Part shown: positions 1 through 64,000 of the stretch, piece by piece | How positions within the stretch are numbered: position 1 is the first letter of the stretch | How the letters are laid out: every line of letters starts with the position of its first letter | Origin: Cognatiluteimonas lumbrici | Lineage (GTDB): Bacteria; Pseudomonadota; Gammaproteobacteria; Xanthomonadales; Xanthomonadaceae | Length of the DNA: 64,000 bases | Assembly (NCBI RefSeq): GCF_006476065.1 | Contig: NZ_ML636798.1 | Coordinates: forward strand, 602,906-666,905 | Direction of reading: 5' to 3' | Translations under genes and position numbers: made by a program | Notes under the pieces: generated by a model | The model's input: the letters and a program-made list of their open reading frames with translations, nothing else | What the model was told of the DNA's origin: nothing | Database searches by the model: none

Positions 1-168
1 CCAGCCGCGCGGCAGCAGTTCGAAGTGCCGTTGCAACTGCGCGCGTTCGCCGGGCTCGCCGGGCGGCAGCGCGTCGGCGCGCCCGATCGCGCGCGCGAGC
101 GACGGCGACAGCGACGCGCCCGCGACGCGGCGGCGCGCGGGCAGCAGCAGGATGGCGGCGGGAGCCAT
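1..168 (-). CDS. Unrecognised protein, N-terminal fragment cut by window edge
   Basis: An open frame of 56 codons runs from an ATG at 168 off the left edge. It begins MAPAAILLLPARRRV and continues with an Arg/Ala/Leu-rich stretch that ends HFELLPRGW at the edge. It starts 13 bases after the greA stop, so it is probably the next gene of the carAB-greA operon. In Xanthomonas relatives I recall a phosphoglycerate-mutase-like gene between greA and recJ, and this N-terminus would fit that, but too little is present to prove it. No catalytic motif is visible in the fragment. Confidence 0.5.
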   Translation of the reverse strand, partial: MAPAAILLLPARRRVAGASLSPSLARAIGRADALPPGEPGERAQLQRHFELLPRGW

Positions 169-181
169 CGCGGGCCGGCGC

Positions 182-658
182 TCAGCCTACGTAGCTGACC
201 GAGACGATCTCGTACTCGCGCTGCCCGGCAGGCGCGTCGATGGTGACTTCGTCGCCCTCGTGCTTGCCGATCAGCGCGCGCGCCACCGGCGACGAGATCG
301 CGATCATGCCGAGCTTGATGTCGGCCTCGAGGTCGCCGACGATCTGGTAGGTCTTCTCTTCGCCGGTCTCGGCGTCGGCGAGCACGACGGTGGCGCCGAA
401 CACGACCTTGTCGCCGGCGTCGAGCCTTGAGACGTCGATGACCTGCGCGTTCGAGAGCTCGCCCTCGAGCTGCTTGATGCGGCCCTCGATGAAGCCCTGC
501 TGCTCGCGCGCGGCGTGGTACTCGGCGTTCTCCTTGAGGTCGCCGTGGGCGCGCGCCTCGGCGATCGCCTGGATCACCGCCGGCCGCTTGTTCGACTTGA
601 GGTCGTCGAGTTCGGCGCGCAGGCGCTGCGCGCCCTTGGTGGTCAATGGTGCTTGCAT
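182..658 (-). CDS. greA: Transcription elongation factor GreA
   Basis: 158 residues, the usual GreA length. It binds the RNA polymerase secondary channel and stimulates cleavage of backtracked transcripts. The N-terminal coiled-coil domain (about 1-75) carries the family signature around [20 protein letters not shown], with acidic residues at the hairpin tip. The C-terminal FKBP-like domain (about 80-158) contains [17 protein letters not shown]. The ATG at 658 is preceded by AGGA at SD distance. It lies 17 bases downstream of carB on the same strand, so it is probably read from the carAB transcript. Confidence 0.97.
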
Positions 659-675
659 GTCGTTCCTGTGGGGTT

Positions 676-3948
<3,273 letters not shown>

Positions 3949-3949
3949 G

Positions 3950-5071
<1,122 letters not shown>

Positions 5072-5153
5072 GGGGGGTTCGCCTACGTCGGGTTGCAGAA
5101 GACCGCCGGAGCGGGCGGAACCGTCCGGAGGCGAAGGAATCAGGCGAGCGGGA

Positions 5154-5159
5154 ATGATA
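5154..5159 (-). promoter_or_regulatory. Possible -10 of the carAB operon
   Basis: TATCAT on the minus strand, 82 bases before the carA GTG, in the only sizeable gap upstream of carA. No convincing -35 is seen. A leader of about 75 bases would follow, with several short GC hairpins. Confidence 0.25.
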
Positions 5160-5213
5160 CCGGCGCGTGGCCTGCCCCGCCAGTGGAAACGCGCGCGAGC
5201 GCGCCTGCGGCGC

Positions 5214-5924
5214 CTACAGCAGGTCCCGGACGCCGTAGAGCCCCGGATCGCGACCCGCCAGTCGCGAGGCCACGTGCAGCGCGCCGCGGGCGAACACGTC
5301 GCGGTTGCCGGCGCGGTGCACCAGTTCGAGGCGCTCGCCTTGCCCGGTGAACTGGACAAGGTGCTCGCCGACGATGTCGCCGGCGCGCAGCGAGGCGTAG
5401 CGCGGTGTCGCGCCGCCCTCCTCGGCCGCCGCGCCCAGGGTCAGCGCGGTGCCCGAGGGCGCGTCCACCTTGCCCGCGTGGTGCGCCTCGACGATGTCGC
5501 AGTCCCAGCCCTCGAGCGCATGCGCCGCGCGCGCGACCAGCCCGGCCAGCACCGCCACCCCGAGGCTGAAGTTCGATGCCCAGCACGCCGGCACCCGCTC
5601 CGCGGCCAGCCGCAGCGCATCGCGCTGGGCTTCGGAGAGCCCGGTGGTGCCGGACACGAAGGCCGCGCCGCGCGCGACCGCCAGCGCCAGGACGCGGTCG
5701 AAGGCGTCCGGGCGGCTGAAGTCCACCAATGCGTCGAACGCCGGCACGCCCGAAAGCTCGCGCGCCGAGAACTGCGGCACGCCGTCCACCACGCGTTGCG
5801 AGGGCTGCTGCGAGACCGCCCCGGCCACCGCGAAGCGCGCGGGTTGCTCCGCGCACAGGCGCAGCAGGGCCTGGCCCATGCGGCCGGTGGAGCCGTGGAT
5901 CAGCACGCGGAGGGGGGCGTCCAT
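5214..5924 (-). CDS. dapB: 4-hydroxy-tetrahydrodipicolinate reductase
   Basis: 236 residues, slightly short for DapB. It reduces the dihydrodipicolinate precursor in lysine and meso-diaminopimelate synthesis. The N-terminal nucleotide-binding motif is HGSTGRMGQ. The catalytic region reads [19 protein letters not shown], with the conserved His pair and Lys. The end, GLYGVRDLL, matches the family C-terminus. The start ATG at 5924 has no clear Shine-Dalgarno; a TAGCCT hexamer lies seven bases upstream. It sits between dnaJ and carA as in Xanthomonas, separated from dnaJ by a REP-like palindrome. Confidence 0.96.
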
Positions 5925-5942
5925 CCGCGAAAGGCTATCACT

Positions 5943-5993
5943 GTGGGAGCGGCGGAAGCCGCGATGCCGAATCGCGGCTTCCGCCGCTCCCAC
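5943..5993. repeat. REP-like inverted pair between dnaJ and dapB
   Basis: Two perfectly complementary 23-bp arms (5943-5965 and 5971-5993) flank a 5-base loop. The arm starts GTGGGAGCGGCGGAAGCCGC. The right arm ends on the first base of the dnaJ stop codon complement, so the element abuts dnaJ with no spacer. As RNA it would form a very strong hairpin after dnaJ and may limit readthrough or protect the transcript end. Confidence 0.9.
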
Positions 5994-7126
5994 TACGACA
6001 CCATCCGGTCCCAGAAGCCCTTGACGCCGTCGAGGAAGGTGCTGGCCTTCGGCGAATGCCGGCGCGCGCCCTCGCCGACGAAGGTGGCCTCGAACAGCTC
6101 CAGCAGTTCGCGCTGCTCGGCGGTCAGGTTGACCGGCGTCTCCACCACCGCCTTGCAGTACAGGTCGCCCGGCGCACGGCTGCGCACGGACTTGACGCCC
6201 TTGTCGCGCAGCCGGAACTGCTTGCCGGTCTGGGTCTCGGCCGGGATCCGCAGTTCGACCTCGCCGTCGAGCGTCGGCACCCGGATGACGTCGCCGAGCG
6301 CCGCCTGCGAGATGCGGATCGGCACCTCGCAGTGCAGGTCGTCGCCGTCGCGCACGAAGATCGGGTGCGGGCGCACTCGCACCTCGACGTACAGGTCGCC
6401 GGGCGGGGTGCCGGCGGGCCCGGCCTCGCCCTCGCCCGCCAGCCGGATGCGGTCGCCGCTGTCCACGCCCGCGGGGACCTTCACCGACAGCACCTTCTCC
6501 TGTTCCACGCGGCCGTTGCCGTGGCAGGTCTTGCACGGGTTGGCGATAGTCTGGCCGCGGCCGCCGCAGTGCGGGCACGGCTGCTGCATGGTGAAGATGC
6601 CGCGCTGCATGCGCACCTGGCCGCGCCCGTGGCAGGTGCCGCAGGTCTCCAGCCGACCGTCCTCGGAGCCGCTGCCGTCGCAGCTGCCGCAGGCCGCCAG
6701 CGTGGGCAGCTCGATACGCTTCTCGACCCCGGCCACGGCCTCCTCGAGGTCGAGCTCCATGACGTAGCCGATGTCGGCGCCGCGGCGCGGGCCGCGTGCG
6801 CCGCCGCCGCCGCCGAAGATGTTGCCGAAGATGTCCCCGAAGATGTCGCCCATGTCGCCGAAGCCGGGACCCGGGCCGGCACCGCCGCCGCCCATGCCGT
6901 GCTCGAACGCGGCATGCCCGTGGGCGTCGTACAGCCGGCGCCGCGACGGGTCGGACAGCACCTCGTAGGCTTCCTTGCACTCCTTGAACGACTCCAGCGC
7001 CGCGGCGTCCCCCGGGTTGCGGTCCGGGTGGTACTTCATCGCGCAGCGCCGGTAGGCCTTCTTCAGTTCGTCGTCGCCGGCGTTGCGGGCAACGCCGAGT
7101 ACTTCGTAGTAATCCCGCTTCGACAT
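5993..7126 (-). CDS. dnaJ: Chaperone protein DnaJ (Hsp40)
   Basis: 377 residues. It delivers unfolded clients to DnaK and stimulates its ATPase. The J domain (1-70) has the HPD motif at 33-35. A Gly/Phe-rich linker with repeated GDIFG units follows. Four zinc-binding CxxCxGxG repeats are present: [24 protein letters not shown] and CKTCHGNG. The C-terminal substrate-binding domain then runs to the end. It is last in the hrcA-grpE-dnaK-dnaJ operon, 52 bases after dnaK. Confidence 0.98.
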
Positions 7127-7145
7127 CGTGTCCCCTCGACGGCGA

Positions 7146-7166
7146 ACCGGGGGCCATGCCCCCGGT
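7146..7166 (-). promoter_or_regulatory. Hairpin between dnaK and dnaJ
   Basis: Perfect 9-bp arms ACCGGGGGC and GCCCCCGGT around a 3-base CAT loop. There is no T-run, so it is not a classic terminator. It may set the dnaK:dnaJ ratio by partial attenuation or by protecting the upstream mRNA end; this role is inference. Confidence 0.55.
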
Positions 7167-7178
7167 CACCTGGTGCCC

Positions 7179-9113
<1,935 letters not shown>

Positions 9114-9206
9114 TGCTGGCTCCTTGCTGGATCTCTGTGTCTGGGGGCGCTCTTGCGCCGATGCTGTTGAATTGGGGGCGTGTCGCGGAGGTTCAACCGG
9201 GCGCGG

Positions 9207-9731
9207 TCACTCCGCGACCACGACCAGGGCCGGGCGCAGCAGGCGTTCGTTCAGGACGTAGCCCTTCTGGAACAGCTGCGACACCGCGCCCGAGGGGATG
9301 CCCTCGGCCGCGGCCATGCTCATGGCCTGGTGGCGCTCCGGGTCGAAGGCCTCGCCGGGCGCCGGCGCGACCTCGGTCAGGCCGTTGGCGGCGGCGATCC
9401 GGTGCAGCTCGCGCAGGGTCAGCTCGAGGCCGGCGCGCAGCGGGTCGTTGCTCGCGGCCGTGGCCAGGCCCGCTTCCATCGCGTCGAACAGCGGCAACAG
9501 GTCGGCCAGCAGGCGTTCGTTGGCGAAGCGGCGGGCCTGGTCCAGCTCGCGCGCCATGCGCTTGCGCTGGTTCTCGAGGTCGGCGCGTTCGCGCAGCATG
9601 TCCGCGCGCAGCTGCTCGTTCTCGGCGCGGAGGGCTTCCACTTCCTCGCCGCGGCCGGGGTCCTGCGCGGCGTCGCGATCAACGTCCTGCGGCTGCTCGC
9701 CGCGCTCGTCGGTCTCGGGTCTCTGGGTCAT
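9207..9731 (-). CDS. grpE: Nucleotide exchange factor GrpE
   Basis: 174 residues. It exchanges ADP for ATP on DnaK. The N-terminus is acidic and disordered, followed by a long coiled coil (about 35-90, [20 protein letters not shown]). The C-terminal beta domain has the family pattern [20 protein letters not shown] and [20 protein letters not shown]. It lies between hrcA and dnaK on the same strand. A short perfect hairpin (9780-9794) sits in the gap directly after the hrcA stop. Confidence 0.97.
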
Positions 9732-9779
9732 GCTCGGGTTCCGTTCGCGGCCGACTGCCGCCCCGGGGGAGCTATGGGG

Positions 9780-9794
9780 GCCGCCGCGGGCGGC
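9780..9794 (-). promoter_or_regulatory. Hairpin immediately after the hrcA stop codon
   Basis: GCCGCC and GGCGGC arms (6 bp) around GCG, one base downstream of the hrcA stop. It lacks a T-run. It could reduce or stabilise transcription into grpE. Confidence 0.4.
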
Positions 9795-9795
9795 T

Positions 9796-10854
9796 TCAAC
9801 CCCGGTCGAGCGCCGCGCCGAGCACGTCGGCGGCGGCCTGCACCATCGGGATCACCCGGTCGTAGGCCATCCGCGACGGCCCGATCACGCCGAGCACGCC
9901 CAGCGGGCGGTCGCCTGCGGCGTACGGAGCGGTCACCAGCGACATCCCTTCCAGCGGCGCCAGCCCGGTTTCCTCGCCGATGAAGATGCGCACGCCGGGC
10001 GCGGCCATGGTCCGCTCCAGCAACTGCAGGATCTCGCGCTTGCGCGCGAACGCCTCGAACAGCTCGCGCAGCCGCTCCAGGTCGGCGAGGTCCTGGACGC
10101 CGATCAGCCGGGTCTGCCCGGCCAGCACCATGCCCTCGGCCGGGTCCGCGACCGCGCCGTCCTCGTCCTCGGCCAGCGCCTGCTCGGCCAGCTCGACGCT
10201 GCGCGACAGCAGCGTCTCCATCTCGTCGCGCGCGGCCTTGAGCTCGGCCACCAGCGCCACCCGGATCTCGGCCAGCGGGCGCCCGGCGAAATGGTGGTTC
10301 AGGTAGTTGGCCACCTGCTCCAGTTCGCCGGCGTCGTAGGCGCGCCGGGTCTGCAGCACCCGGTTCTGCACGTCGTTGTCGGCGAACACCAGGATCGCCA
10401 GCACCCTGCCCGGCTCCAGCGGCACGAAGTCGATGTGGCGGAACGCGAAGTGCCCGCGGCGCGGCACGCTGACCACGCCGACGAAGCGGCTCATCGCCGA
10501 CAGCAGCTCGGAGGCGTTGCCGAGCAGCGCGCGCGTGCCCGAGCCGGCCGGCAGCTCCTGGCGCAGGCGCGCGACTTCCGCCTCGGGGAGCGGCCGCGGC
10601 TGCAGCAGCGAGTCCACGAACACCCGGTAGCCCTGCGCGGTGGGCACGCGCCCGGCCGAGGTGTGCGGGGAGCTGAGCAGGCCGGCCTCCTCGAGGTCGG
10701 CGAGGATGTTGCGGATGGTGGCCGGGCTCACGTCCAGGCCCGCGTGCCGGGCCAGGGTCTGCGACCCGACCGGAGCCCCGTCGCGGATGTGGCGCGAGAT
10801 CAGCGTGCGCAGCAATTGCCGCGCGCGCGGGTCCAGCAGGTCGTCTTTGGCCAT
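9796..10854 (-). CDS. hrcA: Heat-inducible transcription repressor HrcA
   Basis: 352 residues. HrcA represses chaperone genes by binding CIRCE operators. The winged-helix N-terminus includes [20 protein letters not shown] and [20 protein letters not shown]. The C-terminal GAF-like domain ends with [20 protein letters not shown] and [20 protein letters not shown]. It heads the operon. No CIRCE inverted repeat is seen in front of it. The ATG has no Shine-Dalgarno but a -10-like TATATC six bases upstream, compatible with a leaderless transcript. Confidence 0.97.
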
Positions 10855-10860
10855 GCCCGG

Positions 10861-10889
10861 GATATAGCCCCAGCCCGGTAGCGGCGCAA
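10861..10889 (-). promoter_or_regulatory. Candidate hrcA promoter
   Basis: On the minus strand, TTGCGC (10884-10889) and TATATC (10861-10866) are separated by 17 bases. The -10 ends six bases before the ATG, so transcription would begin at or next to the start codon. No heat-shock sigma consensus (CTTGAAA and CCCCATNT) is recognisable here. Confidence 0.45.
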
Positions 10890-10922
10890 GTCGCAGGCGC
10901 AGCGGTTGCGACGCCGATCTCT

Positions 10923-10928
10923 TACGCT
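10923..10928 (+). promoter_or_regulatory. Candidate recN -10 (leaderless type)
   Basis: TACGCT lies exactly six bases before the recN ATG, and no Shine-Dalgarno is present. The -35 is weak. No obvious LexA box is seen, although recN is often SOS-controlled. Confidence 0.35.
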
Positions 10929-10934
10929 ATTGCC

Positions 10935-12608
10935 ATGCTGACCCGCCTGGCCATCCGCGACTTCGCCGTCGTCGCCGTCACCGAACTGGAATTCGGGTCC
11001 GGTCTCACCGTGATCTCCGGCGAGACCGGCGCCGGCAAGTCGCTGCTGGTGGACGCCCTCGGCTTCCTGTCCGGGCTGCGCGCCGACAGCGGCATGGTCC
11101 GCCACGGCGCCCCGCGCGCCGAGCTGGTCGCCGAGTTCTCCCTCGACGACGCCCCCGACGCGCTGGCGTGGCTGCGCGAGGCCGAGTTCGACGACGGCGG
11201 CGAGTGCCAGCTGCGGCGCACCCTGCGCGCCGACGGCGGCTCGCGCGCGTGGATCAACGGGCGCCCGGCGACCATGGCCCAGCTCTCGGAACTGGCCGCG
11301 CTGCTGGTCGAGATCCACGGCCAGCACGAGCACCAGGCGCTGCTGTCGCGCGCCAGCCAGCTCGCGCTGCTGGATGCCTTCGGCGGCACCGAGGCGCCGC
11401 TCTCCGCGGTGCGCCAGGCGGCGCGCGAATGGAGCGCCCTGCTGCGCGAGCGCGAGCAGCTGGCCGGCCAGGGCGACGTCGGCGACCGCATCGCCTGGCT
11501 CGAGCACCAGCTCGGGGAACTGCAGCGCGAGTCGCTGGAGCCGGAGCACATCGCGGAGCTCACCAGCAGCCACCGCCGGCATGCGCACGCCGCCGAACTG
11601 ATCGGGACCTGCGAGACCGCGGTGGCGCGCCTGGGCGACGAGCACGAGGCCGCGCCGCTGCGCGTGCTGCATTCGGTGCGCGCCGAACTCTCGCGCCAGG
11701 CCGCGCACGAGCCGCGCCTGGGCGAGGTCGAAGCGATGCTGGAGTCGGCCACGATCCAGGTGGACGAGGCGCTGGCCCTGCTCGACCAGGTGCGCGGCGA
11801 CCTCGACCTCGACCCGGGCGCGCTGGAGGAGCTCGACCAGCGGCTCGGGCGCCTGCACGAACTCTCGCGCAAGCACCGGGTGCCGCCCGAGGGCCTGGCC
11901 GCGCAACGCGACGCGCTCGCCGCCGAGCTCGAGGCGCTGCGCGGCGCCGGCGAACGGCTGCGCAAGCTGGATGGCGAAATCGCCGCCGCGGAGGCCGCCT
12001 GGCGCAAGGCGGCCGAAACCCTGTCCGCGGCCCGCGCCAAGGCCGCGAAGGCGCTCTCGAAGGCCACCACCGCATTGCTGTCCGAACTGGGCATGGGCGG
12101 CGGTCGCTTCGAGGTGCAACTGGAGCCCGCCGGCGGCAGCCAGCCCGATCCGCAGGGCGCCGAGCGCGCCGAGTTCCTGGTCTCGGCGAATGCCGGGCAG
12201 CCGCCGCGGCCGCTGCGCAAGGTCGCCTCCGGCGGCGAGCTGTCGCGCATCTCGCTGGCGATCGAGGTGGCCGCGCTGGGCAAGGACGCGGTGCCGACCA
12301 TGGTGTTCGACGAGGTCGACTCGGGCATCGGCGGCGCGGTCGCGCAGATCGTCGGCGAGAAGCTGCGCGCGCTCGGCGCCTCGCGCCAGGCGCTGTGCGT
12401 GACCCACCTGCCGCAGGTCGCCGCGCAGGGCCACGCCCACTACCGGGTCAGCAAGGCCGAGCGCGAGGGCATGACCCAGAGCGCAGTGCAGCGCCTGGAC
12501 GCCGCCGCGCGCGAGGAGGAGCTGGCGCGCATGCTCGGCGGGGTCGAGGTCGGCAAGGAGGCGCGCGCCGCCGCGCGCCGGTTGCTCAGGGACGCTTCTT
12601 CTTCCTGA
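10935..12608 (+). CDS. recN: DNA repair protein RecN
   Basis: 557 residues. An SMC-like ATPase that acts on double-strand breaks. Walker A is GETGAGKS near residue 35. A long coiled-coil centre (about 150-370) precedes the C-terminal ABC half, with the signature ASGGELSRISLAIE and Walker B VFDEVDSGIGG. It is transcribed away from hrcA. Its 3' end overlaps the end of the convergent fur gene by 23 bp, so the last codons of both genes share DNA. Confidence 0.97.
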   Translation: MLTRLAIRDFAVVAVTELEFGSGLTVISGETGAGKSLLVDALGFLSGLRADSGMVRHGAPRAELVAEFSLDDAPDALAWLREAEFDDGGECQLRRTLRADGGSRAWINGRPATMAQLSELAALLVEIHGQHEHQALLSRASQLALLDAFGGTEAPLSAVRQAAREWSALLREREQLAGQGDVGDRIAWLEHQLGELQRESLEPEHIAELTSSHRRHAHAAELIGTCETAVARLGDEHEAAPLRVLHSVRAELSRQAAHEPRLGEVEAMLESATIQVDEALALLDQVRGDLDLDPGALEELDQRLGRLHELSRKHRVPPEGLAAQRDALAAELEALRGAGERLRKLDGEIAAAEAAWRKAAETLSAARAKAAKALSKATTALLSELGMGGGRFEVQLEPAGGSQPDPQGAERAEFLVSANAGQPPRPLRKVASGGELSRISLAIEVAALGKDAVPTMVFDEVDSGIGGAVAQIVGEKLRALGASRQALCVTHLPQVAAQGHAHYRVSKAEREGMTQSAVQRLDAAAREEELARMLGGVEVGKEARAAARRLLRDASSS

Positions 12609-12993
12609 CGTACAGGACCAGCGAGTGGTCCTCGATCTCGTAGCCGTGCTGGGCCGCGATCACGTGCTGCAGCCGCTCGATCTCGTCGTTGTGGAACTCG
12701 ATGACCTTGCCCGTGTCCACGTCCACCATGTGGTCGTGGTGCTCGCCCCGGTCCAGTTCGTAGACCGCCTGGCCGCCTTCGAAGTTGTGCTTGAGCACCA
12801 GCCCCGCGGCCTCGAACTGGGTCAGCACCCGGTACACCGTGGCCAGGCCGATCTCGTCGCCCTGCTCGATCAGGTGGCGGTAGATGTCCTCGGCGGTCAT
12901 GTGCCGGGGGCGGATCTCGTCCATCAGCGACAGGATCCGCATCCGCGGGTGGGTCACCTTGAGTCCGGCCTTGCGCAGTTCCTGGGATTCCAT
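12586..12993 (-). CDS. fur: Ferric uptake regulator Fur
   Basis: 135 residues. An iron-responsive repressor. The winged-helix N-terminal domain holds GLATVYRVLTQFEAAGLV. The metal and dimer domain has the His-rich GEHHDHMVDVDTGKVIEF. There are no cysteines, so the structural CxxC zinc sites of some Fur proteins are absent, as in other Xanthomonadaceae and Pseudomonas. It is divergent from bamE with a 68-base gap and convergent with recN, where the coding ends overlap. Confidence 0.97.
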   Translation of the reverse strand: MESQELRKAGLKVTHPRMRILSLMDEIRPRHMTAEDIYRHLIEQGDEIGLATVYRVLTQFEAAGLVLKHNFEGGQAVYELDRGEHHDHMVDVDTGKVIEFHNDEIERLQHVIAAQHGYEIEDHSLVLYVRKKKRP

Positions 12994-13061
12994 GGCGGGT
13001 GCGACTCCGTCTGGGGCTTGCGTGTATTATCGGCACGTTTCCCCACTTCCGCGAATCGCGC

Positions 13062-13454
13062 ATGCCCAGGATCCCCCTCGCCGCCGCCCTGGCCGCCCTC
13101 GTTGCGGTCGCCACCGCCGGTTGCGGCATCGTCTACAAGCAGCCCATCTACCAAGGCACGCTGATGGACAAGGAGGCCGTCGACCAGCTCCAGGTGGGCA
13201 TGAGCAAGCAGCAGGTCCAGGTGCTGCTGGGCTCGCCGTCCATCGCCGACCCGTTCCACCACGACCGCTGGGACTACACCGCCAGCGAGCGCACCGACCG
13301 TCTCGGCCACGTCGAGATCCGCAACTTCACGGTGTACTTCGAGAACGACGTCGTCACCCGCTGGGAAGGCGAGTACTTCCCCGAGCAGGACGAGGAGCTG
13401 GCGCGACGCATGGCCCGCTACGGCAACCTGTCGCCGGACGACAAGAAGAAATAG
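13062..13454 (+). CDS. bamE: Outer membrane assembly lipoprotein BamE (OmlA)
   Basis: 130 residues. A lipoprotein of the BAM complex that folds outer-membrane proteins. The start at 13062 gives a signal peptide of about 20 residues ending in the lipobox ATAG before Cys. The mature part has YKQPIYQG, the VQVLLGSPSIADPFHHDRWD region and the SmpA/OmlA fold. An upstream in-frame ATG at 12999 would spoil the signal peptide, so I rejected it. The fur-omlA divergent arrangement is typical of Xanthomonas. Confidence 0.95.
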   Translation: MPRIPLAAALAALVAVATAGCGIVYKQPIYQGTLMDKEAVDQLQVGMSKQQVQVLLGSPSIADPFHHDRWDYTASERTDRLGHVEIRNFTVYFENDVVTRWEGEYFPEQDEELARRMARYGNLSPDDKKK

Positions 13455-13458
13455 ACCC

Positions 13459-13740
13459 CTACCCGTCTTTCGCCGCCCGCTTCCTCCGGGCCTCTTTCGG
13501 ATCCATGACCAGCGGCCGCAGCAGCTCGACGCGGTCGCCGTCGTGCAACGCCACCTCCGGGCCCGCACGCTCGCCGTGCAGCGCGTAGCCGGCGATCCCG
13601 TCCAGCGGCAGCCCGCTGGCTGCCAGCGCATCGCCCAGGGTGGCGCCTTCGGGCAACTCCAGCGCCACCCGCTCGAAGCGCCGCGGCCAGGCGCGCACGA
13701 CCTCGACCCGGAGCGTCCGGCGGCCCATGCCGCCAGTCAC
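13459..13740 (-). CDS. rnfH: RnfH family ubiquitin-like protein
   Basis: About 93 residues from a GTG at 13740, or 89 from the ATG at 13728. The GTG overlaps the ratA stop as GTGA and has AAGG upstream, so translational coupling favours it. The protein has the beta-grasp pattern LRVEVVRAWPRRFERVALEL, then GDRVELLRPLVMDPKEARRK, typical of UPF0125/RnfH. Its biochemical role is unknown. It always travels with ratA. Its end faces bamE with only four bases between. Confidence 0.9.
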   Translation of the reverse strand: MTGGMGRRTLRVEVVRAWPRRFERVALELPEGATLGDALAASGLPLDGIAGYALHGERAGPEVALHDGDRVELLRPLVMDPKEARRKRAAKDG

Positions 13741-14156
13741 CCCGCGACCTTCACGAAGTCGTCCACCATGCGGTCGGCCAGGCCCTGGAAGCCGAGCGCC
13801 ATCGCCGGGCCCAGCAGGCGGCTGCGCGGCTCGAAGTCCAGGGTGAGCGTGACCCGGCAGGCGGATTCGTCCAGGGCGTGGAAGGTCCACTGGCCGCTGA
13901 GCCGCTTGAACGGCCCGTCGCGCAGGTCCATGTCGATGCGGTGCGGGGGCGAGAGCGTGTTCTCGGTGGTGAACCAGGTGCGCAGCGCGCCGAACCCGAG
14001 GTCGAGCCGCGCCACCACCCGCTCCGGGCCGGACTCCAGCACCTGCGCCCCCTCGCACCAGTCGAAGCGGCGCGGGTAGGCCTCGATGTCGTTGACCAGC
14101 TCGAACATGCGGGCGGCGGAATGCTCGACGAGGGCGCTGCGCTGGATTCTCGGCAT
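13737..14156 (-). CDS. ratA: RatA-like START/polyketide-cyclase family protein
   Basis: 139 residues from ATG 14156 ([20 protein letters not shown]). It has the START-fold pattern [20 protein letters not shown] and ends with [15 protein letters not shown]. The E. coli homologue RatA binds 50S subunits and blocks subunit joining; the wider family (Coq10) binds quinones, so the role here is open. Only 14 bases separate its ATG from that of divergent smpB, so the promoters of each must lie in or beside the other gene. Confidence 0.92.
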
Positions 14157-14170
14157 GGGAAGGCTGGACA

Positions 14171-14674
14171 ATGGACGCGATGGCGAAGAAGCAATCCAAG
14201 GATAAGGCAAACGGCGGCGGCACCATCGCGCTGAACAAGCGCGCGCGCCACGACTACCACCTCGAGCACAGGCACGAGGCGGGGCTGGCGTTGCAGGGCT
14301 GGGAGCTCAAGGCCATCCGCGCCGGCCGCGCCAACATCACCGAAGCCTACGCGGTGATCCGCGACGGCGAGCTGTACCTGTTCGGCGCGCAGATCACGCC
14401 GCTGATCTCGGCCTCCAGCCACGTCGTCGCCGACGAGCGCCGCACCCGCAAGCTGCTGCTGCACCGACGCGAGATCGACACCCTGATCGGGCGCGTGCAG
14501 CGCGAGGGCTACACCCTGGTGCCGACCGCGCTCTACTGGAAGGGCAACAAGGTCAAGGCCGAGATCGCGCTGGCCAAGGGCAAGCAGACCCACGACAAGC
14601 GCGAGGCGGCCAAGGACCGCGACTGGAACCGCGAGAAGGCGCGCGTGCTGCGGCAGCACAACAAGGCCGGTTAG
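14171..14674 (+). CDS. smpB: SsrA-binding protein SmpB
   Basis: 167 residues (an ATG at 14180 would give 164). It binds tmRNA and delivers it to stalled ribosomes. It has the beta-barrel core with [20 protein letters not shown] and [19 protein letters not shown]. The basic C-terminal tail is [20 protein letters not shown], which becomes helical in the ribosomal mRNA channel. Its partner ssrA lies 2.3 kb downstream. Confidence 0.98.
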
Positions 14675-14689
14675 GTCGCTCGCTGCGCT

Positions 14690-14735
14690 CGCTGTCAGCG
14701 GCCGCTTCGCGCCCTGTGAGCGGCGGCTTCGCCGC
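14690..14735. repeat. REP-like hairpin sequence after smpB
   Basis: Two related blocks, TGTCAGCGGCCGCTTCGCG and TGTGAGCGGCGGCTTCGCCG, each with a GCGGC/GCCGC-type stem. They lie between the convergent smpB and histidine kinase genes and may act as a bidirectional stop. The match to the other REP-like elements here is only partial. Confidence 0.45.
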
Positions 14736-14744
14736 CTGGTGAGG

Positions 14745-16895
14745 CTATTCCTGGGGTGTTTCCGGCAGGGTGAAGTGGAATGTGGCGCCCTCGCCTTCCG
14801 CGCCCTCGGCGCGGATGGTGCCGCCGTGGCGCTCGACGATGCGCTTGACCGAAGCCAGGCCGATGCCGTCGCCGGCGAACTGTTCCTGCGCATGCAGGCG
14901 CTGGAACGGGCGGAACAGCTTGTCGGCATAGGCGGCCGGGAAGCCGGCGCCGTTGTCGCGCACGAAGAACTCCTCGCCGTCGCGGCCGACCTCGATGCGT
15001 GGCTGCACTTGGTCGCGGGTGAACTTCCAGGCGTTGGCCAGCAGGTTCTCGAGCAGGTTGCGCACCAGGTGCGGGTCGCCGGTGGCGGACAGCCCCGGCT
15101 CGATCACGACGTCGACCTCGCGACCGGGCTCGTTGGAGCGCAGCTCGGCGACCACTTCGGCCGCCATCCGCGACAGGTCGAGCGCGGCCGGCTTGAGCCC
15201 GCCGCGGCCCAGCCGCGCCATCTTCAGCAGGCTCTCGATCAGCGAGCCCATGCGCGCGGCGGCGTTGCGCACCCGCACCAGGTGCTCGCGGCCGTCCTCG
15301 CCGATCGCCTCGCCGTGCCGCTCGAGCAGCAGGCGGCTGAAGCCGTCGATCGCGCGCAGCGGCGCGCGCAGGTCGTGCGACACGCTGTAGGCGAAGGATT
15401 CGAGGTCCTGGTTGGCGCTGGTCAGCTCGCGGGTACGGGCCTGCACCCGCGCCTCCAGGGTCCGGTTCAAGGCCAGCACCTGGGCTTCCGCGCGCAGCCG
15501 GTCGGTCACGTCCTCGACCTGCACCAGGCGCGCGAAGTCCTCGCCGATCTCGCCCGGTACCGGCGCGTAGGTCATCTGCACCTGGCGCAGGCCGCCGCCC
15601 TCGCTCAGCAGCGAGCGGGTGCTGCGATGGACGCCGCCGGGGCGGCGCTGGCCGTCCTCGCCCTGCAGGAACCAGTCGTCGAAGCGGGTGCCGACGAGCT
15701 GTTCGAGCGGCCGGCCCAGGATCCGCGCCATCGCCGGGTTGGCGTCGACGATGCGGTCGTGGTTGTCGAGCAGCGCCTTGCCGATCGCCGAGTATTCCAT
15801 CGCCGCGCGGAAGCGCTGCTCGCTGCGCCGGTAGGACTCGGTCATGCGCGCGGCCAGCCGCTCCGCGCGCAGGTGGGTGCGGGCCAGCACCAGCGCGACC
15901 GCGAACAGCAGCAGCGAGGCCAGCACGCCGACCGCCACGGTGCTGCGCAGGTTGGTCATGCCGGCGGTGATCGCCGACTCGGGGCGCGAACGGTATTCCA
16001 GCCGCAGGGTCCTGCCGTAGGCCTCGAGGGTGCCCTCGGTGGTGAATGCCGGCGCCTCCCTGGCCAGGTCGTCGTACAGCGGGCGGGATGCGCCGCCGGT
16101 CACGTCCTCGATCCGCATCGCCGGCCGCTGCACCATGGTGCGCAAGGTGGCGTCGACCCAGCCGCGCACCCGGAACGCCGCGTACACCCAGCCCTGCAGG
16201 GACTCGCGCCGCGCCGCGGTGCTGCCGGGGCGGTCCCCGAAGCGGTAGACCGGCAACATCAGCAGCATCGCCGGCCCCGAGACCGCGACCCCACGGTCCT
16301 GCACCAGTTCGACCTGGCCGGAAAGCCGCGGCAGCCCGCTGTCCCTGGACGCTTCCATCGCCACGTTGCGGACCGGATCGGAGAACATGTCGAAGCCGAT
16401 GGCGCCGACGTTGGCCGGCGAATGCGGCTCCAGGTACAGGATCGCGCCGTAGTGCTCGCGCACGCCCCGCGGCCAGACGCTGAACAGCCCTTGTCCGCTG
16501 TCGCGCAGCAGTTCCTGCAGCGCCGCCAGCTCGCCCGGCGTACCGTAGGTGGCGAAGCCGAGTCCGACCATCTCCGGGTAGCGCCGGTCCAGGCTCAGGC
16601 CGTCGACATAGTCCCGCCACTGGCGCGCGCTCGGCCGCGCCACCGAGGCGAACAGCGACACCCCGCCGCGCGCGACCAGCTCGTACTCGCCCAGGCGCTG
16701 CCCGAGCAACGCGGTCGCCTCGTCGGCGCGCGCCTCGAACTCGACCCGGGCCGCCTCCATCTCGCGCGCGTGCGCCGAGCGCCAGTACAGCCAGACCAGC
16801 AGCAGCGAGGCGGCCAGCACCAGCAGCGCCAGCGCAGGGCCGATAAGGGCACTGCGCGGGGCGTTCGCGGTGTCGTCGACCTTGGCGGGAGGCAT
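14745..16895 (-). CDS. Sensor histidine kinase, CHASE-PAS-HisKA-HATPase
   Basis: 716 residues from ATG 16895 (an in-frame ATG at 16928 would add 11). One membrane helix lies near 20-40, a CHASE-type periplasmic sensor at about 55-310, a second helix near 320-340, a PAS domain about 360-470, and a short coiled coil. The H-box is SYSVSHDLRAPLRAIDGF with the phospho-His near residue 507. HATPase motifs are LLANAWKF, DNGAGF and GDGIGLASV. There is no receiver domain and no response regulator next door, so it is an orphan. Signal unknown. A TATCCT hexamer lies seven bases before the chosen ATG. Confidence 0.9.
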   Translation of the reverse strand: MPPAKVDDTANAPRSALIGPALALLVLAASLLLVWLYWRSAHAREMEAARVEFEARADEATALLGQRLGEYELVARGGVSLFASVARPSARQWRDYVDGLSLDRRYPEMVGLGFATYGTPGELAALQELLRDSGQGLFSVWPRGVREHYGAILYLEPHSPANVGAIGFDMFSDPVRNVAMEASRDSGLPRLSGQVELVQDRGVAVSGPAMLLMLPVYRFGDRPGSTAARRESLQGWVYAAFRVRGWVDATLRTMVQRPAMRIEDVTGGASRPLYDDLAREAPAFTTEGTLEAYGRTLRLEYRSRPESAITAGMTNLRSTVAVGVLASLLLFAVALVLARTHLRAERLAARMTESYRRSEQRFRAAMEYSAIGKALLDNHDRIVDANPAMARILGRPLEQLVGTRFDDWFLQGEDGQRRPGGVHRSTRSLLSEGGGLRQVQMTYAPVPGEIGEDFARLVQVEDVTDRLRAEAQVLALNRTLEARVQARTRELTSANQDLESFAYSVSHDLRAPLRAIDGFSRLLLERHGEAIGEDGREHLVRVRNAAARMGSLIESLLKMARLGRGGLKPAALDLSRMAAEVVAELRSNEPGREVDVVIEPGLSATGDPHLVRNLLENLLANAWKFTRDQVQPRIEVGRDGEEFFVRDNGAGFPAAYADKLFRPFQRLHAQEQFAGDGIGLASVKRIVERHGGTIRAEGAEGEGATFHFTLPETPQE

Positions 16896-16965
16896 CCGGC
16901 GCAGGATAGCCGGGCTTCCGGGCGGCATGCGTGAATCCCCGCTGCACCTGCCATTCCCCGGGTCC

Positions 16966-16993
16966 TTGCCGCGCCCGCCCCGCGGCCTATACT
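16966..16993 (+). promoter_or_regulatory. ssrA promoter
   Basis: TTGCCG (16966-16971) and TATACT (16988-16993) are spaced by 16 bases. Transcription from about 17000 would give a short precursor leader before the mature 5' end. Confidence 0.7.
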
Positions 16994-17021
16994 GGGGTGG
17001 TCGGCAAAGTCGACGATTCCC

Positions 17022-17377
17022 GGGGGTGCACTGGCTTCGACGGGGGTTGCGAAATTGCCTGGCGCATGCCGAGGGGGTAGCTTTCCTCGTTAATCCAGCT
17101 GCAAAAAACCAGACGCCAACGACGACGTCTACGCTCTCGCCGCTTAAGGCGTAAGCCCCGAACCCACTTGTGCCCTTGCTCGTGGATGTAGGGTCATCAT
17201 CAAGGGAACAGGCAGTGATGGCGACCGGTCAGTCGCTGCCGAAACCAAAGCCGGTATGGATCGTGGCGTGCTTCGTGCGGTGTGTTGCCACGGTCCGAGA
17301 TCGAACACCGCACTAAGCATGTAGTGCCGGGGATGGAGTGCCTTCGGACGGCGGTTCGATTCCGCCCACCTCCACCA
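17022..17377 (+). ncRNA. ssrA: Transfer-messenger RNA (tmRNA)
   Basis: One-piece tmRNA of about 356 nt. The 5' end GGGGGTGCACTGGCTTCGAC pairs with the 3' end to form the tRNA-Ala-like domain, which closes with GGTTCGATTCCGCCCACC and TCCACCA. The tag reading frame starts at GCC 17115 and encodes ANDDVYALAA followed by TAA at 17145-17147. The AlaAla end is the degradation signal. With smpB it rescues ribosomes stalled on broken mRNA. Confidence 0.97.
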
Positions 17378-17378
17378 A

Positions 17379-17978
17379 TCACGTGCCGGCCGCCCCCGCC
17401 TCGGGAGCGCGGCCGGCCACCGCGGCGAGGCTCGCGCCGCGCTCGAGCAGGCCGCGCGCCAGGAACAGCTCGACCCGCTCCAGCGGGATCCGGTCGCCGG
17501 CATCGCTGCCGTACCACGCCTCCACCACCCGCCCGTGCTCGTCGATCAGGAAATCGGCGGGCATCAGGTTGTTGGTGTTGAGCCCGGCCAGGCCGACGAT
17601 GCGCAGCCCGCGCAGCAGCGTCGGCACCCGCCGCACGATCGCCTTCAGCTTGCCGGCCAGCGAACGCTCGATGCCGTAGCGCGAGTGGCTGGCGCCGAGC
17701 GGGTCGGCCGCGATCCGGAACGGCCGCGGGTGCCGCGCCACGAAGCGCAGCACGTCCTCGCGGCTGGAGCCGAACACCGCGACCACGTCCAGGCCCAGCG
17801 CCGACAGCGCCCGGTAGTGGTGGGTCAGCTCGAAGATGCGGAAGTTGCAGAACGGACAGGCGGCGTCGCGGAAGAACGACAGCAGCGTCCGGCGGCCGCT
17901 GTCGCCGATCGCGATCGGACGGCCGTGGATGTCGACCAGCTGCAGCGGCGGCGCGCTATCGGGAACGGCCAGGCGCAT
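17379..17978 (-). CDS. Peroxiredoxin-like/AhpC-TSA family protein
   Basis: 199 residues, thioredoxin fold. The redox motif is CPFC (Cys41, Cys44) in FFRDAACPFCNFRIFELTH. The order then follows the peroxiredoxin-like 2 pattern, with DVVAVFGSSREDVLRFV and ADFLIDEHGRVVEAWYGSD. It probably reduces peroxides or disulfides; the substrate is unknown. The ATG at 17978 has GGGGGAG upstream. Its stop codon is one base beyond the 3' end of the convergent ssrA, so the two transcripts must overlap or end inside each other. Confidence 0.85.
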   Translation of the reverse strand: MRLAVPDSAPPLQLVDIHGRPIAIGDSGRRTLLSFFRDAACPFCNFRIFELTHHYRALSALGLDVVAVFGSSREDVLRFVARHPRPFRIAADPLGASHSRYGIERSLAGKLKAIVRRVPTLLRGLRIVGLAGLNTNNLMPADFLIDEHGRVVEAWYGSDAGDRIPLERVELFLARGLLERGASLAAVAGRAPEAGAAGT

Positions 17979-18079
17979 GGCAGGACTCCCCCGTTATGGC
18001 TCGGGGACAGGATTGCGCGGGCCGGCGCGCTGGCGGCGCGCGGCATGTGCAAAGCGCGTGGTCCGGCCGGGCTGGCGCG

Positions 18080-19957
18080 TCAGCCGCCGCGCGCGACGCT
18101 GGCCACCGCGGCCACCAGTTCCTCTTCGTCGATCGGCTTGCCCAGGTGCATCTGGAAGCCGGCGGCCAGCGCACGTGCGCGGTCGTCGTTGCGCGCGAAC
18201 GCGGTCAGCGCGATCGCCGGGGTCTCGCCACCGCTCTCCTTGGCCAGCGCCCGCAGCGCGCGCAACAGGCCGTAGCCGTCGGTGCCCGGCATGCCGATGT
18301 CGCTCACCAGCACGTCCGGGCGGAACGCGGGCATGCGCTCCAGCGCCTCGGCGGCGGAGCCCAGCGTGCAGGTGTGGGCGCCGGCGTCGGACAGCACCCG
18401 TCCGATCCAGTCGCGCGCGTCGGCCTCGTCGTCCACCACCATCACGCTCAGGCCCGACAACGGGCGACCGCCGCCCGGCGAGAAACCGGGGCCGGACGAA
18501 GGATGCCGGGTGGCATGCGCGACGCGCGCCCCGCGCACCACCGGCAGGACCACGGTGAAGGTCGCGCCCTGCCCTTCGCCCGCGCTGTCCACCGCAACCG
18601 AACCACCGTGCATCTCGACCAGCTGGCGCACGATCGCCAGCCCCAGCCCGAGGCCGCCGTGCTCGCGGGTGGCGGTGCTGTCGGCCTGGCGGAAGCGGTC
18701 GAACACGTGCGGCAGGAACTGCGGCGCGATGCCGAGGCCGGTGTCCGTGACGGTGATGCGCACGGTGTCGTTCACCACCTCGGCGACCAGCGCGACCCGG
18801 CCCTCGCGGGTGAACTTGATCGCGTTCGAGAGCAGGTTCCAGAGCACCTGCTGGATGCGCCCGGGATCGCCGTGCATCGGCGGCACCCCGGGGTCCACGC
18901 GCGCCTCGAGCACCAGCTCGCGCGCGGCTGCCGCGGCCTGCACCGCCTCCACCGCCGCCTCCACCACCTCGCGCAGGTCGTAGCCGCGCACGTCGAGGCG
19001 CAGCTTGCCCGACACGATCCGGCTCATGTCGAGCAGGTCGTCGATGATCCGCGTCTGCACCAGCGCGTTGCGCTCGATCACCTCGGCCGCCTGCAGCAGC
19101 TTGGCGTCCTCGTGGACCAGGCGCTTGAGGATCTGCGCCCAGCCGAGGATCGGGGTCATCGGCGTGCGCAGTTCGTGCGACAGCGTGGCCAGGAATTCGT
19201 CCTTGAGCCGGCTGGCGGCCTCGGCCTCCGCGCGCGAGGCCTTGACGTCGCGGTCCTGGCGCTCGACCCGCGCCAGCATCTCGTTGAAGGTGTCGGTGAA
19301 CGCGCCGAGCTCGTCCACGCCGCTGCCGACGGTGTCCGCGCGGAGGCTGTAGTCGCGGCTCTCCGAGACCCGGCGCGCGGTGCGCGCGAGTTCCGCCACC
19401 GGCCGCGTCACCAGCCCGGCCAGGTAGCGCGACACCAGGAACGACAGCAGGATCGCCACGCCCGCGACCAGCGCGCTCAGCAGGGCGTTGCGCCACAGCA
19501 GCTCGCGCAGGTCGGTCAGGTCGTAGACCACGCGCAACCGCCCCAACACCTGGCCGCGCTCCTCCACCGGGACCACGCGCGTGACCAGCCGCGCCCCGGT
19601 GCGCAGCAGGCCGTCGCCGGGACTGGCGCGCTGGTAGCGCGCGAACGGCGTGCCGTCGAGCGCGTACAGGGTGGCCGAATCCACGCTCGGCATGGCGCGG
19701 AACGCCGAAAGCACCTCGCCCGCGGTGGTACGGTCGCCGAACACCAGCGGCGCGCCGCTGTTGAGCGCGGTGGTGGCCACCTGGGCATCGAGCGCGGCAA
19801 ACGCGGCGCTGCGCAGGTTGACATGGTTGGCGGCCGCCAGCAGCGCCGCCACCAGCAGGATTGCGGTCGCGCTGGTGCCGGCCACCAGCCAGGCCAGCTT
19901 GTCGCTGAAGCTGCGCGGCGGCCAGTGCGGGATCACCCGGTTCATGGCGTGGCTCAT
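18080..19957 (-). CDS. Hybrid sensor histidine kinase with CHASE8-like periplasmic domain
   Basis: 625 residues. TM1 lies at about 20-42. The periplasmic part (about 45-150) has GDRTTAGEVLSAFRAMPSVD and SATLYALDGTPFARY, the pattern of the YfiN/CHASE8 sensor domain. TM2 is near 155-180, then a HAMP (about 180-235) and coiled coil. HisKA has LSHELRTPMTPILGW (His261). HATPase motifs are NLLSNAIKF, DTGLGIAP and GGLGLGLAIV. A C-terminal receiver has MVVDDEADARDW and the phospho-Asp in LVSDIGMPGTDG. There is no HPt or output domain. It starts inside the yfiR stop (ATGA), so the two are coupled. Confidence 0.9.
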   Translation of the reverse strand: MSHAMNRVIPHWPPRSFSDKLAWLVAGTSATAILLVAALLAAANHVNLRSAAFAALDAQVATTALNSGAPLVFGDRTTAGEVLSAFRAMPSVDSATLYALDGTPFARYQRASPGDGLLRTGARLVTRVVPVEERGQVLGRLRVVYDLTDLRELLWRNALLSALVAGVAILLSFLVSRYLAGLVTRPVAELARTARRVSESRDYSLRADTVGSGVDELGAFTDTFNEMLARVERQDRDVKASRAEAEAASRLKDEFLATLSHELRTPMTPILGWAQILKRLVHEDAKLLQAAEVIERNALVQTRIIDDLLDMSRIVSGKLRLDVRGYDLREVVEAAVEAVQAAAAARELVLEARVDPGVPPMHGDPGRIQQVLWNLLSNAIKFTREGRVALVAEVVNDTVRITVTDTGLGIAPQFLPHVFDRFRQADSTATREHGGLGLGLAIVRQLVEMHGGSVAVDSAGEGQGATFTVVLPVVRGARVAHATRHPSSGPGFSPGGGRPLSGLSVMVVDDEADARDWIGRVLSDAGAHTCTLGSAAEALERMPAFRPDVLVSDIGMPGTDGYGLLRALRALAKESGGETPAIALTAFARNDDRARALAAGFQMHLGKPIDEEELVAAVASVARGG

Positions 19958-20565
19958 GGCGCGCCCCACAGGCGTGCCAGTTTCAGCACCTTGGCGCTGA
20001 CCTGCATTTCGGAGTCGCGGATCGCGGCCGGATTGGCCTCGATCGCCAGGTTGCGGCCCGAGCGCACCAGGCCCAGCATGCCGCCCGCGGCGGCGAAACC
20101 GGGCACGTCGCTGACGGTCAGCACCGGCGCGCCGGCCACGGCGCGCAGCACCAGGCGCGCACCCTCGACGTCGCCGCCGGCGACGAACACCACGTGGCTC
20201 TCGCGCAGGCGGCGGATGGCGACGCGACGGCTGGCCGGATCCAGGCGCGCATCGAAGCGCACCCGGCGCACCACGATCCGGCGGCCGCGGATGCTGCCGG
20301 CCGCGGTCGCGACCGCGGCGATGGCATCGGTTGCCTCGGCGTCGCCCACCACGCTCACGACGTACGGCGCGCCGGGCTCCGTGAAGCGCTGCTCCGGCCA
20401 GTCGGTGTAGCGGACGAAGTTGACCAGGAACGCGCCCTCGACCCGCAGCCGCAGTTCGCTCGCCGTGGGCGCTTGCGCCTGTGCCGGCAGGGAAGCAGCC
20501 AGCGCCAGCGCCGCGGCCAGGCCGCGCCACCAGCGCCTTCCGGTGCTGGCGCGATCAGGGCGCAA
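19954..20565 (-). CDS. yfiR: YfiR-like periplasmic protein (DUF4154)
   Basis: 203 residues from a TTG at 20565, the only reasonable start; AGGTGG lies upstream. It gives a clean signal peptide: basic GRRWWRG, hydrophobic LAAALALAASL and a PAQA cleavage site. The mature part matches the YfiR fold: GAFLVNFVRYTDWPEQRF, an internal HVVFVAGGD strand, then LTVSDVPGFAAAGGMLGL and a terminal helix. In Pseudomonas, YfiR represses the diguanylate cyclase YfiN in the periplasm and is redox-tuned by disulfides; this protein has no cysteine in its mature part. It overlaps the TonB receptor gene by 11 bp and the kinase by 4 bp. Confidence 0.88.
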   Translation of the reverse strand: MRPDRASTGRRWWRGLAAALALAASLPAQAQAPTASELRLRVEGAFLVNFVRYTDWPEQRFTEPGAPYVVSVVGDAEATDAIAAVATAAGSIRGRRIVVRRVRFDARLDPASRRVAIRRLRESHVVFVAGGDVEGARLVLRAVAGAPVLTVSDVPGFAAAGGMLGLVRSGRNLAIEANPAAIRDSEMQVSAKVLKLARLWGAP

Positions 20566-22537
20566 GCGAGTACACCACCTGGGCGTAAACGCTGCGCGGT
20601 ACCTGCGCGCCCGAGGCTTCCGGGTGCGAGGCGTCCAGCAGGTTGCGCCCCCACAGCGAGAATTCCAGGCCCGGGCGCGGCCGCCAGGCCAGGCCCAGGT
20701 CGGCGCGCGTGTAGGCCGGCGTCCCGGTGAGCGGCACGCGGCTTGCGTGGTACAGCGCGCCGTTGAGTTCGACGTTGTCGCCAAGGTCGAGGTAACCGCG
20801 CAGTTGCGCCAGCCGCTCCGGCGTGCCGGTCTCTTCGTACGGGTACACCGGGCCGTCGATGCGCGTGCGCAGCTCGCTCCAGGAGGCCTCGACGTGCAGG
20901 CGCTCGCCGAACCGCGCCGAGGCGCTGACCGAGCCGCCCCAGGTCGCGCCGGAAGCGGCATCGGTGAAGCTGCCGACGATGCTTTCCGGCACCCCGATCA
21001 GGCGCCGGTAGTCGTTGTAGAACAACGCGGTGTCCAGCACCCAGCGCGGCCCGAGTTGCACCCGGTGGCCGGCTTCCCAGGCCAGCAGCCGTTCCGGGCG
21101 CAGGTCCTTGTCGCCGGCGAGGCCGATCGGCACGTTGCGCCCGCCGATGTCGGCATAGGCGAACACCAGCAGCCCGTCCTCCTCGAAGCGCGATGGCACG
21201 CGCACCGGCCGCGACACCGCGGCCCACAGCGTCTGGTGCTCGCTCGGCGTCCACCACAGCCGCGCACTCGGCTGCACCTGGAAGCCGACGAAACTGTGTT
21301 CGGTGAACTTGCTGCCGAGCATCAGGAACAACCGTTCCGGCACCAGTTCCGTGGTGTTCTGGACGAAGGCGTTGAGCGTGTCCCAGTGCCGCCGCGAGGG
21401 ATCGAACCGCAGCACCGGGCCGTTGTCGATGCGGTCGCCGGTGAGGTCGTACTGCACGCCCCAGATCAGCTGATGGCGCTCGCCCCAGCCGAGCCAGCGC
21501 CGGTACTCGAGGTTGGTGGCGTGGCGGCTGGCGCCGTAGCGCGGGCTGTCGCGGCGCGTGTGGTCCCAGTACGCGCGCAGCATCCAGCCTTCCTCGGCAT
21601 CGCGTCCGCTGTGCGCGCGGAACAGCAGGTTGGCGCCTTCCACGGTCGCGTCCCCGGCCACCTGCTCGAAGCGCATGTTCTCGCCGGGGACCGGCAGCTG
21701 CACGCGTTGGCCGGCGCGCGGATGGGCATACGCGTCGCCCTGCAGCGTGTAGCCGACCGTGCCGGTGAGCTGGCCGTCGCGGCGGAACCCGCCGCGCAGC
21801 GCCGACCAGACATCGTCCAGCGAGTCGCCGGCCGGGTCCTCGAAATCGCCGTGCGCGTCGTACTTCAACCACACCCGCCAGCCGCCGTCCGCGTCGGCGG
21901 CGCCGTGGCGGACCAGCAGCCCGTGTTCGCCGTTGCTGCCGCCGCCGGCCTGCACCAGGGTGCCGGCGGTGGCGGAGGCGCGCTTGGTGATGATGCTGAT
22001 GACGCCGTTCATGGCGTTGACGCCCCACAGCGTCGCGCCCGGCCCACGCACCACCTCGATGCGGTCGAGGTCCGGTAGCGGCACGTCGACCGTGTCCCAG
22101 AAAGTGGTGGACACCAGCGGGTCGTAGACCAGGCGTCCGTCCACGAGCACCAGGTAGCGGTTCGAGGTCAGCGAGGTCCCGGTGAGGCCGCGCGCGCCGG
22201 CCACCCAGCTGCCGGAATTGATGCGGCCCACGTACATCCCCGGGACCATGCGCAGCGCCTCGACGATGCTGCGGTGCCCGCTGCGGCGCACGTCTTCGCC
22301 GGTGATCACGGTCACCGCCGCCGGCGTCGCGATCTGCGGGCGCGGGCGGCCGGACACGGTCACCACCTCGGTGCGCATCAGCTCTTCCAGGCTCATCGCC
22401 GCCAGGCGGGCCAGCGACTGTTCCGGAGGATCCGTGCCGGGCTCCGTGGCGACGGCCTGGCCCTGCGCGAACGCGAGCCCGATGCCAAGCGTCGCGGCCA
22501 GCGCCCGGCGCACCGGCCTCCTCGTGGATCCTCTCAT
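20555..22537 (-). CDS. TonB-dependent outer-membrane receptor
   Basis: 660 residues from ATG 22537, which gives a signal peptide ending around AVATE. It then has LAAMSLEELMRTEVVTVSG (TonB box-like), a plug domain with ATPAAVTVITGEDVRRSGH and VLVDGRLVYDPLVS, and IEVVRGPGATLWGVNAMNGV before the barrel. The barrel strands fill 180-660. The last residues, AQVVYSLAP, lack the usual terminal aromatic residue. Substrate unknown; this N-terminal type is often seen beside YfiR-like genes. It is the first gene of a three-gene operon with yfiR and the hybrid kinase. Confidence 0.92.
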   Translation of the reverse strand: MRGSTRRPVRRALAATLGIGLAFAQGQAVATEPGTDPPEQSLARLAAMSLEELMRTEVVTVSGRPRPQIATPAAVTVITGEDVRRSGHRSIVEALRMVPGMYVGRINSGSWVAGARGLTGTSLTSNRYLVLVDGRLVYDPLVSTTFWDTVDVPLPDLDRIEVVRGPGATLWGVNAMNGVISIITKRASATAGTLVQAGGGSNGEHGLLVRHGAADADGGWRVWLKYDAHGDFEDPAGDSLDDVWSALRGGFRRDGQLTGTVGYTLQGDAYAHPRAGQRVQLPVPGENMRFEQVAGDATVEGANLLFRAHSGRDAEEGWMLRAYWDHTRRDSPRYGASRHATNLEYRRWLGWGERHQLIWGVQYDLTGDRIDNGPVLRFDPSRRHWDTLNAFVQNTTELVPERLFLMLGSKFTEHSFVGFQVQPSARLWWTPSEHQTLWAAVSRPVRVPSRFEEDGLLVFAYADIGGRNVPIGLAGDKDLRPERLLAWEAGHRVQLGPRWVLDTALFYNDYRRLIGVPESIVGSFTDAASGATWGGSVSASARFGERLHVEASWSELRTRIDGPVYPYEETGTPERLAQLRGYLDLGDNVELNGALYHASRVPLTGTPAYTRADLGLAWRPRPGLEFSLWGRNLLDASHPEASGAQVPRSVYAQVVYSLAP

Positions 22538-22671
22538 TGCAATGCCGTCCCCTGCGTGCCCGCCGAGCGCGGACGTGTGGCGTCGCGCCAGTGTATGAAG
22601 GCCGCGTGAAGCCGACGTCGTTGCGCGCGCTGTTGCATCATGGCGGCAGGCAGGCACGCAGGGAGCAGGCA

Positions 22672-23589
22672 ATGGCAGTTGGCATGGACATCGGCATGGT
22701 CGGCCTCGGCAGGATGGGCGGCAACATGGCCCGCCGCCTGTTGCGCGGCGGGCACCGGGTGCACGGCTTCGACCCGGCGGCGGAACCGCGCGACGCGCTC
22801 GCCGCCGACGGCGGCCACCCGGCCGGTTCGCTGGAGACACTGGTCGCCGCCCTGCCCGCGCCGCGGGTGCTGTGGATGATGGTGCCCGCGGGCGCGATCA
22901 CCGACGCCACCGTCGAGGCGCTGTCGGCGCTGCTGTCCGAAGGCGACGTGGTCGTGGACGGCGGCAACGCGAACTACAAGGACACCCTGCGCCGCGCCGA
23001 AGCGCTGCGCGGCAAGGGCATCGGCTACGTGGACTGCGGCACCAGCGGCGGCGTATGGGGCCTGGAACAGGGCTACAGCCTGATGGTCGGCGGCGACGAC
23101 GCGGTGGTCGCCCGGCTGCGCCCGCTGTTCGAGGTGCTCGCGCCCGGCAAGGACCAGGGCTGGGGCCACGTCGGCCCGGTCGGCGCGGGCCACTTCACCA
23201 AGATGGTCCACAACGGCATCGAGTACGGAATGATGCAGGCCTACGCCGAGGGCTTCTCGATCCTGCAGCACAAGCGCGAGTTCGGCTTCGACCTGCACCA
23301 GGTCGCGGAGATCTGGCGGCACGGCTCGGTGGTGCGCTCCTGGCTGCTGGACCTGACCGCGGACGCGCTGGCGAAGAATCCGGGCATGGAGGGCATCTCG
23401 CCGTGGGTCAACGACTCCGGCGAGGGCCGCTGGACCGTGCAGGAGGCGATCGACCTCGACGTGCCCGCGCCGGTGATCGCGCTGTCGCTGATCTCGAGGC
23501 TGCGCTCGCGCGACGACGACTCCTACGCCGACCGCCTGCTCGCCGCCATGCGCAACGAGTTCGGCGGGCACGCGATCAAGCGTTCGTAG
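22672..23589 (+). CDS. gnd: 6-phosphogluconate dehydrogenase, decarboxylating (short form)
   Basis: 305 residues, the short YqeC/GntZ-like class rather than the 470-residue form. It oxidises 6-phosphogluconate to ribulose 5-phosphate and CO2. The Rossmann motif is [17 protein letters not shown]. Substrate residues lie in [36 protein letters not shown] and [20 protein letters not shown]. The ATG at 22672 has AGGGAGCAGG upstream, which decides the start. It faces pgi and their coding ends overlap by 14 bp. Confidence 0.95.
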
Positions 23590-25180
23590 CGCCACCCTTG
23601 CCGCGTTCGCGGTAGCGCCGGATCAGCGCGTTGGTGGACGAATCGTGGCCGAGCGCGGCCCCGGGGTCCGCCAGCTCCGCTTCGGTCGTCTTCGCGAGTT
23701 GCTTGCCGAGCTCGACGCCCCACTGGTCGAAGCTGTCGATGTCCCAGATCGTGCCCTGCACGAACACGCTGTGTTCGTACAGCGCGACCAGCGCCCCCAG
23801 GGCGTGCGGCGTGAGGCGGTCGCCCAGCAGCGTGGTGCTCGGCCGGTTGCCCGCGAAATGGCGATGCGGTGGCAAGCCGGGATCCTGGCGCCCGAACGCG
23901 AGCGCCTCGCCCTGCGCGAACAGGTTGGCCATCAGCAGGTCGTGCTGCCCGGCCTCGCCCGCCAGCGGCTGGCAGAAGCCGATGAAGTCGCAGGCGACCA
24001 GCGGCGTGCCCTGGTGCAGCAACTGGTAGAACGAGTGCTGGCCATTGGTGCCCGGCTCGCCCCAGACCACCGGACAGGTGGCGTAGTCCACCGGTTCGCC
24101 GTCCACGGTGACCGACTTGCCGTTGCTCTCCATCGCGAGCTGCTGCAGGTAGGCCGGGAAGCGCGCCAGGTAATCGGCGTAGGGCAGCACCGCGTGCGAG
24201 CCGGCGCCGAGGAAGTTGGTGTTCCAGATCGCCAGCAGCCCGTGCAGCACCGGCAGGTTGCGCGCCATCGGCGCGCTGCGGAAATGCAGGTCCATCGCGT
24301 GGAAGCCGTCCAGCAGTTCCCGGAACCGCTCCGGCCCGATCGCGAGCATCGTGGACAGCCCGATCGCGGAGTCCATCGAGTAGCGCCCGCCGACCCAGTC
24401 CCAGAACCCGAACATGTTGTCCGGGTCGATGCCGAACGCGCGCACGCCCTCGGTGTTGGTGGAGACCGCGACGAAATGGCGCGCGACCGCGTCCTCGCCC
24501 AGCGCGGCCACGCACCAGGCGCGCGCGGCGCGTGCGTTGGCCAGGGTCTCCTGGGTGGTGAAGGTCTTGGAGCAGACGATGAACAGCGTCTCGCCCGGGT
24601 CGAGGTCGCGCACCGCCTCGTGGAAGTCGGCCGGGTCCACGTTGGACACGAAACGCAGGCACAGGTCGCGGCGGCTGTAGTGGCGGAGCGCCTGGTACGC
24701 CATCGCCGGCCCGAGGTCGGATCCACCGATGCCGATGTTGACGATGTTGCGGATGCGGCGGCCGTCTGCGCCGGTCCAGCGCCCGTCGCGCACGCGCTCG
24801 CTGAAGCCGGCCATGCGCCGCAGCACCGCATGCACCGCCGGCACCACGTCCTCGCCACCGGTGACGATGCGAGCGTCCTCCGGCGCGCGCAGCGCCACGT
24901 GCAGCGCGGCGCGGTCCTCGGTCGCGTTGACCACGGCGCCCTCGAACATCGCCTCGCGCCGCGCTTCCAGGCCGCGGGCCTCGGCGAGCGCGAACAGCAG
25001 GCGCAGGGTCTCGTCGTCCACGCGCTGCTTGGCGTAGTCCATGTACAGGCCGGCGCCTTCCGCGGCGAGGCGCTCGCCGCGGCCGGGATCGGCGTCGAAC
25101 AACCCGCGCAGGGTGCGGCCCCCGCTTGCCTCGGCGTGGCGCTGCAGCGCCTGCCATTCCGGCCGTGCGACCAGCCGCAT
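23576..25180 (-). CDS. pgi: Glucose-6-phosphate isomerase
   Basis: 534 residues. It interconverts glucose 6-phosphate and fructose 6-phosphate. Signatures: [20 protein letters not shown], the SIS-type [34 protein letters not shown] and, near the end, [13 protein letters not shown] chose ATG 25180 because GGAGG lies eight bases upstream; a TTG at 25186 overlapping the tal stop would add two residues. It is the last gene of the zwf-tal-pgi operon. Confidence 0.97.
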
Positions 25181-25182
25181 GC

Positions 25183-26265
25183 TCAACCCTCCACCCGGCC
25201 GGCCTTCTCGTCGATCCGCGCGAGCAACTGGCGCCAGGACTTGACGAAGGCCTCGGCGCCCTCCTCTTGAAGGCGTTGCGCCAGCGCCGCGGTGTCCACG
25301 CCGGCGTCGGCGTAGCGCTGCAGGCGCTCGCGCGCGTCACCGCCGTCCACCGGCAGCACTGCGCCGGCGTCGCCGTGTTCGGCGAAGGCCTGCAGCGTCT
25401 TCGGCGGCATCGTGTTGATGGTGTCGGGTGCCGCGAGCGCCTCGATGTACAGCGTGTCCGGCGCCGACGGGTCCTTGGTGCTGGTGCTGGCCCACAGCAG
25501 GCGCTGCGGGTGCGCGCCGCGCGCTTCCAGGCCCTTCCAGCGCGGCGAGGCCAGTAACTCGCGATAGGCGCGGTAGCTGTCCATGCCCATGGCGATCCCG
25601 AGGCCGTTGCGCAGCTCCTCCGGCGCGCTGTCCGCGATCGCGCGGTCCCAGCGGCTGACGAACACCGAGGCGACCGATTCGACCACCGGGTCCAGGCCAT
25701 CGGCGAGGCGGCGCTCGATGCCGCGCAGGTAGGCCTCGGCCGAGGCCAGGTACTGTGCGGTCGAGAACAGCAGGGTCACGTTGATCGGCACGCCCTGGTA
25801 GATCGCCTCCTCGATCGCCTGGTTGCCGGCCGGCGTGCCCGGGATCTTGACGAACAGGTTGCGGCGTCCGGCCTGCGCGTGGATGCGCCGGGCGGCCTCG
25901 ACGCTGCCGGCGGCATCGTCAGCCAGCAGCGGCGAGACCTCCATGGACACCCAGCCGTCGACCCCGCCGGTGGCTTCGTGCACGGGCGCGAACAGGTCCG
26001 CGGCGCGGCGCAGGTCCTCCAGCGCCAGCTCCAGGAACAGCGCCTCGCCGGAGGCGCCGGCGCCGTGCTTCTCGCGGATGCCGGCGTCGTAGGCGTCGGA
26101 GCTGCCGATGGCCTCGTCGAAGATCGACGGATTAGAGGTCAAACCGGTCAGCCCGTACTCGGCGATCCAGCGTTCGAGGGTCCCGTCGTCCAGCATTTGC
26201 CGGGTGATGTTGTCCAGCCACAGGCTCTGGCCGATGGCGCGCAGTCGTTGCAGGTTCTGGTTCAT
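25183..26265 (-). CDS. tal: Transaldolase
   Basis: 360 residues, the longer bacterial class. It moves a dihydroxyacetone unit between sugar phosphates in the pentose-phosphate pathway. Motifs: [40 protein letters not shown], the Schiff-base lysine in [20 protein letters not shown] and [20 protein letters not shown]. It lies 31 bases after zwf and ends two bases before the pgi ATG. Confidence 0.96.
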
Positions 26266-26296
26266 TGCAATCCTCTTCCGATTCCTTCGATGCTGC

Positions 26297-27739
26297 TCAG
26301 CACGGCGCGCTCGATTCCTCGCGCGGATCGTGCCATGCATCGCCGGGGACCAGGGCACGGGCCGAAGGTGGCCCCCAGGTCCCGGGCTCATACGGTTCCA
26401 CCGGCGCTGGCAGGCCAAGCACCGGGTCCACCACTTCCCAGGCCGCCTCGACCGCGGCGTCGCGGGTGAACAGCGCGCCGTCGCCACGCAGCGCGTCGCC
26501 GAGCAGGCGCTCGTACGGCGGCGCGGCGCCCGCCGGCTGGTGGCGCGCGACCAGTTCCACGTCCTCGCCGCGCATCGCTTCCCCGTTGCGCTTGACCCGT
26601 GCGCCGATCGCGATCACCACCTCCGGTCCCAGGCGCAGGCGCACGTAGTTGGCGGACGGGGCGCCGCCATGCGCCCGCTGGTCCTCGTCGAAGATCGCCA
26701 GCGGCGGCTGCTTGAAGTTGACCACCACCTCGGTGGCGGTGATCGGCAGGCGCTTGCCGGCGCGGATGTAGAACGGCACCCCGGCCCAGCGCCAGGTGTC
26801 GATCCCGAGCTTGAGCGCGACGTAGGTCTCGACGTTCGAGTCGCCGGCCACCCCTGGTTCGTCGCGGTAGCCACGGAACTGGCCGCGCACCACGTGGCGC
26901 GGGTCGAGCGGCTTCATCGCCCGGAACAGGCGCAGCTTCTCGGACTGGACCGCGGCCGCATCGTCGTCGATCGGCGCGTCCATCGCCAGCAGCGAGACCA
27001 CCTGCAGCAGGTGGTTCTGGACCACGTCGCGGATGGCGCCGACGTCGTCGTAGAAGCTGCCCCGCCCCTGCACGCCGAACGCCTCGGCCATCGTGACCTG
27101 CACGTTGTCCACGTAGTTGCGGTTCCAGAGCGGCTCGAGGAAGGCGTTGGCGAAGCGGAAATACAGCAGGTTCTGCACCGCTTCCTTGCCCAGGTAATGG
27201 TCGATGCGGAAGATCGCCTCCTCGTCGAACACCGCATGGATTGCGCGGTTGAGCTCGCGTGCCGAGGCCAGGTCGCGGCCGAACGGCTTCTCCACCACCA
27301 CCCGCGCCCCTTCGGCGCAGCCGGAGGCGCCGAGGCCCTCCACCACGGTGGCGAACAGCGCCGGCGGGATCGCCAGGTAGTGCAGCGGGCGCCTGGCGCC
27401 GGCGGCGTCGAGCTCGCGCCTGAGCGCGGCGAAGGTCGCCGGGTCGCGGTAGTCGCCGTCGAGGTAGCGCAGGTTGGCGGCCAGGCGCGCGAAGGCGGCC
27501 TCGTCGAGCGGCGCATCGGACTCCATCAGCGCCTTGCGCACGTGCTCGCGCAGGGTGTCGGTGTCCCAGCCGGCGCGGGCCACCCCGATCACCGGCATGT
27601 CGAGCGCGCCGTCGCGCGACAGCGCCTGCAGCGCCGGGTAGATCTTCTTGTGCGCCAGGTCGCCGGTGGCCCCGAAGAACACCAGCGCGTCCGACGCCGT
27701 GCCGGGCCGGTCGCCGGCGCGCTCGCCATCCCCGTTCAA
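26297..27739 (-). CDS. zwf: Glucose-6-phosphate 1-dehydrogenase
   Basis: 480 residues from a TTG at 27739, chosen because GGGAG lies seven bases upstream and the family N-terminus follows ([24 protein letters not shown]-binding). An in-frame ATG further up would read through a REP-like palindrome and is rejected. The active site is [20 protein letters not shown]. It makes 6-phosphogluconolactone and NADPH. It is first in the zwf-tal-pgi operon; no lactonase gene is next to it. Confidence 0.96.
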
Positions 27740-27810
27740 TGCATGCTCCCTGTCCTTGGAGAACGCATAGTCATACCAGATCGGCCATGAGGCGGATGTG
27801 CCAAAACCAA

Positions 27811-27864
27811 TGTGGGAGCGGCGGAAGCCGCGATATCGCCATCGCGGCTCCCGCCGCTCCCACA
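27811..27864. repeat. REP-like inverted pair upstream of zwf
   Basis: 24-bp arms (27811-27834, 27841-27864) with one mismatch and a 6-base loop. The arm begins TGTGGGAGCGGCGGAAGCCG, the same family as the element next to dnaJ. It sits between the OmpA-like lipoprotein stop and the zwf start and would form a strong hairpin on either strand. Confidence 0.9.
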
Positions 27865-27889
27865 AAGGGAAGCGACGCTGGCATACGAC

Positions 27890-28567
27890 TTACCCGGTGA
27901 TCGGGACGATCGTGATCTCCACGCGGCGGTTCTGCGCGCGGCCGGCGTCGGTGCTGTTGCTCGCGATCGGGCGCGACTCGCCGGCGCCGACCACGATCAT
28001 GCGCTGCATGCTGACGCCGCGGCTCGACAGGTAGTTGGCGACCGAGCGGGCGCGCTGCTCGGACAGCGTCTGGTTGTAGGCGTCGGTGCCGACGCTGTCG
28101 GTGTGGCCGGCCACCTCGATCACGGTCTGGTTGTACTCGTTGAGGGTGTCGGCGACGTTGTTCAGCACCGGATAGAACTGCGACTGCAGGTTCGAGCTGT
28201 CGAACGCGAAGGTGATGTTGCCCGGCATGTTCAGGGTGATGTTGTCGCCCTGGCGGACCACGTCCACGCCGGTGCCGGCGAGCTCGCGGCGCAGCGCGGC
28301 CTCCTGGCGGTCCTGGTAGGCGCCGATGCCCGCGCCGGCCAGTGCGCCGACGCCGGCGCCGACCATCGCGCGCTGGCGGCGCTCGACCGCGTCGTCGCCG
28401 GTCAGCAGGCCGGCCACCGCGCCGATGCCCGCGCCGATCAGGGCACCGGTGCGGGTGCGGTTGGGATCGTTGGGATCGCTGGTCTGGCCGGTGTAGGTGG
28501 CGCAGCCGGCAAGCATGACGGCGCCCGCGAGCGCGGCGCACAGGCCGGTGGTGTGGAGCTTGTTCAT
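27890..28567 (-). CDS. OmpA-family lipoprotein with glycine-zipper segment
   Basis: 225 residues from ATG 28567, which has AAGGAGA upstream. The signal peptide ends in the lipobox MLAGC, so it is a lipoprotein. A glycine-zipper region follows (GALIGAGIGAVAGLLTG, then GAGVGALAGAGIGAYQD). The C-terminal OmpA domain (about 110-220) binds peptidoglycan through GHTDSVGTDAYNQTLSEQRA and RAQNRRVEI. It probably ties the outer membrane to the cell wall, like YiaD. It is a single gene with its own leader. Confidence 0.92.
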   Translation of the reverse strand: MNKLHTTGLCAALAGAVMLAGCATYTGQTSDPNDPNRTRTGALIGAGIGAVAGLLTGDDAVERRQRAMVGAGVGALAGAGIGAYQDRQEAALRRELAGTGVDVVRQGDNITLNMPGNITFAFDSSNLQSQFYPVLNNVADTLNEYNQTVIEVAGHTDSVGTDAYNQTLSEQRARSVANYLSSRGVSMQRMIVVGAGESRPIASNSTDAGRAQNRRVEITIVPITG

Positions 28568-28688
28568 GGGCTTCTCCTTGGGTGGGAAAACGGTCCCGGG
28601 GTCGGACCTGAATACGCACGCCAAGGTAACCACGGAAGCGTCGCCGGGCGGTGATGGCAGGGGGCTCGTGTTTAGCCGCCGGTCGGGT

Positions 28689-29813
28689 TCATGCCGTCGG
28701 ACCGCCGCCCAGGTAAATGCGCGGGATCCGCTCGTTGAGGCCGGTCAGGATCTCGTAGGGAATGGTCCCCGCCGCCTCGGCCACGGCCTCGACACCGATG
28801 GCCTCCCCGCCCTGCCGCCCGACCAGGACCACCTCGTCCTCGTTGAACGCGCTGTCCTGGCCGATGTCCACCATGAACTGGTCCATGCACACGCGCCCGG
28901 CGATCGGGCGGCGGCGGCCACCGACCAGTACCTCGCCGCGCGAGGACAGCGCGCGCGGCCAGCCGTCGCCGTAGCCGACCGGCACCGTCACCACGCGGGT
29001 GTCGCGCCGGGGTGCCCAGGTCGCGCCATAGCTCACCGGGCTGCCCGCGCGCACGACCTTGAAGTAGACCACCTGGGAGACCAGCGACAGCGCCGGCCGC
29101 AACGCCAGCGGACGCGCGCTCGCCGGGTCGGGCTGCACCCCGTACAGCGCGATCCCGGGCCGCACGAGGTCCAGCCAGGTCTCCGGGAAGTGCAGCACGC
29201 CGCCGGAGTTGGCCAGGTGTCGCAGCGGCATCGGCGCGCCCAGGCGCTCGAAGTGCGCGCAGGCCTCGGCAAAGCGCTCCACCTGCAGCGCGGTCATCGG
29301 CGAGGCCGGATCGTCGGCGCAGGCCAGGTGCGAGTAGACGCCCTTGATCGTGCACCAGGGCGAGGCCACGGCCGCCTCGATGAAGGGCCGGCACGAATAG
29401 CTGTGCACGCCGATCCGCTCCATGCCGGTGTCCACCTTGAGGTGCACCACGGCCTTGCGCCCGAGCGCTTCGGCCGCGGCCTCGACCTGGCGCAGCTTGG
29501 CGATCGAGGACACGGTGATCTCGAGGTCGTGCTCGAGGAAGCCGGTGAGCTGGGGGCCGAACAGGCCGCCGAGCACCAGGATCGGGACGCGCACGCCGGC
29601 CTGGCGCAGGGCGATGCCCTCCTCCAGGAAGGCGACGCCGAGCTGGTCGATGCCTTGCGCCTGCAGGTGCAGGGCCACGGGGACGAGGCCGTGGCCGTAG
29701 GCATTCGCCTTGACGATGCCCATGACCGGAACCCCCACCCGGCCGCGGACCGCGGCGAGGTTGTGGCCGATGGCGTCGAGGTCGACGAGGATCCGGGTAG
29801 GCCGTTGGCTCAT
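28689..29813 (-). CDS. alr: Alanine racemase
   Basis: 374 residues. A PLP enzyme that makes D-alanine for peptidoglycan. The PLP lysine is in VMGIVKANAYGHGLVPVAL. The second catalytic base is the Tyr in GSPVSYGATWAP, and CMDQFMVDIG is conserved near the C-terminus. The ATG at 29813 has no Shine-Dalgarno but has a near-consensus -10, TACAAT, six bases upstream. It lies downstream of dnaB, from which it is separated by a gap full of palindromes. Confidence 0.97.
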   Translation of the reverse strand: MSQRPTRILVDLDAIGHNLAAVRGRVGVPVMGIVKANAYGHGLVPVALHLQAQGIDQLGVAFLEEGIALRQAGVRVPILVLGGLFGPQLTGFLEHDLEITVSSIAKLRQVEAAAEALGRKAVVHLKVDTGMERIGVHSYSCRPFIEAAVASPWCTIKGVYSHLACADDPASPMTALQVERFAEACAHFERLGAPMPLRHLANSGGVLHFPETWLDLVRPGIALYGVQPDPASARPLALRPALSLVSQVVYFKVVRAGSPVSYGATWAPRRDTRVVTVPVGYGDGWPRALSSRGEVLVGGRRRPIAGRVCMDQFMVDIGQDSAFNEDEVVLVGRQGGEAIGVEAVAEAAGTIPYEILTGLNERIPRIYLGGGPTA

Positions 29814-29819
29814 CCGACG

Positions 29820-29825
29820 ATTGTA
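29820..29825 (-). promoter_or_regulatory. Candidate alr -10 (leaderless type)
   Basis: TACAAT on the minus strand, six bases before the alr ATG. No ribosome binding site lies between. The -35 is weak. Confidence 0.5.
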
Positions 29826-29851
29826 GGGCCGGCTTCGGGGTGGGCGCTCCC

Positions 29852-29923
29852 GCGGGAAAGGCGGTGCCCCTGCCCTCCTCCAGAGCGTTTTGAGTCGTCG
29901 GTCAGGGGCACCGCCTTTCCCGC
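29852..29923. repeat. Large palindrome A in the alr-dnaB gap
   Basis: Perfect 21-bp arms at 29852-29872 and 29903-29923 (arm begins GCGGGAAAGGCGGTGCCCCT) with a 30-base loop. Its sequence differs from the GTGG/GTAG REP-like elements elsewhere in the window. Confidence 0.9.
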
Positions 29924-29932
29924 TACGCTCCG

Positions 29933-29966
29933 CCGGCACTCGAAGCCTGTGGCTTCTTGTTGCCGG
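29933..29966. repeat. Nested hairpin between the two large palindromes
   Basis: Inner arms GAAGCC (29942-29947) and GGCTTC (29951-29956) lie inside outer arms CCGGCA (29933-29938) and TGCCGG (29961-29966). Confidence 0.6.
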
Positions 29967-29993
29967 AGGCACGCTATCCGCTTGTGAACGCGC

Positions 29994-30079
29994 TGCCGGG
30001 TGGGGTAGCCCTTTGGGCGAAATCAAGGAGGAGGCCGAAGGCCGGGGGACATTCGCCCAAAGGGCTACCCCACCCGGCA
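29994..30079. repeat. Large palindrome B in the alr-dnaB gap
   Basis: Perfect 28-bp arms at 29994-30021 and 30052-30079 (arm begins TGCCGGGTGGGGTAGCCCTT) with a 30-base loop that contains GGCCGAAGGCC. With palindrome A it fills most of the 293 bases between alr and dnaB; no gene is seen there. Confidence 0.92.
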
Positions 30080-30106
30080 AGAAGCGCCCACCCGAAGAGT
30101 CGCGCG

Positions 30107-31513
30107 TTACTCGAAGCTGCCGATGGAGTCGTGGGCGAGGTTGTCGAAGCGGGTGTACTCGCCGAAGAACTTGAGCTTGATCGAGCCCGTGGGGCCGTTT
30201 CGCTGCTTGCCGATGATGATCTCGGCCAGTCCCTTGTCCGGCGAATTCTCCTTGTTGTAGTACTCGTCGCGGTAGATGAAGACGATCACGTCCGCGTCCT
30301 GCTCGATGGCGCCGGACTCGCGCAGGTCGGCCATCATCGGGCGCTTGTCGGTGCGCGTCTCCAGCGAGCGGTTGAGCTGCGACAGCGCGATCACCGGGAC
30401 GTTGAGCTCCTTGGCCAGGCCCTTGAGCGAGCGCGAGATCTCCGAGATCTCGGTGGCGCGGTTCTCGTTGTTGCCGGGGACGGCCATGAGCTGCAGGTAG
30501 TCGATCACGATCAGCCCGAGCCCGTGCTCCTTCTTGATCCGGCGCGCCTTGGCGCGCAGCTTCTCTGGCGACAGCGCCGGCTCGTCGTCGATGAAGATCC
30601 TGGCCTCGCGCAGCAGCCGGATGGCGCTAGTCACCCGGCTCCAGTCCTCGTCCTCGAGCTGGCCGGTGCGCAGGCGGGTGGCGTTGATCCGGCCGACCGA
30701 GGAGATCAGGCGCAGCGCGAGCTGGCTGGCCGACATTTCCATCGAGAAGATCGCGACCGGCTGCTTCGACTTCATGGCCGCGTACTCGGCCATGTTCAGC
30801 GCCAGCGTGGTTTTTCCCATGCTCGGCCTGGCCGCGAGGATCAGCAGGTCGGTCGGCTGCAGGCCGGCGGTCATCTCGTCGAACTCGGTGTAGCCGGTCG
30901 GCAGGCCGGTGACGTTGCCGCCGCTCTCGAAGCGCTTCTGCAGCACGTCGAAGGCCTCGGCCAGCGCGCTGTGCACGGACACGTAGTCCATGCGCCCGCG
31001 GGCGCTGTGCTCGGCGATGGCGAGCACGCTGGACTCGGCCGCGTCCAGGATCTCGCGGGTCTCGCGCCCGTCCGGCTGGAAGCCGTCGTTGACGATCCCG
31101 GTGCCGACCTCGATCAGCTGCCGCAGCACCGCCTTGTCGCGAACGATCTCGGCATAGGCGGTGATGTTGGCGGCAGAGGGCGTGGTGCTGGCCAGCTCGA
31201 CCAGGTAGCCGCCGCCGGCGACCAGCTCGGCCTGGCCCATGGACTCGAACCACTCGCCGAGGGTGACCGCGTCGTAGGGCCGGTTCTTCTCGGCCAGCTC
31301 GCGGATGGCGCGGAAGATGAGCTGGTGGTCGCGGCGGTAGAAGTCGTCGTCGGTGACGATGTCGGCGATGCGGTCGAAGGCATCGGGCGACAGCATCAGC
31401 CCGCCCAGCACGGCCTGCTCGGCCTCGACCGACTGCGGCGGCAGGCGGAGCTGCTCGACCCGGCTTTCGTTGTGTCCCTGGAACTCTGCGCGGAACCCCT
31501 GGCGTGCGCTCAT
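30107..31513 (-). CDS. dnaB: Replicative DNA helicase DnaB
   Basis: 468 residues from ATG 31513 (MSARQGFRAEFQG), matching the Xanthomonas N-terminus; an ATG at 31579 would add 22 less likely residues. The N-terminal collar domain has VPPQ-like LPPQSVEAEQAVLGGLML. The RecA-like motor has Walker A ARPSMGKTTLALNMAEYAA, Walker B LIVIDYLQLM and SRSLKGLAKELNVPVIALSQ. It unwinds DNA ahead of the replisome. No intein is present. A perfect DnaA box lies 116 bases upstream. Confidence 0.98.
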   Translation of the reverse strand: MSARQGFRAEFQGHNESRVEQLRLPPQSVEAEQAVLGGLMLSPDAFDRIADIVTDDDFYRRDHQLIFRAIRELAEKNRPYDAVTLGEWFESMGQAELVAGGGYLVELASTTPSAANITAYAEIVRDKAVLRQLIEVGTGIVNDGFQPDGRETREILDAAESSVLAIAEHSARGRMDYVSVHSALAEAFDVLQKRFESGGNVTGLPTGYTEFDEMTAGLQPTDLLILAARPSMGKTTLALNMAEYAAMKSKQPVAIFSMEMSASQLALRLISSVGRINATRLRTGQLEDEDWSRVTSAIRLLREARIFIDDEPALSPEKLRAKARRIKKEHGLGLIVIDYLQLMAVPGNNENRATEISEISRSLKGLAKELNVPVIALSQLNRSLETRTDKRPMMADLRESGAIEQDADVIVFIYRDEYYNKENSPDKGLAEIIIGKQRNGPTGSIKLKFFGEYTRFDNLAHDSIGSFE

Positions 31514-31628
31514 CAGCGATGCAACTCCCCTGGCCGGACCGTCGCGGCGATCCTGTTGTTGTTGTGTGCCGATCGTCATCGTAGTCGGGCCTGCCCCACA
31601 GTGGTTGCAGATAACTCTGTCGCCAACC

Positions 31629-31637
31629 TGTGGATAA
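31629..31637 (-). promoter_or_regulatory. Consensus DnaA box upstream of dnaB
   Basis: TTATCCACA on the minus strand, in the same orientation as dnaB. A related sequence, TTGCAGATAA, is nearby at about 31605-31614 on the plus strand. One perfect site is not an origin; a regulatory site is the more modest reading. Confidence 0.5.
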
Positions 31638-31665
31638 CCCCGACCCGTTGCACAGGCTGAGACTC

Positions 31666-31690
31666 ACGCCAAAAGAACACGCCAAAAGAA
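31666..31690. repeat. Short tandem repeat before the rplI terminator
   Basis: ACGCCAAAAGAA occurs at 31666-31677 and 31679-31690, period 13. On the minus strand the copies are T-rich and follow the terminator stem, giving two TTCTTTTGGC tracts in a row. Confidence 0.7.
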
Positions 31691-31712
31691 TCGGGCGCCT
31701 CGTGGGCGCCCG
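31683..31712 (-). terminator. Rho-independent terminator of rpsF-rpsR-rplI
   Basis: On the minus strand an 8-bp stem CGGGCGCC/GGCGCCCG (31705-31712 with 31692-31699) and a 5-base loop are followed by ATTCTTTT. It lies 26 bases after the rplI stop. Confidence 0.8.
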
Positions 31713-31738
31713 TTCGGGTGTCGCGATGTCGCGGGGAC

Positions 31739-32194
31739 TCAGGCCGGCTCGGCCTCGACGATCACCTTGACCGGCACTTCGACGTCCGCGTGCAGATGCA
31801 GCATGACGTTGTACTCGCCGACCTGGCGGATCGCGCCCTCGCCCATCACCACCTCGGACTTGCCGACCTCGGTGCCGCGCTTGGTCAGCGCCTCGGCGAT
31901 CTCGCGCGGGCCGACCGAGCCGTACAGCTTGCCCTCGGTCGAGGCGTTGGCGTAGATCGTGACCGACGCTTCCTCGCCCAGGCTGGCCTTGCGCTGCTCG
32001 GCCTCGCCCAACAGGGCCTGCGCCTTGGCCTCGTACTCGGCGCGACGGGTCTCGAACTCGGCCAGGTTGGCGGCGGTGGCCGGCACCGCCTTGCCCTGCG
32101 GCACCAGGAAATTGCGGCCGTAGCCCGGCTTCACCGTGACCTTGTCGCCCAGGTTGCCCAGGTTGGTCACTTTCTGCAGGAGGATCAGTTCCAT
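31739..32194 (-). CDS. rplI: 50S ribosomal protein L9
   Basis: 151 residues, normal length. It starts [19 protein letters not shown] with the N-terminal RNA-binding domain [15 protein letters not shown] long connecting helix follows (about 40-75), then a C-terminal domain that binds 23S rRNA near L1. AGGAACC precedes the ATG. It is the last gene of rpsF-rpsR-rplI and is followed by a clear terminator. Confidence 0.98.
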
Positions 32195-32254
32195 TTCTAT
32201 CGGTTCCTATTCGTTAGCGGCGCGGGGCGCCGCAACAGCTGCTGTCCGAACGGA

Positions 32255-32485
32255 TCAGGCGTTGTGGTTGTCGGTGTACGGAATCAGGGCCAGATAACGC
32301 GCGCGCTTGACGGCGGTGGCGAGCTGGCGCTGGTAGCGCGACTTGGTGCCGGTGATGCGGCTGGGGACGATCTTGCCGGTCTCGGTCAGGTTTTGGCGCA
32401 GGGTGTTGAGATCCTTGTAATCGATCTCCTTGACGCCCTCGGCGGTGAACTTGCAGTACTTGCGGCGGCGGAAGAACTTGGACAT
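32255..32485 (-). CDS. rpsR: 30S ribosomal protein S18
   Basis: 76 residues. Family landmarks are [20 protein letters not shown] and [20 protein letters not shown]. It pairs with S6 on the small-subunit platform. GGAGCAC precedes the ATG. It lies 23 bases after rpsF. Confidence 0.99.
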
Positions 32486-32508
32486 GGGTGTGCTCCTAAA
32501 GGGCGGGC

Positions 32509-32946
32509 TCAGGCGGCTTCGGCGTTGTCGTCGGACTTGTCGTCCGCGTCGCCGTCACCGTCGCTGCTGCTGTCGTCGTCGCGGCGCGGGCGACGCTCAC
32601 CGCGCTCGGGCTTGTCGCCCTTCTCGTCCTTGTTCTTCATGATCAGCGACTGCTCGGTCACGGCCTCGTCGCGGCGGATGACCAGGTGGCGCAGGATCGC
32701 GTCGTTGAAGCGGAAGGTCTCGACCAGCTCGTTGAGCACGGCCTGGTCGGTCTCGATGTTGAACAGGACGTAGTGGGCCTTGACCAGGTTGTCGATCGGG
32801 TAGGCCAGCTGGCGACGGCCCCAGTCCTCGAGGCGGTGGATCTTGCCGTTGCCGCCCTCGATCAGCGCCTTGTAGCGCTCGATCATCGCGGGCACCTGCT
32901 CGCTCTGGTCCGGGTGGACCAGGAACACGATCTCGTAATGACGCAT
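32509..32946 (-). CDS. rpsF: 30S ribosomal protein S6
   Basis: 145 residues. The core (1-100) reads [39 protein letters not shown] and ends with the helix [20 protein letters not shown]. The C-terminal tail is long, charged and Asp/Ser-rich ([18 protein letters not shown]), as in other gammaproteobacteria where RimK may add glutamates. AAGGAAACGACA precedes the ATG. It heads the operon and has a 90-base structured leader. Confidence 0.98.
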
Positions 32947-33044
32947 TGTCGTTTCCTTGTGGATGTCGGCCGGTGGCCCGGCCAGGCAGCCCCCCGGCGG
33001 CGCCGGTGGAGCAAGGGTCTCCCCGAAGGGAGCCGGGCATTATA
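32947..33044 (-). promoter_or_regulatory. rpsF promoter and structured leader
   Basis: A perfect -10, TATAAT (33039-33044 on the minus strand), lies about 95 bases before rpsF. The leader begins with a CUCCC-UUCG-GGGAG hairpin, followed by GC-rich helices containing CACCGGCGCC and CCACCGGCC. In many bacteria the S6:S18 complex binds a CCG-containing leader motif to repress its own mRNA; whether this leader forms that motif is inference. Confidence 0.5.
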
Positions 33045-33061
33045 AAGGAATTTCGAGGCTT

Positions 33062-33084
33062 CTGGAGGGCGGCGGAAGCCGCGA
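33062..33084. repeat. Half REP-like element after the Fe-S carrier gene
   Basis: CTGGAGGGCGGCGGAAGCCG and following bases match one arm of the elements at 5943 and 27811, with internal GGC/GCC stem. It is five bases beyond the stop codon of the A-type carrier gene. Confidence 0.65.
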
Positions 33085-33089
33085 CCGGG

Positions 33090-33431
33090 TCAGGCGGCGC
33101 GTTCGGCGTCGGTGGTGAAGGACTCGCCGCAGCCGCACTCACCGGCCACGTTGGGGTTGGCGAAGGTGAACTGCTCGTTCAGGCCGGCCTTGAGGAAGTC
33201 GATCGTGGTGCCGTCGACCAGGGCCAGGCTGTCGGCGTCCACGTAGATGCGGACCCCGCCGGACTCGAACACGGTGTCGCCCTCGCGCTGGTCCCTGGCC
33301 AGCTCGGCCAGGTAGCCCCAGCCCGAGCAGCCCGTGCGGCGCACGCCGAAGCGCAGCCCGAGCGCCGACGGATCGGCGGCAAGGTAGCTGCGAACGCGTT
33401 CGAGGGCGGCGGGAGCGAGCTGGATGGCCAT
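33090..33431 (-). CDS. A-type iron-sulfur carrier (IscA/HesB family)
   Basis: 113 residues from ATG 33431. It transfers Fe-S clusters to target proteins. The three ligand cysteines are present in RRTGCSGWGYLAELARDQ and in the C-terminal GECGCGESF. The GVRRTGCSGWGY context is nearer to IscA than to ErpA. It is outside any isc or suf cluster. A near-consensus -10, TACAAT, lies six bases before this ATG and no Shine-Dalgarno is seen, which supports this start over the in-frame ATG at 33458. It is divergent from asnS. Confidence 0.92.
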   Translation of the reverse strand: MAIQLAPAALERVRSYLAADPSALGLRFGVRRTGCSGWGYLAELARDQREGDTVFESGGVRIYVDADSLALVDGTTIDFLKAGLNEQFTFANPNVAGECGCGESFTTDAERAA

Positions 33432-33437
33432 CCATCC

Positions 33438-33443
33438 ATTGTA
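33438..33443 (-). promoter_or_regulatory. Candidate -10 of the A-type carrier gene (leaderless type)
   Basis: TACAAT on the minus strand with exactly six bases to the ATG. Confidence 0.5.
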
Positions 33444-33490
33444 GCCACTCGCGACCATGACTTCCCCCGGGCAGCGGCCCGAGGTTCAGC

Positions 33491-33496
33491 TAAACT
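33491..33496 (+). promoter_or_regulatory. Candidate asnS -10 (leaderless type)
   Basis: TAAACT with exactly six bases (GCGCGG) to the asnS ATG. No Shine-Dalgarno is present. Confidence 0.45.
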
Positions 33497-33502
33497 GCGC
33501 GG

Positions 33503-34903
<1,401 letters not shown>

Positions 34904-34905
34904 GC

Positions 34906-35229
34906 ATGACCGTCGTCGCTACCGAGCTGATCCTGTTCTTCGCGCTGCTGTTCGTGGCCCTGGCGATCGCCGGCGCCACCGCGTTCGTGATCTTCTGGCC
35001 GCTGACCCTGGTGCACATCCGCGACCGCCACCCGGCGATCAAGGCCCAGCTCGGCGAAGGCGCGTTCCTGCGCCCGGCGGCGCTGTGGTGGCTGCTGCGC
35101 GGCGGCTACCGTGCGTTCCCCGACCGCTCGCTCAGCGGCCTGGCCACCCCGGCGCGGATTGCGCTCTCGGTGATCCTGCTCGGGCTCGCGCTGGCCGGGA
35201 TCCTGTGGCTGTGGTCGGTGGCGCCATGA
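34906..35229 (+). CDS. Small two-helix membrane protein, unknown
   Basis: 107 residues, two bases after the asnS stop. Not recognised. It has a hydrophobic helix at about 8-36 (LILFFALLFVALAIAGATAF) and another at about 86-105 (IALSVILLGLALAGILWLWS), with a basic, aromatic middle containing ALWWLLRGGYRAFPDRSL. Probably an inner-membrane protein. Its stop overlaps the next start as ATGA. Confidence 0.8.
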   Translation: MTVVATELILFFALLFVALAIAGATAFVIFWPLTLVHIRDRHPAIKAQLGEGAFLRPAALWWLLRGGYRAFPDRSLSGLATPARIALSVILLGLALAGILWLWSVAP

Positions 35230-35549
35230 GCGGCCTGCCCGCGTCCGAAGGCGAATGGTGGCTGGCCACCCTCGGCCGGCACATCGTGTGGGCGCGGCTG
35301 CGCGTGCGCGAGGCCGGCACTGCCGAGGTCTTCGACGCCGACGGCAACACCCTCGCCTACGACAGCGAGGACAGCGCCCGCGCCGCGCTGATGGACGCCG
35401 AGTTCGTGGCGTACGAGGGCCTGGACGACGAGGACGCCGCCGCGCGCGGCTTCGCGCTGGACGCGGTGCGGCCTCCGCGCGCCGACAGCGACGAGGCCCT
35501 GCGGCCAAAGATGTTCGTGTCGCTTGCCGCCGGCAAGGGCGCCCCGTAA
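35226..35549 (+). CDS. Acidic hypothetical protein
   Basis: 107 residues, starting inside the previous stop (ATGA). Not recognised. It is acidic, with WLATLGRHIVWARLRVREAG, then an Asp/Glu/Ala-rich region and LRPKMFVSLAAGKGAP at the end. No membrane helix or signal peptide. Overlap suggests coupled translation with the membrane protein upstream. Confidence 0.75.
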   Translation: MSGLPASEGEWWLATLGRHIVWARLRVREAGTAEVFDADGNTLAYDSEDSARAALMDAEFVAYEGLDDEDAAARGFALDAVRPPRADSDEALRPKMFVSLAAGKGAP

Positions 35550-35582
35550 ACTACGCGGCCTGCCCCGGCAGGCACCCTCTTC

Positions 35583-35657
35583 GGGCGGTTAGCTCAGCGG
35601 TAGAGCATTGCCTTCACACGGCAAGGGTCGCAGGTTCGATCCCTGCACCGCCCACCA
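35583..35657 (+). tRNA. tRNA-Val (anticodon CAC)
   Basis: Full cloverleaf: acceptor GGGCGGT/ACCGCCC, D arm GCTC-GAGC, anticodon stem TTGCC/GGCAA around TTCACAC (CAC), T arm GCAGG/CCTGC with TTCGATC, and encoded CCA. It reads GTG. Confidence 0.95.
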
Positions 35658-35711
35658 TCGACGACGAAACGGCCACCCTGCGGTGGCCATTCGCGCTTCA
35701 GGGGGCGCGCC

Positions 35712-36995
35712 TCAGAGTCTCGCGTCCGCGGCACCGTCCGCCAGCGCGGACTTGACGTCGTAGACCACGCCCCCGGGTTTCGCCAGCGCGCGCACGTCGA
35801 GGTCGCGGAACGCGGCGTGCGCCACCGCCAGCACCACCGCGTCGTAGGCGCCCGGCTCGGGCGCATCCAGCAGCTCCACGCCCAGCCGCTCGCGCGCCTC
35901 CACCGGGTCGGCGAGCGGGTCGTGCACGTCCACCGCGGCGTTCGCCGCGCGCAGTTCGCCGATGATGTCGACCACGCGCGTGTTGCGCAGGTCGGGGCAA
36001 TCCTCCTTGAAGGACAAGCCCAGCACCAGCACCCGCGAGCCGACCACGTGCAGCCGCTCGCGCGCCATCAGGCGCATCACCTGGTGGGCCACGTGCAGCC
36101 CCATCCGGCTGTTGATCCGCCGCGCCGCCAGGATCAGTTCCGGGTGGTAGCCCAGGACCGTAGCCTTGTGCGTCAGGTAGTACGGATCCACGCCGATGCA
36201 GTGTCCGCCGACCAGCCCGGGGCGGAACGGCAGGAAGTTCCACTTGGTGCCGGCGGCCGCCAGCACCTCGGCCGTGTCGATGCCCATCGCGTTGAAGATC
36301 ATGGCCAGTTCGTTGACCAGCGCGATGTTGACGTCGCGCTGGGTGTTCTCGATGACCTTGGCCGCCTCGGCCACGCGGATGCTCGGCGCCCGGTGCGTTC
36401 CGGCGGGAATGATCGTGCGGTACAGCGCATCCACGAACGCCGCCGCTTCCGGGGACGAGCCCGAGGTCACCTTGACGATGTCGCCGAGGCGGCGCGTGCG
36501 GTCGCCCGGGTTGATGCGTTCCGGGCTGTACCCGCAACTGAAGTCCTCGCCGAAACGCAACCCGGAGGCCTGCTCCAGCACGGGGACGCAGACCTCCTCC
36601 GTGGTGCCGGGATAGACGGTGCTCTCGTACACCACCAGGTCGCCCTTGCGCAGCACCTTGCCGATCGTTTCGCTGGCGGCGACCAGGGGCGACAGGTCCG
36701 GGCGGTTGGCCTCGTCCACCGGCGTCGGTACCGCGACCACGAACACGTTGCAGCCCGCCAGCGCGGCCGGATCGCTGCCCAGGCGCAAGCGCCCGGCGGC
36801 CGCGAGCTCGTCGGCGCCGATCTCGCCGGTGGTGTCGCGGCCCGAGCGCAACGCCGCCACGCGCGCCGCGTCCAGGTCGTGGCCCAGGGTGTCGAAATGG
36901 CGACCGAACGCGACCGCGAGCGGCAACCCGACGTAGCCGAGCCCGACCACCGCGATCCGGGGCTCCTCCCCGTTCCAGCGCAATGCCTCTCCCAT
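35712..36995 (-). CDS. Nucleotide-sugar dehydrogenase (TviB/WbpA-like)
   Basis: 427 residues, UDP-glucose/GDP-mannose dehydrogenase family. NAD motif [17 protein letters not shown], the TGEIGADEL region, central [20 protein letters not shown], the catalytic cysteine in [19 protein letters not shown] and C-terminal [20 protein letters not shown]. The sequence resembles the UDP-N-acetylhexosamine 6-dehydrogenases (TviB, WbpO) more than Ugd, but the sugar is inferred. It starts one base after the epimerase stop, so the two form an operon making an activated uronic acid. Confidence 0.93.
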
Positions 36996-36996
36996 G

Positions 36997-38016
36997 TCAG
37001 TGCTTCCCCGGGTGGTAGTACTCGGTGTACCAGCGCGCGAACCTTTCGACGCCCTCGGCGACCTGCACGCGCGGCGCGTAGCCGGTGGCGCGTACGAGCT
37101 CGCTCGTGTCCGCCTCGGTATCCGGCACGTCGCCGGGCTGCAGCGGGAGCATCTCGAGCTTCGCCTCGCGGCCGAGCGCACGTTCCAGCGCGCGGATGAA
37201 GTCGAGCAGTTCGACCGGCTGCTCCTGCCCGATGTTGTAGAGGCGGTACGGCGCGACGCCGCTGGTGGCCGGGTCCGGCTGCAGCGGGTCCCAGGCCGGG
37301 TCCCGCGTCGCCGGACGCTCGAGGGTCCGCACCACGCCCTCCACGATGTCGTCGATGTACGTGAAGCTGCGCTTGTGGCGCCCGTGGTTGAACACTTTCA
37401 GCGGCTCGCCGCGCAGGATGGCGCCGGCGAACAGCATCGGCGCCATGTCCGGGCGGCCCCAGGGGCCATAGACGGTGAAGAAACGCAGGCCGGTGCAGGG
37501 AATCCCGTAGAGATGCGCGTAGCTGTGCGCCATCATCTCGTTGGCCTTCTTGGTCGCCGCGTACAGGCTCAGCGGATGCGCGGTCGACTGGTGTTCCGAA
37601 TACGGCATCGCGGTCCCGGCGCCGTAGACCGAACTCGTGGACGCGAACACCAGGTGCTCCACCGGGTGTCGGCGGCAGCCTTCCAGCACGTGCAGGAATC
37701 CGGCCACGTTGGCGTGGATGTACGCATGCGGATTGACCGCGGCATAGCGCACCCCTGGTTGCGCGGCCAGGTGCACGACGCGTGCCGGACCGTGCTCGGC
37801 GAACAGCGCTTCCACCAGGGCACGGTCGCCGATGTCGCCGTGCACGTGCGTGTAGCCGCCCGCCGCCGCGACGCGCGCGAGCCGCGCCTGCTTGAGCCCG
37901 ACGTCGTAGTAGTCGTTGAGGTTGTCCACCCCGACGACCTCGTGCCCGCGCGCGAGCAGCGAGAGCGCGACCTCGGAGCCGATGAAGCCGGCGGAACCGG
38001 TGACCAGGACCTTCAT
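36997..38016 (-). CDS. NAD-dependent 4-epimerase (UDP-uronate/UDP-HexNAc type)
   Basis: 339 residues, short-chain dehydrogenase fold. NAD motif [20 protein letters not shown]; catalytic Ser and YxxxK in FASTSSVYG and [20 protein letters not shown]; product loop [17 protein letters not shown]. This is the pattern of UDP-glucuronate or UDP-GlcNAcA 4-epimerases (CapI, TviC-like). With the dehydrogenase it would give a galacto-configured uronic acid. TATGAT lies six bases before the ATG. Confidence 0.93.
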
Positions 38017-38022
38017 GGTGCA

Positions 38023-38028
38023 ATCATA
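38023..38028 (-). promoter_or_regulatory. Candidate epimerase-operon -10 (leaderless type)
   Basis: TATGAT on the minus strand with six bases (TGCACC) to the ATG of the epimerase gene and no Shine-Dalgarno. Confidence 0.45.
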
Positions 38029-38052
38029 AGGGACCGCCGCCGCGGCGACGGG

Positions 38053-38058
38053 TACCAT
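38053..38058 (+). promoter_or_regulatory. Possible arsC -10
   Basis: TACCAT, about 28 bases before the arsC ATG, followed by the ribosome binding site GGGAGAG. The -35 is weak. Confidence 0.3.
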
Positions 38059-38086
38059 CTGCCCCAGTGCACCCGGGAGAGCCGCC

Positions 38087-38428
38087 ATGCAGCTGTACCA
38101 CAACCCCCGTTGCTCCAAGTCCCGCGGGGCGCTCGAACTCCTGCGCGAACGCGGGATCGAACCGGAGATCGTCGCGTACCTGGAGCAGCCGCCGTCGCCC
38201 GTCGAGTTGAAGACGCTGCTGCGCAAGCTCGGCCTCCCTGCCCGCGCGCTGCTGCGCACGGGCGAAGCCGAATACGCCGAGCTCGGACTGGCGGACGAGG
38301 CGCTTGGCGAGGACGCGCTGGTCGAAGCCATGAGCCGTCATCCGCGGCTGATCGAGCGCCCGATCCTCGTCGCCGGGGATCGCGCCGTGATCGGCCGTCC
38401 GCCCGAGCGCGTCCTCGAACTGCTGTAG
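38087..38428 (+). CDS. arsC: ArsC-family arsenate reductase (glutaredoxin type)
   Basis: 113 residues. The single catalytic cysteine lies in YHNPRCSKSRGALELLRERG, followed by the family's PPSPVELKTLLRKLGL. The C-terminus has RHPRLIERPILVAGDRAVIG, which supplies conserved Arg and Pro. It may reduce arsenate with glutathione and glutaredoxin, but ArsC-like proteins outside ars operons often have other roles; no arsR or arsB is near. Confidence 0.88.
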   Translation: MQLYHNPRCSKSRGALELLRERGIEPEIVAYLEQPPSPVELKTLLRKLGLPARALLRTGEAEYAELGLADEALGEDALVEAMSRHPRLIERPILVAGDRAVIGRPPERVLELL

Positions 38429-38434
38429 CGTCCG

Positions 38435-40063
38435 CTACAACGCCTTGACCCTGCGCAGCGCCGCGACCCCGGCGGGGGGAGCGAAACTGTCGCTGCGGGC
38501 CGAGGCCCAGAACTGCTGGAACACGGCGTGCTCCGGAACCCCGCCGAGCAGTTCGCCGGGGGCCAGGAACCGGTACAGGGCGGCCAGCGAGCGGACTTCC
38601 ACCGGGGAGACCCGGCGCAGGATGTGCTCGGGACCCAGCTCCTCCGGCCCGCCCAGGCCGCAGGCGCACAGCAGGTCGCGCAGCGCGTGCAGGGTGTTCT
38701 GGTGGAAGCGGTGGACCCGGACCCCCTTGTCCGCCACGTCGAGCTGGCGCCATCGCCGCGGGTCCTGGGTGGCGATGCCGGTCGGGCAGCGGTCGGTGTG
38801 GCAACTCTGCGACTGGATGCAGCCCAGCGCGAACATGAAGCCGCGACCGGCGTTGCACCAGTCCGCGCCCATGGCGAGGGTGCGCGCGATGTCGAAGGCG
38901 CTGACCACCTTGCCGGCGGCGCCGATCCTGACCTTGTCGCGCAGGCCCAGCCCGACCAGGGTGTTGTGCACCAGCATCAGCGCCTCGTGCATGGGCACGC
39001 CGACGTGCTCGACGAACTCCGCCGGCGCCGCGCCGGTGCCGCCCTCGGCGCCGTCGACCACGATGAAGTCGGGCAGCAGCCCGGTCTCGTGCATCGCCTT
39101 GGCGACCCCGAACCATTCCCAGGGATGGCCGATGGCCAGCTTGAAGCCGGTGGGCTTGCCGCCCGAAAGCCTGCGCAACCGGGCGACGAACTGCAGCAAT
39201 TCCACCGGCGTGGCGAACTCCGTGTGCCGCGCCGGCGAGATGCAGTCGACCCCCTCGAGCACGCCGCGGGTGACGGCGATCTCCGGGCTGACCTTGGCGG
39301 CGGGCAGCATGCCGCCGTGGCCGGGCTTGGCGCCCTGCGACAGCTTGACCTCGATCATCCGCACCTGCGGGTCGGTCGCGTTGGCGACGAAGCGCTCCTC
39401 GCTGAAGCGGCCGTCGCTATCGCGGCAACCGAAGTAGCCCGAGCCGATCTCCCACACCAGGTCGCCGCCGTGCTCGCGGTGGTACGGCGAGATCGAGCCC
39501 TCGCCGGTGTCGTGGTAGAAGCCGCCCAGTTTCGCGCCCTTGTTGAGCGCGCGGATGGCATTCGCGCTGAGCGAGCCGAAGCTCATCGCCGAGATGTTGA
39601 ACACGCTGGCGTCGTAGGGCTGCGTGGTCTCGGCGCCGCTGCCGATGCGCACGCGGAAATCGTGCGACGGGATGTAGGTCGGTACCAGCGAGTGGTTGAT
39701 CCACTCGTAGGCCACGTCGTAGACATTGCGCTCGGTGCCGAACGGCACCACGTCCATCACGCCCTTGGAGCGCTGGTAGACCAGGGCGCGCTGGGCGCGC
39801 GAGAACGGCGCTTCCTCGGTGTCGGACTCGATGAAGTACTGGCGGATCTCGGGGCCGATGGACTCGAGCCCGTAGCGGAAGTGCGCGAGCAGCGGGTAGT
39901 TGCGGCGCAGCGTGCTCCGGCGCTGCAGCAGGTCCCAGGTGCCGAGTGCCGCGAGTGCGCCGGCGACCGCCAGCACCCACCACCATTCCCGGTATCCCGC
40001 GAACACCAGCCCCGCGGCGACCGCGGTCAGGACCAGGCTGATGATGTAGGCGCTATAGCGCAA
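38435..40063 (-). CDS. FMN-binding glutamate-synthase-like membrane protein
   Basis: 542 residues from a TTG at 40063, chosen because GGAGAAGG lies just upstream; no ATG fits. Two N-terminal membrane helices (about 5-45) precede the GltB central FMN/glutamate-synthase domain. Motifs: NISAMSFGSLSANAIRALNK, GDLVWEIGSGYFGCRDSDG, VDGAEGGTGAAPAEFVEHVG, and a cysteine cluster CIQSQSCHTDRCPTGIATQD that should bind a 3Fe-4S cluster. It has no amidotransferase domain, so it is not a full glutamate synthase; the reaction is unknown. Confidence 0.9.
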   Translation of the reverse strand: MRYSAYIISLVLTAVAAGLVFAGYREWWWVLAVAGALAALGTWDLLQRRSTLRRNYPLLAHFRYGLESIGPEIRQYFIESDTEEAPFSRAQRALVYQRSKGVMDVVPFGTERNVYDVAYEWINHSLVPTYIPSHDFRVRIGSGAETTQPYDASVFNISAMSFGSLSANAIRALNKGAKLGGFYHDTGEGSISPYHREHGGDLVWEIGSGYFGCRDSDGRFSEERFVANATDPQVRMIEVKLSQGAKPGHGGMLPAAKVSPEIAVTRGVLEGVDCISPARHTEFATPVELLQFVARLRRLSGGKPTGFKLAIGHPWEWFGVAKAMHETGLLPDFIVVDGAEGGTGAAPAEFVEHVGVPMHEALMLVHNTLVGLGLRDKVRIGAAGKVVSAFDIARTLAMGADWCNAGRGFMFALGCIQSQSCHTDRCPTGIATQDPRRWRQLDVADKGVRVHRFHQNTLHALRDLLCACGLGGPEELGPEHILRRVSPVEVRSLAALYRFLAPGELLGGVPEHAVFQQFWASARSDSFAPPAGVAALRRVKAL

Positions 40064-40073
40064 TCCCTTCTCC

Positions 40074-40098
40074 TGTAGGAGCGGCGTTGGCGCCGCGA
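40074..40098. repeat. GTAG-type REP-like element
   Basis: TGTAGGAGCGGCGTTGGCGC and the next five bases form a GCGGCG/CGCCGC hairpin. It lies between the TTG start of the flavoprotein gene and the 3' end of tRNA-Leu, one base from the tRNA. Confidence 0.75.
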
Positions 40099-40099
40099 C

Positions 40100-40186
40100 T
40101 GGTGCCCGGGGTGGGAATCGAACCCACATGGCCTCGCGGCCTGCGGATTTTAAGTCCGCTGCGTCTACCAGTTTCGCCACCCGGGC
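40100..40186 (-). tRNA. tRNA-Leu (anticodon TAA)
   Basis: 87 nt with a long variable arm. Acceptor GCCCGGG/CCCGGGC, anticodon loop CTTAAAA (TAA), T arm TTCGATT and encoded CCA. Confidence 0.95.
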
Positions 40187-40207
40187 GGCGGGCCGATGAT
40201 CCCACAA

Positions 40208-40234
40208 CGAAAAAGCCCCGCGCGAGGCGGGGCT
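40208..40234 (-). terminator. Terminator-like hairpin between tRNA-Cys and tRNA-Leu
   Basis: 8-bp stem AGCCCCGC/GCGGGGCT (40214-40221, 40227-40234), loop of five, then five Ts on the minus strand. It could end a tRNA-Gly/Cys transcript, leaving tRNA-Leu on its own promoter, or act as a processing site. Confidence 0.6.
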
Positions 40235-40242
40235 CTTTGGAC

Positions 40243-40316
40243 TGGAGGCCGGGGTCGGAATTGAACCGGCGTACGCGGATTTGCAGTCCGCTGCATAACC
40301 ACTCTGCCACCCGGCC
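40243..40316 (-). tRNA. tRNA-Cys (anticodon GCA)
   Basis: 74 nt. Acceptor GGCCGGG/CCCGGCC, discriminator T as expected for Cys, anticodon loop CTGCAAA (GCA), encoded CCA. Confidence 0.96.
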
Positions 40317-40345
40317 GGATGGACTTTCGATTGTTCCCAATACGA

Positions 40346-40369
40346 CGAACCCCGGCAAGCCGGGGTTCG
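40346..40369. repeat. Perfect hairpin between tRNA-Gly and tRNA-Cys
   Basis: Arms CGAACCCCGGC (40346-40356) and GCCGGGGTTCG (40359-40369), nearly loopless. No T-run follows on either strand. A processing or attenuation role is possible. Confidence 0.6.
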
Positions 40370-40377
40370 TCTGGATC

Positions 40378-40453
<76 letters not shown>

Positions 40454-40525
40454 GGAGCCCGCCATTTTACGGGAGGCCGCAGGTCTGTCAATACGGATGG
40501 TGAACGCTGCGCCGGCGCCCCGGGC

Positions 40526-41116
40526 TCAGCCTTCGCGACCGCTCAGGCTCGGCCAGGCGGCGCGCAGGTAGCCGAGGCCGGACCACAGGGTGAGGATTGC
40601 CGCGCCGGCCAGCAGCCAGTCGCCGACGTGGAAGATCAGGTTGCCCATCCACGGCGTCGGGTGCGGCGGGACCGCCGGCGTCACCGAATACAGCAGGCAG
40701 GTCAGCGCCACCATCTGCGCGATGGTCTTGATCTTGCCGATGGCGGCGACCGCGACCTTGCCGCGCTGCCCCACTTCCGCCATCCATTCGCGCAGCGCCG
40801 AGACCGCGATCTCGCGGCCGACGATGACCGCCGCCCACAGCGCCATCCAGGCGGTCGGGTGGCCCTGCACGATCAGGAACAGCGCGGTGGATACCATCAG
40901 CTTGTCGGCCACCGGGTCCAGGAACGCGCCGAACGGCGAGGACATGCCGAAGCGGCGCGCGATCCAGCCGTCCAGCCAGTCGGTGGCCGAGGCGAAGGCG
41001 AACACCGCGGCGGCGGCGAAGTTGGTCCAGCCGTAGGGCAGGAAGTAGACCGCCGCCAGCACCGGGATCAGAGCGATCCGCATCAGGGTCAGGATCGTCG
41101 GCAGGGTCAGGGTCAT
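40526..41116 (-). CDS. pgsA: CDP-diacylglycerol-glycerol-3-phosphate 3-phosphatidyltransferase
   Basis: 196 residues, polytopic inner-membrane enzyme of phosphatidylglycerol synthesis. The CDP-alcohol phosphotransferase motif is intact: DWLDGWIARRFGMSSPFGAF then LDPVADK. About five membrane helices. Its ATG overlaps the uvrC stop (ATGA), so it is coupled to uvrC as in many proteobacteria. The three tRNAs follow on the same strand. Confidence 0.96.
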   Translation of the reverse strand: MTLTLPTILTLMRIALIPVLAAVYFLPYGWTNFAAAAVFAFASATDWLDGWIARRFGMSSPFGAFLDPVADKLMVSTALFLIVQGHPTAWMALWAAVIVGREIAVSALREWMAEVGQRGKVAVAAIGKIKTIAQMVALTCLLYSVTPAVPPHPTPWMGNLIFHVGDWLLAGAAILTLWSGLGYLRAAWPSLSGREG

Positions 41117-42981
41117 CCTTGTCTGCGCTCCATGGCGTCCTCGCTGGCTCCAGCCTCGGGCAGCCCGTGCAGGCTGGCCCAGATCCGCTCGGCGAGAGCG
41201 GCGTTGATGCCTTCGACCCGGGCGATCTCCTCCGCGCCCGCGGCCTTGAGCCCGCCCAGCCCGCCGAAATGCCGCAACAGGTTAGCGCGACGACGGGGTC
41301 CGATGCCGGGGATGTCCTCCAGCCGGCTGGTGTTGCGCGCCTTGGCGCGGCGCCCGCGGTGGCCGGTGATGGCGAAGCGGTGGGACTCGTCGCGTACCTG
41401 CTGCACCAGCTGCAGGCCCGGCGATTCCGGGCCCGGGCGGATCTCGCGGCCGTCAGGCAGCAGGAGCGCCTCGTGCCCGGCGCGCCGCTCGGGGCCCTTG
41501 GCCACGCCGACCAATACGATGCGCTCGGCGATGCCCAGCTCGGCCAGCACGCCGCGGGCCTGCGCCACCTGGCCGGCGCCGCCGTCGATCAGCAGGACGT
41601 CGGGCAGCACCCCGCCCTCGTCCACCGCGCGCCGGAAGCGGCGCTCGAGCGCCTGGTGCATGGCGGCGTAGTCGTCGCCAGGTTCGATGCCGGCGATGTT
41701 GTAGCGCCGGTACTGGCTGCGCACCGGGCCGTCCTGGTTGAACACCACCTGCGAGGCCACCGTCGCCTCGCCCATGGTGTGGCTGATGTCGAAGCACTCG
41801 ATCCGCTGCGGCGGCTCGGCCAGGCCGAGCAGTTCCTGCAGCGACTCCAGCCGCGCGCGCTGGGTGGCCTGGCTGCCGAGCTCGGTGGCCAGCGCCAGTT
41901 CCGCGTTGCGCTTGGCGAGGTCGAGGTAGCCGGCGCGGTCGCCGCGCACGTTGCACTTGAGCCGCACCTTGTGGCCCGCGGCCTCGGACAGGGCCTGTTG
42001 CAGCAGCTCGCGGTCGTCGATGTCGCGGTCGAGCACGATCTCGGCCGGGGCCGGCTGTTCGCCGTAGTACTGCGACACGAACGCCGACAGCACTTCCTCG
42101 CAGCGTTCGGCGCCGTTGGTGCGCGGGAAGAAGGCGCGGGTGCCGAGGTTGCGGCCGTCGCGGAATGCCAGCAGCATCACGCAGGCGTGGGTGCCTTCCA
42201 TCGCGCAGGCGAGCACGTCCAGGTCGGCGACCCGGCCGTCCACGTACTGCCGGGCCTGCAGCTTGCGGATCATCTGGATCAGGTCGCGCACGCGCGCGGC
42301 CTCCTCGAAGTCCAGCCGGTCCGACGCCTCGGCCATGTTGCGCTCGAGTTCGGCGCCGAGCTCGCCGCTGCGGCCCTCGAGGAACAGCTCGACCCGGCGC
42401 ACCGCCTTCGCGTAGTCCTCCGCCGACACCAGCCCGACGCAGGGCGCGCTGCAGCGGCCGATCTGGTACTGCAGGCACGGCCGCGAGCGGTTGCGGAACA
42501 CGCTGTCCTCGCAGCTGCGCAGCCGGAACAGCTTGTGCAGCAGGTTCAGGGTCTCGCGCACCGCGCCGACGCTGGCATAGGGCCCGAAGTAGCGTCCCGG
42601 GATCGCGCGCGCGCCGCGGTGCAGCGCCAGCCGCGGCCACTCCTCCTGCGTGAGCAGCACGTACGGGTAGCTCTTGTCGTCGCGCAGCATCACGTTGTAG
42701 CGCGGCTTGAGCGACTTGATGAGCTGGTTCTCGAGCAGCAGCGCCTCGGTCTCGGTGCGGGTAACCGTGACCTCCATCCGCGCGACCTGCGCCAGCATCG
42801 CCATGGTGCGCGCGGTCTTGGGTGCGCCGCTGAAGTAGCTGGCCACCCGCTTCTTCAGGGCGCCGGCCTTGCCGACGTACAGCACGCTGTCGTCGGCCGC
42901 GTACATCCGGTACACCCCGGGGGCCGTGCTCAGTCCCTTGACGAATGCCTTGCCGTCGAATTGTGGGGCCTGCTCCGCCAT
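41113..42981 (-). CDS. uvrC: Excinuclease ABC subunit C
   Basis: 622 residues. It makes both incisions in nucleotide excision repair. The GIY-YIG nuclease lies at about 15-95 ([20 protein letters not shown]), the UVR motif near 205-240, the RNase H-like nuclease at about 380-540 ([33 protein letters not shown]), and tandem helix-hairpin-helix at the end ([19 protein letters not shown]). GATAAT lies six bases before the ATG with no Shine-Dalgarno. It is divergent from kdsB with 35 bases between. Confidence 0.98.
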
Positions 42982-42987
42982 GCCCCG

Positions 42988-42993
42988 ATTATC
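42988..42993 (-). promoter_or_regulatory. Candidate uvrC -10 (leaderless type)
   Basis: GATAAT on the minus strand with six bases (CGGGGC) to the uvrC ATG. Confidence 0.45.
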
Positions 42994-43004
42994 CCCGTTT
43001 CGGT

Positions 43005-43010
43005 AATAAT
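43005..43010 (+). promoter_or_regulatory. Candidate kdsB -10 (leaderless type)
   Basis: AATAAT with six bases (CCGGGC) to the kdsB ATG. It is only 11 bases from the opposed uvrC -10, so the two promoters overlap face to face. Confidence 0.45.
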
Positions 43011-43016
43011 CCGGGC

Positions 43017-43787
43017 ATGACAGGCTTCGTCGTCGCCATTCCCGCCCGCCACGCCTCGACGCGGCTGCCGGGCAAGCCGCTGCGCCTGCTCGCCGGCGAA
43101 CCCATGATCCTGCACGTGGCGCGCCGCGCGCTGGAAGCCGGTGCCGACGCCGTCTGGATCGCCACCGACGACGCGCGCATCGCCGACGCGCTGGACGGCA
43201 GCGGCGTGCGCGTCGCGATGACCTCGCCCGACCACGCCTCCGGCAGCGACCGCCTCGCCGAGTGCGCGCGCATCGCCGGCTGGAGCGACGACACCGTGGT
43301 GGTGAACCTGCAGGGCGACGAGCCGTTCGCGCCGCCCGAGGGCATCCGTGCGGTCGCGCAGACGCTGCTGGAGTCCGGGGCCGAGATGGCCACGCTCGCC
43401 ACCCCGGTGACCGATGCGGCTTCGCTGTTCGACCCGAACGTGGTCAAGCTCGTGCGCCGCGACGACGGCGACGCGCTCTACTTCAGCCGCGCGCCGCTGC
43501 CCTGGGCCCGCGACGCCTTCGCAAGCGACCGCGACACCCTGCCCGTCGGCGACAACGCCTGGCTCCGCCACATCGGCATCTATGCCTACCGCGCCGGCTT
43601 CCTGCAGCGCTTCACCACGCTGCCGCAGGGACGCCTGGAACGGATCGAATCGTTGGAGCAGTTGCGGGTGCTCGAGGCCGGACACCGCATCGCGGTCGGC
43701 ATCGCGCCCTCGGCGTTCCCGCCCGGCGTGGACACGCCCGAGGACCTGGAGCGCGCCGAGCGCCACCTGGCGGAGGCGCGACGTTGA
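43017..43787 (+). CDS. kdsB: 3-deoxy-manno-octulosonate cytidylyltransferase
   Basis: 256 residues. It makes CMP-KDO for lipopolysaccharide. Nucleotide-binding [40 protein letters not shown], and the KDO-binding [12 protein letters not shown] and [17 protein letters not shown] are all present. It starts at ATG 43017. Its stop overlaps the TTG start of the phosphatase downstream. Confidence 0.97.
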
Positions 43788-44275
43788 GCCGGGACCGGAG
43801 CTTGCGCCTGCTGGTCGTATGCCTTGGGAACATCTGCCGCTCGCCGATGGCGGAAGGCGCGCTGCGCGCGCGCCTGCAGGCGGCGGGCCTCGGGGACCGA
43901 GTCGAGGTGGATTCGGCCGGGCTCGGCGAATGGCACGTTGGCCTCCCGCCCGACCGGCGCGCTATCGCGTGCGCCGCCGGCCATGGCGTGGACATTTCGA
44001 CGCTCCGCGCGCGCCAGGTCACCGAAGCGGACCATGCCGCCTTCGACGTCCTGCTGTGCGCCGACGCGGACGTGCTCGATGCCGTGCGCACGGGCTCCCC
44101 GGGCGGCGCTACCGCCGAGGCGCGCCTGCTGCTCGAGTGGGCCGGCCTCGGCGGGATCGAGGTGCCCGATCCGTACACGCTCGACATGGACGCGTTCGAG
44201 CACGCGTGGGAGCTGGTGGACCGTGCCGCCGCGGGGATCGTGGAGCGCTTGATGGCGGAGGCGCCGGCGTCCTGA
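43784..44275 (+). CDS. Low-molecular-weight protein tyrosine phosphatase
   Basis: 163 residues from a TTG at 43784 that overlaps the kdsB stop (TTGA) and has GGAGG seven bases upstream; no ATG fits. The P-loop is [20 protein letters not shown] (Cys-X5-Arg) and the general acid lies in [19 protein letters not shown]. Homologues next to polysaccharide genes (Wzb) dephosphorylate tyrosine kinases, but no wzc-like kinase is in the window. Its stop codon directly abuts the lpxK stop on the other strand. Confidence 0.93.
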
Positions 44276-45274
44276 TCAACCCGGGCGGATGCGGTCGAGC
44301 AGCGCGACCCAGAAGGCTTCGGGGAGTTCCGCGCTGACCGGGATGCTGTGGAAACGGTCGGTCGCGAGGGGGATGCACTTGACCGCGTCCTTCTCGGTCA
44401 TCAGCACCGGTAGGTCACTGCCGAAGGCGAAGTCCCCGGCCTGGTAGCGATGGTGGTCCGGGAAGGCGTGCGGGACCACCGCGATGCCCAGTTCGCGCAG
44501 CATCGAGAAGAAGCGCTCGGGATCGCCGATGCCGGCGACCGCGTGCACGCGCTGCCCGGCGAAGGCCTGCAGCGGGCGCGGCCGGCCGCCGAGCAGCGGC
44601 AACGCCTGGCCCGGGTGCAGGCGCATCGCCCACTCGCCGAAGCGCGTGTCCAGCTCGCCGGCGGTGCCGCCGTTGACCACGTGGAAGTCGCACTCCGAGG
44701 CGCGCGCCAGCGGTTCGCGCAGCGGCCCGGCCGGCAGCAGGCGGCCGTTGCCGTGGCGGCGGCGCGCGTCCAGCACCTCGATCTCGACGTCGCGCGCGAG
44801 CCGGTAGTGCTGCAGGCCGTCGTCGCAGACCACGATGTCGCAGCCGGCCGCGACCAGGGCAAGGGCGGCGGCGACGCGGTCTGCGTCCGCACGCACCTTG
44901 GCGCCGGTGCGCCGTGCCAGCAGCAGCGGTTCGTCCCCGGCCAGCGCGGCGTCCGTGCGCGGCTCGACCCACACGGGCGTGCCCGGCTGCTCGCGGCCGT
45001 AGCCGCGGGTGGCGATCCCCGGGGTGAAGCCGGCGCCGCGCAGGCGCTCGACCAGCGCGACCACCAATGGCGTCTTGCCGCTGCCGCCGGCGACGATGTT
45101 GCCGACCACCACCACCGGCACGCCGACGCGCTGGCTGCGCAGCGCGCCACGCCGGTACAGGCCGCGGCGCACCGCGATCACGCCGCCGTACAAACGCGAC
45201 AGCGCGCGCGCGGCCAGCGGCGGCTCGCGCCCGGCGTCGTACCACCAGGCCGGGGGTGCACGGCCGGCGCTCAT
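44276..45274 (-). CDS. lpxK: Tetraacyldisaccharide 4'-kinase
   Basis: 332 residues. It phosphorylates the lipid A precursor at the 4' position. One N-terminal membrane-associated helix, then the P-loop [20 protein letters not shown], the catalytic Asp region [20 protein letters not shown] and a C-terminal [16 protein letters not shown]. Its ATG overlaps the msbA stop (ATGA). Confidence 0.97.
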
Positions 45275-47046
45275 GCGGTCCCCGTGTCGCGGAACTGCAT
45301 CCGGTGCAGGTGCGCGTACAGGCCGCCGCGCGCGAGCAGCTCGGCATGACTGCCCTGCTCCACCAACTCGCCCTGGTCGAGGACCAGCACCTGGTCGGCG
45401 TGCTCGATGGTGGACAGGCGGTGCGCGATCACCAGCGTGGTGCGGTCCGGCATCAGCCGGTCGAGCGCGTCCTGCACCAGGCGTTCGGACTCGGTGTCGA
45501 GCGCGGCGGTGGCCTCGTCGAGGATCAGGATCGGCGCGTCCTTGAGCATCGCGCGCGCGATCGCCAGGCGCTGGCGCTGGCCGCCGGACAGCAGCGCGCC
45601 GTTCTCGCCGATCGGCGTGTCCAGGCCCTGCGGCAGGCGCTCGATGAACTCCCAGGCGTTGGCGGCCTCGGCCACCGCGCGCAGTTCCTCCGGGGTGGCC
45701 TCGCTTGCGTAGGCGATGTTGGCGGCGACGCTGTCGTCGAACAGCATCACCCGCTGGCCGACCAGCGCGACCTGGCGGCGCAGGTCGGCCAGCCGGTAAT
45801 CGCGCAGCGGCACGCCGTCGAGCGTGACGCGTCCGCTGCTCGGCTCGTAGAAGCGCGGCACCAGCCGCACCAGGCTGGTCTTGCCGCTGCCAGAGCGTCC
45901 GACGATCGCGGTGACCGTGCCCGGCCGCGCGCTGAAGCTGATGTCGCGCAGCGCATAGCGGGCATCGCCGTCGCCTTCGGCGTAGCGCAGGCTGACGCGG
46001 TCGAACACCAGCTCGCCGCGCGCGCGCTGCAGCGGAACGCTGCCCGCGTCGTGTTCCTCCTCGCTGTCGAGCACCGCGAACAGCCGCTCGGCGGCGGCCA
46101 CGCCGCGCCCGATCACCGCCTGCACGTTGGTGACACGCCGCAGCGACGGGATGATCGCCATCATCGCGGTCATGAGCTGCACGAACTCGCCGGCGTCGAT
46201 GCGCCCCTGCAGGGCCTCGCGCGTGGCCACCCAGACGATCGCCGCCAGCGCGGAGGCCGCCAGCATCTGCACCAGCGCGGAGCTGCCGGCGCGGGTGGTC
46301 TCGACCTTCATGTTCAGCCGCAGCATGCGGTTGACCAGGCCGGCGTAGCGCTTGCGCTCGAACCCCTGGGCGCCGTAGACCTTGACGTCCTGCTGCGCGG
46401 CCAGCGACTGCTCGGCCGACTGCGCGAGGTGGCCCATGCCTTCCTGGATGCCGCGGCTGATGCGGCGGTAGCGCTTGCCCACGTACCACACGAGCACGCC
46501 GATCAGCGGCGTGATCAGCAGCATCGCGAAGGTCACCTTGAGGCTGGTGTAGACCATGATCCCGAGCAGGAAGGCGATGGTCAGGCCGTCGGTGACGATC
46601 GCCTTGGCGGCGTCGGTGCCGGCCTGGGTGACCTGCTCGGTGTCGAAGTTGAGGCGGCTGACCATCGCCGGCACCGACTCGGTGTCGAAGTGCCGGCTCG
46701 GCATGCGCAGGTACTTGGCCAGCACCTGTTCGCGCAGGTCGCGGACCACGCTGCGGCCGGTGCGCGCCATGCCGTAGTCGGTGACGTAGGTGGCGAGGCT
46801 GCGGATCACGAACAGCGCGATGATCGCCAGCGGCAGCAGCACCGCCATCCTGGGCTCCGGGTTGACGAAGCCGCGGTTGACCAGCGGATCCATCAGCTTG
46901 ACGAAGGCGCCGCCGGCCAGCGCCTCGACCACCATGCCGATGGAAGAGGCCACCAGCAGCGGCCAGTAGCGGCCGGCATAGCCAAGTAGCCGCCTGTAGA
47001 CCGGCCAGGCGCCCGGGCGGGGGCTGGCGGCGTCGGTGGCGCTCAT
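45271..47046 (-). CDS. msbA: Lipid A export ATP-binding/permease protein MsbA
   Basis: 591 residues. It flips lipid A-core across the inner membrane. Six helices fill about 20-320. The nucleotide-binding domain has Walker [18 protein letters not shown], the signature [20 protein letters not shown] and Walker [18 protein letters not shown] with the H-loop VIAHRLST. Its ATG overlaps the exbD stop, so exbB-exbD-msbA-lpxK is one tightly coupled operon. Confidence 0.97.
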
Positions 47047-47495
47047 GGCGCCGGCCCCGTCGCGGCGCGATCGGCCACGGCCGGTTCCGGCGCCGTCGCC
47101 AGGTTGACGTTGCGGAAGCCGAGCTGGCCGAGCGCGTCGAGCGCGGTGATCACGGCCTGGTGCTCGCTGCGGGCGTCGGCGCGCAGCAGCACGCCGCGTT
47201 CGCGGTCCTCGCCGGCGACGTCGAGGATGGTGCGCTTGAGCGTATCCACGTCGCTGCGCAGCGCCTCGCGGTCGCCGACGAAGTAGCGGCCGTCGGCGTT
47301 GACCAGCACCTCCAGCACCTCGGCCTGGGCCTCGGCCGGTTCGCCGCGCGCGTGCGGGAGCTGCAGCTTGAGCACCGAGCGCGTGTCGAAGGTGGTCGTG
47401 ACCACGAAGAACACGATCAGGCACAGCACCACGTCGATCAGCGGCACCAGGTCGATCTGCGGACTGTCGTCGGCGCGGAAGTCGCGGATGCGCAT
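47043..47495 (-). CDS. exbD: ExbD/TolR-family biopolymer transport protein
   Basis: 150 residues. A single N-terminal membrane helix with the conserved Asp: [21 protein letters not shown] periplasmic domain follows (about 45-150). With the ExbB-like protein it forms a proton-driven motor. Placement before msbA-lpxK is conserved in gammaproteobacteria, and its client there is not settled. Confidence 0.93.
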
Positions 47496-47508
47496 CGGCG
47501 GCGGACCC

Positions 47509-48120
47509 TCAGCGCGCGTCCAGCACGTCGACCAGGCGGGCGGCCTCGTGCTCCATGTCCACGATGTAGCCCGCGATGCGGCCGCGGAAGTAGCGATGGA
47601 ACATCAGCGCCGGGATCGCCACGATCATGCCGGTGGCGGTGCACACCAGCGCCTTGCCGATGCCGCCGGCAAGCTGGTTCACGTCGCCGACCCCGTGGTC
47701 GAGGATCCCGAGGAACATCTGGATCATGCCGACCACGGTGCCGAACAGGCCCAGCAGCGGCCCGGCCGCGGCGATGGTGCCGAGCGTGTTGAGGTACTTC
47801 TCCATGCGGTGCACCAGGTGGCGTCCGGTGTCCTCGATCCGCTCGCGCACCTGCTCGCGCGGACGCCCGCGCACGTCGAGCGCGGCGGCCATCAGCTCGC
47901 CCAGCGGCGAGGTCTCGCGCAGTTGCTCGAGGTGGCCCGGATCCAGCGCGCCGCCGCCCGCGACCCAGGCACGGACCTCGTCGGACAGCCCCGGGGGCAG
48001 CACCGCGACCCGGCGCAGGGTCCAGAAGCGTTCGACGATGATCGCCAGCGCGACCCCGGAGAGCAGCAACAGCGGGATCATGGGCCAGCCGCCCGCCTTC
48101 ACCAGTTCAAGCACGCGCAT
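47509..48120 (-). CDS. exbB: MotA/TolQ/ExbB-family proton channel protein
   Basis: 203 residues. Three membrane helices: GGWPMIPLLLLSGVALAIIV near the N-terminus, then TIAAAGPLLGLFGTVVGMIQ and VCTATGMIVAIPALMFHRYF, with a cytoplasmic loop between. It pairs with the ExbD-like gene 13 bases downstream. GGAGG lies directly before the ATG; TACAGT at about 48148 could be a -10. Confidence 0.94.
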   Translation of the reverse strand: MRVLELVKAGGWPMIPLLLLSGVALAIIVERFWTLRRVAVLPPGLSDEVRAWVAGGGALDPGHLEQLRETSPLGELMAAALDVRGRPREQVRERIEDTGRHLVHRMEKYLNTLGTIAAAGPLLGLFGTVVGMIQMFLGILDHGVGDVNQLAGGIGKALVCTATGMIVAIPALMFHRYFRGRIAGYIVDMEHEAARLVDVLDAR

Positions 48121-48169
48121 CCTCCGAAGCGATTCCCGCCAAGGATACTGTAGAGCCGGACCCCGCCCT

Positions 48170-50527
48170 TTACCTTGTGGGGGCGGCGGAAGCCGCGACT
48201 GCATCCCACAACCTGCGATGCACGTCCCGTTCCCCCTCCAGCCGCACCCCGCCCCGCCCCAGCAGCACCCGCTGCGCGCCGCTGTCGAAGGTCGCCACCA
48301 CCGCGGCGCCCTGCCCCCGCCAGCGCGCCACCACCTCCGGCTTCGGATGCCCGAACCGGTTCCGGTAGCCGGCCGACACCAGTGCCCAGCGCGCACCGGT
48401 GGCCGCGACGAAGCCGGGCGCCGATCCGCTGCCGCTGCCGTGGTGCGGCACCAGCACCACGTCCGTGCGCAGCGCCAGGCCCTGCGCGCGCAGCAGCATC
48501 CCCTCGACGACTTCGCCGATGTCCCCGGGCAGCAGCGCCACGCGTCCGCCGGCCTCGACCCGCAGCACGCAGCTGGATTCGTTGTCGAGATAGGGAAAGT
48601 GCCGCGCGGGATGCAGGAACCGGAACTCGACGCCGTCCCAGGTCCAGTGCATCCCCGCGACACAGTGGCGATGCCCGGTTGTGGGAGGCATGACTGGAGA
48701 GGGCATCCCCGGCGGCGCCAGCACGATGCCCGGCGGGAACGCGCGCGCAACGCCCGCGAAGCCGCCGGCGTGGTCGTTGTCGCCGTGGCTGACCACCGCC
48801 GCGTCGAGCCGGCGCACGCCCAGGGCGTGCAGCGCCGGCACTACCACGTCGGCGCCGGCGTCGAAGCCGCCCGCGCGCGCCGCGCCCATGTCGTACAGCA
48901 GGGCGTGGCCGGAAGTGCGCACCAGCACCGACAAGCCCTGGCCGACGTCCAGCACCCACAGTTCAGCGTGGCCCGGCGGTGGCAGCCCGCGCTGCGGCCA
49001 CAGCAGCGGCAGCCACAGCAGCAGCGCCAGCGGCTTGCCCGGCACCCCGCGCGGCAACAGCAGCCAGAACCCGCCCGCCAGCGCGAACGGCAGGGCGAAC
49101 CACGCCGGACGCGGCAGCCAGAACAGCGCCAGCGGCGTCCCCGCCAGCCAGTCGAACAACGGCCACGACAGCTCGAAGCACGCCGCCGCCAGCCGCCAGC
49201 ACCAGGCGCCGGCCCCGGCATGCACCGCTTCCAGCGCGGTGCCCAGCAACGACAGCGGCACCACCACCAGGCTCCACCACGGGATCGCCACCAGGTTGGC
49301 CAGCGGCCCCGCCGCCGAGGCCTGGCCGAACAGCGCCACCGCCACCGGCAACAGGCCGATGGTGGCCACCGCCTGTGCGTCGACGAATCCGCGCACCACG
49401 CCGCCCAGCGAGCGCGGCGGCGTCGCCGGCAGGCACCACAGCAGCCAGGCGACGCCGGCGAAGCTGAGCCAGAACCCGGCGGTGAGCGCCGCCAGCGGAT
49501 CGGCCAGCAGCAGGACGATCGCGGCCAGCGCCAGCGCATCAACGGTGCGCTGCGCCCGCCGCAGCAGGCGCGCCAGCACCAGCACCGCGACCATCAGCGC
49601 GGTGCGCAGCGTCGGCAGCGCGAAACCGGCCACCGCGGCATAGCCCAGCGCACCCAGCAACGCGCCCAGCGCCGCCGCCTGCGGTCGCGGCAACCAGCGG
49701 CCGAGGCGCGGCAGGCACCGCCACAGCCCCTTGGCCAGCAGCGCGAAGAACCCGGCAACCAGTCCGACGTGGAAACCGGAGATCGCGATCAGGTGGGTCA
49801 GCCCGGCCGCGCGCAGCACCTGCCAGTCGGCGGTGTCGAGCGCGCGCGTGTCGCCCAGCGCGAGCGCACGCACGAAGCGCGAGGCGCCGGCGTCCACCGT
49901 GGCCGCGATGCGCTCGCCCATGCGGTCGCGCCACGCGTCGATGCCGCGCGCCGGCGACAGCCGCCGCGCCAGCCCGGGATCGCGCACGTAGCCGGTCGCG
50001 GCGATGCGCTCGGCCAGTGCGCGCCGCTCACCGTCGCGGGTCCCGGGATTGCGCAGCGCATGCGGCGCGCGCAGCTTCAGGCGCAGGCGCCAGCGCTCGC
50101 CCGGCGCCAGCGACACGCGGTCGTCGCCGTCGAAATACCAGGACAGCTGCAGCAGCTTGCCGCGCAAGGCCTCCGTGCCGGACGGCGCATCGTCCACGCG
50201 GAAGCGGAAGCGCACCCGCGCGGCATCGCGCCGCGGCAATTCCAGCACCGTGCCGGCGACTTCGAGTTCGCGGCCTTCCAGCGCTGCGGGCAGGCGCGCG
50301 CCGAGCACGTACCCCGCGTGCAGCCCGGCCAGCGCCACCCCGCACAGCAAGGGGCCGAGCAGGCGCCCGCGCCGGCGCATCGCCCAGGCCAGCAGCCCCG
50401 CCGGCAGCAAGGCCGCGAACAGCCAGGCGCCCGGCAGCGACGGCAGCTGCAGGCAGGCGGCGACGCCCGATACCAGCGCGGCCGCCGCGGCCGGCCCGAA
50501 CGGCGCGGGTGGCGGCGCGGAAGGCAT
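48170..50527 (-). CDS. comEC: DNA internalization-related competence protein ComEC/Rec2
   Basis: 785 residues from ATG 50527 (a TTG at 50569 would add 14). DUF4131-type N-terminus with helices and OB fold (about 1-190), competence domain (about 200-490; THLIAISGFHVGLVAGFFAL) with many membrane helices, and a C-terminal metallo-beta-lactamase domain (about 520-770; VVSHGDNDHAGGFAGVA, VLVPHHGSGSGSAP). It forms the inner-membrane channel for transforming DNA. The last residues DAVAASAAPTR are encoded by a REP-like element at 48176-48210. Confidence 0.93.
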   Translation of the reverse strand: MPSAPPPAPFGPAAAAALVSGVAACLQLPSLPGAWLFAALLPAGLLAWAMRRRGRLLGPLLCGVALAGLHAGYVLGARLPAALEGRELEVAGTVLELPRRDAARVRFRFRVDDAPSGTEALRGKLLQLSWYFDGDDRVSLAPGERWRLRLKLRAPHALRNPGTRDGERRALAERIAATGYVRDPGLARRLSPARGIDAWRDRMGERIAATVDAGASRFVRALALGDTRALDTADWQVLRAAGLTHLIAISGFHVGLVAGFFALLAKGLWRCLPRLGRWLPRPQAAALGALLGALGYAAVAGFALPTLRTALMVAVLVLARLLRRAQRTVDALALAAIVLLLADPLAALTAGFWLSFAGVAWLLWCLPATPPRSLGGVVRGFVDAQAVATIGLLPVAVALFGQASAAGPLANLVAIPWWSLVVVPLSLLGTALEAVHAGAGAWCWRLAAACFELSWPLFDWLAGTPLALFWLPRPAWFALPFALAGGFWLLLPRGVPGKPLALLLWLPLLWPQRGLPPPGHAELWVLDVGQGLSVLVRTSGHALLYDMGAARAGGFDAGADVVVPALHALGVRRLDAAVVSHGDNDHAGGFAGVARAFPPGIVLAPPGMPSPVMPPTTGHRHCVAGMHWTWDGVEFRFLHPARHFPYLDNESSCVLRVEAGGRVALLPGDIGEVVEGMLLRAQGLALRTDVVLVPHHGSGSGSAPGFVAATGARWALVSAGYRNRFGHPKPEVVARWRGQGAAVVATFDSGAQRVLLGRGGVRLEGERDVHRRLWDAVAASAAPTR
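48176..48210. repeat. REP-like element forming the 3' end of comEC
   Basis: TGTGGGGGCGGCGGAAGCCG and following bases match the arm of the dnaJ-dapB element, and the sequence closes with CCCACA, complementary to its start. On the minus strand it is read as the last dozen codons of comEC; the stop lies three bases further. Confidence 0.75.
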
Positions 50528-50582
50528 GGCCACAGCGTGGCAACGCGACGCGGCGGTTGCCGTCGGCAAAACCGGTATCTGA

Positions 50583-50598
50583 TGTAGGAGCGGCGCTC

Positions 50599-50603
<5 letters not shown>
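50583..50603. repeat. GTAG-type palindrome at the lolD stop codon
   Basis: TGTAGGAGC (50583-50591) and GCTCCTACA (50595-50603) are perfectly complementary around GGC. The lolD stop codon (50599-50601) lies inside the right arm. Confidence 0.75.
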
Positions 50604-51286
<683 letters not shown>

Positions 51287-51294
<8 letters not shown>

Positions 51295-52528
51295 AGCGCA
51301 GCGCCTCCGCCGGCGCGGTCCGTGCCGCGCGCCATGCCGGATAGACCGTGGCCGCGAACGCCATCGCCAGCGCCACCAGCGCGATCGCGGTGATGTCGGC
51401 GGAACGCAGCTCGGTCGGCAGGCCGGTGATGTAGTAGACGTCCTCGGGCAGCAGTTGCACCCCGAGCACGGCCTCGATCGCGCGCAGGATGTGCTCGAGG
51501 TTGAGGGTCAGCACGATGCCGCCGATCACCCCGAGCACGGTGCCGATCACGCCGATCAGCGAGCCCTGCACCATGAACACCTGCATCACCCCGGCAGGCG
51601 GCAGCCCGAGCGTGCGCAGGATCGCGATGTCGGCCTGCTTGTCGGTGACCAGCATCACCTGCGAGCTGACCAGGTTGAACGCGCCCATGGCGATGATCAG
51701 CGACAGCAGGATCGCCATCACCGTCTTCTCCATCTTGAGCGCGCGGAACATGTTGGCGTTGTCGCGGGTCCAGTCGCTGACCCGGTAAGGGCCATGCAGG
51801 CGCAGCGCCAGGTCGCGCGCGACCTCGAAGGCCCGGTCCATGTCGTGCATGCGCAGGCGCACCCCGGTGACGCCGTCGCCCATCCGCGTCACCCGCTGGA
51901 TGTCGCGCAGGTTGGTCACCGCGAGGCCCTTGTCGAATTCCTGGTAGCCGGCCTCGAAGATCCCGCTCACGGTGAAGCGCTTGAGTTGCGGGATGCCGCC
52001 CATCGGCGTGGACTGGAAGGAGGTGGTCACGATCACGTCGTCGCCCACCCCGACCCCGAGCCACAACGCGAGCTCGGCGCCGAGCACGATGTTGAAGCTG
52101 CCGGGCGTGAGCTGGTCGAGCGAACCCTGGGTCATCTTCTCGCCGAGCACCGAGACCTTGCCCTCCTCGGCCGGATCCACGCCGCGCACGATCGCCGGCT
52201 GCCGGCGCGTGCCCTGGATCAGCGCCTGGGTCTCGATGTACGGCGCCGCGCCGGCGACGCGGTCGTCGCTGCGCGCGACGGCGATCGCCTGCTGCCAGTT
52301 CTCCATCGCCTCGCCGTCGGCGGTGACCGTGGCATGCGCGGCCATCTGCAGCATGCGGTCGCGGATCTCGCGCTGGAATCCGGTCATCACCGCGAGCGTG
52401 GTGATCAGCGCGGCGACGCCGATCGCGATGCCGAGGATCGACGCCATGGAGATGAAGGAGATGAAGCCGTTGCGGCGCTTGGCGCGGAGGTAGCGCAGGC
52501 CGATGGCGACGGGGACGGGTTTGAACAT
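51287..52528 (-). CDS. lolC: Lipoprotein-releasing ABC transporter permease LolC/LolE
   Basis: 413 residues, starting [20 protein letters not shown]. One N-terminal helix (about 25-48), a large periplasmic MacB-like domain (about 50-265) and three C-terminal helices, ending [20 protein letters not shown]. Only one permease gene is next to lolD, so a homodimer or a second gene elsewhere is possible. The 5' end overlaps the reading frame of the upstream YgfX-like gene. Confidence 0.95.
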
Positions 52529-52899
52529 CGGCGTATGGTGCCACGGCGCCGCAGTTCGCGGCGTGTGGCCGCGTCCAGCGTGTCCGGCCACCAGGCCAGG
52601 CGCAGGCCCGGCCCGCGCACGAACAGCAGCGGGCCCCGCCATTGCACGGTCGTGCCTTCGGGCGGCGGCCAGTCGAGGATCAGGCGGGGCCGGTGCCACT
52701 CCCGCCACGCCCGTCGCCCGCCCCAGCCAAGGGCGAGCACGGCCAGCGGCCAGGCGGCACGGCGAGGCATTTCAGAAGCCAGCACCGCCAGCGGCGCCAG
52801 CACGGCCAGCAGGCACAGCGCGCCGCTCACCCAGCGCGAGGGACGCCACTCAAGGCGGAAGGCTGCGGATGCGCTGCACCAGTGCGTCGACGTCGGCAT
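52405..52899 (-). CDS. YgfX (CptA)-like small membrane protein
   Basis: About 164 residues from ATG 52899, which lies 50 bp inside sdhE. The recognisable part is about 10-118: [20 protein letters not shown] and [12 protein letters not shown] (one or two helices), then [20 protein letters not shown] and [10 protein letters not shown], as in YgfX homologues next to sdhE. The frame has no stop before lolC and runs 124 bp into it; the last 45 residues are Ser/Arg-rich and look like shadow coding. The true end or start may differ. Confidence 0.65.
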
Positions 52900-53089
52900 C
52901 GGGGGACCGCTCGTGGCCGAGGAACCAGCGCCACAGCTTGTCGTCCTCGGTGTCCAGCAGCTTTAGGAAACTGCCGCGCTCGGTCTCGGAAGCCGCCGCG
53001 TGGTGGCGGTCGAGCCAGCGCAGCAGGAGCACGTCGAGTTCCTGCATGCCACGCCGGCAGCGCCAGCGCAGGCTCCGGTCCTCAGCCAC
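52850..53089 (-). CDS. sdhE: FAD assembly factor SdhE
   Basis: 79 residues from a GTG at 53089 that overlaps the sdhB stop by 8 bp. It has the RGxxE motif ([19 protein letters not shown]) needed for FAD attachment to SdhA, then [20 protein letters not shown]. It follows sdhB directly, as expected for a dedicated SDH assembly factor. Confidence 0.95.
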
Positions 53090-53867
53090 GGCGCTCCAGC
53101 ATGAGCTGCTTGATGTTCGCGATCGCCCTGGCCGGGTTCAGGCCCTTCGGGCAGGTGCGGGTGCAGTTCATGATGGTGTGGCAGCGGTACAGCTTGAACG
53201 GATCCTCGAGGTCGTCCAGGCGCGCACCGGTGTCCTCGTCGCGCGAGTCGGCGATCCAGCGGTAGGCCTGCAGCAGGATCGCCGGGCCCAGGTACTTCTC
53301 GCCGTTCCACCAGTAGCTCGGGCAGGCGGTCGAGCAGCACGCGCACAGGATGCATTCGTACAGGCCGTCGAGCTTGGCGCGGTCGGCCTTGGACTGCAGC
53401 CGCTCGCGGTCCGGCGGCGGCGCGCTCTGGGTGCGGATCCAGGGCTTGATCGAGGCGTACTGCGCGTAGAAGTGGGTCAGGTCCGGGACCAGGTCCTTGA
53501 CCACCGGCATGTGCGGCAACGGGTAGACCGGGACCTCGGCCTTGCCGCAGTCCTCGATCGCGCGGGTGCATGCCAGCGTGTTGACGCCGTCGATGTTCAT
53601 CGCGCACGAGCCGCAGATGCCTTCGCGGCAGGAACGGCGGAAGGTCAGGGTCGGGTCGACCTCGTTCTTGATCTTGATCAGCGCGTCCAGGACCATCGGC
53701 CCGCACTTGTCCAGGTCCACCTCGTAGGTGTCGGTGCGCGGGTTCTCGGCGTCGTCCGGGCTCCAGCGGTAGATCTTGAAGGTGCGCGTGCGCCTGGCGC
53801 CCTCGGGCGCGGCGAACCGCCGGCCCGGGCGGACCCTGGAATTCTTCGGAAGTGCAAACTCGGCCAT
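53082..53867 (-). CDS. sdhB: Succinate dehydrogenase iron-sulfur subunit
   Basis: 261 residues. The 2Fe-2S ligands lie in [20 protein letters not shown] and LACT. The 4Fe-4S and 3Fe-4S ligands lie in [16 protein letters not shown] and [20 protein letters not shown]. It passes electrons from FAD to quinone in complex II. A REP-like element lies in the 42-base gap after sdhA. Confidence 0.98.
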
Positions 53868-53876
53868 GATCGTTCC

Positions 53877-53902
53877 TGTAGGAGCGGCGCTCGCGCCGCG
53901 AT
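53877..53902. repeat. GTAG-type REP-like element between sdhA and sdhB
   Basis: TGTAGGAGCGGCGCTCGCGC and the next six bases form a GGCGC/GCGCC hairpin. It lies inside the sdh operon, seven bases beyond the sdhA stop, and could lower sdhB expression or stabilise the upstream mRNA. Confidence 0.75.
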
Positions 53903-53909
53903 CCGAACC

Positions 53910-55709
53910 TCAATAAACCCGCTTCTGCGGCGGCACGACCTCGACCTCGTCGTCGAGCGTGTACATGTGCACGGGGCGGTAGTCGATGCGGGTGGCGCCG
54001 GCATCGTCGACCCAGGTGAGGCTGTGCTTCATCCAGTTGTCGTCGTCGCGCTCCGGGTAGTCCTCGCGCGCATGCGCGCCGCGCGATTCCTTGCGGTTCT
54101 CGGCGGCGACGATGGTCGCCAGCGCCTGGCCGAGCAGGTTCTGCAGCTCGAGCGTCTCCACCAGGTCCGAGTTCCAGACCAGCGAACGGTCGCTGACCTT
54201 GACGTCGGCGAACGATTCGCGGATCGCGCGGATGCGCTCGACGCCCTCGGCCAGCGTTTCCTGGGTGCGGAACACCGCGGCATCGGCCTGCATGGTGCGC
54301 TGCATGCGGTCGCGGATGACCGCGGTCGGGGTGTCGCCGTTGGCGTGGCGGACCTGGTCGAGGTTGGCCAGCGCCTTGTCGCAGGCGTCCGCGGCCAGGC
54401 GGCCGTGCGGCATGCCCGGGCGGATGGTCTCGGCGGCGCGTTCGGCGACCGCACGCCCGAACACCACCAGGTCGAGCAGCGAGTTCGAGCCCAGGCGGTT
54501 GGCGCCGTGCACCGAAACGCAGGCGGCCTCGCCGATCGCGTACAGGCCGGGGACGACCGCGTCCGGATTGCCGTCGCGCAGCTGCACCACTTCGCCGTGG
54601 TAGTTGGTGGGGATGCCGCCCATGTTGTAGTGCACAGTCGGGATCACCGGGATCGGCTGCTTCTCCACGTCCACGCCGGCGAAAATCCGCGCGCTCTCGG
54701 CGATGCCGGGCAGCTTCTCGTGGATGTCCTTCGGGTCCAGGTGGGTGAGGTCGAGGTGGATGTGGTCCTTGTGCTCGCCGACGCCGCGGCCCTCGCGGAT
54801 CTCGATGGTCATCGAGCGGCTGACCACGTCCCGCGAGGCCAGGTCCTTGGCATTGGGCGCGTAGCGCTCCATGAAGCGCTCGCCGCTGGCGTTGCGCAGG
54901 ATGCCGCCCTCGCCACGGACCCCCTCGGTGATCAGGCAGCCGGCGCCGTAGATGCCGGTCGGGTGGAACTGCACGAACTCCATGTCCTGCAGGCCGAGCC
55001 CCGCGCGCAGCGCCATGCCGCCGCCGTCGCCGGTGCAGGTGTGGGCCGAAGTGCAGCTGAAGTAGGCGCGGCCGTAGCCGCCGGTGGCCAGCACCGTGCC
55101 GTGGGCGCGGAACAGGTGCAGCGTGCCCTCGCTCATGTCCAGCGCGAGCACGCCCTTGCAGGCGCCGTGCTCGTCCATGACCAGGTCGAGCGCGAAGTAC
55201 TCGATGAAGAACTCGGCCTCGTGCGCCAGCGACTGCTGGTACAGCGTATGCAGGATGGCGTGGCCGGTGCGGTCGGCGGCGGCGCAGGTGCGCTGCGCGG
55301 TGCCCTTGCCGTACTCGGTGGTCATGCCGCCGAAGGGGCGCTGGTAGATCTTGCCGTCCTCGGTGCGCGAGAACGGCACGCCCTGGTGCTCGAGCTCGAT
55401 GATCGCGGGGATCGCCTCGCGGCACATGTACTCGATGGCGTCCTGGTCGCCGAGCCAGTCCGAGCCCTTGATGGTGTCGTAGAAGTGGTAGCGCCAGTCG
55501 TCCGGGCCCATGTTGCCGAGCGCGGCGGAGATGCCGCCCTGCGCCGCCACGGTGTGCGAGCGGGTCGGGAACACCTTGGTGATGCAGGCGGTGCGCAGGC
55601 CCTTGTGGGCGAGGCCGAACGTGGCACGCAGGCCGGCGCCGCCGGCGCCGACGACGATCATGTCGTACTTGTGTTCGGTGATCTTGTAGGCGGGAGTGGT
55701 CTTGGTCAT
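53910..55709 (-). CDS. sdhA: Succinate dehydrogenase flavoprotein subunit
   Basis: 599 residues. FAD-binding [20 protein letters not shown]; the His that carries FAD is in [20 protein letters not shown]; active-site [20 protein letters not shown] and RHANGDTP-containing helical region follow. It oxidises succinate to fumarate in complex II. Order is sdhC-sdhD-sdhA-sdhB-sdhE on the minus strand. Confidence 0.98.
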
Positions 55710-55714
55710 GGCGT

Positions 55715-56170
55715 TCAGCTGGCGGTCGTGACGGCGGTCATCGCGACATGACCGAGCGCATACAGGCAGGCGAGCGCGCCGAGCGCGCAGGCGATGGTGA
55801 CCAGCATCTGCAGCGCGACCTCGAGGCCGCGCGTGTGGACGTAGTCCTCGATCACCACCTGGATGCCGAGCTTGGCGTGCCAGAACATCGCGATCACCAG
55901 CGCGGCGAGCGCGACCGCGTTCCAGGGCCGGGCGATGGTCTCGCGCGCCTGCGCCAGGTCGGCGCCGACCAGCGACACCAGCAGCCCGACCAGCCAGGCG
56001 GTCAGCAGCACCAGCGCCACCGCGGTGACGCGCTGCCACCACCAGTGGCCGGTCCCGGACTTGCCCGAGCCGAGGCCGCGCGCACGCTTGAGCGGAGTGC
56101 GCAGCTCGTCCAGCCGGGTGCCGTTGCGATCGCTGCGGCGCGGATCGCCCGCGGTGCCGATGTTGCTCAT
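55715..56170 (-). CDS. sdhD: Succinate dehydrogenase membrane anchor subunit SdhD
   Basis: 151 residues, longer at the N-terminus than E. coli SdhD. Three membrane helices: [40 protein letters not shown] with the likely haem His, and [26 protein letters not shown] follows the second helix. Starts inside the sdhC stop (ATGA). Confidence 0.94.
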
Positions 56171-56556
56171 GCGCCTGCTCCCAGGGCGAAGAACCAGATC
56201 GCCAGGGTGAACACCACGGTCAGCACCGCGACGGTCCAGCCGGAGGCGTAGAACTCCGGGATCTCGAAGCCGAAGCCGGCGTCCCAGGCCAGGTGCCGGA
56301 TGCCGTTGAGCAGGTGGTACACCAGCGCCAGCGAGAAGCCGAACAGGAACAGCTTGCCCAGCGGCGAGGCCAGGCAGGCGGCGGCGGCCTCGTAGGCCTC
56401 GCCGCCGGCGGCCAGCGCCAGCAGCCACCAGGCCAGCCCGAACGCGCCGACGGTCAGCACGATGCCGGAGGCACGGTGCAGGATCGACATGGTCATGGTG
56501 ATCTGCCACCGGTACACCTGCAGGTGCGGTGACAGGGGACGTTCGCGGGTCGCCAT
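56167..56556 (-). CDS. sdhC: Succinate dehydrogenase cytochrome b556 subunit SdhC
   Basis: 129 residues. Signature [20 protein letters not shown] and LHRASGIVL, then a second helix with the haem His in [15 protein letters not shown] and a third near the C-terminus. AAAGGACGAG precedes the ATG. Confidence 0.96.
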
Positions 56557-56594
56557 CGGCACTCGTCCTTTGCGTTGTACGACGTCGTCGGACG

Positions 56595-56759
56595 TCAGAA
56601 GTCGATGCAGCGGCCGTTCTTTTCCCAGTCGCCGTAGCGGGTGGGATCGGGGCCTTCGCGGCCGCCGATTTCCTGCGCGGGCACCGCGTCGGTCGCGGGC
56701 GTGCCTGCCTCGGCCCCGGCCTCGCCGGGCTCGGGTGGAAGAACGGTTTCGCCTATCAT
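56595..56759 (-). CDS. Short SDH assembly factor 4-like protein (DUF1674)
   Basis: 54 residues, ATG 56759 to TGA 56595. The disordered, acidic N-terminus is MIGETVLPPEPGEAGAEAG. The end carries the DUF1674 signature GPDPTRYGDWEKNGRCIDF, shared with mitochondrial SDHAF4, which protects and helps assemble SdhA. It lies 38 bases before sdhC on the same strand, so it is probably the first gene of the sdh operon. GAGGGGA upstream is a ribosome binding site, and TAAACT (56781-56786) is a possible -10. Confidence 0.87.
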   Translation of the reverse strand: MIGETVLPPEPGEAGAEAGTPATDAVPAQEIGGREGPDPTRYGDWEKNGRCIDF

Positions 56760-56780
56760 CGGGGTGTTCACGTCCCCTCA

Positions 56781-56786
56781 AGTTTA
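56781..56786 (-). promoter_or_regulatory. Possible -10 of the sdh operon
   Basis: TAAACT on the minus strand, 21 bases before the DUF1674 gene, followed by GAGGGGA. The -35 would lie inside or next to the divergent ygfZ start. Confidence 0.35.
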
Positions 56787-56799
56787 AGTCCCCGCGCCG

Positions 56800-57675
56800 A
56801 TGCCGGACAAGCCGCAGCCCTGGTTCGCCCTCCCCCGCCACCGCTTGGTGGTGCTGGAAGGCCGCGACGCGCTTGCGTTTGCGCAGGCACAGTTCATGTC
56901 CGACCTGCGCCCGCTGCAGCCGGGCCAGTGGCACTGGAGCGGCTGGCTGACCCCGAAGGGCCGCGTCATCGCCCTGTTCGCGCTGCTGGTGCGCGACCCG
57001 GAAACCGCGTGGCTGGTGCTGCACGACGCGGAACCGGACGCATTCGCATCGGCGCTGCAGCGCTTCGTGTTCCGCAGCAAGGTGGCGATTTCGGTGCCGG
57101 GGGATGCGGTGATCTCCGGAGCCTTGGGTAGGAGCCGCCATGGCGGCGAGCCTTTCCCCGATTCCCAAGCAACCATGGAGAAACTCGCCGCCATGGCGGC
57201 TCCCACCGAAGCCTTGCTGGACATGGGCGGAGAAGGTGGTGGCAGGACCCTGCGGATTTCGGGCGAGCGCGGCGTCGAGGACGCGGCAGCGGTCGCGCGC
57301 TGGGACGCGTTCGACCTGCGGCACGGGCTGCCGCGCCTGCCGCCGTCGCAGGCGGAACAGTGGACGCCGCAGCAGCTCTCGCTGGAGCGCCTGCGGGCCT
57401 TCAGCGTCAAGAAGGGTTGTTATCCGGGCCAGGAAATCGTGTCGCGCACGCACTTCCTGGGCAAGGCGAAGCGGGGACTGGTGCTGCTGGAGGGCGATAC
57501 GCCGTTCGAGGCCGGCAGCGAAGTCCGGGCCGGGGACCGCGCGATCGGCACCGTGGTGAGTGCCGCGGGGACGCTGGCGCTGGCGGTCATGCCGCTGGAG
57601 CGCGAGCCCGGCGACCTGCAGGTCGCAGGCGCGCCTGTGCGCGAGCGACCGCTGCTGGACGGCCTCGCGCGCTGA
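56800..57675 (+). CDS. ygfZ: tRNA-modifying/Fe-S protein YgfZ (folate-binding, GcvT-like)
   Basis: 291 residues. It supports Fe-S enzymes such as MiaB. GcvT-like N-terminal domain with RHRLVVLEGRDALAFAQAQF, then the family motif KKGCYPGQEIVSRTHFLGKA and a short beta barrel. Residues about 109-139 (LGRSRHGGEPFPDSQATMEK and onward) are encoded by a REP-like inverted repeat inserted in frame at 57129-57205; they do not look like family sequence. The rest of the gene appears intact, so it may still work. Divergent from the sdh genes. Confidence 0.92.
   Translation: MPDKPQPWFALPRHRLVVLEGRDALAFAQAQFMSDLRPLQPGQWHWSGWLTPKGRVIALFALLVRDPETAWLVLHDAEPDAFASALQRFVFRSKVAISVPGDAVISGALGRSRHGGEPFPDSQATMEKLAAMAAPTEALLDMGGEGGGRTLRISGERGVEDAAAVARWDAFDLRHGLPRLPPSQAEQWTPQQLSLERLRAFSVKKGCYPGQEIVSRTHFLGKAKRGLVLLEGDTPFEAGSEVRAGDRAIGTVVSAAGTLALAVMPLEREPGDLQVAGAPVRERPLLDGLAR
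57129..57205. repeat. REP-like palindrome inserted in frame within ygfZ
   Basis: 22-bp arms at 57129-57150 and 57184-57205 match at 21 positions, around a 33-base loop. Each arm contains GCCGCCATGGCGGC. GTAG at 57128-57131 and CCCAC at the far end resemble the ends of the other elements here. Confidence 0.9.
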
Positions 57676-57699
57676 TCCTCCACAAGCCGCAGTCCGGAA

Positions 57700-59982
<2,283 letters not shown>

Positions 59983-59990
59983 GGTTCCTC

Positions 59991-60524
59991 TCAGGCGTTG
60001 GCGCGCCGCGCTTGCCATTCCTCGCGCGACTGCCCCCAGATGTCGGTGGGTGAATCCTCGTACGGCGCCGGCAGCTTGCCGGGGCCGAGGTTGCGCGAAC
60101 CCAGGCGCATGGCAACGCGTTGCGATGCGAGGTTCGCGGGATCGATGCAGTGGATGACGCGGTCCCAGCCGAGCGCGTCGAAGGCGTGGTCGATGGCCGC
60201 GGTGGCCGCCTCGGTGGCGTAGCCCTTGCCCCAGGCGTCCGGATGGAAGGTCCAGCCGACCTCGTTGCCGGGCCAGCCCTCCGGGCGCCACGGGCCGCAC
60301 TGGCCGACCCACAGGCCGCTGGCCTTCTCGACCACCGAGAACATCGCGAAGCCCTGCACCGCCCAGGCGCCGGGCATCTGCAGGAACCGGCGCCAGGCGC
60401 CGGCACGCGACTGCGTGCCGCCGATGTAACGCGCCGCGTCCTCGTTGCCGAGGGTCTCGGCATAGCGGTCGAAATCGCCGGCCTGCGGCAGGCGCAGGAG
60501 CAGGCGATCGGTTTCGATTTCCAC
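59991..60524 (-). CDS. GNAT-family N-acetyltransferase (RimJ/RimL-like)
   Basis: 177 residues from a GTG at 60524, two bases after the gcdH stop; no ATG fits. Family start VEIETDRLLLRLPQAGDFDR; acetyl-CoA region WTFHPDAWGKGYATEAATAA and CIDPANLASQRVAMRLG. Target unknown; related proteins acetylate small molecules or protein N-termini. Confidence 0.88.
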   Translation of the reverse strand: MEIETDRLLLRLPQAGDFDRYAETLGNEDAARYIGGTQSRAGAWRRFLQMPGAWAVQGFAMFSVVEKASGLWVGQCGPWRPEGWPGNEVGWTFHPDAWGKGYATEAATAAIDHAFDALGWDRVIHCIDPANLASQRVAMRLGSRNLGPGKLPAPYEDSPTDIWGQSREEWQARRANA

Positions 60525-60526
60525 GA

Positions 60527-61690
60527 TCAGAATGCGTTGATGCCGGTGAGTTCGCGGCCGATCACCAGCTGGTGCACGGTCTCGGTGCCCTCGTAGGTGA
60601 TGACCGATTCCAGGTTGAGCGCGTGGCGGATGGCGGCGTGCTCGGTGGTGATGCCGGCGCCGCCAAGCAGGTCGCGGCACTGGCGCGCGATGTCGATCGC
60701 CATCCGGCAGTTGTTCCACTTCGCCAGCGACACCTGCTGCGGGGCCATCTTCCCGGCATCCTTCAGGCGGCCGAGCTGCAGCACCAGCAGCTGCGCGGCG
60801 GTGATGCGGCGGGCCATGTCGGCCAGCTTGAGCTGCGCGCTCTGGGTCGCGGCCACCGGGCGCCCGAACAGGATCCGCTCCTTGCTGTAGTTCAAGGCCT
60901 CGTCGAGGCAGGCGATGGCGGCGCCGACCGGGCCCCAGGTGATGCCGTAGCGGGCCTGGGTGAGGCAGCCGAGCGGCCCCTTCAGGCCCTTGACGTTCGG
61001 CAACCGGTTGGCCTCCGGCACGCGCACGTTGTCGAAGAACAGCGCGCTGGTCACCGAGGCGCGCAGGCTCATCTTGTGCTTGATCTCCTGGGCGCTGAAG
61101 CCGGCCATGCCCTTCTCGACCACGAAGCCCTGGATGCCGTCGTCGGTCTGCGCCCAGACGATGGCGATGTCGGCCAGGTTGCCGTTGGTGATCCACATCT
61201 TGGAGCCGTTGAGGACCCAGTCGCCGCCGTCGCGCCTGGCGTGGGTCTTCATGTTGGCCGGGTCGGAGCCGCCGTGCGGCTCGGTCAGGCCGAAGCAGCC
61301 GATCACCTTGCCCGCGGCCATGTCCGGCAGCCAGCGCTTGCGCTGCTCCTCGGTGCCGTAGGCGTAGATCGGGTACATGCACAGCGAGGACTGCACGCTG
61401 ACGAAGCTGCGGATGCCGCTGTCGCCGCGCTCCAGCTCCTGGCAGATCAGGCCGTAGCTGACGCCGTTGAGGCCGGCGCAGCCGTACTCCTCCGGCAGCG
61501 AGGACCCGAGCAGGCCCATCTCCGCGATCTCGGGCACCAGTTCCTTCGGGAACCGGCCCTGGTCGAAGGCGTCGCCGATGATCGGCAGCACGCGCTCGTC
61601 GGTGAACCGGGCCACGGAGTCCTGCACTGCGCGCTCCTCCTCGCTGAGCAGGGAGCGGACGTCGAACAGGTCGTACGGGTGCAGGGCCAT
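60527..61690 (-). CDS. gcdH: Glutaryl-CoA dehydrogenase
   Basis: 387 residues, acyl-CoA dehydrogenase fold. FAD and substrate motifs CFGLTEPHGGSDPANMKTHA and WITNGNLADIAIVWAQTDDG, RYGITWGPVGAAIACLDEAL, and the catalytic Glu in LESVITYEGTETVHQLVIGR. These match glutaryl-CoA dehydrogenases better than short-chain ones. It oxidises and decarboxylates glutaryl-CoA to crotonyl-CoA in lysine/tryptophan breakdown. First gene of the operon, with AAAGGAACC and a -10 (TACAAT) upstream. Confidence 0.93.
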   Translation of the reverse strand: MALHPYDLFDVRSLLSEEERAVQDSVARFTDERVLPIIGDAFDQGRFPKELVPEIAEMGLLGSSLPEEYGCAGLNGVSYGLICQELERGDSGIRSFVSVQSSLCMYPIYAYGTEEQRKRWLPDMAAGKVIGCFGLTEPHGGSDPANMKTHARRDGGDWVLNGSKMWITNGNLADIAIVWAQTDDGIQGFVVEKGMAGFSAQEIKHKMSLRASVTSALFFDNVRVPEANRLPNVKGLKGPLGCLTQARYGITWGPVGAAIACLDEALNYSKERILFGRPVAATQSAQLKLADMARRITAAQLLVLQLGRLKDAGKMAPQQVSLAKWNNCRMAIDIARQCRDLLGGAGITTEHAAIRHALNLESVITYEGTETVHQLVIGRELTGINAF

Positions 61691-61727
61691 GGCGGTGCGG
61701 GTTCCTTTCTGGGACGCGGAAACCGCC

Positions 61728-61733
61728 ATTGTA
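61728..61733 (-). promoter_or_regulatory. gcdH operon -10
   Basis: TACAAT on the minus strand, 37 bases before the gcdH ATG; leader of about 30 bases with AAAGGAACC. The -35 is weak. Confidence 0.5.
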
Positions 61734-61747
61734 GCCAGCCAAAGCAT

Positions 61748-61811
61748 TGTGGGAGAGGCAGAAGCCGCGATGGAACGCCGGGTTCCGATCGCGGCTCCCG
61801 CCGCTCCCACA
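61748..61811. repeat. REP-like inverted pair upstream of gcdH
   Basis: 24-bp arms (61748-61771, 61788-61811) with three mismatches and a 16-base loop. The right arm matches the elements at 5971 and 27841 closely. It lies between the glycine-zipper gene and gcdH. Confidence 0.88.
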
Positions 61812-61824
61812 GCAAAGGCCGGTT

Positions 61825-62574
61825 TTACAGGTTGGTGGTACCGGACTCCGTCGCCGCGACGCGGGTCATGACCTCGCCGTCCACCACCGGCAGCCGGTCC
61901 TCGAGCGGGCGCTCGGGCAGGCGCACGGTGCGCTGGCGGCCGTCGTACTCGTAGGTCACGTCGTAGGCCACCGGGACCTGCTCGGTCCCCAGCGAGATGC
62001 GTTCGCCCGGCTTCTCGTCGGTGCGCATGGTGCCGGTGGTGCCGTCCGGGTTGCGGTAGGTCACGGTGTAGCCGACCACGTGGGTGGCCTTCGAGGTCGC
62101 GGTCTCGGTGTGGCAGCGGGTCTCGGTACGGTTGACCACCTGGCCGCCGACGTGGCGCCGGTCGACCCGGTTGCCGATGTAGCCGCCGGCCACGGCGCCG
62201 CCGACGGTCGCCAGCTTGCGGCCGTTGCCGCCGCCGATCTGGTTGCCGACCAGGCCGCCGATCACGGCGCCGGCCACGGTGCCGCCGACGTTGCCATCGC
62301 GCTCGGGCAGGCGCTCGGCCACGACCACGTCGTTGCAGACCTGGCGCGGGGTGGAGGTCGTGCTGGTCTCGCGGATGGCCTCGCTGCCGAGCACCTGCGC
62401 GAACTGCTCGCGCGGCTCGGTCACCGGCTCCACCGCGACCACCGAGGCGTACTCGAGGCCGCCGCCGAACATGCCGGGACCCGCGGCGTCGCCACGGTTG
62501 TTCTGGAAGGCCGCGACGGCCACGCCGCCGACCAGCAGCGCGGCCAGGGCAATCGCTAGGGTGTTGTTCTTCAT
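61825..62574 (-). CDS. Glycine-zipper 2TM domain envelope protein
   Basis: 249 residues. A signal anchor NTLAIALAALLVGGVAVAAF is at the N-terminus, without a lipobox. The glycine zipper (about 105-145) reads VGGTVAGAVIGGLVGNQIGG and VGGAVAGGYIGNRVDRRHVG. The rest is periplasmic, with YTVTYRNPDGTTGTMRTDEK and YDVTYEYDGRQRTVRL, as in SlyB/Rickettsia 17-kDa-like proteins of this family. AGGAGG precedes the ATG. Probably an envelope-integrity protein. Confidence 0.87.
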   Translation of the reverse strand: MKNNTLAIALAALLVGGVAVAAFQNNRGDAAGPGMFGGGLEYASVVAVEPVTEPREQFAQVLGSEAIRETSTTSTPRQVCNDVVVAERLPERDGNVGGTVAGAVIGGLVGNQIGGGNGRKLATVGGAVAGGYIGNRVDRRHVGGQVVNRTETRCHTETATSKATHVVGYTVTYRNPDGTTGTMRTDEKPGERISLGTEQVPVAYDVTYEYDGRQRTVRLPERPLEDRLPVVDGEVMTRVAATESGTTNL

Positions 62575-62724
62575 CGTCGCCTCCTGGGTGCGGCGGGGCC
62601 GCACGTATCGTTCGGCCCGGATTGCAGCACCGCCCGCCTGAACCGCTGCTGGCAGCATGAGCAAAGCGTGAACACGATCGCCTTCCCCGGTGTCTGCTAG
62701 CGTTGCGGCAACCACGGAGGTCCC

Positions 62725-62919
62725 ATGCCCAGTCCCCTGCTTGCCCCGGTGATGCGCTGGCTGTCGCGGCTCAGTTATCCGAAGCTGTTCCTGCTGGCTG
62801 CGGGCCTGTTCGTCGTCAACCTGTTCTTCCCCGATCCCCTCCCGTTCGTGGACGAGATCCTGCTCGGCATCGGCACCCTGCTGCTCGCCAACCGCAAGGA
62901 CCGCGGCAAGCCGCGCTGA
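62725..62919 (+). CDS. Small membrane protein, DUF6116-like
   Basis: 64 residues with GGAGGTCCC before the ATG. N-terminal amphipathic RWLSRLSYPKLFLLAAGLFV leads into one helix, then PLPFVDEILLGIGTLLLANR and a basic end. I recognise the pattern from short Xanthomonadaceae proteins classed as DUF6116; function unknown. It ends five bases before the TatD gene, suggesting one transcript. Confidence 0.82.
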   Translation: MPSPLLAPVMRWLSRLSYPKLFLLAAGLFVVNLFFPDPLPFVDEILLGIGTLLLANRKDRGKPR

Positions 62920-62924
62920 ACGCC

Positions 62925-63695
62925 GTGCTGCTGGTCGACACCCACACCCACATCGACGACGCCGGCTTCGACGCGGACCGCGCGGAGGTGGTGGCGCGGG
63001 CGCGCGCGGCCGGCGTCACTCGCCAGCTGGTCGCAGGCATCGACGCGGCGGGCTGGCCCGGGCTGCGCACGACCTGCGCCTCGCACCCGGGCCTGTTCCC
63101 GGCCTACGGGCTGCACCCGCTGTTCCTGGCGAAGCACCGGCCGGAACACCTGGACGAACTGCGCGAGTGGATCCGCCGCGAACGGCCGCTGGCCGTCGGC
63201 GAGTGCGGGCTCGACTACTACGTCGACGGCCTCGACCGGAAGCAGCAGGCCGACTACTTCGAAGCGCAACTCGCCATCGCCGCCGACACCGGCCTGCCGG
63301 TGATCGTGCACGCGCGCCGCGCGGTCGAGGAGGTGATCCTCACCCTGCGCCGCTTCGACGGGCTGCGCGGCGTGGTGCACAGCTTCTCCGGCAGCCGCCA
63401 GCAGGCCGAGCAATTGTGGGAGCGCGGCTTCCTGCTCGGCATCGGCGGCCCGGTGACCTATGCCCGCGCCAAGCGCCTGCGCCGCCTGGTCGCGGAGATG
63501 CCGATCGAATGGCTGCTGCTGGAGACCGACTCCCCCGACCAGCCCGACTGCCGCCGCCAGGGCCAGCGCAACGAACCCGCGCACCTCACCGCCGTGCTCG
63601 AAGCCATCGCCGAACTCCGCGACGAACCCCCCGAAGCCATCGCCGCCGCCACCACGGCCAACGCCGAACGCCTCTTCAACCTGCCCGGCGCTTGA
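62925..63695 (+). CDS. TatD-family metal-dependent deoxyribonuclease
   Basis: 256 residues from a GTG at 62925; no ATG fits. Metal ligands: HxH in VDTHTHIDDAGFDADRAEVV, Glu in LAVGECGLDYYVDG, His in LPVIVHARRAVEEV and VVHSFSGSRQQAEQ, Asp in LLLETDSPDQPD. These are the full TatD amidohydrolase set. It may be a 3'-5' DNA/RNA exonuclease; YcfH or YjjV are the nearest models. Its end overlaps tcdA on the other strand by 20 bp. Confidence 0.93.
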   Translation: MLLVDTHTHIDDAGFDADRAEVVARARAAGVTRQLVAGIDAAGWPGLRTTCASHPGLFPAYGLHPLFLAKHRPEHLDELREWIRRERPLAVGECGLDYYVDGLDRKQQADYFEAQLAIAADTGLPVIVHARRAVEEVILTLRRFDGLRGVVHSFSGSRQQAEQLWERGFLLGIGGPVTYARAKRLRRLVAEMPIEWLLLETDSPDQPDCRRQGQRNEPAHLTAVLEAIAELRDEPPEAIAAATTANAERLFNLPGA

Positions 63696-64000
63696 GCAGG
63701 ATCTCGAGGGACTTGGCGGCGGCGGCGAAGGCGAAGGCGCCGGTGACGTGGGTTGCGGCGCCGAGGCCGGCGCCGCAGTCGAGCTTGAGGGCGGCGTCCC
63801 TGTCCAGGTTCGGGCGCACGCCGCAGACGCTGCCGTCGGCCTGCGGGTACTTCACGTTCTCCAGCGAGTACACCGCCGGCACGCCGAAATAACGGTCGCG
63901 GTTCTTCGGGAAGTTGAACTCCCCGCGCAGCTTCTTGCGGATCAGCGACAGCATCGCGTCGTGCTCGGTGCGCGACAGGTCGCGGACCCGCACCTGGGTC
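63676..64000 (-). CDS. tcdA: tRNA threonylcarbamoyladenosine dehydratase TcdA, C-terminal part
   Basis: The frame enters from the right edge and ends at 63676; 107 codons are present. It contains IQV-like VRVRDLSRTEHDAMLSLIRK, FGVPAVYSLENVKYPQADGS and LKLDCGAGLGAATHVTGAFA, the C-terminal signature of TcdA (CsdL), an E1-like enzyme that cyclises the t6A37 modification. The GTG at 63993 is internal, not a start. The ATP-binding N-terminal half lies outside the window. Confidence 0.85.
   Translation of the reverse strand, partial: TQVRVRDLSRTEHDAMLSLIRKKLRGEFNFPKNRDRYFGVPAVYSLENVKYPQADGSVCGVRPNLDRDAALKLDCGAGLGAATHVTGAFAFAAAAKSLEILLKRRAG

Follow-up and report, generated by a model that had tools for sequence, protein, structure and literature searches.

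Analysis of a 64,000-nucleotide stretch of DNA (hereafter the window) found a minus-strand operon of three overlapping genes, encoding in order a TonB-dependent receptor, a secreted YfiR-like protein and a CHASE8-HAMP-HisKA-HATPase-REC hybrid kinase. We propose that the three may act as a YfiBNR-like switch spanning three compartments, with the TonB receptor as input and the kinase as output, and we give this proposal about an even chance of being correct. At the level of sequence it is supported by the operon itself, the domains of the three proteins, their conservation, the mutual exclusivity of receptor and YfiB, and the covariation of YfiR with the kinase.

Gene organization and domain content

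The receptor gene and yfiR share 11 nt, and the kinase gene starts within the stop codon of yfiR (overlap ATGA). The trio of overlapping genes described in the sequence-only reading was borne out by these ORF overlaps and by the Pfam domains. The features of the operon are as follows:

20555..22537, minus strand: TonB-dependent receptor, first gene of the operon, ATG start, 660 aa (Pfam Plug and TonB_dep_Rec_b-barrel)
22349..22396, minus strand: receptor N-terminal segment MSLEELMRTEVVTVSG before the plug, candidate TonB box or periplasmic tail (alignment of 13 receptors and N-termini of linked receptors)
19954..20565, minus strand: yfiR, 203 aa from a probable TTG start, encoding a secreted protein of YfiR/HmsC-like type (PF13689)
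20476..20565, minus strand: predicted signal peptide of YfiR, MRPDRASTGRRWWRGLAAALALAASLPAQA (inferred from sequence)
19969..20007, minus strand: C-terminal helix alpha-6 region of YfiR, residues 187-199 (direct-coupling analysis)
18080..19957, minus strand: CHASE8 hybrid histidine kinase, 625 aa (Pfam domains)
19529..19813, minus strand: kinase residues 49-143, the CHASE8 domain in the periplasm (PF17152, E 1.7e-12)
19739..19753, minus strand: APLVF, kinase residues 69-73, counterpart of YfiN AAVVF (A66-F70) (alignment and column counts)
19262..19423, minus strand: HAMP domain, residues 179-232 (PF00672)
19010..19204, minus strand: HisKA domain, residues 252-316, with HELRTP containing H261 (PF00512 and motif)
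18539..18871, minus strand: HATPase domain, residues 363-473 (PF02518)
18104..18445, minus strand: receiver domain, residues 505-618 (PF00072)

Both the plug (PF07715, E 5e-19) and the beta-barrel (PF00593, E 7e-20) of the receptor exceeded the Pfam cut-offs, and no Pfam match to an STN domain was found in it at E values up to 1. The YfiR protein scored 102 bits against PF13689 (cut-off 24.9) and could be aligned over its full length to P. aeruginosa YfiR structures; for yfiR, neither an ATG nor a GTG codon yields a start compatible with plausible secretion. The claim that this YfiR is free of cysteine was correct, as its sequence contains none, whereas YfiR of the YfiBNR system has the conserved disulfides C71-C110 and C145-C152, all four cysteines of which are missing here.

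The CHASE8 domain predicted in the kinase passed the Pfam cut-off (PF17152, 47.9 bits versus 27), as did the HAMP domain (PF00672, 32.3 bits versus 25). The AlphaFold model of CHASE8 was PAS/Cache-like with a pLDDT of 90, and gave weak matches to WalK, LapD-type and CitA domains. The segment DRTTAGEV..., which had been quoted as YfiN-like, does lie inside CHASE8, but the diagnostic piece is the APLVF preceding it. No GGDEF domain was found among the Pfam matches of the window kinase; HisKA, HATPase and receiver domains take its place, in agreement with the output that had been claimed. Searches for a Fur box and for a sigma-70 promoter found neither, and no cognate response regulator adjoins the window kinase.

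Covariation between YfiR and the kinase sensor

Direct-coupling analysis was performed on 243 YfiR-sensor pairs (Neff 222). Covariation peaked between the APLVF-containing segment of the kinase and helix alpha-6 of YfiR, where the residues coupled to the kinase sensor are A191, K192, K195 and L196. Among 19,966 blocks of equal size, none held as many couplings as the one formed by alpha-6 and the AAVVF region, which had 11 against 6 in the best block elsewhere; the alpha-6 block was chosen after the couplings had been seen, and includes L183 and Q187, which genetics had already singled out. A near-identical alpha-6 block contained 12 couplings versus 0-1 in each of 8 shuffles, controls that remove shared ancestry too, and the signal was retained with TonB-linked pairs alone (7 versus 0-1). 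AAVVF of YfiN is the genetically mapped YfiR site, and the covarying sites coincide with the YfiR and YfiN mutant sites of the same study (PMC3375315). The position of the Phe in APLVF (F73) is occupied by Phe in 243/243 aligned sensors.

With the peak at alpha-6 and APLVF together with this invariant Phe, a YfiR-kinase interface is well supported, and it is very probable that YfiR contacts the kinase. The interface that had been postulated found its support in covariation between the two sites through which YfiR and YfiN bind one another. Structure prediction did not add to this: an AlphaFold model of a YfiR-sensor read-through fusion gave confident folds, but its pTM of 0.61 does not settle how they are placed relative to each other. 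The four covarying YfiR residues named above, together with N66, A69, F73, T78 and E81 of the kinase, are offered for mutagenesis.

The TonB receptor as outer-membrane partner

Partner genes in the surveyed loci were called by profile search. A TonB receptor is adjacent to YfiR in 71 of 116 loci, and a CHASE8-type transducer is found nearby in 98 of the 116. The genome contains 11 Plug matches and a single YfiR, so the probability of a receptor adjoining YfiR by chance is well under 1%; adjacency in 71 of 116 therefore exceeds luck. In the reverse survey, YfiR directly adjoins 59 of 74 testable close relatives of the receptor, from many phyla, and 11 of the 74 have no YfiR in the locus. The receptor lies either upstream or downstream of the YfiR-sensor pair. 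The trio is conserved among relatives, and the three-gene arrangement is not accidental. A Pal/YfiB-like neighbour accompanies 16 of the 19 GGDEF-only loci and 0 of the 71 TonB-linked ones, and no protein with a Pal-like motif was found near the window locus or any of those 71. On these counts, the TonB receptor and YfiB replace one another as partners of YfiR modules, as was expected if the receptor stands in the place of YfiB.

In the proposed switch, periplasmic YfiR would bind the CHASE8 domain of the kinase with helix alpha-6 against the APLVF segment, and would lock the kinase in one signalling state, probably the repressed one because of the analogy with YfiN. The outer-membrane input would be the TonB receptor, replacing YfiB: with ligand bound, or when pulled by TonB, it would alter the availability of YfiR. 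Departure of YfiR would switch phosphotransfer in the kinase, with H261 as donor, the receiver as first acceptor and an HPt and/or a response regulator next in line. Among 69 genes directly following the kinase, 29 code for response regulators. We infer the sign of control, the receptor as input, its route to YfiR, the ligand and the targets.

That the receptor is an input by some route is likely; that it captures YfiR directly is somewhat doubtful. The claim that the receptor, or TonB, releases the kinase through YfiR did not gain support, as receptor-YfiR covariation was not localised and its 67-69 strong couplings were at the level of the receptor-sensor control (63). The N-terminal segment of the receptor (SLEELMxxEVxxVS, a candidate TonB box) is conserved across the receptor subfamily in an alignment of 13 receptors. 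As a YfiR-specific docking peptide it was dropped, because receptors without an adjoining YfiR carry it as well and its couplings with YfiR are only a little enriched (12-14 versus about 9 expected).

The lack of localised covariation and of an STN domain would also fit a receptor that is an ordinary transporter of a scarce molecule into the periplasm, with liganded YfiR freeing or gripping the kinase and no contact between receptor and YfiR. In addition, the fold of YfiR resembles that of a substrate-binding protein (TM about 0.5-0.6), and vitamin B6 and L-Trp are ligands of P. aeruginosa YfiR that occupy a pocket on its surface, although the reported affinities are millimolar (PMC4887326). 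In the alignment to the P. aeruginosa structures, however, the window YfiR has P and A at the positions of pocket residues L166 and P178, and the gene after the kinase is seldom related to transport (one ZnuA among 69 such genes). Import followed by binding is a rather doubtful explanation.

YfiR and the kinase might instead form a stand-alone envelope sensor, the receptor being its target or a passenger and not an input. This is unlikely: 14 kinase-type and 4 GGDEF+EAL loci do keep YfiR with CHASE8 without an adjoining receptor, and the receptor may covary with both partners through common descent, but the tight adjacency in many phyla, with the receptor on either side of the pair, argues against it and the receptor/YfiB exclusivity points to a functional partner. 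Mere neighbourhood, with YfiR not binding the kinase, is highly improbable in view of the covariation at a known site, the invariant Phe and the near-universal pairing of YfiR with a sensor.

Relation to known systems

YfiBNR of Pseudomonas aeruginosa corresponds to HmsCDE in Yersinia, and YfiR switches have so far been studied chiefly as YfiBNR, a sensor of cell-envelope stress. The window operon resembles YfiBNR in its secreted YfiR, a periplasmic domain of CHASE8/PAS-like type flanked by two TM helices, the HAMP domain, the predicted interface of helix alpha-6 against AAVVF, and the presence of an outer-membrane partner gene alongside. It differs in output, a hybrid histidine kinase versus GGDEF, and in the outer-membrane partner, which is a TonB receptor versus a Pal-like lipoprotein.

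Malone et al. (2012) described YfiR-YfiN modules with sensor or hybrid kinase output in which yfiB is absent, and proposed that the YfiR interaction site is kept in them (PMC3375315). The window operon is similar to these modules in combining a YfiR homolog with a YfiN-type sensor on a kinase and in lacking yfiB; the arrangement is less new than the sequence-only reading suggests, and a related trio is also modelled in NCBIfam. What the window and its relatives add is a TonB receptor as usual neighbour. The main text of PMC3375315 makes no mention of TonB, and we found no paper on a TonB-linked form of such modules.

We suggest, with slightly less than even confidence, that a TonB receptor without STN controls the soluble periplasmic inhibitor YfiR, which would gate CHASE8 transducers whose outputs (kinase, hybrid kinase or GGDEF-EAL) are interchangeable. 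This would constitute a widespread, undescribed TonB-linked route across the envelope, and YfiBNR with its Pal-like YfiB would be one specialised branch of a general TonB-receptor/YfiR module. Should TonB receptors prove to be the partner that YfiR modules usually have at the outer membrane, a signalling function could be predicted for many orphan receptors, as could an inhibitor and an input for many orphan kinases, and it would become possible to test what these modules sensed at first.

The receptors of FecA-FecR and FpvA-FpvR carry an STN domain at the N-terminus and signal by way of an anti-sigma regulator. They resemble the window receptor in being TonB-dependent receptors beside signalling genes, whereas no STN domain was detected in the latter and the last protein of its operon is a kinase. 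HmrABCX of Caulobacter was considered as a related system and rejected, YfiR being absent from the paper.

The NCBIfam models NF053590, NF053591 and NF053592 represent the TOL_0244 TonB receptor, the TOL_0243 YfiR-like protein and a YfiR-associated kinase, three protein kinds that match those of the window. Their names give no function, but that of the kinase model records the association with YfiR. The window proteins scored below the respective cut-offs (receptor 481 bits versus 645, YfiR 95 versus 125, kinase 129 versus 194), and NF053590 and NF053591 were the best matches of the receptor and YfiR.

The operon and its neighbourhood

The three overlapping genes lie on the minus strand, spanning 22537 to 18080:

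Minus strand: TonB-dependent receptor, 660 aa (Pfam Plug and barrel, above curated cut-offs)
Start 20565 (probable TTG), minus strand: yfiR, 203 aa (PF13689, above the curated cut-off)
Minus strand: hybrid kinase, 625 aa (Pfam CHASE8, HAMP, HisKA, HATPase_c and Response_reg, all above curated cut-offs)

The receptor gene runs 11 nt into yfiR, and an ATGA is common to the end of yfiR and the start of the kinase gene. No plausible secreted start from ATG or GTG was found for yfiR; the start is probably the TTG at 20563-20565 (minus strand) within the receptor gene, which suggests translational coupling. The window YfiR aligns with P. aeruginosa YfiR structures at about 1e-6. The sequence-only reading had staked itself on CHASE8 similarity in the kinase, and the Pfam match confirms it. 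An AhpC/TSA-family gene (17379-17978, minus strand) follows the window kinase, which has no response regulator next to it. Near the trio lies a second membrane kinase (CHASE, PAS, HisKA, HATPase; 14745-16928, minus strand), adjoined by a tmRNA gene (17022-17377, plus strand).

YfiR modules with kinase or hybrid-kinase output and without yfiB have already been described (PMC3375315), and a TonB/YfiR/kinase trio is already modelled in NCBIfam; the window proteins are relatives that score below its cut-offs. A search of open-access full text found no paper on the TonB-linked form, which is weak evidence that no description exists.

Distribution of the trio

Of 397 genomes sampled throughout the phylum, 84 contained PF13689, as did 12 of 60 relatives. 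Among 116 annotated YfiR loci, a TonB receptor was directly upstream in 58, downstream in 13 and absent in 45, and a two-helix CHASE8-type sensor was close to YfiR in 98. A reverse survey took the 80 closest receptor relatives from a separate genome collection, 74 of them not cut by a contig end. YfiR directly adjoined the receptor in 59 of the 74 (53 downstream, 6 upstream), counted by locus with relatedness ignored and with YfiR-linked receptors as the bait alignment; 11 loci were without YfiR. Hosts included Planctomycetota, Verrucomicrobia, Acidobacteria, Deltaproteobacteria, Nitrospirae and others. The trio is kept in relatives, with the receptor beside 71/116 YfiR and YfiR beside most receptor relatives.

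In one related group (loci L064, L067, L068, L072, L073, L077, L079, L080 and L096) the order is YfiR, kinase, TonB receptor, so that the receptor is still linked, on the opposite side. One genome carries seven YfiR copies (L039, L042-L044, L052 and L053 among its loci) and a second nine; in these genomes several copies have a receptor but no recognised sensor alongside. At the planctomycete locus L139, receptor and YfiR genes alternate in tandem. In the same-genus locus L026, the AhpC/TSA gene (10923-11462) lies upstream of the receptor, beside gnd, and in the window it lies downstream of the kinase; both share their outer flanks, and YfiR is absent from most same-genus genomes searched. The trio may therefore have entered or left the genome at this site.

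The probable YfiR-sensor interface

In YfiN, the site for YfiR binding was mapped to AAVVF (A66-F70); on the YfiR side, binding of YfiN was mapped to the C-terminus (V160, F162, L183, F151, E163, I169, Q187), along with two residues of a conserved region, R60 and K63 (Malone et al. 2012, PMC3375315). Mean-field direct-coupling analysis was run on an alignment of 243 YfiR-sensor pairs, none of them identical (Neff 222). Among the clustered couplings between the two proteins, the strongest joined YfiR helix alpha-6 (window A191, K192, K195 and L196, corresponding to P. aeruginosa P178, S179, K182 and L183) to residues 63-81 of the kinase, the stretch surrounding APLVF, the window counterpart of AAVVF. 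The top coupling was 6.4, versus 3.8-4.4 in eight pairing shuffles, and the alpha-6 block, whose limits were set after the couplings were seen, held 12 strong couplings versus 0 or 1. The alpha-6 by kinase region ranked first among 19,966 equal-sized blocks with 11 couplings; the best block elsewhere (6) combined the same kinase segment with the YfiR region holding R60 and K63. When a broader block was taken from the literature instead, the excess was smaller (5 couplings versus 1.8 expected). In the 156 TonB-linked pairs alone, the alpha-6 block kept 7 strong couplings, versus 0-1 in three shuffles, and the Phe of AAVVF was present in all 243 sensors. These data are a good, though not final, indication that the YfiR-sensor contact is retained.

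In the AlphaFold2 model of the window sensor (pLDDT 90, pTM 0.73), two TM helices flank a region made of one long helix, one short helix and a beta sheet, and the model weakly matches WalK, LapD-type and CitA periplasmic domains. In an in-frame YfiR-sensor read-through from the TonB-linked locus L205, modelled with the stop codon as Gly and a topologically unnatural tether, both folds were confidently predicted (pLDDT 93.7) and their relative placement was not (pTM 0.61). The YfiR half of this fusion model resembles solved YfiR (TM up to 0.79) and, to a lesser degree, a substrate-binding protein.

The receptor, YfiR cysteines and kinase output

GGDEF-only loci, the classic YfiN form, lacked a TonB receptor in 19 of 20 cases. 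By motif search rather than profile search, a Pal/OmpA-like neighbour was found in 16 of these 19, in 0/71 TonB-linked loci and in 0/14 kinase loci without a receptor. TonB linkage goes with kinase output (49 versus 14 loci, against 1 versus 19 for GGDEF-only; Fisher p = 5e-9, by locus). The suggestion that a TonB receptor stands where YfiB would be agrees with these counts. Direct-coupling analysis of 163 receptor-YfiR pairs gave 67 strong couplings versus 3-15 in shuffles, scattered over the plug with no local cluster; when receptor-YfiR was compared with a receptor-sensor control over identical rows, the counts were 69 and 63. The receptor-YfiR couplings, being close to the control, show shared history in these alignments, not contact. 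It is possible that the receptor captures YfiR directly, and also possible that it imports a ligand binding YfiR.

All four cysteines are kept in 19/19 classic YfiR and only the C71-C110 pair in 48/71 TonB-linked YfiRs. The window YfiR, read from the sequence as cysteine-free when mature, indeed has none, and together with three related TonB-linked loci keeps no conserved cysteine. The C145-C152 disulfide, said to maintain P. aeruginosa YfiR folding, is nearly limited to the GGDEF-only branch; in the YfiR alignment, C71-C110 is the pair that most of the wider family retains.

A response regulator is encoded next after the kinase in 29 of 69 TonB-linked kinase loci; next-gene domains were GGDEF in 8, EAL in 4 and HD in 4 (members overlap), and Hpt in 3. 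Some branches may thus return to c-di-GMP via phosphotransfer. With HPt domains, 12 GGDEF domains and ExbD encoded in its genome, the source organism could support a relay and TonB energisation.

Follow-up and report, generated by a model that had tools for sequence, protein, structure and literature searches.

An inverted pair of long structured hairpins between dnaB and alr of Cognatiluteimonas lumbrici, probably a non-autonomous mobile intergenic repeat

The interval between dnaB and alr in Cognatiluteimonas lumbrici contains a repeat unit made up of two long, mutually inverted hairpins between short inverted ends. This unit is probably a non-autonomous mobile intergenic repeat of the REPIN/BIME- and MITE-like class, equipped with a structured recognition hairpin. 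Its copies are dispersed, comparison with sister species shows it to be an insertion here, its pairing persists while the stem sequence turns over, its internal loop is held, and its fold is under selection on one strand. The spread of the copies would be owed to a protein acting in trans. The hairpin, folded from a single strand, would be recognised by this protein by way of its purine-rich internal loop, and a stem length of ~28-33 bp would set the distance to the TTCRGGG ends.

The repeat unit and its fold

The unit lies at positions 29833-30097 (~265 bp) of the window, the whole 64,000-nucleotide stretch of DNA that was analysed. It is flanked by alr (start ~29813) and dnaB (30107-31579), both on the minus strand. 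The left terminal inverted repeat, CTTCGGGGTGGGCGCT (29833-29848, plus strand), pairs with the right one, AGCGCCCACCCGAAG (30083-30097, plus strand), and these outer ends, which resemble those of other copies, close the fold of the entire unit. Hairpin 1, on the minus strand, has perfect 21-bp arms (alr-side arm 29852-29872, second arm 29903-29923) around a conserved loop (29875-29899) that reads GACGACTCAAAACGCTCTGGAGGAG on the minus strand. A nested middle hairpin, CTCCGCCGGCA..GAAGCC TGT GGCTTC..TGCCGGAG, lies at ~29928-29968. Hairpin 2, on the plus strand, has perfect 28-bp arms, of which the left (29994-30021) takes in the GAA of the core and the right occupies 30052-30079. Between them lie the 5′ side of the core's purine internal loop, ATCAAGGAGGAGGC (30022-30035), whose final bases run into an inner hairpin; the variable inner hairpin itself, GGCCGAAGGCC (30034-30043, limits approximate), which is paired, subject to compensatory change and of variable length; and the 3′ side of the internal loop, GGGGGACA (30044-30051). 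Thirty bases separate the arms in each hairpin, and a conserved core is present inside both of these 'loops'. The first-pass annotation had described the two perfect palindromes and the nested hairpin with coordinates right to the base; the real unit exceeds them and is bounded by the outer inverted ends.

The three longest perfect inverted repeats in the window measure 28, 23 and 21 bp, and both hairpins belong to this set. Of five runs with first-order Markov copies, four produced no inverted repeat ≥14 bp and the fifth a single 14-mer. For the 281-nt region the folding energy is -187 kcal/mol, and z is -10.4 for RNA and -11.1 for DNA.

Copies in the genome and insertion at the site

Sequence searches of the 2.36-Mb genome from which the window is taken (G000) found eight copies of hairpin 1 and four of hairpin 2. 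A second composite carries both hairpins at full length and in the same order (G000:C1:48.8-49.1 kb), and a relative of the middle hairpin, TCGAAGCCYGYGGCTTCTTG, adjoins three other copies. Near-identical copies elsewhere in the genome dispose of the two concerns raised with the original observation, namely an assembly artefact and single-copy arms without conservation. The core of hairpin 1 was found in this genome only, with no match at ≤2 mismatches in 39 relatives.

A stretch of 276 bp (29832-30106) has no counterpart in two sister genomes, where its place is taken by 9 bp (G003) or by 70 bp of unrelated sequence (G001). Since these sister species lack the unit here, it is an insertion in this genome. 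The place between dnaB and alr, which the first-pass annotation had pointed out, carries no particular significance: most sister species have no insert there, and other copies stand beside ordinary genes of many kinds. The dnaB of one sister species (G003:C22, L061) contains an intein, inserted in frame and carrying both LAGLIDADG and splicing domains; the dnaB of the window has no intein. Two further loci, L041 (G006:C27) and L027 (G003), combine a hairpin-1-type stem (GCGGGAAAGG..) with a hairpin-2 core, which suggests a modular exchange of stems and cores.

Distribution of the hairpin 2 family

Among the matches listed, more than 119 stretches contain GAAATMAAGGAGGAGG..GGGGGACATTC, the hairpin 2 core. 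They come from Lysobacteraceae (Luteimonas, Lysobacter, Thermomonas, Stenotrophomonas and others) and from Comamonadaceae and other Burkholderiales (Variovorax, Ramlibacter, Hydrogenophaga and Rhodoferax). A covariance model of hairpin 2 was positive in 57 of 297 Lysobacteraceae genomes, representing 7 of 54 genera, and in 4 of 369 genomes of a class-wide sample; within the genus of the window, 5-6 of 9 genomes carry the family. Two Variovorax genomes hold 91 and at least 150 copies, and two Ramlibacter genomes hold 53-54. A few units are carried on Variovorax megaplasmids, while a search of 2.9 million viral contigs for a phage vehicle returned a single match. The earlier proposal of a second repeat family, separate from GTGG/GTAG REPs, is thus borne out by further copies in the genome and in relatives. 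No family of Rfam 15 reaches its gathering score at the site, relaxed thresholds yielding only miRNA-like hairpins matched by chance and, weakly, CcsR1. A literature search with the core strings, which had most subscription journals outside its reach, found no paper. Hairpin 2 is thus a member of a large family of folded repeats in two proteobacterial groups, a family that is apparently undescribed.

Architecture and genomic context

Close hairpin pairs follow one layout: all 103 that were counted are arranged minus-then-plus, with their functional strands facing outward, and a few same-strand neighbouring hairpins fall outside this count. Pair spacing in one genome (G407) is 141, 143 or 145. 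Arms outside GAA/TTC are mostly 24-33 bp long and hairpins measure 72-105 nt. Variovorax units span ~250-261 bp between TTCRGGGCG ends, whose distance from the core is constant at 38-39 nt. Units within one Variovorax genome are 86-96% identical, with one outlier at 73%, and similarity drops at these ends. Two Variovorax species (L171 and L104) share an orthologous unit, of which one species has lost hairpin A and the other hairpin B.

With gene calls made by a simple codon-usage script, no copy lies inside a predicted gene, and 26 contexts are convergent versus 6 divergent. Between co-directional genes the orientation of copies to transcription is random (25 versus 24). Their intergenic position, together with the ability of template switching to perfect arms, would fit passive palindromes, that is, intrinsic terminators or template-switch-perfected hairpins with no recognition role. 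However, a scan of 29700-30250 for a GC-rich hairpin followed by a T run found 0 intrinsic terminators, and with the T tract absent the terminator role that the first-pass annotation had proposed for examination is unsupported. Random orientation to transcription also speaks against passive palindromes, as does the presence of an invariant core within stems of unrelated sequence. A strand-specific G.T bias, described below, would be expected neither of template switching nor of a double-stranded cruciform. Passive palindromes as the full explanation are refuted by the conserved core and the polarity, and very little credence is left to any form of this account.

Selection on structure and on one strand

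In 59 diverged copies of hairpin 2 (stems <80% identical), the stem sequence is almost wholly replaced with its pairing kept, while the internal loop, purine-rich GAAATMAAGGAGGAG / GGGGGACATTC, stays conserved. Across these copies 90% of cells are paired, and double changes occur in 30 of 35 pairs. Covariation is 0.63, compared with 0.16 in shuffled and 0.10-0.14 in slid controls. Compensatory double changes are thus plentiful and support selection, which the first-pass annotation had offered, beside recent origin, as an explanation of the perfect arms. Hairpin 1 behaves in the same way, with 13 of 24 stem pairs doubly changed and an almost invariant loop in its eight copies.

The copies used for model building were picked by an exact core, and their core conservation is therefore partly built in. 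Partner hairpins were found by the covariance model and not by the core, which makes them a sample free of this bias. In partner hairpins both sides of the core loop are likewise kept, while the GAA/TTC base pairs nearly always change with compensation. Within their internal loop, A11/G3 is replaced by G11/A3 as a joint swap in six of the seven departures at this position, in several genera. This suggests that A11 and G3 form a non-canonical A.G pair across the loop. There is hardly any core decay in partner hairpins, a hint that resident copies are under selection and hence that they may serve the host and not mobility alone.

Mismatches in the stems are strongly asymmetric. On the GGAGGAGG strand, 81 non-redundant copies show 130 G.T mismatches versus 14 A.C; counted per copy, 59 have an excess of G.T and 2 an excess of A.C. 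In double-stranded DNA with random orientation to transcription the two kinds would be equal, so the G.T bias argues for selection on the fold of one strand. It points to the GGAGGAGG strand as the one selected to fold while single-stranded, as RNA or as ssDNA. A share of ~7% G.U-type pairs in the stems slightly favours RNA, which tolerates G.U best, over ssDNA of the kind that replication exposes to HUH transposases.

The same features are shared by a reading of the hairpins as a host regulatory RNA motif. Transcripts from the flanks would enter the inverted pair, each meeting one hairpin of functional polarity, and the GGA-rich loop would bind a CsrA/RsmA-like protein or 30S subunits and affect mRNA 3′ ends. 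Strand polarity, tolerance of G.U-type pairs and A.G/G.A covariation within the loop all fit this proposal, as do the little-decayed cores of resident copies and the preference for 3′ ends over divergent promoters. AAGGAGGAG and GGGGGAC are conserved and several GGA motifs occur in the sequence. On the other side, copies between co-directional genes take no preferred orientation, and a promoter scan of the window copy found no promoter-like site. The patchy presence of the repeats, which are missing in sister species, would be unusual for a core regulator. A regulatory RNA is an unlikely explanation on balance, and a mobile unit is preferred.

Candidate agents of mobility

Several observations count against a mobile unit: no transposase with the same ends was found, none of 27 Y1-transposase loci has a core beside it, the genome of the window contains no Y1 transposase, there is no clear target-site duplication, and partner cores are hardly decayed. 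The absence of a clear duplication holds for the filled/empty comparisons and for 20 Variovorax units. A transposase linked to the repeats had been suggested as a check, and none stands consistently beside the copies. No neighbour family is enriched, and the 140 neighbours are ordinary genes.

The hairpins could also be REPs or REPINs proper, mobilised by RAYT (TnpA-REP, a Y1 HUH transposase). Like REP/BIME/REPIN systems with RAYT, such as the GTAG families of Pseudomonas, Stenotrophomonas and Xanthomonas, they are dispersed intergenic palindromes in inverted pairs, with compensatory stems and a fold specific to one strand (PMC8266576, PMC2817692). Y1_Tnp genes are present in 17 of 22 genomes, and most genomes with copies have one to three. 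A RAYT is reported to have its REPs on its flanks in every case (PMC2817692), whereas the core was found within ±1.5 kb of 0 of 27 Y1_Tnp loci in these 17 genomes, and in none of the 27 does the PF01797 gene lie between two inverted copies. Three genomes, including that of the window, contain hairpin copies but no Y1 gene (G000, G002 and G411). By inspection of 69 diverged copies, the hairpin foot has no constant GT(A/G)G head, nor does CGTC or any other constant tetranucleotide stand beside the arms. A whole REP measures 20-40 bp (PMC3733652), well below the size of these hairpins with their much longer arms of ~25-33 bp, conserved purine internal loop and inner hairpin. Moreover, one core is common here to Comamonadaceae and Lysobacteraceae. 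Mobilisation by RAYT is improbable on this evidence.

The window also contains inverted pairs of GTGGGAGCGGCGGAAGCCGCGAT-type REPs with a GTGG head (5943-5993 and 27811-27864), which are ordinary REP dimers. They may be orphan REPs, as the genome has no Y1_Tnp gene. A perfect palindrome at 57131-57203, with 20-bp arms and a 33-base loop, starts GTAGGAGCCGCC and looks like a GTAG-headed REP pair.

A search of Variovorax sp. DXTD-1 for a parent, a gene enclosed by the same ends, returned among the end matches listed only an IS110 element inserted into a unit. The gene between two cores in this strain was considered as an autonomous parent and rejected. It is an IS110-family transposase gene (element at L291 1100-2600) with 12-bp inverted GGGACTTCTCGC/GCGAGAAGTCCC, placed exactly inside the hairpin core between GAAAT and AAAGGAGGAGG, an insertion seen once. 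On plasmids, relatives of this element occupy other sites, and neither there nor in other genomes do they adjoin a core. Judged from these sequences, the repeat is the target of the IS110 element and not its product. REPs are similarly targets of the IS110/IS1111-type ISPpu9 (PMC8450116), to which the DXTD-1 insertion adds a single case inside the present repeat.

Comparison with known repeats and significance

ERIC/IRU and Correia/NEMIS are MITE-like intergenic repeats: short, non-coding and present in many copies, with terminal inverted repeats and a fold over their whole length. The present unit resembles them in all of these respects, its terminal inverted repeats being TTCRGGGCG in Variovorax and CTTCGGGGTGGGCGCT/AGCGCCCACCCGAAG in the window. 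It differs in consisting of two hairpins with a strand-specific conserved core, in lacking a clear target duplication and in that its parent transposon was not found. CcsR-type sRNA hairpins have CCUCCUCC loops (Rfam RF02791), and the complement of both cores contains CCTCCTCC; however, the score is 19 against a gathering score of 65, and the polarity of hairpin 2 favours the GGAGGAGG strand. Possibly, though less probably than not, the repeats form a new class of structured mobile repeat, with inverted twin hairpins and a non-canonical purine loop read on one strand by a putative protein, common to Lysobacteraceae and Comamonadaceae and moved by non-RAYT machinery.

REP-like repeats are among the commonest non-coding DNA of bacteria, and the agent that spreads them is established for RAYT-linked families only. 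The present family offers a clean test case, being abundant, with a sharply defined core, strand polarity and no adjoining RAYT. Its covariance model would help to annotate many hairpins that at present lack annotation in the intergenic DNA of Variovorax, Ramlibacter, Hydrogenophaga, Luteimonas, Lysobacter and Stenotrophomonas.
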